In this document: positions 1-20,447 of the stretch, one piece after another | Layout: the number at the start of each line of letters is the position of its first letter | Numbering within the stretch: the stretch's first letter is position 1 | Source of the DNA: a virus | DNA length: 20,447 nt | Reading direction: 5' to 3' (one strand) | IMG/VR virus record: IMGVR_UViG_3300043410_000561 | Location: 1-20,447 of that record | Made by a program: the position numbers and the translations under genes | The notes under the pieces: generated by a model | Databases searched by the model: none | Told to the model about the DNA's origin: nothing | The model's input: only the letters and a program-made list of their open reading frames with translations

Positions 1-152
1 TTGCATGTTTTGGTTCCATGTGTGTAGAATCCATTCCGTTGGTGGTGTATCGGGTTAGCGCCGGTGCAGACTTAACCGTCGGACGAAACGCTGGAAAGCA
101 CACTGCTTTATGTGAGCCACCAACAAATTTGGAGTGCACCCCCTTTTCCTCC
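1..152. other. Left-edge region without a confident gene
   Basis: The reading frame of the first gene is open back to an ATG at position 18, so a 45-residue N-terminal extension is formally possible. I see no ribosome binding site before position 18, and the extension (Cys- and Pro-rich, low in the acidic helical pattern seen downstream) does not resemble the rest of the protein. I therefore treat this stretch as intergenic, possibly holding the promoter of the packaging genes, although no convincing -35/-10 pair is visible. Confidence 0.4.
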
Positions 153-827
153 ATGATAAAACTTGACATTGATAAGACGGTTCCGTACCCAGAAAGTACC
201 GAGCCCGACAAAGCAGCGACCTTGCGTGAAGACATGCAATTGGCCGCCAACACAGCCGCCGTCCTTGAAGGATTGGGCGCTGAGGTTGAAGACTCCCCCA
301 CTGCACAAGAAGAAGCTGACCAAGTATTTGTTCAGTTTTCTGAACTCGCAAAGAAACAATTCGAGGACGCCATGTCTGAGAAGCCGAAGCGGGGCAGGCC
401 ACGTACACGAGCTGAAGCACCCAACGCCCCAGCGTTACTGGAAAAGGTGCCAGTCGCCCAGCGCATCAGTACGATGTTGCGGGAATACAACAACCCAATC
501 GTTGCCGACGCAGCCGAGCTGCGCCTAGTGGTGACCAACAAACTCCTCGACCTAGCGGGCTGTGGTGATCCGCGGATTGAAATCAAGGCCACTGAAATGC
601 TGGGCAAGATCAGCGACGTGGGTCTGTTCACCGAGAAGACCGAGATCACCGTGAACTACAACAACATCTCGGACATCGACGAGGCCATCAAGGACAAGAT
701 TCGCAAGATGATGAAGCTCAATGCGATCGACGTGCCCGCCGTGGACCTAGATGTGAAGAAAGAGTTCGAAGACCCCGAGGTCATTGAAGACGTGACACCC
801 AAAGAGGACAAGGAAGACGATGTCTGA
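153..827 (+). CDS. Terminase small subunit candidate with AT-hook-like motif
   Basis: This 224-residue protein directly precedes the terminase large subunit and overlaps it by 8 bases, the usual place for the small subunit that recognises phage DNA and hands it to the packaging motor. The first 70 residues are acidic and helical. Residues 78-84 read PKRGRPR, an AT-hook-like minor-groove binding motif. A helical region follows (about 111-135), then a conserved-looking block around GKISDVGLFTEK (151-162) and an acidic tail. I chose the start at 153 because the DKTVPYP segment after it resembles the N-terminus of related phage proteins I remember. No clear ribosome binding site precedes 153. An ATG at 372 (residue 74) does have GAGG at good spacing, so a shorter product beginning just before the AT-hook is possible. 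The small-subunit assignment rests mainly on position. Confidence 0.65.
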   Translation: MIKLDIDKTVPYPESTEPDKAATLREDMQLAANTAAVLEGLGAEVEDSPTAQEEADQVFVQFSELAKKQFEDAMSEKPKRGRPRTRAEAPNAPALLEKVPVAQRISTMLREYNNPIVADAAELRLVVTNKLLDLAGCGDPRIEIKATEMLGKISDVGLFTEKTEITVNYNNISDIDEAIKDKIRKMMKLNAIDVPAVDLDVKKEFEDPEVIEDVTPKEDKEDDV

Positions 828-2355
828 CGAAGACAAAATCTTTGAAACCTTGGACCCAGAGCTCAAAGCGCTGCTGGCTAATCTTCACCTGTTAACAGAG
901 CAGCAGAAGAATATCATCTTCGCTGACTTAGCCCGCAAAGAGCAGATGCTTGAGAAGAAAAAAGCTCAAGATACGTTCATGGGCTTTGTGAATAAGTGCT
1001 GGCCGGAGTTTATCGGCGGGCGTCACCACAAGATTATGGCCAGAGCGTTCGAGCGAGTGGCTAACGGGGAGTGCAAACGGCTGATTATCAACATGCCGCC
1101 TCGTCATACCAAGTCAGAATTCGCCTCTTACCTGCTTCCGGCGTGGTTTTTGGGCAAATTTCCGAACAAAAAGGTTATCCAGAGCTCAAATACGGGTGAA
1201 TTAGCGGTCGGATTCGGCCGAAAAGTCCGAAATTTGGTTGATTCGGACGTTTATAAAGAGATTTTCCCCGATTTGCACCTTCAACAGGACTCAAAAGCGG
1301 CCGGAAGGTGGAATACCAGCAAGGGTGGTGATTATTTTGCGATCGGTGTGGGCGGTACGGTGACCGGTAAGGGTGCGCACCTGCTGATTATTGATGATCC
1401 GCACTCAGAACAAGAGGCTGCACTGGCTGCCAGCAACCCAGATGTGTTTGATAAGGTAACTGAGTGGTATACCTCAGGCCCTCGCCAGCGTTTGCAACCA
1501 GGCGGGGCGATCGTTATTGTGATGACCCGGTGGGCGCAGCGAGATTTAACTGGTCAGGTGCTCAAAGCTGCCGCTGCCCGCGGTGGAGAGCAGTGGGAAG
1601 TCATTGAGTTTCCTGCCATCATGCCCTCGGGTAAACCCTTATGGCCAGAGTTCTGGTCTTTGGGTGAGTTGGAAGCGCTCCGTCAGGAATTGCCTAACTC
1701 AAAGTGGCAAGCACAGTACCAGCAGAACCCTGTTGGTAACGAGTCCGCGATTATCAAGCGGGACTGGTGGAAATGGTGGGAGCATGAAAGACCTCCCCAG
1801 TGCGACTACATCCTGCAGACGTGGGACACTGCGTTTGAGAAGAACAACCGTGCCGACTTCTCAGCGGGCATGACGTGGGGGATTTTCTATAACGACGAAG
1901 ACCACAGCCTGCCCAACATCATCTTGCTCAATGCGTACAAGAGACGTGTGGAGTGGGTGCAGCTGAAGAAGGACGTGTTTGAAGAATACAACGAGTGGGA
2001 GCCAGACGGCGTCCTCATTGAGAAGAAAGCTACCGGTGGTCCGCTGATCTACGAGCTGCGGGCGATGGGTATTCCAGTTCAGGAATATACGCCGAGCAGG
2101 GGCCAAGACAAAATTGCCCGCTTGAACTCGGTCTCGGACATAATCGCGTCAGGGAAAGTATGGGTTCCCCGTACTGCTTGGGCGGAAGAAGTAGTCGATG
2201 AGATTGCTGCGTTCCCTTCCGGCGAGCATGACGACTTGGTGGATGCGACCACACTGGCACTGATGCGGTTCAGGCAGGGGGGTTTCCTTCGCTTGCCTTC
2301 CGATGAACCGGAAGAACCAAAATTTTACAAGCGCCGCAACGCGGTGTTCTATTGA
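820..2355 (+). CDS. terL: Terminase large subunit (packaging ATPase/nuclease)
   Basis: The large terminase subunit docks on the portal, hydrolyses ATP to pump DNA into the procapsid, and cuts the concatemer. The ATPase half shows a Walker A-type segment MPPRHTKS (residues 92-99), a Walker B segment LLIIDDP (188-194) and a VMTRW segment (234-238) where the coupling motif is expected. The C-terminal RNase H-like nuclease half has the acidic positions expected for metal binding: D335 in QTWDTAF, E401 in IEKKATGG and D471/D472 in HDDLVDA. At 511 residues it has ordinary full length. The start has an AAGGA site about 6 bases upstream and overlaps the previous gene. All key motifs appear intact, so it should be active. 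Assignment to the wider terminase family is secure; the DNA-end type (cos or headful) cannot be read from this. Confidence 0.96.
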   Translation: MSDEDKIFETLDPELKALLANLHLLTEQQKNIIFADLARKEQMLEKKKAQDTFMGFVNKCWPEFIGGRHHKIMARAFERVANGECKRLIINMPPRHTKSEFASYLLPAWFLGKFPNKKVIQSSNTGELAVGFGRKVRNLVDSDVYKEIFPDLHLQQDSKAAGRWNTSKGGDYFAIGVGGTVTGKGAHLLIIDDPHSEQEAALAASNPDVFDKVTEWYTSGPRQRLQPGGAIVIVMTRWAQRDLTGQVLKAAAARGGEQWEVIEFPAIMPSGKPLWPEFWSLGELEALRQELPNSKWQAQYQQNPVGNESAIIKRDWWKWWEHERPPQCDYILQTWDTAFEKNNRADFSAGMTWGIFYNDEDHSLPNIILLNAYKRRVEWVQLKKDVFEEYNEWEPDGVLIEKKATGGPLIYELRAMGIPVQEYTPSRGQDKIARLNSVSDIIASGKVWVPRTAWAEEVVDEIAAFPSGEHDDLVDATTLALMRFRQGGFLRLPSDEPEEPKFYKRRNAVFY

Positions 2356-2364
2356 GGACGATGT

Positions 2365-4815
2365 ATGGCTACGAATTTTGACAAGAGTTTATATTCCAAT
2401 ACTCCGGAATATGGCGAAGACATGGCTGACATGCCGATGGAAGATATTGAGATCGAGGTCGAAGACCCGGAGAGTATGCGCATCAGCGCCGGGGGGATCG
2501 AAATCGAGCTTTTGCCTCCTTCAAAAACAGTGGGTGAAGAATTCGGTGCCAACCTTGCGGAAGACATGGATGAGAGTGAGCTTGGCACACTTGCATCTGA
2601 CTTGATGGGTTTGGTTGAGGCGGACATCAACAGCCGCAAAGATTGGACTGAGACTTACGTCAAAGGTCTTGATGTTTTGGGGATGAAGTATGAAGAAAGA
2701 ACTGAGCCGTGGAACGGCGCTTGCGGAGTGTTTTCTACTGTACTCACGGAAGCGGCCATACGGTTTCAAAGCGAGACTATCACGGAAACGTTCCCTGCTG
2801 CGGGCCCTGTTAAAACGGAAATTATTGGGGCGATTGATCGTCTTAAAGAGGAGGCTGCGGAGCGCGTAAGAGATGACATGAACTACCGCCTCACGGAGCA
2901 GATGCCTGAGTATCGCCCTGAACATGAGCGCTTGTTGTTCAACTTGGGTCTTGCGGGCGCGGCCTTCAAGAAAGTGTATTTCGATCCAGGCTTGAACAGG
3001 CAAACTGCGATCTTCTTGCCCGCCGAGGACGTGATCATTCCTTATGGGTCGTCGGGCTCGCGTACTGCTGAGCGCGTCACCCATTTAATGCGTAAGACGA
3101 AAAACGACATCAAGAAGCTGCAAGCTGCAGGTTTCTACCGTGAGTGTGACTTGGGTGAGCCAGTCAGCATTTACAACGATGTTGAGAAGAAGAAAGCTGA
3201 AGAGCAGGGCTACTCCATTACGGACGACGACCGCTATCAGCTTGCTGAGATTCAAGTTGACTATGTGCTGGAGGGAGATAAACGTGATGACGAGATTGCA
3301 GTCCCTTATATCATTACTATTGATCGCGGTACTAATAAGGTGCTTGCTATCTATCGAAACTGGAAAGAAGGTGATGAGACGTATGCGAAGCGCCAGCACA
3401 TGGTTCAGTACGACTATGTACCCGGCTTTGGTGCGTATGGCATGGGTCTTATTCATATCATCGGCGGCTATGCTCGCGCTGGTACTTCTCTCATTCGTCA
3501 GCTTGTTGATGCAGGTACTCTAGCCAACTTACCCGGCGGGCTGAAAGCTCGTGGCCTGCGTGTCAAAGGTGATGACACACCGATTGCTCCAGGTGAATTC
3601 CGCGACGTAGATATTCCAAGCGGAGCGATTAAAGACAACATCATGACCTTGCCCTACAAGGAACCTTCACAGGTTCTGATGGGCTTGCTCAATCAGATCA
3701 CTGAAGAAGCGCGTCGTCTGGGCTCAATCGCTGACATGAAGATGTCGGACATGAGCGCACAAGCTCCTGTGGGTACAACGCTTGCACTTCTTGAGCGTCA
3801 ACTCAAGATCATGGGCGCTGTCCAAGCCCGCGTGCACAATGCGATGAAAGAGGAGTTCAAACTTCTCAAGAGCATCATTCGTGACAACATGCCTGAAGAC
3901 TATGACTACTTGCCACTCGGGGGTGATGCGTCAGTCAAGCAAGCAGACTACGACATAGTTGAGGTCATTCCTGTTAGCGACCCTAACAGCTCAACGATGG
4001 CGCAGCGCATCATGCAGTACCAAGCTGTTATTCAGCTGGCGCAGCAAGCTCCTCAGATTTACAACTTACCAGTCTTGCATCGTCAGATGATCGAGGTGCT
4101 GGGTGTGAAGAATGCTGAGAAGCTGGTGCCGATCGATGATGATCAGAAGCCTCGCGATCCGATCAGTGAGAACATGGCGTTCTTGAACGGTGAGCCAACG
4201 AAGGCGTTCATCTATCAAGATCATGATGCGCACATCGCAGCGCACACAACGTTCATGCAGGACCCCATGATTGCACAGCAGATGGGTCAGAACCCCATGG
4301 CGCAGCAGATGATGGCGGCGATCCAGGCGCACATCGCCGAGCACTTGGCGTTCTTGTATCGCAAGAAAATTGAAGAACAGTTGGGCGTACCACTGCCACC
4401 ACCTGACTCTCAGTTGCCTGAAGAAGTTGAAGTGCAGTTGTCACAGCTTGTGGCGCAGGCGTCGGCTCAACTCTTGCAACAGAACATGGCCATGGCTCAG
4501 CAGCAGAAAGCTCAGCAGATGCAGCAAGACCCGCTCATTCAGATGCAGCAGGCCGAGTTGCAGATCAAAGCGCAAGAAGCTCAGACCCGTGCGCAGAAAA
4601 CACAAGCCGACATTCAGCTGGCGCAGCAGAAGTTGCAGCTTGAGGCTCAGCGTATTCAAGTTGAAGCACAGAAAGAGCAGCAGCGTGTGGCCTCGCAAGA
4701 GCGTCAGAACACACAGCGCCTGTCTGCGCAAGATCGTCAAAACGCTCAGAAGATCAGAGCCGACCTGGTGAAGAACATGAGCAAGGCGCAGACTAAACCC
4801 GGAGGTACTCAATGA
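2365..4815 (+). CDS. Portal protein with Gln-rich coiled-coil C-terminus
   Basis: At 816 residues and directly after the terminase, this is the portal, the dodecameric ring at one capsid vertex through which DNA enters and leaves. The N-terminal 60 residues are very acidic. The core contains a segment around residues 108-155 (ERTEPWNGACGVF and following helix) and a long helix-rich stem and wing region typical of large podovirus portals; I recall the phage SU10/phiEco32 type as the closest style. From about residue 635 the protein becomes rich in Gln, Met and Ala, and about 709-805 is an almost uninterrupted Q/A/E/R heptad-like helix, which could form a long barrel or crown extending into the capsid. 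The GAGGA ribosome binding site overlaps the terminase stop codon. Portal identity rests on position, size and general sequence style, not on a short diagnostic motif. Confidence 0.88.
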   Translation: MATNFDKSLYSNTPEYGEDMADMPMEDIEIEVEDPESMRISAGGIEIELLPPSKTVGEEFGANLAEDMDESELGTLASDLMGLVEADINSRKDWTETYVKGLDVLGMKYEERTEPWNGACGVFSTVLTEAAIRFQSETITETFPAAGPVKTEIIGAIDRLKEEAAERVRDDMNYRLTEQMPEYRPEHERLLFNLGLAGAAFKKVYFDPGLNRQTAIFLPAEDVIIPYGSSGSRTAERVTHLMRKTKNDIKKLQAAGFYRECDLGEPVSIYNDVEKKKAEEQGYSITDDDRYQLAEIQVDYVLEGDKRDDEIAVPYIITIDRGTNKVLAIYRNWKEGDETYAKRQHMVQYDYVPGFGAYGMGLIHIIGGYARAGTSLIRQLVDAGTLANLPGGLKARGLRVKGDDTPIAPGEFRDVDIPSGAIKDNIMTLPYKEPSQVLMGLLNQITEEARRLGSIADMKMSDMSAQAPVGTTLALLERQLKIMGAVQARVHNAMKEEFKLLKSIIRDNMPEDYDYLPLGGDASVKQADYDIVEVIPVSDPNSSTMAQRIMQYQAVIQLAQQAPQIYNLPVLHRQMIEVLGVKNAEKLVPIDDDQKPRDPISENMAFLNGEPTKAFIYQDHDAHIAAHTTFMQDPMIAQQMGQNPMAQQMMAAIQAHIAEHLAFLYRKKIEEQLGVPLPPPDSQLPEEVEVQLSQLVAQASAQLLQQNMAMAQQQKAQQMQQDPLIQMQQAELQIKAQEAQTRAQKTQADIQLAQQKLQLEAQRIQVEAQKEQQRVASQERQNTQRLSAQDRQNAQKIRADLVKNMSKAQTKPGGTQ

Positions 4816-4997
4816 ACGAGATCGAGCTACTTAGGAAGTACAACAACGAGTTCAGGGAGCAGGCCATCGACCGCCTGATCTCTGGCTCCGCTAAAGACTA
4901 CGCGGAGTATCGCGAGTTGGTAGGCGTGATTCGCGGTATGGACCACGCCAACTCCAGTTTGATGGACCTCCAGAGACGATTGGAAACAGATGACTAA
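4812..4997 (+). CDS. Small helical protein of unknown function
   Basis: This 61-residue protein starts inside the portal stop codon (ATGA overlap) with a good GGAGG site 7 bases upstream, so it is very probably translated together with the portal. It is charged, has no cysteine, no membrane segment and no signal peptide, and looks like two amphipathic helices (about residues 3-25 and 28-58). I do not recognise a family. Its tight coupling suggests a virion-assembly partner or small accessory factor, but this is inference from position only. Confidence 0.75.
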   Translation: MNEIELLRKYNNEFREQAIDRLISGSAKDYAEYRELVGVIRGMDHANSSLMDLQRRLETDD

Positions 4998-5628
4998 TGC
5001 ACCAGAACCAAGTGTTGCCGGATCGCCAACTTACATCCACATCGACGGGCAGGACATCAAGGTAGTTGCCAAGATGAGCCTCCCGCGTGTGGTGATCTTC
5101 GACAACTTCTTGTCTCTTGAAGAATGTGCAGAGTTAATTGATGGTGTGCTTGACAAGATTGAGCCAAGCACTGTTGTTGACGAAACGGCCCAAAAGTCTG
5201 TGCCCCACCCGGCACGCACAAGTTCTGGGTCGTATTACCACCGCGGTCAGACCGAGCTAGTCGCGCGGATTGAAGATCGCATCTCCAAACTACTCAACTG
5301 GCCAGTTGAGAACGGTGAGGGTTTGCAAGTGCTTAAGTACGAGATAGGTCAGGAATACCGACCCCATAACGACTATTTCGGGTCCGTAACGCCGGTCAAC
5401 GGCGGGCAAAGAGTCGGTACTTTCATCATGTATTTGAATACACCCACCGCTGGCGGCGGCACAAGTTTTCCTGATTCGGGCTTTGAAATCACCCCGCAAG
5501 CAGGTAGTGCGTTGTTTTTTAGCTACAAAAACGCAGATAGTTCTTCAAAAACCTTACATGCCGGTTTGCCGGTGTTGGAAGGGGAGAAGTGGATAGCCAC
5601 TAAGTGGCTCCGCGAGCGCCGGTATTGA
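4990..5628 (+). CDS. 2OG-Fe(II) dioxygenase, prolyl-4-hydroxylase-like
   Basis: Enzymes of this family use 2-oxoglutarate, O2 and Fe(II) to hydroxylate protein side chains, classically proline. The 212-residue protein carries the full double-stranded beta-helix signature: the HxD iron ligands H126 and D128 in YRPHNDYF, the distal histidine H190 in TLHAGLPV, and K200 in GEKWIATKW, placed to bind the 2-oxoglutarate carboxylate. The segment GTFIMYLN (143-150) and a GGGTSFP turn (155-161) match the prolyl-4-hydroxylase alpha-subunit fold. No signal peptide is visible, so it acts in the cytoplasm of the infected cell. It overlaps the preceding small gene by 8 bases and sits between the portal and a co-chaperonin. 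Its substrate is unknown; candidates are a virion protein or a host factor. An all-ligand-intact active site makes a working enzyme likely. Confidence 0.9.
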   Translation: MTNAPEPSVAGSPTYIHIDGQDIKVVAKMSLPRVVIFDNFLSLEECAELIDGVLDKIEPSTVVDETAQKSVPHPARTSSGSYYHRGQTELVARIEDRISKLLNWPVENGEGLQVLKYEIGQEYRPHNDYFGSVTPVNGGQRVGTFIMYLNTPTAGGGTSFPDSGFEITPQAGSALFFSYKNADSSSKTLHAGLPVLEGEKWIATKWLRERRY

Positions 5629-5642
5629 TACAGGTGTATCAA
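5625..5642 (+). promoter_or_regulatory. Short hairpin across the dioxygenase stop codon
   Basis: TTGATAC (5625-5631) and GTATCAA (5636-5642) form a perfect 7-bp stem with the four-base loop AGGT. The stem overlaps the TGA stop of the dioxygenase gene. There is no U-run after it, so it is not a classical terminator. It could be an RNA-processing or stability element, or the operator of a DNA-binding protein. Confidence 0.45.
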
Positions 5643-5644
5643 GA

Positions 5645-5692
5645 ACGTAGTGAGTTAGGGGTTACCTCACTGCGTACAAACTTAACCCTTAA
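5645..5692 (+). promoter_or_regulatory. Alternative hairpins in the leader of the co-chaperonin gene
   Basis: ACGTAGTGAG (5645-5654) pairs with CTCACTGCGT (5666-5675) over 10 bp with one G-U pair and an 11-base loop. The loop sequence AGGGGTTA (5657-5664) is itself complementary, with one G-U pair, to TAACCCTT (5683-5690), just before the start codon at 5702. The second pairing needs loop bases of the first hairpin, so the two could interact as a pseudoknot or compete. This arrangement could tune translation of the downstream gene. Pairing was worked out by eye; energies were not computed. Confidence 0.4.
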
Positions 5693-5701
5693 GAGAGAAA
5701 T

Positions 5702-6106
5702 ATGAGCGAAATCTTAGTAAGCCAAGACGGTGCCACAGCCACTGTACTTCCCGCGACGGCTGAAGAGAAAGCACGGCAGGTCCCTGATCCTGCTACTTTT
5801 CACGTTCTTTGCATGCTTCCCAAAGCAGAAGAAGAATTTAGTGAGACTGGGATTCTCAAATCCGCTACTGCCATGTATCACGAGGAGCTTCTTTCCCCCG
5901 TGTTATTCGTAGCGAAGATGGGCCCAGACGCATTTAAAGATGAAAAGCGTTTTCCTTCCGGACCTTCTTGCAAAGTCGGTGACTTCATCATCACACGCCC
6001 TAACACTGGCACCCGTATGAAAATACACGGTACAGAGTGGCGCTTGATCAGCGACGACGCAATCGAAGCTGTTGTGCAAGACCCCCGCGGTATTCAACGT
6101 CCATAA
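5702..6106 (+). CDS. GroES-like co-chaperonin
   Basis: GroES forms the seven-subunit lid of the GroEL folding chamber. Phages such as T4 (gp31) encode their own versions to fold capsid protein. In this 134-residue protein, residues about 33-128 line up with GroES: an N-terminal strand, a Gly/Ser/Glu-containing segment at 41-66 in the place of the GroEL-binding mobile loop, a VLFVAKMG strand-turn (67-74), the hallmark KVGD (91-94), a GT-rich strand, and an end LISDDAIEAVV (115-125) that matches the C-terminus of bacterial GroES. About 30 extra residues precede the domain. The gene follows a hairpin-rich leader and is followed 9 bases later by the scaffold-like gene, so a role in folding capsid or other virion proteins is likely. 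The match was made by eye; overall identity is modest. Confidence 0.72.
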   Translation: MSEILVSQDGATATVLPATAEEKARQVPDPATFHVLCMLPKAEEEFSETGILKSATAMYHEELLSPVLFVAKMGPDAFKDEKRFPSGPSCKVGDFIITRPNTGTRMKIHGTEWRLISDDAIEAVVQDPRGIQRP

Positions 6107-6115
6107 GGAGGAAAC

Positions 6116-7081
6116 ATGGCGACATTTGAAAAGGTTGAGTACGTTTTTCCTGACGAAAAGGAAGAAGCGGAAAAGAGTGCGAATGAGCTCTTAAAAGACG
6201 ACGAGATAGAAATCGAAATCGTTGACAACACACCTCCAGCGGACCGCAACCGTGAGCCACTGGACACACCACCCGAAGAGGTTACAGACGAAGAGCTTGA
6301 GCGTTATACCGACGTCAAGCTTAAAGAACGTCTGGCCAAACTGGGTAAGGGCTACCACGACGAGCGCCGCGCTAAAGAGGCTGCTCAACGTGAGAAGGAA
6401 GAAGCTATCCGTCTGGCGCAAGCCGTTGTTGAAGAGAACAAAAAGCTGAAGGGTTCACTGACTACGAACCAAGAAGCTCTCTTGGCACAGGCTAAGCGTG
6501 TAGTAGCCGACGAACTTGAAAAAGCAAAGGTTAAGTACAAATCAGCGTACGAGTCAGGCGACTCAGACGCCATGGTTGAAGCTCAAGAAGAATTGACCGT
6601 CGCTCGTATGAAAGTAGAGCGCGTAAACAATTTTAAACCCGCGCCTTTACAAGAAGAAAAAAATGAGGTACAAACCACTCAATTCACGCAAACACCTCCT
6701 GTCGACCGCAAAGCTGAGGCTTGGAAAGAAGCTAATCCTTGGTTTGGCAAAGATAGGGAAATGACTGGCTATGCGTTTGCGTTGCATGAAAAGCTAGTCA
6801 TGGAAGATGGCGTTGATCCAAACTCGGATGAGTACTACCGGAGACTCAACGGGCGGATTCGCCAAGTGTTCCCAGAGAAGTTTGCCTCTGGAGACACCGC
6901 TGATGCACAACCCTCTCAGCGTCCAAGTAAATCAAACGTAGTTGCACCTGCATCGAGAAGTGTTGCACCCCGAAAAATCACACTTTCACCCGATCAAGTG
7001 CGCATGGCAAACAGGCTTGGAGTCCCATTAAAGCTCTATGCCGAAAAAGTTGCTGAACAAATGAGGAATAAAAATGGCTGA
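6116..7081 (+). CDS. Capsid scaffolding protein candidate
   Basis: Scaffold proteins line the inside of the procapsid, guide capsid assembly and then leave. This 321-residue protein has the expected features: no cysteine, high charge, an acidic N-terminus (residues 1-65), a long predicted coiled coil (about 66-170, rich in Glu, Lys, Ala and Arg), and a conserved-looking middle segment EANPWFGKDREM (205-216). Its small basic C-terminal domain (about 285-318, with PDQVRMANRLGVPLKLY) could dock on the capsid protein. It lies upstream of the major capsid gene with one unknown and one decoration-like gene between. The ribosome binding site AAGGAGG is the strongest seen in the window, which fits a protein needed in high amounts. 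No protease domain is seen. Function is inferred from composition and place. Confidence 0.75.
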   Translation: MATFEKVEYVFPDEKEEAEKSANELLKDDEIEIEIVDNTPPADRNREPLDTPPEEVTDEELERYTDVKLKERLAKLGKGYHDERRAKEAAQREKEEAIRLAQAVVEENKKLKGSLTTNQEALLAQAKRVVADELEKAKVKYKSAYESGDSDAMVEAQEELTVARMKVERVNNFKPAPLQEEKNEVQTTQFTQTPPVDRKAEAWKEANPWFGKDREMTGYAFALHEKLVMEDGVDPNSDEYYRRLNGRIRQVFPEKFASGDTADAQPSQRPSKSNVVAPASRSVAPRKITLSPDQVRMANRLGVPLKLYAEKVAEQMRNKNG

Positions 7082-7544
7082 ACAAAATCGAATGAGCCGC
7101 GCTTTAGAGACGCGTGAGAAAGAAGCAAGACCACTTAAAAAATGGACTCCTGCTGAGTTACTTCCACACGTGGAACCAGAGCCCGGATACAAAATGCGAT
7201 GGATTCGTACCAGTATGGGTGGTGCAGGTGACGCCAGAAATATTTCTGCAAAATTCCGCGAAGGCTGGGAGCCTGTGAAGGCTTCTGATCACCCCGAAGC
7301 GCATATCTTTGCCGATCCAAATTCTCGGTTTAAGGATGCGATTGAGATTGGTGGACTAATCCTTTGCAAAACCCCTGAGGAGCTTGTCGATCAACGTAAC
7401 GATTACTACCGGAATCTTTCCGAGTCGCAAATCCAATCCGTCGATCACAGCTTCATGCGCGAAAACGACGCTCGTATGCCATTGTTTAGCGATAAACGCA
7501 CGACAGTGACTAAGGGCACCTCGTCTTTCGGTTCTGGATCATAA
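7074..7544 (+). CDS. Conserved head-module protein of unknown function
   Basis: This 156-residue protein overlaps the scaffold-like gene by 8 bases and has GAGGA 7 bases before its ATG. The first 45 residues are basic and probably flexible (ALETREKEARPLKKW). The middle contains MRWIRTSMGGAGDARNIS (residues 41-58) and a folded-looking segment up to about 125, where IEIGGLILCKTPEEL marks a strand-helix unit. The tail is Ser/Thr/Gly-rich. There is no membrane segment or signal peptide. I recall similar proteins between scaffold and capsid genes in aquatic phage genomes but know no function; a minor head protein or a capsid-assembly helper are both possible. Confidence 0.7.
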   Translation: MAEQNRMSRALETREKEARPLKKWTPAELLPHVEPEPGYKMRWIRTSMGGAGDARNISAKFREGWEPVKASDHPEAHIFADPNSRFKDAIEIGGLILCKTPEELVDQRNDYYRNLSESQIQSVDHSFMRENDARMPLFSDKRTTVTKGTSSFGSGS

Positions 7545-7560
7545 TTTTTTGGAGTCTTAA

Positions 7561-8139
7561 ATGGCATATCCTACCGTTTCAGCCCCCTACGGTTTTCAAC
7601 CAATCAATCGTATTGGCGGAAATCCCTACGCGGGTTCTACACGACTGATTCCAGTCGATTCCGGCGCTGTCTATGATGGCGACCTCGTTGAAATGTTGTC
7701 TTCTGGTAAATGTAAAGTCATTGCCAGCGGTACAGCTGCTGCTCAGTGCGTCGGCGTTTGCGTCGGTGTACAGTACACCAACTCATCTGGTCAAACCGTT
7801 CAAGCTCAGTATGCTCCCGCATCTGGCGTGACAAACGTTGTGGCTTATGTTGTTGATGATCCTACCGCTTTGTTCAAAGTTGCTGTCGTGTCTTCTGGCA
7901 CAACAATGTCTTCTTTGGGCCGCACAGCTGTTGGTCAAAATACTACCGTGGCTTTGAACTCTGGCAACGCCAACACTGGTGATTCTGCGCAAGCAATTAC
8001 TACCAGCACTGACGTTACAGCTACTTTGCCGATCCGCATTATTGACGTTGTTCCTGAGACAGCCACTGGCTCAGATGCGTTTGTGGAAATGATCGTCAAG
8101 ATCAACACCCATTCGTACAACAACACTACCGGTGTTTAA
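7561..8139 (+). CDS. Capsid decoration or minor head protein candidate
   Basis: This 192-residue protein is rich in Val, Thr, Ser, Gly and Ala, as expected for a beta-sheet virion protein. It starts with a segment AYPTVSAPYGFQPINR that I recall at the start of decoration-like proteins placed just before phage capsid genes. It has two cysteines close together (about residues 61 and 66) and no membrane helix. The gene lies 13 bases before the major capsid gene and shares its strong expression style (GGAG site and regular codons). Its 15-base start context, GGAGTCTTAAATGGC, is identical to that of the tail fibre gene at 14911. A role stabilising the capsid shell is inferred from position and composition. 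Confidence 0.65.
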   Translation: MAYPTVSAPYGFQPINRIGGNPYAGSTRLIPVDSGAVYDGDLVEMLSSGKCKVIASGTAAAQCVGVCVGVQYTNSSGQTVQAQYAPASGVTNVVAYVVDDPTALFKVAVVSSGTTMSSLGRTAVGQNTTVALNSGNANTGDSAQAITTSTDVTATLPIRIIDVVPETATGSDAFVEMIVKINTHSYNNTTGV

Positions 8140-8152
8140 GGAGTAATTCACC

Positions 8153-9061
8153 ATGGCTATTTCACGCGCACAACTACTTAAAGAGTTGCTCCCCGGTTTG
8201 AACGCTTTGTTCGGTCTGGAATACGCTAAATACGGCGAAGAGCACAAAGAAATCTACGAAACAGAGTCATCTGAGCGTAGCTTCGAAGAAGAGACAAAGC
8301 TTTCTGGCTTCTCTGCCGCACCTGTCAAGAACGAGGGCCAAGCCATCGCTTATGACAATGCACAAGAAGCATGGACTGCACGTTACACCCACGAAACCAT
8401 TGCGATGGGCTTTTCCATCACAGAGGAAGCTGTGGAAGATAACTTGTATGACAGCTTGTCTTCACGCTACACCAAGGCTTTGGCCCGCGGTATGGCTTAT
8501 ACCAAGCAAGTGAAAGCTGCTTACGTATTGAACAACGCCTTCACAGGCGGCCCCACTTATGGTGACGGCAAGGTTCTGTGCGCAACAGATCACCCCTTGG
8601 TTTCTGGTGGCGTTAACAGCAACACACCCGCAACTCCTGCCGACTTGAATGAAACATCGTTGGAAAACGCTGTGATTCAGATCGCTGCTTGGACAGACGA
8701 GCGTGGATTGCTGATCGCTGCTAAGCCTAAGAAGTTGATCATCCCCCCATCACTGCAGTTCGTTGCAACTCGCTTGCTCGAAACTAACCTGCGTGTTGGC
8801 ACAAATGACAACGACATCAACGCGTTGAAAAACAACGGTTCCATCCCCGAAGGTTACACTGTCAACCACTACTTGACAGATACCAACGCTTGGTTCCTGA
8901 CAACAGACGTGCCTAACGGCTTGAAGCACTTCGTTCGTACACCCCTGTCTACAGGTATGGACGGCGACTTCGATACTGGTAACGTTCGTTACAAGTCTCG
9001 TGAGCGTTACAGCTTCGGCGTGTCCGATCCTCTGGGTATCTTCGGTTCACCCGGCGCTTAA
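8153..9061 (+). CDS. Major capsid protein (HK97 fold)
   Basis: This 302-residue protein is the main building block of the icosahedral head. The order scaffold, decoration candidate, capsid, terminator-like hairpin is standard. Sequence features fit HK97-fold capsid proteins of the Mu gpT-like type: an acidic N-terminal arm and extended loop (about residues 25-75), a long helix with YTKALARGMAYTKQVKAAYV (106-125), the ATDHPL turn (144-149), the strand KPKKLIIPPSLQFVATRLLE (191-210), and an A-domain-like end with GVSDPLGIFGSPGA. The start has AAGGAG 9 bases upstream. Codon choice is visibly more regular than in neighbouring genes (for example repeated AAC, TTC, ACA and TTG), as expected for the most abundant protein. 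No delta domain for a protease is seen, consistent with a separate scaffold. Confidence 0.9.
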   Translation: MAISRAQLLKELLPGLNALFGLEYAKYGEEHKEIYETESSERSFEEETKLSGFSAAPVKNEGQAIAYDNAQEAWTARYTHETIAMGFSITEEAVEDNLYDSLSSRYTKALARGMAYTKQVKAAYVLNNAFTGGPTYGDGKVLCATDHPLVSGGVNSNTPATPADLNETSLENAVIQIAAWTDERGLLIAAKPKKLIIPPSLQFVATRLLETNLRVGTNDNDINALKNNGSIPEGYTVNHYLTDTNAWFLTTDVPNGLKHFVRTPLSTGMDGDFDTGNVRYKSRERYSFGVSDPLGIFGSPGA

Positions 9062-9079
9062 TATTTCTTCGAAAATATT
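9060..9079 (+). other. A/T-rich hairpin after the capsid gene
   Basis: AATATTT (9060-9066) and AAATATT (9073-9079) form a 7-bp stem with loop CTTCGA. It begins within the capsid stop codon and directly precedes the G/C-rich terminator-like hairpin, so the capsid mRNA would end in two stacked hairpins. A 3'-end stabiliser is plausible but unproven. Confidence 0.45.
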
Positions 9080-9081
9080 TG

Positions 9082-9106
9082 AAGGGGGGCCTTGTGCCCC
9101 CTTTTT
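9082..9106 (+). terminator. Rho-independent terminator after the capsid gene
   Basis: GGGGGC (9085-9090) pairs with GCCCCC (9096-9101) around loop CTTGT. The stem can extend with G9084-T9102 and two A-T pairs, and a run of five T follows at 9102-9106. This has all parts of an intrinsic terminator. Partial read-through must be possible unless the promoter candidate just downstream is active. Confidence 0.8.
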
Positions 9107-9120
9107 ATTTGCTGTATATT
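9092..9120 (+). promoter_or_regulatory. Possible sigma70-type promoter overlapping the terminator
   Basis: TATATT (9115-9120) differs from the -10 consensus at one position. It is preceded at exactly 17 bases by TTGTGC (9092-9097), a weak -35. Transcription would start near 9127 and give a leader of about 85 bases before the gene at 9212. Placement right after a terminator supports the idea, but the -35 lies inside the terminator stem and the match is modest. Confidence 0.3.
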
Positions 9121-9185
9121 GCACTCAACCCGGGGTTCCCGGTGCATCAAATTGACCCGGCAAACGACATACCGATTGATGCGCT
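9121..9185 (+). promoter_or_regulatory. Structured leader before the gene at 9212
   Basis: Two hairpins can be drawn. CCGGG (9130-9134) pairs with CCCGG (9138-9142) around GTT. GTGCATCAA (9142-9150) pairs with TTGATGCGC (9176-9184) over 9 bp with one G-U pair, enclosing 25 bases. No coding frame uses this stretch convincingly. It may be a translational control element for the next gene, or simply phage intergenic structure. Confidence 0.35.
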
Positions 9186-9211
9186 GATCTTGTATGTAAG
9201 GACAATTTATC

Positions 9212-9667
9212 ATGGCAGTTTCTACTACCCAAAGTATCTGGCGTTCTGGTGGCGGCGATCAAACTCGCACCGCTTATTGTGGCTCCGGCGTGATGGCCGC
9301 GCAGTTCTACATTGCAGACGCTTCTGTTGCTACAGCAACTAACGTTAAAGTTTCTTCTGTTTCTGGCGCTCCCGCGTTGGTTCTCCCAGCTGGCGCTGTT
9401 GTGCTGTCTGTTGTCATCAATGACGCAGGTTCTGGCTCTGTTGACCTTGGCACTCGCGGCTACACTAGCGGCACTGTGACTGGCGCAGCTATTGCTAACA
9501 ACTTGTCTGTCGCGTCTCTTGGCACTGTTACTACCGGCCTGACCAATACAGCAATTTCTGCCATGTCCTATGTCACCGTGACAATCGACACAAGCGGTTC
9601 TGGCACCGTTGGTGGTTACATCACTTACTTTGTTGCTGATCCATACGTTGGCCAGCAAAACGTCTAA
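9212..9667 (+). CDS. Small beta-rich virion protein, head or decoration type
   Basis: This 151-residue protein sits between two copies of the same terminator-like hairpin, right after the major capsid gene. It is dominated by Ala, Val, Thr, Ser and Gly in alternating patterns (for example APALVLPAGAVVLSVVIN at 53-70), typical of an all-beta surface protein, and has no membrane helix or signal peptide. The last 15 residues (YFVADPYVGQQNV end) look ordered. I chose the ATG at 9212, with TAAGGA about 10 bases upstream. Its own transcription unit, if the flanking hairpins terminate, would let it be made in a fixed ratio to capsid protein. A decoration or head-fibre role is inferred; no family is recognised with certainty. 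Confidence 0.65.
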   Translation: MAVSTTQSIWRSGGGDQTRTAYCGSGVMAAQFYIADASVATATNVKVSSVSGAPALVLPAGAVVLSVVINDAGSGSVDLGTRGYTSGTVTGAAIANNLSVASLGTVTTGLTNTAISAMSYVTVTIDTSGSGTVGGYITYFVADPYVGQQNV

Positions 9668-9675
9668 TTGATCTA

Positions 9676-9697
9676 GGGGGCCTTGTGCCCCCGTTTT
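9676..9697 (+). terminator. Second copy of the G/C-rich terminator-like hairpin
   Basis: GGGGGC (9676-9681) pairs with GCCCCC (9687-9692) around loop CTTGT. The 17 bases GGGGGCCTTGTGCCCCC are identical to those after the capsid gene. The following tail GTTTTAAA is a weaker U-tract, so termination may be incomplete and the hairpin may act as an attenuator between 9667 and 9712. Confidence 0.65.
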
Positions 9698-9711
9698 AAA
9701 GGAGATTAATT

Positions 9712-10002
9712 ATGATGCAAACTGATGTACGGTCGGTACACACCGGCGGAACGCAAACTAATCTGGCCTTGATTGGCGGTCGCGTGCGTATTAAAGGTGT
9801 AGCCATTACGGGTGGCACTGGCGCTGGTACAGGTAAGTTCTTGAACGCTTCAGGCGGGACAGTTTTACTTGAACTCGATACTGGCTCTAACTCCAATATG
9901 ACTAATGTGTTGTTGCCCGGTGAAGGTATCTTATTCCCCAATGGAGTTTGGTACACATCAACAGGCACCGCACCTATTGGTATTACGGTGTTCTATGGCT
10001 AA
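9712..10002 (+). CDS. Small beta-rich structural protein
   Basis: This 96-residue protein has a strong AAAGGAG site 8 bases before its ATG; a second in-frame ATG follows immediately. It is rich in Gly, Thr, Val and Ile with short strand-turn patterns (GGRVRIKGVAITGGTG at 22-37; LLPGEGILFPNGVWY at 67-81), suggesting a compact beta-sandwich. There is no membrane segment and no cysteine. Similar small proteins occur in phage head regions as decoration or fibre-base proteins, but I cannot name a family. It overlaps the next gene by 8 bases, so the two are probably translated together. Confidence 0.68.
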   Translation: MMQTDVRSVHTGGTQTNLALIGGRVRIKGVAITGGTGAGTGKFLNASGGTVLLELDTGSNSNMTNVLLPGEGILFPNGVWYTSTGTAPIGITVFYG

Positions 10003-10240
10003 GAGTCCAGTATGGCAGAGGAAAGAGGGCAAGAACCCAAATGGTGGCTTGAACGCCAAGGGGCGCGCCTCCGCGAAAAAGCAAGGCATGAACTTGAAAC
10101 CTCCCCAGCCGGAAGGCGGCTCACGCCGAGACTCTTTCTGCGCAAGGATGACTGGCATGAAAAAGAAATTGACGAGCGAGAAGACGGCCAAAGACCCGAA
10201 CTCGCGCATCAATAAATCTCTTAAAGCTTGGAACTGCTGA
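9995..10240 (+). CDS. Small basic phage protein with SFCARM motif
   Basis: This 81-residue, strongly basic protein begins MAKSPVWQRKEGKNPNGGLN and contains SFCARMTGMKKK near the middle (residues 47-58). The pattern KGGLNAKGRAS...PP...SFCARM is one I recall from a widespread phage family of unknown function (DUF6321-like, from memory and unverified); here the KG of that motif is NG. The same frame stays open back to 9905, but translation should begin at 9995: the family's N-terminus starts there, and the ATG overlaps the previous stop codon by 8 bases. Two cysteines (in SFCARM and at the very end, WNC) are notable for such a small protein. It may bind nucleic acid or be packaged in the virion; no function is established. 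Confidence 0.75.
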   Translation: MAKSPVWQRKEGKNPNGGLNAKGRASAKKQGMNLKPPQPEGGSRRDSFCARMTGMKKKLTSEKTAKDPNSRINKSLKAWNC

Positions 10241-10241
10241 T

Positions 10242-10448
10242 ATGACTGAGCATACAGACAGCGTAAAAAATGTTCTTGATGTCGTGGCGGTGTTTACAAC
10301 CGTCGGGACTTTTCTCGAGGTAATTTCACCCGTGTTTGGATTTATTGGCGCGGTTGTTGGCTTGATGCGCATATACGAAATGGCCACGGGAAAAGAATTT
10401 CACACGCTTTTTAGGCGAAAGAAAGACGACGATGCCATCGACCAGTAA
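10242..10448 (+). CDS. Small membrane protein, holin candidate
   Basis: Holins form pores in the inner membrane that release the phage lysis enzyme. This 68-residue protein has a short charged N-terminus, a hydrophobic block from about residue 11 to 45 that could hold two short membrane helices with a turn near ISP (28-30), then MRIYEMATGKEF and a highly charged tail FRRKKDDD. The layout (N-terminus charged, hydrophobic pair, basic C-terminus) is holin-like, and small proteins ending the membrane part with an RIYE-type motif are common in phage genomes as I recall. No endolysin gene is seen next to it or elsewhere in the window, so the assignment is tentative. It starts one base after the previous stop codon. 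Confidence 0.6.
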   Translation: MTEHTDSVKNVLDVVAVFTTVGTFLEVISPVFGFIGAVVGLMRIYEMATGKEFHTLFRRKKDDDAIDQ

Positions 10449-10872
10449 AAAACAGCACAATTTCATGGCGGCGGTGGCCCACAACCCAGCGTTTGCTAAG
10501 AAGGCAGGGGTGCCCATGTCTGTGGGTAAGGACTTTAACGAAGCGGACAAGGGCCGCAAATTTTCAAAAGGTGGTGATACTATGGCTACAAGACCAGTAA
10601 TGAATGGTTTTCAAACCTTAAGACCTTCAATGACGCAAAATACAGGCAGTACCCGTATGGGCGCTCGCTACATGAAAGAAGGCGGCATGGCTAAGGATGA
10701 TACGGCTCAAGACAAGGCGATGATTAAAAAAGCCTTTAAGCAGCACGATACCCAAGAACACAAGGGCGGTAAGGGTACAACCTTAAAGCTGGCCAAAGGC
10801 GGTTCATTCCGCGCATCCGCCAACGGTATTGCCAAACGCGGCAAAACCAAAGGCACAATGATCAAAATGTAA
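10432..10872 (+). CDS. Basic Lys/Gly-rich protein with 'ANGIAKRGKTKG' tail
   Basis: This 146-residue protein has two parts. Residues 1-45 (SKKQHNFMAAVAHNPAFAKK and following) resemble small phage proteins of unknown function that start SK-Q-FM-A. Residues 50-146 are Lys/Gly/Met-rich, low in hydrophobic residues and probably disordered, and end in ANGIAKRGKTKGTMIKM. That end motif recurs in the proteins at 10882 and 12710. An internal ATG at 10582 (residue 51) is preceded at 8 bases by AAGGTGG, so a second product starting MATRPVMNGF may be made from the same frame; the join between the two parts lies exactly there. It overlaps the membrane-protein gene by 17 bases. Function unknown; nucleic-acid binding is a guess from charge. 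Confidence 0.65.
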   Translation: MPSTSKKQHNFMAAVAHNPAFAKKAGVPMSVGKDFNEADKGRKFSKGGDTMATRPVMNGFQTLRPSMTQNTGSTRMGARYMKEGGMAKDDTAQDKAMIKKAFKQHDTQEHKGGKGTTLKLAKGGSFRASANGIAKRGKTKGTMIKM

Positions 10873-10881
10873 GGGGCCGGT

Positions 10882-11154
10882 ATGCCTACACGTGAAGAAA
10901 TTGAACAGTCCAGGCAAGAAGGCATGGACGCCCGCAATGCTGCTAAGTTGGAAAAGGCTTATTCCAAGTCTTTGACCAACACCGAATACGCACCCGAAAA
11001 GAAAGACCCACGTGACGCTGTTCGCGGCCAACGTGGTTACGCTAAAGGTGGCTCAGTTGGTTCCGCCTCAAAGCGGGCTGATGGTATTGCTACCAAGGGC
11101 AAAACTCGCGGCACAATCATCGCCATGTGTGGCGGTGGGATGTACAAAAAATGA
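10882..11154 (+). CDS. Basic Lys/Gly-rich protein with 'ADGIATKGKTRG' tail
   Basis: This 90-residue protein has a charged helical N-terminus (residues 1-45, EEIEQSRQEGMDARNAAKLE) followed by a flexible Gly/Lys/Ser-rich region and the end segment RADGIATKGKTRGTIIAM (65-82), then CGGGMYKK. The end segment matches the tail of the upstream protein in 12 or more of 18 positions, although the N-terminal halves are unrelated. AAGGGG lies 8 bases before the ATG. Proteins of this kind, with repeated KGG and GKTKG words, are familiar from uncultured aquatic phages but without known function. No fold, membrane helix or enzyme motif is visible. Confidence 0.68.
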   Translation: MPTREEIEQSRQEGMDARNAAKLEKAYSKSLTNTEYAPEKKDPRDAVRGQRGYAKGGSVGSASKRADGIATKGKTRGTIIAMCGGGMYKK

Positions 11155-11384
11155 TGGCCAGTCGCGGCATGGGCAATATAGCCCCTAGCAAAATGCCCAA
11201 AGGCGTGAAAAAAGCACGTCGAGATGACACTGACTTCACGCAGTATGCCGAAGGCGGGCCTGTTGGCCTTTATGCCAACATCAACGCCAAACGCAAGCGC
11301 GGCGAAAAGATGCGCAAGCCCGGCCAGAAAGGTGCCCCTACCGCTCAGGCTTTTATTGACTCTGCAAAGACGGCGAAAAAATGA
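11151..11384 (+). CDS. Small basic conserved phage protein (GEKMRKPG motif)
   Basis: This 77-residue protein is placed at the ATG at 11151, which overlaps the previous stop as ATGA; an in-frame upstream ATG at 11127 adds eight residues but would overlap the previous gene more and breaks the familiar start MASRGMGNIAPSKMPK. A further ATG at 11154 is equally possible. The protein has a basic N-terminus, an ANINAKRKRGEKMRKPG segment in the middle, and an Ala/Lys-rich helical end. I recall this order of motifs in many phage genomes next to neck genes, but no function. It overlaps the following adaptor gene by four bases, so it is locked into the neck operon. Confidence 0.7.
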   Translation: MMASRGMGNIAPSKMPKGVKKARRDDTDFTQYAEGGPVGLYANINAKRKRGEKMRKPGQKGAPTAQAFIDSAKTAKK

Positions 11385-12316
11385 CCACTACCGGCTCAAC
11401 CCTCTTTAACATGGACTTCACGGAGATTGCCGAGGAAGCATGGGAGCGTGCGGGCCGAGAGATGCGTTCGGGCTACGACTTACGTACAGCTCGTCGTTCT
11501 ATGAACTTGATGACTATCGAGTGGCAGAACAAGGGCATCAATATGTGGACTATGGAGCAGGGGGTTATTAACCTGACGCCGGGGTTGTCTACTTATGCTT
11601 TACCGACAGATACTATTGATCTGTTGGAGCAGGTCATTCGTACAGGGCAAAACACGGCCTCTACGCAAGCTGACTTAACAATCACACGCATTAGCGTTTC
11701 TACCTATGCCACTATTCCAAATAAGCTCCAGCAAGCTCGCCCTATTCAAGTCTGGGTTCAAAGGCTTTCTGGAGAAGTTAACCCAACGACTTCGTCGCTC
11801 ATCGGAAACATCACCTCCTCGGACACAACGATCACGCTTGACACGGTGGTTGGGCTAGCGGGCTCCGGATTTATTAGGTTGGGTACTGAAGATATTTACT
11901 ACACGTATGTCACCGGCAATACTCTTGGTGGTGTATTCCGTGGTCAGAACAACACCCTTGCTGCAGCCCATGTGACTGGCACTGCTGTGTATGTCCCGCA
12001 GCTTCCGGCTGTAACCGTATGGCCAACACCTGATAACACAACACCATATCAGTTTGTGTACTGGCGCTTGCGCCGCGTGCAGGATGCTGGCGCTGGTGTT
12101 GAAACAGCCGATATGAACTTCCGTTTTCTGCCTTCTCTTGTAGCAGGCTTGGCGTACCATATTGCTGTCAAAACTCCTGAGTTGATGCAACGCATCCAAA
12201 TGCTCAAACAAATTTACGACGAGACTTTTGATATCGCCGCTGGCGAAGACCGCGAAAAAGCTGCTGTTCGTTTTGTTCCCCGCCAAATGTTTATAGGCGG
12301 TGGTGGGAGCTACTAA
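11381..12316 (+). CDS. Head-tail adaptor (neck) protein with inserted beta domain
   Basis: Adaptor proteins bind below the portal, close the DNA channel and carry the tail. This 311-residue protein has the helical start of such proteins (EEAWERAGREMRSGYDLRTA, 18-37, then NLMTIEWQNKGINMW), the GLSTYALP strand (68-75), and a C-terminal pair of helices (FLPSLVAGLAYHIAVK, 249-264) as in P22 gp4 or T7 gp11-type proteins. Residues about 139-203 look like an insertion: a Ser/Thr-rich repeat-like beta module with GTEDIYYTYVTGNTLGGVFR and AAAHVTGTAVY. Modules of that style are common in fibre and baseplate proteins. Removing it joins two halves of an otherwise compact adaptor. It starts with a 4-base overlap and its stop shares a base with the next ATG. 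Adaptor identity is by pattern, not certain. Confidence 0.72.
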   Translation: MTTTGSTLFNMDFTEIAEEAWERAGREMRSGYDLRTARRSMNLMTIEWQNKGINMWTMEQGVINLTPGLSTYALPTDTIDLLEQVIRTGQNTASTQADLTITRISVSTYATIPNKLQQARPIQVWVQRLSGEVNPTTSSLIGNITSSDTTITLDTVVGLAGSGFIRLGTEDIYYTYVTGNTLGGVFRGQNNTLAAAHVTGTAVYVPQLPAVTVWPTPDNTTPYQFVYWRLRRVQDAGAGVETADMNFRFLPSLVAGLAYHIAVKTPELMQRIQMLKQIYDETFDIAAGEDREKAAVRFVPRQMFIGGGGSY

Positions 12317-12708
12317 TGGGCAATAGATTTGCATCCGGCCGTATAGCGATTGCGGAGTGCGATCGATGCGGCCAACAATACAAATTAAAGCAGCTTAAGA
12401 CTGAGATCATTAAGCAGCGCTTGTATCAACTGTTAGTCTGCCCTGAGTGCTGGGATCCTGACCAGCCTCAACTGATGCTTGGAACATTTCCCGTTGATGA
12501 TCCGCAGGCTTTGCGCAACCCACGCAAGGACACAACGTACGTCACTTCTGGTGTCAACGTTAACGGTAATTTGTCCGGTGGTTCACGTGACATTCAGTGG
12601 GGCTGGAATCCGGTTGGCGGATCTAGGTTAAATGATAATTTACTAACGCCAAACTACTTGGCATTAGGCGTACAAATTGGTACAGTAACGATACAGATAG
12701 GAGCTTAA
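12316..12708 (+). CDS. Zinc-ribbon protein of the neck module
   Basis: This 130-residue protein carries a CxxC...CxxC zinc ribbon: C15 and C18 in CDRCGQQY, and C42 and C45 in VCPECWDPDQPQ. A conserved-looking run MLGTFPVDDPQALRNPR (54-70) follows, then a Gly/Asn/Ser-rich segment and a short beta-rich end. I recall proteins with this exact order (ribbon, then PVDDPQA-RNPR) beside adaptor genes in many aquatic phages; their job is not known. Its place suggests a structural or assembly role rather than transcription. The start codon shares one base with the previous stop (TAATG). All four metal ligands are present. Confidence 0.75.
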   Translation: MGNRFASGRIAIAECDRCGQQYKLKQLKTEIIKQRLYQLLVCPECWDPDQPQLMLGTFPVDDPQALRNPRKDTTYVTSGVNVNGNLSGGSRDIQWGWNPVGGSRLNDNLLTPNYLALGVQIGTVTIQIGA

Positions 12709-12709
12709 T

Positions 12710-12898
12710 ATGGCATTCACACGATCAGCAGACGGCATCGCTAAACAGGGCAAAACCAAAGGTAAAAACTTGGGTGATAGCGGCCCCTCGCTCGGTATCC
12801 AAAAGGGCGCTAAAAAATCTAGCGGTTCTAAAACTGTAAGTAACGAAGCGTTGATGAAGATGGGCCGCAACATGGCCCGTGTCAGCAACCAGAAGTGA
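12710..12898 (+). CDS. Small basic protein starting with 'SADGIAKQGKTKG'
   Basis: This 62-residue basic protein starts one base after the zinc-ribbon gene and uses AGGAG within the end of that gene as its ribosome binding site. Residues 6-18 are SADGIAKQGKTKG, the same motif that ends the proteins at 10432 and 10882; here it sits at the N-terminus. The rest is Gly/Ser/Lys-rich with a short helix at the end (EALMKMGRNMARV, 45-57). No enzyme motif or membrane segment is present. The shared motif in a different position suggests that it is a functional peptide (binding or packaging signal) rather than general homology. Confidence 0.65.
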   Translation: MAFTRSADGIAKQGKTKGKNLGDSGPSLGIQKGAKKSSGSKTVSNEALMKMGRNMARVSNQK

Positions 12899-12905
12899 GG
12901 CTAAC

Positions 12906-13172
12906 ATGGCTAAATTCAGCAAAAAATTAATGGGTAAAGAAGTTGGCGATGCCAAGGTCTATGCCAAGCCCCACACCATGAGCGGTAAAGCAGTTAAAGC
13001 TTCTACAAACCCTGGTAGCGGCGCGAACAAAAGCAAGTTGGATGAGTACGATGTGAGCATTGGCGCTATTAGTAAGTCTGCCGGCAATGAGCCAACTAAG
13101 ACTGACGGCATCAAAATCCGTGGTACTGGCGCAGCTACTAAAGGCGTAATGGCACGAGGCCCAATGGCATGA
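12906..13172 (+). CDS. Small basic protein with 'RGTGAATKG' tail
   Basis: This 88-residue protein is assigned the start at 12906, which has TGAGG 7 bases upstream; the in-frame ATG at 12879 would overlap the preceding gene by 20 bases. It is Lys/Gly/Ser-rich, mostly without predicted order, and ends TDGIKIRGTGAATKGVMARG (residues 66-85). The TDGI...G-TKG core is a looser version of the motif in the other small proteins of this region. I recall this ending in other phage genomes. The stop overlaps the next adaptor gene (ATGA). Function unknown. Confidence 0.68.
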   Translation: MAKFSKKLMGKEVGDAKVYAKPHTMSGKAVKASTNPGSGANKSKLDEYDVSIGAISKSAGNEPTKTDGIKIRGTGAATKGVMARGPMA

Positions 13173-13840
13173 ACTACACGCAGCTGGTCACAGCGGTAAG
13201 CGATTACTGCGAAAACACTTTCCCAACAACTGACATGGATATATTTATCCGTCAGGCGGAGCAACGCATTTACAACACTGCACAGCCCGCTAACTTGAGA
13301 AAGAACGTGACTGGTGCGCTTACTTCTGGCAACCAATACCTTAGCTGCCCAAACGACTTTCTTTCGGTGTATAGCTTGGCCATCTACCCAGCTTCTGGCA
13401 CGGGTGACTACTTGTACTTGTTAAACAAGGATGTGAACTTCATGCGTGAAGCATATCCAAACCCAGCAACGCAAGGCAAGCCAAAACACTACGCTATCTT
13501 CGGGCCGACTGTATCGGCTGGCGTCATTTCAAATGAGCTGTCATTTATCCTAGGCCCAACACCAGATGCAAGCTACAACATGGAGCTGCATTATTACTAC
13601 TACCCAGTCTCAATTGTGGATTCACCTTCTGGCACTACATGGCTTGGTGATAACTTTGATTCTGTGTTGTTGTACGGCACAATTTGCGAAGCCTTTGTTT
13701 ACATGCGCCAAGAAGGTGACATGGTTAAACTTGCACAAGATCGTTACGTGCAAGCAATTGCTCTGTACAAAAACTTGGCAGATGGTAAGCAACGCGCTGA
13801 TGCTTACCGTGATAGTCAGGTTAGGATTAATGTGTCATGA
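13169..13840 (+). CDS. Second adaptor (neck or tail-tube) protein
   Basis: This 223-residue protein opens with MNYTQLVTAVSDYCENTFPT and IFIRQAEQRIYN (26-37), which is the N-terminal helix pattern of phage adaptor proteins of the T7 gp11 / SU10 adaptor type. A beta-rich middle follows (SGNQYLSCPNDFLSVYSL; HYAIFGP; LSFILGPTP), then the helical end (YGTICEAFVYMRQEGDMVKLAQDRYVQAI) typical of these proteins. It would form the second ring under the portal, or the tail hub. It starts and ends with 4-base overlaps, so it is translationally coupled to both neighbours. Of the two adaptor candidates in the window this one looks most like the canonical family. Confidence 0.75.
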   Translation: MNYTQLVTAVSDYCENTFPTTDMDIFIRQAEQRIYNTAQPANLRKNVTGALTSGNQYLSCPNDFLSVYSLAIYPASGTGDYLYLLNKDVNFMREAYPNPATQGKPKHYAIFGPTVSAGVISNELSFILGPTPDASYNMELHYYYYPVSIVDSPSGTTWLGDNFDSVLLYGTICEAFVYMRQEGDMVKLAQDRYVQAIALYKNLADGKQRADAYRDSQVRINVS

Positions 13841-14289
13841 GCATCCTTCAAACTGCCACCACTAGCTTTAAAGTTGAACTGCTCCAAGGAGTTCACAACT
13901 TCGGCCCTACATCGCCCGATACATTCAATATCGCTTTGTACACAGCAGCGGCGGATATCAACGCGAGTACGACCATTTACACAACAACCAATGAAGTGTC
14001 TAACAGTGGGACGGGTTACACAACGGGTGGTAATACGTTGGTAATTTCAACTTCGCCGACTGCTACAAACAACAGTATTGGAATTCCAACGGCTTATATT
14101 TCATTCGCCAATACAAGTTGGACAAGTGCAACATTTACTGCTCGCGCAGCTTTGATTTATAACGTCACACAAGGCAATAAGTCGGTCGCAGTTTTGGACT
14201 TTGGTTCGGACAAGACAGTAAGCAACGATACTTTCCAAATCGTCTTCCCAACTCCCGATGCTAACAGCGCCATCGTGCGCATCTCTTAA
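13837..14289 (+). CDS. Beta-rich virion protein of unknown function
   Basis: This 150-residue protein begins MSILQTATTSFKVELLQGVH and continues with DTFNIALYTAAADI, GTGYTTGGNTL, ARAALIYNV and AVLDFGSDK, ending TFQIVFPTPDANSAIVRIS. This regular strand pattern is one I recall from many phage tail-fibre regions, where it is annotated only as a structural or hypothetical protein. There is no membrane segment and no cysteine. It starts inside the stop of the adaptor gene (ATGA). A role in the distal tail or fibre attachment is inferred from its place between the adaptor and the fibres. Confidence 0.7.
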   Translation: MSILQTATTSFKVELLQGVHNFGPTSPDTFNIALYTAAADINASTTIYTTTNEVSNSGTGYTTGGNTLVISTSPTATNNSIGIPTAYISFANTSWTSATFTARAALIYNVTQGNKSVAVLDFGSDKTVSNDTFQIVFPTPDANSAIVRIS

Positions 14290-14297
14290 GGATTACT

Positions 14298-14897
14298 ATG
14301 ACTAAAGAATTTTCAAACTTTGGTGACCATGCGGTAGCAACGCTACAAGCCAATGCAACTATCCCAGAAGGCATGGGGGTGGAAGGCTTTTACTATGTAG
14401 AGTGCCGCGATGCAAACGGTCAGCTTAAATGGACTGAAGAGTTCCCCAACTTGGTTGTTGCTTCAGGCAAACAATTGATGCTGGATACTTTGCTGCGTAC
14501 CTCTGGTACATACACCACTGTTGGCCCGTTCTTGGGTTTGATTAACAACAGCACCACATTTGCAGCAACCGATACCATGGCATCCCACACATGGACTGAG
14601 TTGACTACTTACACTGTTGGTGGTTCAGCTGTTCGTGGTACTGCAGTATTTGCTGCATCCACTTCAACTGGCGCAACACCGGCAAACGTGACAACTGCAG
14701 CGGCAACAGCAATTACTTACACCATGACAGGCTCTGCCACAGTGTATGGTTGTTTCTTGGTAACAGGCTCTGGCGCGGTTAGTACAATTTCCAGCACTGC
14801 TGGTACTTTGTATTCTGAGGGTAACTTCGCCACTGCCAAAACTGTTACTTCCGGTGACACTGTTAGCGTTACTTACTCGACCACTGCGACTTCTTAA
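14298..14897 (+). CDS. Beta-rich tail-region protein of unknown function
   Basis: This 199-residue protein starts after an AAGGA site. Residues 1-65 contain GFYYVECRDANGQLKWTEEF (30-49) and the NLVVASGKQLMLDTLLR segment (51-67), which I recall as the conserved N-terminal part of small phage tail proteins. The rest (about 75-199) is almost entirely Thr, Ser, Ala, Gly and Val in alternating strands. It has two cysteines and no membrane helix. Position next to the fibre genes suggests a fibre-base, tip or capsid-surface protein. No certain family. Confidence 0.68.
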   Translation: MTKEFSNFGDHAVATLQANATIPEGMGVEGFYYVECRDANGQLKWTEEFPNLVVASGKQLMLDTLLRTSGTYTTVGPFLGLINNSTTFAATDTMASHTWTELTTYTVGGSAVRGTAVFAASTSTGATPANVTTAAATAITYTMTGSATVYGCFLVTGSGAVSTISSTAGTLYSEGNFATAKTVTSGDTVSVTYSTTATS

Positions 14898-14910
14898 TAA
14901 GGAGTCTTAA

Positions 14911-16845
14911 ATGGCTCTTGTACTAGCAAACCGTGTCCAAGAAACCGCCACGGCCAATACCACTGTAAGCTTTACGCTTCTTGGGGCCACTGTCGGTTTC
15001 CAAACGTTTTCTGCGGGTGTTGGTAACTCCAATACAACGTATTATGCAGCGTCCGATATTTCAGGCAATTGGGAAGTAGGACTTGGCACGTATTCAACTA
15101 CTGGGCCAACACTAACACGTACGACCATTTATGCTTCCAGTAACTCCGGAAGCGCCGCCACTTTCAGTGGTACTTGCACCGTTTTCGTTACATACCCATC
15201 TGGCAAATCTGTTAATTTAGACACTAGCGGTAATGCTAGTCCATTAGGTACGGTGGCTTCGGGTATCTGGCAAGCTTCAACCATTGGCGTGGCCTACGGA
15301 GGTACAGGCGTTACTGCATCTTCTGGCGCTAATTCTGTTGTGCTTCGTGATAGCAACGGAAACTCAACCGCTAATAATTTTGTCCCCGGGTATGTAGTAG
15401 TAACAGCAGCGGCTGGAACAACAGTATTGACAGCAGCATCTGCTTACTACCAGCGCTTGTCGGGCTCTACCACTCAAACATTTCAATTGCCTGATGGCAC
15501 TACGCTGGCAAATGGCCATGCGTTTGTTTTTGACAATGACTCTTCTGGCGTATTGACTGTTGTTGATAGCGCAAGCGCTACAATTGATACCATCCCGTCC
15601 GGCGGGTATGGCTACATATTTATTGAAAACAATACTACATCAGCAGGGTCGTGGGGTAAATACGCCCTTGTGCCTGGCTCGTATGATTTCAGTACATCTT
15701 CAGCCAACTTTGGTGGAGCTACCATTTCTAATGCGGTTTGGAATGGAACTGCAATTGCCTCGGATTATGGTGGTACGGGCTTAACAACCTTTACTGGCGC
15801 AAATAATGCCATTTATTCCACTTCAGCTTCTGCTTTAGCCGCCGGCACTTTGCCTGTGGCAGCTGGCGGTACAGGTGTAACTACTTCTTCTGGCGTAAAC
15901 AGCGTGATGATACGTGACGCTAACCAGAACGTTGCGGTTAACAGGTTAAACCAATCTAATACATCTACAGCCTCTGCGGGCGGCACAACCACACTGACTG
16001 CAGCGTCTAGCTATTCCCAAACACTAACGGGAACTCTTGCGCAAACATATAAGATGCCTGACGCAACCACACTGACTACGGGTGTGGCATTCGTGTTTAA
16101 CAACAATTCAACAGGTTTGTTAACGCTTCAAAACAATGCGTCTGCAACAGTTGGAACCATCACTGCCGGCGGCGCAGTTGAATTAGTTTTGCTTGATAAC
16201 AGCACGGCTGCAGGGGTTTGGGATATCCATGGATACATACCTGAGAACGTAACTTGGGGCACTAACGCCCTAGCGCTTGGCTCTACTGTTATTACAGGCG
16301 GTACATGGAACGGCGGTACAGTTACTTCTGGCTACGGTGGTACAGGCTTAACAACCTTTACCGCGGCAAATAATGCCATCTATTCCACCTCGTCTTCTGC
16401 GCTGACTGCGGGTACTCTGCCTGTTTTGGCTGGTGGTACAGGCACAACAACACCTAGCATTGTTGCTGGAACAAACGTTACTGTAACCGGTACTTGGCCA
16501 AACCAAACTATAGCTACAGGCGTTCGAGTAGTCGCTATTGCCGACTCTTCAACCGTTTCGATTAATGCGGACACGACGGATATTGCAACGCAAGCAAACA
16601 CTCAGGCAACCGGTACATTGACAATCTCTGCGCCAACAGGAACGCCTGTAAACGGCCAAAAGTTAATCTTTCGCTTGCTATCAACTAACGTGCAGACGTT
16701 TAGCTGGAATGCTGCTTTCCAAGGCTCCACCGATTTGGCACTACCTACGGCGTCTACGGGTTCTAGCAAATATGACTACATGGGCTTTATTTGGAACTCA
16801 ACAAATAGCAAGTGGCAGTTACTTGCTAGAAACATGGGCTTCTAA
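14911..16845 (+). CDS. Tail fibre protein with two 189-residue repeats
   Basis: This 644-residue protein is probably a receptor-binding or linking fibre. Residues 1-103 form an N-terminal domain (LANRVQETATANTTVSFTLL; WEVGLGTYSTTGPTLTRTTI) that I recall from many phage fibres as the part attaching to the particle. Residues 130-507 are two consecutive units of exactly 189 residues, each starting GGTG and each holding a second GGTGLTTFT-ANNAIYSTS unit about 157 residues later. The end (about 535-644) is a separate beta-rich domain with QKLIFRLL and YMGFIWNSTNSKWQLLA, probably the trimerisation or tip domain. No collagen-like repeat, chaperone/autoprotease domain or enzyme motif is visible. Its GGAGTCTTAAATGGC start context is shared with the gene at 7561. 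Confidence 0.82.
   Translation: MALVLANRVQETATANTTVSFTLLGATVGFQTFSAGVGNSNTTYYAASDISGNWEVGLGTYSTTGPTLTRTTIYASSNSGSAATFSGTCTVFVTYPSGKSVNLDTSGNASPLGTVASGIWQASTIGVAYGGTGVTASSGANSVVLRDSNGNSTANNFVPGYVVVTAAAGTTVLTAASAYYQRLSGSTTQTFQLPDGTTLANGHAFVFDNDSSGVLTVVDSASATIDTIPSGGYGYIFIENNTTSAGSWGKYALVPGSYDFSTSSANFGGATISNAVWNGTAIASDYGGTGLTTFTGANNAIYSTSASALAAGTLPVAAGGTGVTTSSGVNSVMIRDANQNVAVNRLNQSNTSTASAGGTTTLTAASSYSQTLTGTLAQTYKMPDATTLTTGVAFVFNNNSTGLLTLQNNASATVGTITAGGAVELVLLDNSTAAGVWDIHGYIPENVTWGTNALALGSTVITGGTWNGGTVTSGYGGTGLTTFTAANNAIYSTSSSALTAGTLPVLAGGTGTTTPSIVAGTNVTVTGTWPNQTIATGVRVVAIADSSTVSINADTTDIATQANTQATGTLTISAPTGTPVNGQKLIFRLLSTNVQTFSWNAAFQGSTDLALPTASTGSSKYDYMGFIWNSTNSKWQLLARNMGF
15298..16431 (+). repeat. 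Two tandem 567-bp in-frame repeats in the fibre gene
   Basis: Unit 1 spans 15298-15864 and unit 2 spans 15865-16431; the third GGTG begins at 16432. Protein units are equal in length with no gap. The DNA has diverged overall but keeps conserved blocks, such as GGCTTAACAACCTTTA at 15778 and again 567 bases later. Homologous recombination between units would change fibre length in whole units. Confidence 0.85.
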
Positions 16846-16847
16846 AC

Positions 16848-19820
16848 ATGGCAAATAGATACTGGGTAGGTGGGGGCGGTACATGGGATACATCTAGTAC
16901 TGCTAATTGGAGCGCCTCCTCTGGGGGAGCTCCCGGTGCTTCTGTACCAACAACTTCAGATTCAGTATTTTTTGACCAAGCCGGTTCGTATACTGTTTTG
17001 GTAAGCGGTAGTATAGGCACGCTATTCTGTTTGGATTTGACAGTATCTGCAGGTACTGTAACTTTTGCAACCAGTAGCGGATCAGTAGATGTTTATGGAA
17101 GCTTTTCAATAATTGCCGGAACTGTATGGGGCTCGCCCGCTGGTGGGACTATAACTTTCAGAGCTACTACCACTGGTAACACAATCACTACTAACGGTGT
17201 CACAATAAACGCTCCTATTACTATTAACGGTCTTGGTGGCGGGTGGGCGTTAGGCGGCGCGTTAACATTAGGCTCTACACGCTTACTCTCCTTTAGCGCA
17301 GGTACGTTAGATTTAAACGGTTTTGATATAACCACCGGCGCATTTTCATCAGGACAGTCACAAACCCGGACTCTTAACTTTGGTTCAAACAATATTTATT
17401 TAGTGCAATCTACAGCAGGGGGAAATGCGCTTAGTATGTCACCTGCTGGATATACCAATTTTACTTTGAGTGGTACTGGCGGGTTTATAACAGATGCGTC
17501 TGTTGCAAAAAACTTTTCAACGCCCACTACGGGTGTAGTTGGGCAATCAGTAAGTTTAACTTTTACTGGTTCAGGAACCGCAACGCAAACTTTTACAACT
17601 GGTGTCGCTTTTCAAAACCTTAATTTTGGTACCACTGCGTGTACTATAAGCGCATCAACAATTTCTATTTTGGGAAATGTAACATTTTCTAGCGGGGGGA
17701 CGTACTCTTCTGCAACCCTTGCTATAGCAGGCACAGGCACAAGTACAGTAACTACAAATAATAAACCTATAGCAAGTTTCAGCGTTAACAAACCCGGGGG
17801 TACAGTGACTCTGGGTAGCGCAATAACTCTTGTTTCGGGGGGGACGACTACACTAACCGCCGGCGCTTTAAATTTAAATGGTTTTAATATAGATACTGGG
17901 CTATTTAGTTCAAGTAATAGTAATACAAGAAGTATTGCTTTTGGTTCTAATTTTATTTATTTGACTACTACCACAGCAGCGGCAGTTAATTTGGCAATGA
18001 CAAATGCAACTGGGTTTTCTTGTTCTGGTACAGGTGGTTTTAGTGCGGCTATGTCCGTTACAAGAACATTTTCTGCTGGAAATATTACTAATAATGGATT
18101 AACTGGAGCGCCTAATTTATTTATAACTTCCGGGGCAAGTGTCCCTACTATATCTACTAACTCTTGGCTTACCACTTTAAACTTTACCGGTTCTACAGCC
18201 GCGGTTACTGCAACCTCAATCATAAACCTGCAAAATTTAACTCTAGCCAGTGGTGGAATTGCGCATAGCTTTAATGCAACCATGCGCGATACTGGAACCA
18301 TTACGTCCAATGGCTCATCCATCGGTACTTTAACAATTAATAGTGCCGGTACTACAACTTTAGTTGGGAACTTAAGCTGTACGGTAACAACAAGTTATAC
18401 ACAAACTGCGGGCACTATTGATTTTGCTGGGTATAATTTAACTTGTACCGGCGGCGCTACTTACACGTCGGGTACGCTTTTAAATATCGGCACAATTAGT
18501 TGCACGCAGTTTACCGTTTCTGGCGGAACCTTTAATTTTACCCAAGGCACTATTACAGCTACGACATCGTTTTTTGTGTCCGGTTCTGGAACATTTAATT
18601 GCATTGGCGGCACATTAACTTCACTACCTGCTTTTACCCAAACTCTAGGTGACGTAACACTTAGTTCGCCAATCACAGTAACTGGAACTTATAACCTTAC
18701 TGCCGGTAATTTAACTTTAAGCGGCGCTAATTTAACTTGTAATGTATTCTCTTCAAGTAATTCAAATACAAGGAGTATTGCGTTTGGTTCAAGTTATATA
18801 TTCTTAGTTACCACGACGGCTGCGACAACCAATCTGTCGATGGCCAATGCAAGTGGTCTTTCTTGTACAGGTACGGGCGGTTTTTCTGCAATAATGTCTA
18901 TTACACGGACGTTTACCGTCGGTACTACCGCAGCTGCAACGACTCCGCCTAACCTATTTATTACTTCTGGAGCCTCAGCACCAACACTGACTACGGGAAG
19001 TATTTTTGGTAATGTAGACTTTACTGGCTCTACATGCAGCATTACTGCGGTTACTTCTGTATTTTTTTCAGGCCTAGTGCTGGCTTCTGGCGGTACATAC
19101 ACAGCGTTAACTGCCACACTAAATAACTCCGGTACCCTTAACGGTAATGGCAAAACAATTGTTGCGTTAACAATTAATCATTTTGGGACAACAACAGTTG
19201 CTGGAAGTTTAACAACTTCTACAACCATTACTTTCACCCAAGGCACAATCAATCTAGCTGGGTATACATTAACGGCAACAACAAATTTTGTTTCAGTTGG
19301 GCCCACTACTAGAACAATCACGGGAACTGGCATTATTTCAGTCGCCGGCGCATGGACTGTAACTGACGGGACTGGGTTTACTGGAAACAGCTACACCATC
19401 AACATGACGAATGCCTCGTCAAAAACATTTGCAGGTGGTAATGGTTCTTACGGCACGCTGGTTCAAGCCGGTGCGGGCGCATTGACAATCTCAGGATCAA
19501 ACGCTTTTGCTGATATCCAAGCAACAACAAGACCGTCTACGATTACGTTTACGGCTGGAACAACGCAATCGCTTAGCAACTTTACACTGTCCGGAACTAC
19601 TGGTAACCTTGTCACAATTAACAGCACCACTGCCGGTACCCAGTACACGCTTACAAAATCCAACGGCACGGTTTCTGTGAACTATTTAAGTATCCAAGAC
19701 AGTAACGTAACCGGTGGGGCGTATTGGGGTACAACAACTTCAACGTTTGTCAGCAACAACACGGGCTGGAACCTAGCGCCACCATCATCAATAAACGGCC
19801 AGTTTATGGCTTTCTTCTAA
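16848..19820 (+). CDS. Large beta-rich adhesin or tail-spike-like protein
   Basis: This 990-residue protein is made almost wholly of Thr, Ser, Gly, Ala, Asn, Val and Ile in short strand-turn repeats, consistent with a parallel beta-helix or stacked-beta fibre. It begins ANRYWVGGGGTWD with TTSDSVFFD (36-43), a start I recall in phage and bacterial adhesin-like proteins. It ends with a domain containing VSVNYLSIQDSNVTGGAYWG (942-961) and NNTGWN (970-975), also familiar from such proteins. A module starting FSSSNSNTRSIAFGS occurs at 353 and 634, with a weaker one at 166. No enzyme motif was recognised, so depolymerase activity cannot be claimed. The middle is visibly richer in A and T than the head genes. 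It starts two bases after the fibre stop with no clear ribosome binding site, suggesting coupled translation. Confidence 0.78.
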   Translation: MANRYWVGGGGTWDTSSTANWSASSGGAPGASVPTTSDSVFFDQAGSYTVLVSGSIGTLFCLDLTVSAGTVTFATSSGSVDVYGSFSIIAGTVWGSPAGGTITFRATTTGNTITTNGVTINAPITINGLGGGWALGGALTLGSTRLLSFSAGTLDLNGFDITTGAFSSGQSQTRTLNFGSNNIYLVQSTAGGNALSMSPAGYTNFTLSGTGGFITDASVAKNFSTPTTGVVGQSVSLTFTGSGTATQTFTTGVAFQNLNFGTTACTISASTISILGNVTFSSGGTYSSATLAIAGTGTSTVTTNNKPIASFSVNKPGGTVTLGSAITLVSGGTTTLTAGALNLNGFNIDTGLFSSSNSNTRSIAFGSNFIYLTTTTAAAVNLAMTNATGFSCSGTGGFSAAMSVTRTFSAGNITNNGLTGAPNLFITSGASVPTISTNSWLTTLNFTGSTAAVTATSIINLQNLTLASGGIAHSFNATMRDTGTITSNGSSIGTLTINSAGTTTLVGNLSCTVTTSYTQTAGTIDFAGYNLTCTGGATYTSGTLLNIGTISCTQFTVSGGTFNFTQGTITATTSFFVSGSGTFNCIGGTLTSLPAFTQTLGDVTLSSPITVTGTYNLTAGNLTLSGANLTCNVFSSSNSNTRSIAFGSSYIFLVTTTAATTNLSMANASGLSCTGTGGFSAIMSITRTFTVGTTAAATTPPNLFITSGASAPTLTTGSIFGNVDFTGSTCSITAVTSVFFSGLVLASGGTYTALTATLNNSGTLNGNGKTIVALTINHFGTTTVAGSLTTSTTITFTQGTINLAGYTLTATTNFVSVGPTTRTITGTGIISVAGAWTVTDGTGFTGNSYTINMTNASSKTFAGGNGSYGTLVQAGAGALTISGSNAFADIQATTRPSTITFTAGTTQSLSNFTLSGTTGNLVTINSTTAGTQYTLTKSNGTVSVNYLSIQDSNVTGGAYWGTTTSTFVSNNTGWNLAPPSSINGQFMAFF
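17904..19100 (+). repeat. Duplicated module in the adhesin gene (843-bp offset)
   Basis: Protein residues 353 to about 470 and 634 to about 750 repeat the same order of segments: FSSSNSNTRSIAFGS, then NL-M-NA-G-SC-GTGGFSA, then TRTF, then PNLFITSGAS, then DFTGST/NFTGST and LASGG. The offset is 281 residues. A weaker relative (FSSGQSQTRTLNFGS) begins at residue 166, base 17343. The 120 or so residues between the two strong copies are not part of the repeat. Confidence 0.75.
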
Positions 19821-19826
19821 TAGATC

Positions 19827-20447
19827 ATGTTTGGAATATCAAGTTTTGCTCAGTCCCCGTTTGCATCACTTGGTGTAAGTACGTATACGCTGTCCATTAC
19901 AGAAGGCATTCAGCTTGCCGACTCCATTGCGCAATCGGCGTTGTACGTAGTCAGCCGGAATGAAGACTTCTTTGTCGAAGAAATAGACAACGCTGGCGGT
20001 AACGTAATCATAGTATCTATCTCCGAGGATTTTTCTACAGCTGACGCTAACAGCATACTTGCGGCGTACGCACAGACCGTCACTGAGAACTTTACCATTG
20101 GCGATTCGAACGTAGCCTTTGCGAACTTCCCACAAGCTGTGACGGAAGCCCTAACTTTGGCGGACGGCCAAGCTGTTTACACTGCCTTTGACCAATCAAT
20201 TGCGGAAGATTCGCAGCTTGCAGACGCCGCAAGTGTGACGGCGCAGCTTCTACAGTTAATCACGGAAGCCTCGCAGTCCACCGACGCAGAAGTCATTGCG
20301 GCCCAGTTTTTGCAAGACATTACGGAAGCCTTCCAGTCTGAAGACGTCAACAGCATAACAAGGCAGGTTGCGCTTGCCGTCAGCGAAGCCATAACGTCTG
20401 AAGATGTAATAATTGTTGAAAAGATTATCGGCTTTAATATTGTTGAA
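19827..20447 (+). CDS. Partial protein built from 20-residue repeats (cut by window end)
   Basis: The frame opens at ATG 19827, seven bases after the adhesin stop, and stays open for 207 codons to the right edge, so the 3' end is missing. The start MFGISSFAQSPFASLG is one I recall from phage tail-region proteins. From residue 65 the protein is a strict 20-residue repeat: V/I-S/T-E at 65, 85, 105, 125, 145, 165, 185 and 205, with Asp eight residues later at 73, 93, 113, 133, 153, 173 and 193. An earlier unit begins at 24. Repeats are acidic, with Gln near the end of several units. Expected role is a structural or surface fibre, but no family is certain. No clear ribosome binding site precedes it. 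Confidence 0.75.
   Translation, partial: MFGISSFAQSPFASLGVSTYTLSITEGIQLADSIAQSALYVVSRNEDFFVEEIDNAGGNVIIVSISEDFSTADANSILAAYAQTVTENFTIGDSNVAFANFPQAVTEALTLADGQAVYTAFDQSIAEDSQLADAASVTAQLLQLITEASQSTDAEVIAAQFLQDITEAFQSEDVNSITRQVALAVSEAITSEDVIIVEKIIGFNIVE
20019..20447 (+). repeat. 60-bp coding repeat, at least seven units
   Basis: Seven consecutive 60-base units encode the 20-residue repeat beginning at 20019, 20079, 20139, 20199, 20259, 20319 and 20379, with an eighth starting at 20439. Several units share TNACGGAAGCC-type DNA around the V/I-T-E-A words, for example at 20145, 20265 and 20325. The array continues beyond the window. Confidence 0.85.

Follow-up and report, generated by a model that had tools for sequence, protein, structure and literature searches.

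A peptide tag common to unrelated small basic proteins from the capsid–neck interval of aquatic phages, and its possible role in head loading

The stretch of viral DNA considered here (the window; all 20,447 nucleotides of IMG/VR record IMGVR_UViG_3300043410_000561) carries portal, probable scaffolding and major capsid genes followed by several small genes and two SU10-type adaptors (Table 1). Read directly from the sequence, three of the small proteins, carriers 1–3, bear the core ADGIAxxGKT[KR]G of what we call tag A. A preliminary description had placed one motif in four proteins, at coordinates that agree with the sequence to within a few codons; this holds for the three carriers, while the fourth, the 12906 protein, ends in a related but distinct sequence, tag B′.

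Table 1. Head and neck features of the window (positions are those of the whole stretch).
Feature	Position	Strand	Description
Portal	2365..4815	+	phrog_1216 portal, 3.7e-21; net charge -37
Probable scaffolding protein	6116..7081	+	ahead of capsid; phrog_28737, 1.2e-38
Major capsid protein	8153..9061	+	Phage_capsid_4, 6.7e-13; Mu-like gpT, 9e-8; anchor of tag position
DUF6321 small basic protein	9995..10240	+	PF19846, 5.2e-19; no tag here
Carrier 1 (10432 protein)	10432..10872	+	146 aa; N-terminal module, variable middle, tag A
Tag A core ANGIAKRGKTKG	10819..10854	+	residues 130-141 of carrier 1; TMIKM-stop after
Carrier 2 (10882 protein)	10882..11154	+	90 aa; body ...SKSLTNTEYAPEKKDPRDAVRGQRGYAKGG
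Tag A core ADGIATKGKTRG	11077..11112	+	residues 66-77 of carrier 2; 13 residues after
Untagged small basic protein, same block	11154..11384	+	phrog_16028, 1.2e-17
SU10-adaptor-like protein (adaptor 1)	11381..12316	+	PF24175, 1.3e-6; closes main cargo block
Carrier 3 (12710 protein)	12710..12898	+	62 aa; tag A N-terminal
Tag A core ADGIAKQGKTKG	12728..12763	+	residues 7-18 of carrier 3; N-terminal placement
12906 protein	12906..13172	+	88 aa (ATG start); bears tag B′; adjoins adaptor 2 on its upstream side
Looser fourth motif TDGIKIRGTGAATKG	13101-13145	+	within 12906 protein
Tag B′ RGTGAATKGVMARGPMA-stop	13119..13169	+	C-terminus of 12906 protein
SU10 adaptor (adaptor 2)	13169..13840	+	PF24175, 6.1e-23

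Outside the motif the carrier bodies are unrelated in sequence, as had been noted. Carrier 1 begins with a 43-aa helical module, SKKQHNFMAAVAHNPAFAKKAGVP, and matches phrog_16759 (2.8e-21) and two PHROGs annotated as virion structural protein; its AF2 model has three helices at pLDDT 84–92 and a tag region at 51–60, which is predicted to be disordered, and in a 23-member alignment of the family the G, G, T and G of the tag are invariant. Searches of solved structures, and a fold search with this model, returned nothing usable. Carrier 2 has no Pfam match and one weak PHROG match, and falls in a cluster of six members under strict clustering. Carrier 3 has a homologue in 22 of 38 relatives, and in some other relatives an HESRMHKG-type module stands in for its N-terminal part; clustering and profile search define the N-terminal tag A family to which this form belongs as MAYTRSADGIAKKGKTEGKNLGNSGP... 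The 12906 protein recurs in 33 of the 38 relatives and adaptor 1 in all 38. Two untagged neighbours also show modular behaviour: the DUF6321 protein bears tag A in several relatives (a tagged cluster of seven), and the protein at 11154..11384 has a conserved N-terminus and a swappable C-terminal module.

In IMG/VR the motif proves to be the end of a tag some 25–27 residues long that is borne by 333 distinct proteins. The C-terminal form reads [K]GG-x-V-S-S-A-S-[KR]-R-A-D-G-[IC]-A-x-[KR]-G-K-T-[KR]-G-[KR]-[MIF]-x-COOH, and extended and N-terminal forms also occur, giving one N-terminal and two C-terminal placements. The carriers are short (median 125 aa) and basic, with a median body charge of +7 and a mean charge of +14 per carrier, and only one of 295 is a membrane protein. 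Strict clustering, in which low-complexity linkers do not merge bodies, sorts the bodies into 163 clusters, 132 of which have one member; many genomes hold two to four carriers with a common terminal tag on otherwise unrelated proteins. With the 10432 family excluded, a homologue in another genome was found for carrier bodies in 13% of comparisons versus 47% for untagged neighbours. Pfam searches of 97 diverse carriers gave only DUF6321 and YnaL, once each, with no match to the tag itself; PHROG matches fall on the bodies where they can be located, the remainder are single weak matches, and none describes the tag. No family library or paper that we searched describes tag A or prints its motif. 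Among cultured phages, tblastn with short tag A peptides found no tag A, and reading the nearest relatives revealed a single instance, on the 309-aa UMO75986.1 of Planktothrix phage Pag-Yong1. One of three matches in genome collections, in Alcanivorax, is a chance one within a long unrelated open reading frame (an acyl-CoA synthetase by eye).

Because the proteins are rich in lysine and glycine, the likeness might be one of chance or low complexity among small basic proteins, and the preliminary description had named low-complexity similarity without positional conservation as the outcome that would count against it. Searched against related loci, the tag A profile gave 418 matches at E<1e-3 and lost all of them once those proteins were reversed, and near the capsid gene there are 80 tags in the sense orientation and none in antisense. 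Together with the fixed gene position and the fixed distance to the stop codon, these counts refute chance, to which we assign a probability that is virtually nil.

Tag B′ is a C-terminal tag type of its own. It lies eight residues ahead of the stop codon in 100 of 105 matches, which come from 103 loci, and is nearly always present as one copy per genome. A second tag, B (RGxGAAxRGxxFKGVF-COOH), is used in the manner of tag A by a sister marine lineage of the HTVC023P type, HTVC023P itself having three B-like tags, on gp51, gp53 and a protein encoded at about 22.3 kb; tblastn with short tag B peptides against cultured phages returned only HTVC023P (E 0.3) and one half-length match. The B and B′ profiles match at E 1.7e-5, while the likeness of B′ to A is weak (hhalign E 0.024), and profile comparison does no more than suggest that A and B are homologous. 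Tags A and B are both found on one common body module and substitute for each other according to lineage, and A, B and B′ can be read in a common frame, R-x2-G-[IA]-A-x-[RK]-G-x2-3-[RK]-G-x-[MF]-x-COOH.

Each tag A that can be placed lies 1.7–6.8 kb downstream of one capsid lineage and on the same strand, without counterexample in 51 loci, and in long viral contigs the tags are confined to the capsid–neck block. This tie could reflect common descent of the entire gene block. In phages without tag A the corresponding interval is mostly shorter, which suggests that the tag and the cargo genes are usually gained and lost as a set. The head can do without the tag system, for tag A is missing from a few genomes that have the same capsid. 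The earlier proposal of a movable functional peptide is supported by the many unrelated bodies, more than one placement and a constant location in the head-to-neck block.

A constant 3′ end on bodies that are swapped might instead mark a DNA recombination site, a common end for gene cassettes with the peptide as by-product. Tag positions 6 and 7 are alike within genomes (0.61 and 0.74, versus 0.26 and 0.49 when shuffled; none of 500 shuffles reached the mean), so that copies in one genome have a residue dialect, such as QR or TK, in common. Codon identity at sites with the same residue is 0.49 within genomes and 0.44 between them, with 0.42 expected, and of 13 same-genome pairs with an identical peptide ten differ at 3–10 codons. 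A dialect common within the genome but written in different synonymous codons shows selection on the peptide and not on the DNA, and these tests largely refute a recombination site, which we regard as extremely unlikely. The remaining three pairs are identical in codons too, and duplication could account for part of the dialect.

The tag might also be a ClpX-like C-terminal degron or processing signal, read by a host protease that controls how long late or ejected proteins persist. The stop codon falls exactly three residues past the core in 204 of the 333 carriers, where the last residues are basic and then hydrophobic. However, about 110 carriers run 10–27 residues beyond the core, one family is tagged at its N-terminus, conservation is highest in the internal DGxA..GKT.G rather than at the end, and the tag is restricted to head–neck genes, all of which make a degron very unlikely.

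The strongly basic character of both tag and bodies raises the question of whether the tag binds nucleic acid, its GxxxxGKT/RGKTRG core contacting DNA or RNA phosphate and its carriers being virion or late nucleoid-like proteins with no need of a protein partner. The genes do sit among head genes, and the core fits a generic Walker-A G-x4-G-K-T pattern, from which binding may be suggested, if weakly. A plain DNA-binding tail, however, would have no need of 27 fixed residues in which D-G and the G-K-T-x-G spacing are invariant, nor of a fixed distance to the stop codon and genome-specific dialects at positions 6 and 7; moreover, 14 of the 333 carriers have H in place of K, and A and B tags substitute by lineage. 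We therefore judge this reading rather unlikely. Somewhat less probable again is that the tag docks its carriers on the portal or adaptor ring, as small neck or tail-completion subunits that occupy one common binding site outside the head interior. The genes occupy positions immediately ahead of the two adaptors and between them, the N-terminal form being one of the latter, and the portal is very acidic; yet the tag B lineage has several of its tagged genes in the portal–scaffold interval, ahead of the capsid gene, and extreme body diversity and absence from some genomes are unlike structural neck subunits.

Of the roles proposed at the outset, a capsid-entry tag fits best, given the hypervariable basic cargo, the location among head genes, the dialects and a body module that recurs in a protein detected in virions by mass spectrometry, while DNA or RNA binding and portal docking stay in the field as rivals. 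That protein is CBB_322 of jumbo phage CBB, for which virions yielded 30 unique peptides (PMC5259590); this evidence, from another phage, concerns the body module on which tags A and B both occur, and not the tag. The module of carrier 1 is found at residue 1 of both CBB_322 and 121Q gp51. Our search of the literature turned up no virion proteomics of any tagged phage.

The shared tag itself is well supported; the packaging of the carriers and the existence of a binding partner are what we infer. Overall, we consider it slightly more probable than its converse that the tag is an uncleaved docking signal, C-terminal for the most part, through which hypervariable cargo proteins, small and basic, are drawn into the procapsid. 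The motif would be the core of a short, probably unstructured tag that an aquatic podovirus-like lineage fuses to fast-changing small basic proteins encoded between its capsid and neck genes. One head-assembly component of the same virus would bind the tag, most likely the acidic scaffold, or else a surface of the inner capsid or of the portal, and would thereby load the carriers into the procapsid, from which they may later be delivered along with the DNA. The scaffolding protein, whose N-terminal part is acidic (-13 over the first 80 residues), and the portal are candidate partners. Because no prohead protease is recognised in the window, the tag is probably not removed; between portal and capsid there is no match to a protease family, and proteins 7074 and 7561 in that interval have no recognised function. 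Counting against the model, one copy is N-terminal, so a free C-terminus cannot be a requirement. Under this design, cargo could be added or swapped by fusing any small protein to the tag. A more general proposal, which we hold tentatively and at somewhat less than even probability, is that lineage-specific uncleaved C-terminal address tags (A, B and B′) constitute a general cargo-loading code of dominant aquatic phage lineages, into which host-takeover and anti-defence proteins are continually plugged, with tag and receptor co-evolving and exchangeable between lineages.

T4 keeps restriction inhibitors and host modifiers among its ejected proteins. Should the tag prove to be a head-loading signal, it would single out hundreds of small, uncharacterised proteins as candidate ejected proteins, in phages that abound in lakes and the sea but have hardly been cultured. 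Injected effectors could then be sought by sequence, cargo could be loaded into phage capsids in the laboratory by means of a compact C-terminal tag, and a tag–receptor pair would be at hand with which to study internal-protein recruitment without a protease-cleaved signal.

The nearest cultured relatives of these head genes are HTVC023P-type pelagiphages (PMC9599517) and Pag-Yong1, which share homologous TerL (up to 57% identity), portal (up to 45%) and capsid (up to 73%); the literature searched on these phages does not describe the tags. Virion polyvalent proteins (Iyer et al. 2017, PMC5512222) likewise have a modular build and a predicted place inside the phage head, and some carrier modules (DUF6321 and the AHNP module) are also part of much longer phage proteins; however, polyvalent proteins are large multi-domain enzymes, whereas the present carriers are short, have one common tail and match Pfam in 2 of 97 cases. 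In SPN3US and phiKZ, terminal segments of head proteins are also believed to guide ejection proteins to the prohead interior, but these propeptides are N-terminal, often longer than 100 residues and removed by a protease (PMC5694885). The T4 capsid targeting sequence (CTS) differs in being N-terminal, about ten residues long, cut by the prohead protease gp21 and unrelated in sequence (PMC9026906), whereas the present tag is mostly C-terminal, about 25 residues long and accompanied by no recognised protease, on carriers whose packaging is proposed. In other respects the two correspond: the T4 signal sits on several small basic proteins (IPI–III and Alt) made with the head genes, its cargo, like the carriers, is basic and not membrane-bound, the signal is kept while the cargo is poorly conserved among related phages, and it is modular, such that a CTS fusion takes foreign proteins into the head (PMC9026906). 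To judge by these parallels, the tag seems to be a reinvention, in another form, of what the capsid-targeting signal is in T4.

The preliminary description had placed one short basic motif in four small neck-region proteins, and it was confirmed, position included, in those starting at 10432, 10882 and 12710, whereas the end of the 12906 protein, RGTGAATKGVMARGPMA, is similar but different. The peptide common to the first three (tag A, about 25 residues with the core ADGIAxxGKT[KR]G) is widespread: in a scan of IMG/VR, the core written as a degenerate DNA pattern matched at least 120 stretches, a lower bound from non-random locus samples, and a slightly narrower pattern matched three times in 257 Gb of genome sequence from bacteria and archaea, two of these being phage-like contigs and one a chance match. 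Among the matches listed, a regular expression applied to the retrieved loci gave 333 distinct carriers (deduplicated by sequence, with some loci on a shared contig and gene calls in comparisons made mechanically). The invariance of glycine is partly imposed by the expression itself; two other positions were free to vary, and all 333 have T, never S, at the T position and K or R, never N, at position 11. A 27-residue profile, trained on these same carriers, returned 418 hits at E<1e-3 among the matches listed, whereas reversal of the same open frames left no hit; this control and the 70 hits beyond the regular expression are independent of the training. Random similarity, the outcome that would have undone the original proposal, is thus not borne out, and a chance origin is ruled out by the reversed frames.

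Among the matches listed, the stop codon falls exactly three residues past the core in 204 of 333 carriers, mostly after KMC, KMV or RMV, and about 110 extend 10–27 residues further, often ending in Met-x-x-GG. In a third form, to which the 12710 protein belongs, the core lies near residue 7 of a 59–64-residue protein. The core is preceded by a linker in which KKGG and SSAS[KR]R are frequent. For the 10432 family, AlphaFold2 predicted three confident helices within residues 1–40 (block means 84–92) and scored the tag at about 51–60, which is consistent with a flexible linear motif.

The carrier bodies, meaning the proteins without their tags, are strikingly diverse, falling into 163 clusters, 132 with a single member, among the matches listed. 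Across 29 capsid-anchored genomes, leaving out the 10432 family, 13% of comparisons with another genome recovered a homologue of the carrier body, compared with 47% for untagged ORFs from the same interval; some of these untagged ORFs are spurious, which depresses the second figure. Pfam was matched by only 2 of 97 representative carriers; the bodies are basic, and a strongly hydrophobic segment occurs in just 1 of 295.

Selection on the tag acts at the protein level. Codon agreement for the same residue was 0.49 within genomes and 0.44 between them, against an expected 0.42, and where two tags of one genome have the same 12-residue core (13 pairs), 10 pairs differ at 3–10 codons; gene duplication accounts for only a few same-genome pairs. 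In the C-terminal class, the residues at positions 6 and 7 (QR, TK, VK and others) agree within genomes at 0.61 and 0.74, versus 0.26 and 0.49 when shuffled, and none of 500 shuffles attained the observed mean. Such genome-specific dialects would be expected of a peptide that co-evolves with a single partner in each genome.

Position is equally constrained. At least one tag (strict pattern) occurs in 31 of 38 IMG/VR loci that have a capsid like the one at 8153 with no less than 5 kb of sequence beyond it; the profile adds one more, L181, and L150 has a degenerate end, GIESKGKTKCKMR. All 80 tags in capsid-anchored loci lie on the capsid strand, with none antisense. In the reverse check, among the matches listed, this capsid is present in 31 of the 42 longer tag contigs. 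It is visible in 51 of 122 tag loci, while another 69 offer less than 5.5 kb of upstream sequence, and is always on the same strand, 1.7–6.8 kb upstream of the tag (among the matches listed; L071 starts just past the expected place of the capsid gene, and L016, with the N-terminal form only, was left out of scoring). In long viral contigs of up to 87 kb where the capsid position is known, no tags were found outside the capsid-neck block. In five of seven genomes without tag A the capsid-adaptor interval is 2.2–4.5 kb, versus a median of 5.0 kb, and therefore tag and cargo genes tend to vanish together.

Features of the window and compared loci
Feature	Coordinates	Support	Remarks
Terminase	start 820		packaging/head region
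Portal	start 2365		packaging/head region
2OG-Fe(II) oxygenase	4990-5628	PF13640, 7e-16	between portal and scaffold
GroES-like gene	start 5702
Probable scaffold	start 6116
Capsid	start 8153
Gene directly before adaptor 1	11154-11384		conserved N-terminus SRGMGxIxPxKMP...RRDxTDFTQYxxGG
SU10-type adaptors 1 and 2	starts 11381 and 13169		small genes fill the stretch from capsid to adaptors
Zinc-ribbon-like protein	12316-12708	CxxC...CxxC	between both adaptors
Homing-endonuclease-like ORFs	L150 9005-9626; L071 7457-8188	GIY-YIG type by eye	split the capsid-adaptor interval in some relatives
Small very basic gene block	L126 (HTVC023P) 11021-11338, 15481-15864, 15864-16133, 16144-16509; L127 8690-11001		cultured pelagiphages (KVYPSAYAN, DUF6321-like, others)
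CBB_322, with HELQH motif	L332 3501-6041	read from sequence	as in zincin peptidases

The window is a virus record of 20,447 bases. By terminase, portal and capsid, its closest cultured relatives are Pag-Yong1, MinM2, DSL-LC04, HTVC023P, HTVC027P and CRP-901/902. The zinc-ribbon-like protein was found in 37 of 38 relatives versus only 4 of 120 loci with the second tag described below (among the matches listed). In the gene before adaptor 1, the C-terminal half is exchanged among at least four unrelated basic modules (window, L199, L209, L173, L150 and L071), including KMRKPGxKGAPTA, AGQWSARKAQL, IKKPGALHxQLGVPxG and GRPYPNLVDNMRAA.

Tag A is absent from HTVC023P, where three proteins carry RGxGAA at or near the C-terminal end. 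This second peptide (tag B, RGxGAAxRGxxFKGVF-COOH) marks a sister lineage, and the pattern RGxGAAxRGxxFKG was found in at least 120 IMG/VR loci. Among the matches listed in 120 such loci, it ends exactly two residues from the stop in 150 of 152 cases, occurs at least twice in 31 loci and is absent from the reversed control, and none of the 120 contains tag A; an HTVC023P-type portal is present in 70 of the 120 and in 14 of 20 longer contigs. Several small basic genes of pelagiphage type bear tag B in these relatives. Three contigs (G055, G056 and G066; loci L300, L304 and L238) have a single TAA or TAG inside the portal frame, for which frameshift, sequencing error or stop-codon reading are candidate causes. 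The helical N-terminal module of the 10432 protein (the AHNP body) bears tag A in the window lineage and tag B in L216 and L321. In profile comparisons, the 12906 end (B') matched B at E 1.7e-5 and A weakly at 0.024, with A versus B at 0.12; a common frame, R-x2-G-[IA]-A-x-[RK]-G-x2-3-[RK]-G-x-[MF]-x-COOH, is plausible, though not proven.

In jumbo phage CBB, the same 43-residue module opens the 847-residue CBB_322 (58% identity across a 49-residue query), a protein detected in CBB virions by 30 unique peptides at 43.6% coverage (PMC5259590). It also stands at the start of 121Q gp51, of a PBECO4 structural protein and of a 615-residue protein two genes past the portal in Shewanella phage QDWS. 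It is the carrier body, not the tag, that this virion evidence connects with the head. The HELQH motif makes CBB_322 a possible metallopeptidase.

The nearest analogue by behaviour is phage T4, in which small basic internal proteins reach the prohead core via a short capsid targeting sequence (CTS); in IPIII, the first 10 residues are enough for targeting, foreign proteins bearing the CTS are packaged, and internal proteins vary among T4-related phages while CTS-like ends are kept (PMC9026906). By a similar logic, the carriers would enter the prohead through an uncleaved, mostly C-terminal tag, for which the acidic scaffold, portal and capsid (net charges −10, −37 and −11, with −13 in the N-terminal 80 residues of the scaffold) are candidate receptors. 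We do not assign the tag to the T4 CTS class, because its position differs and packaging of the carriers is here a prediction.
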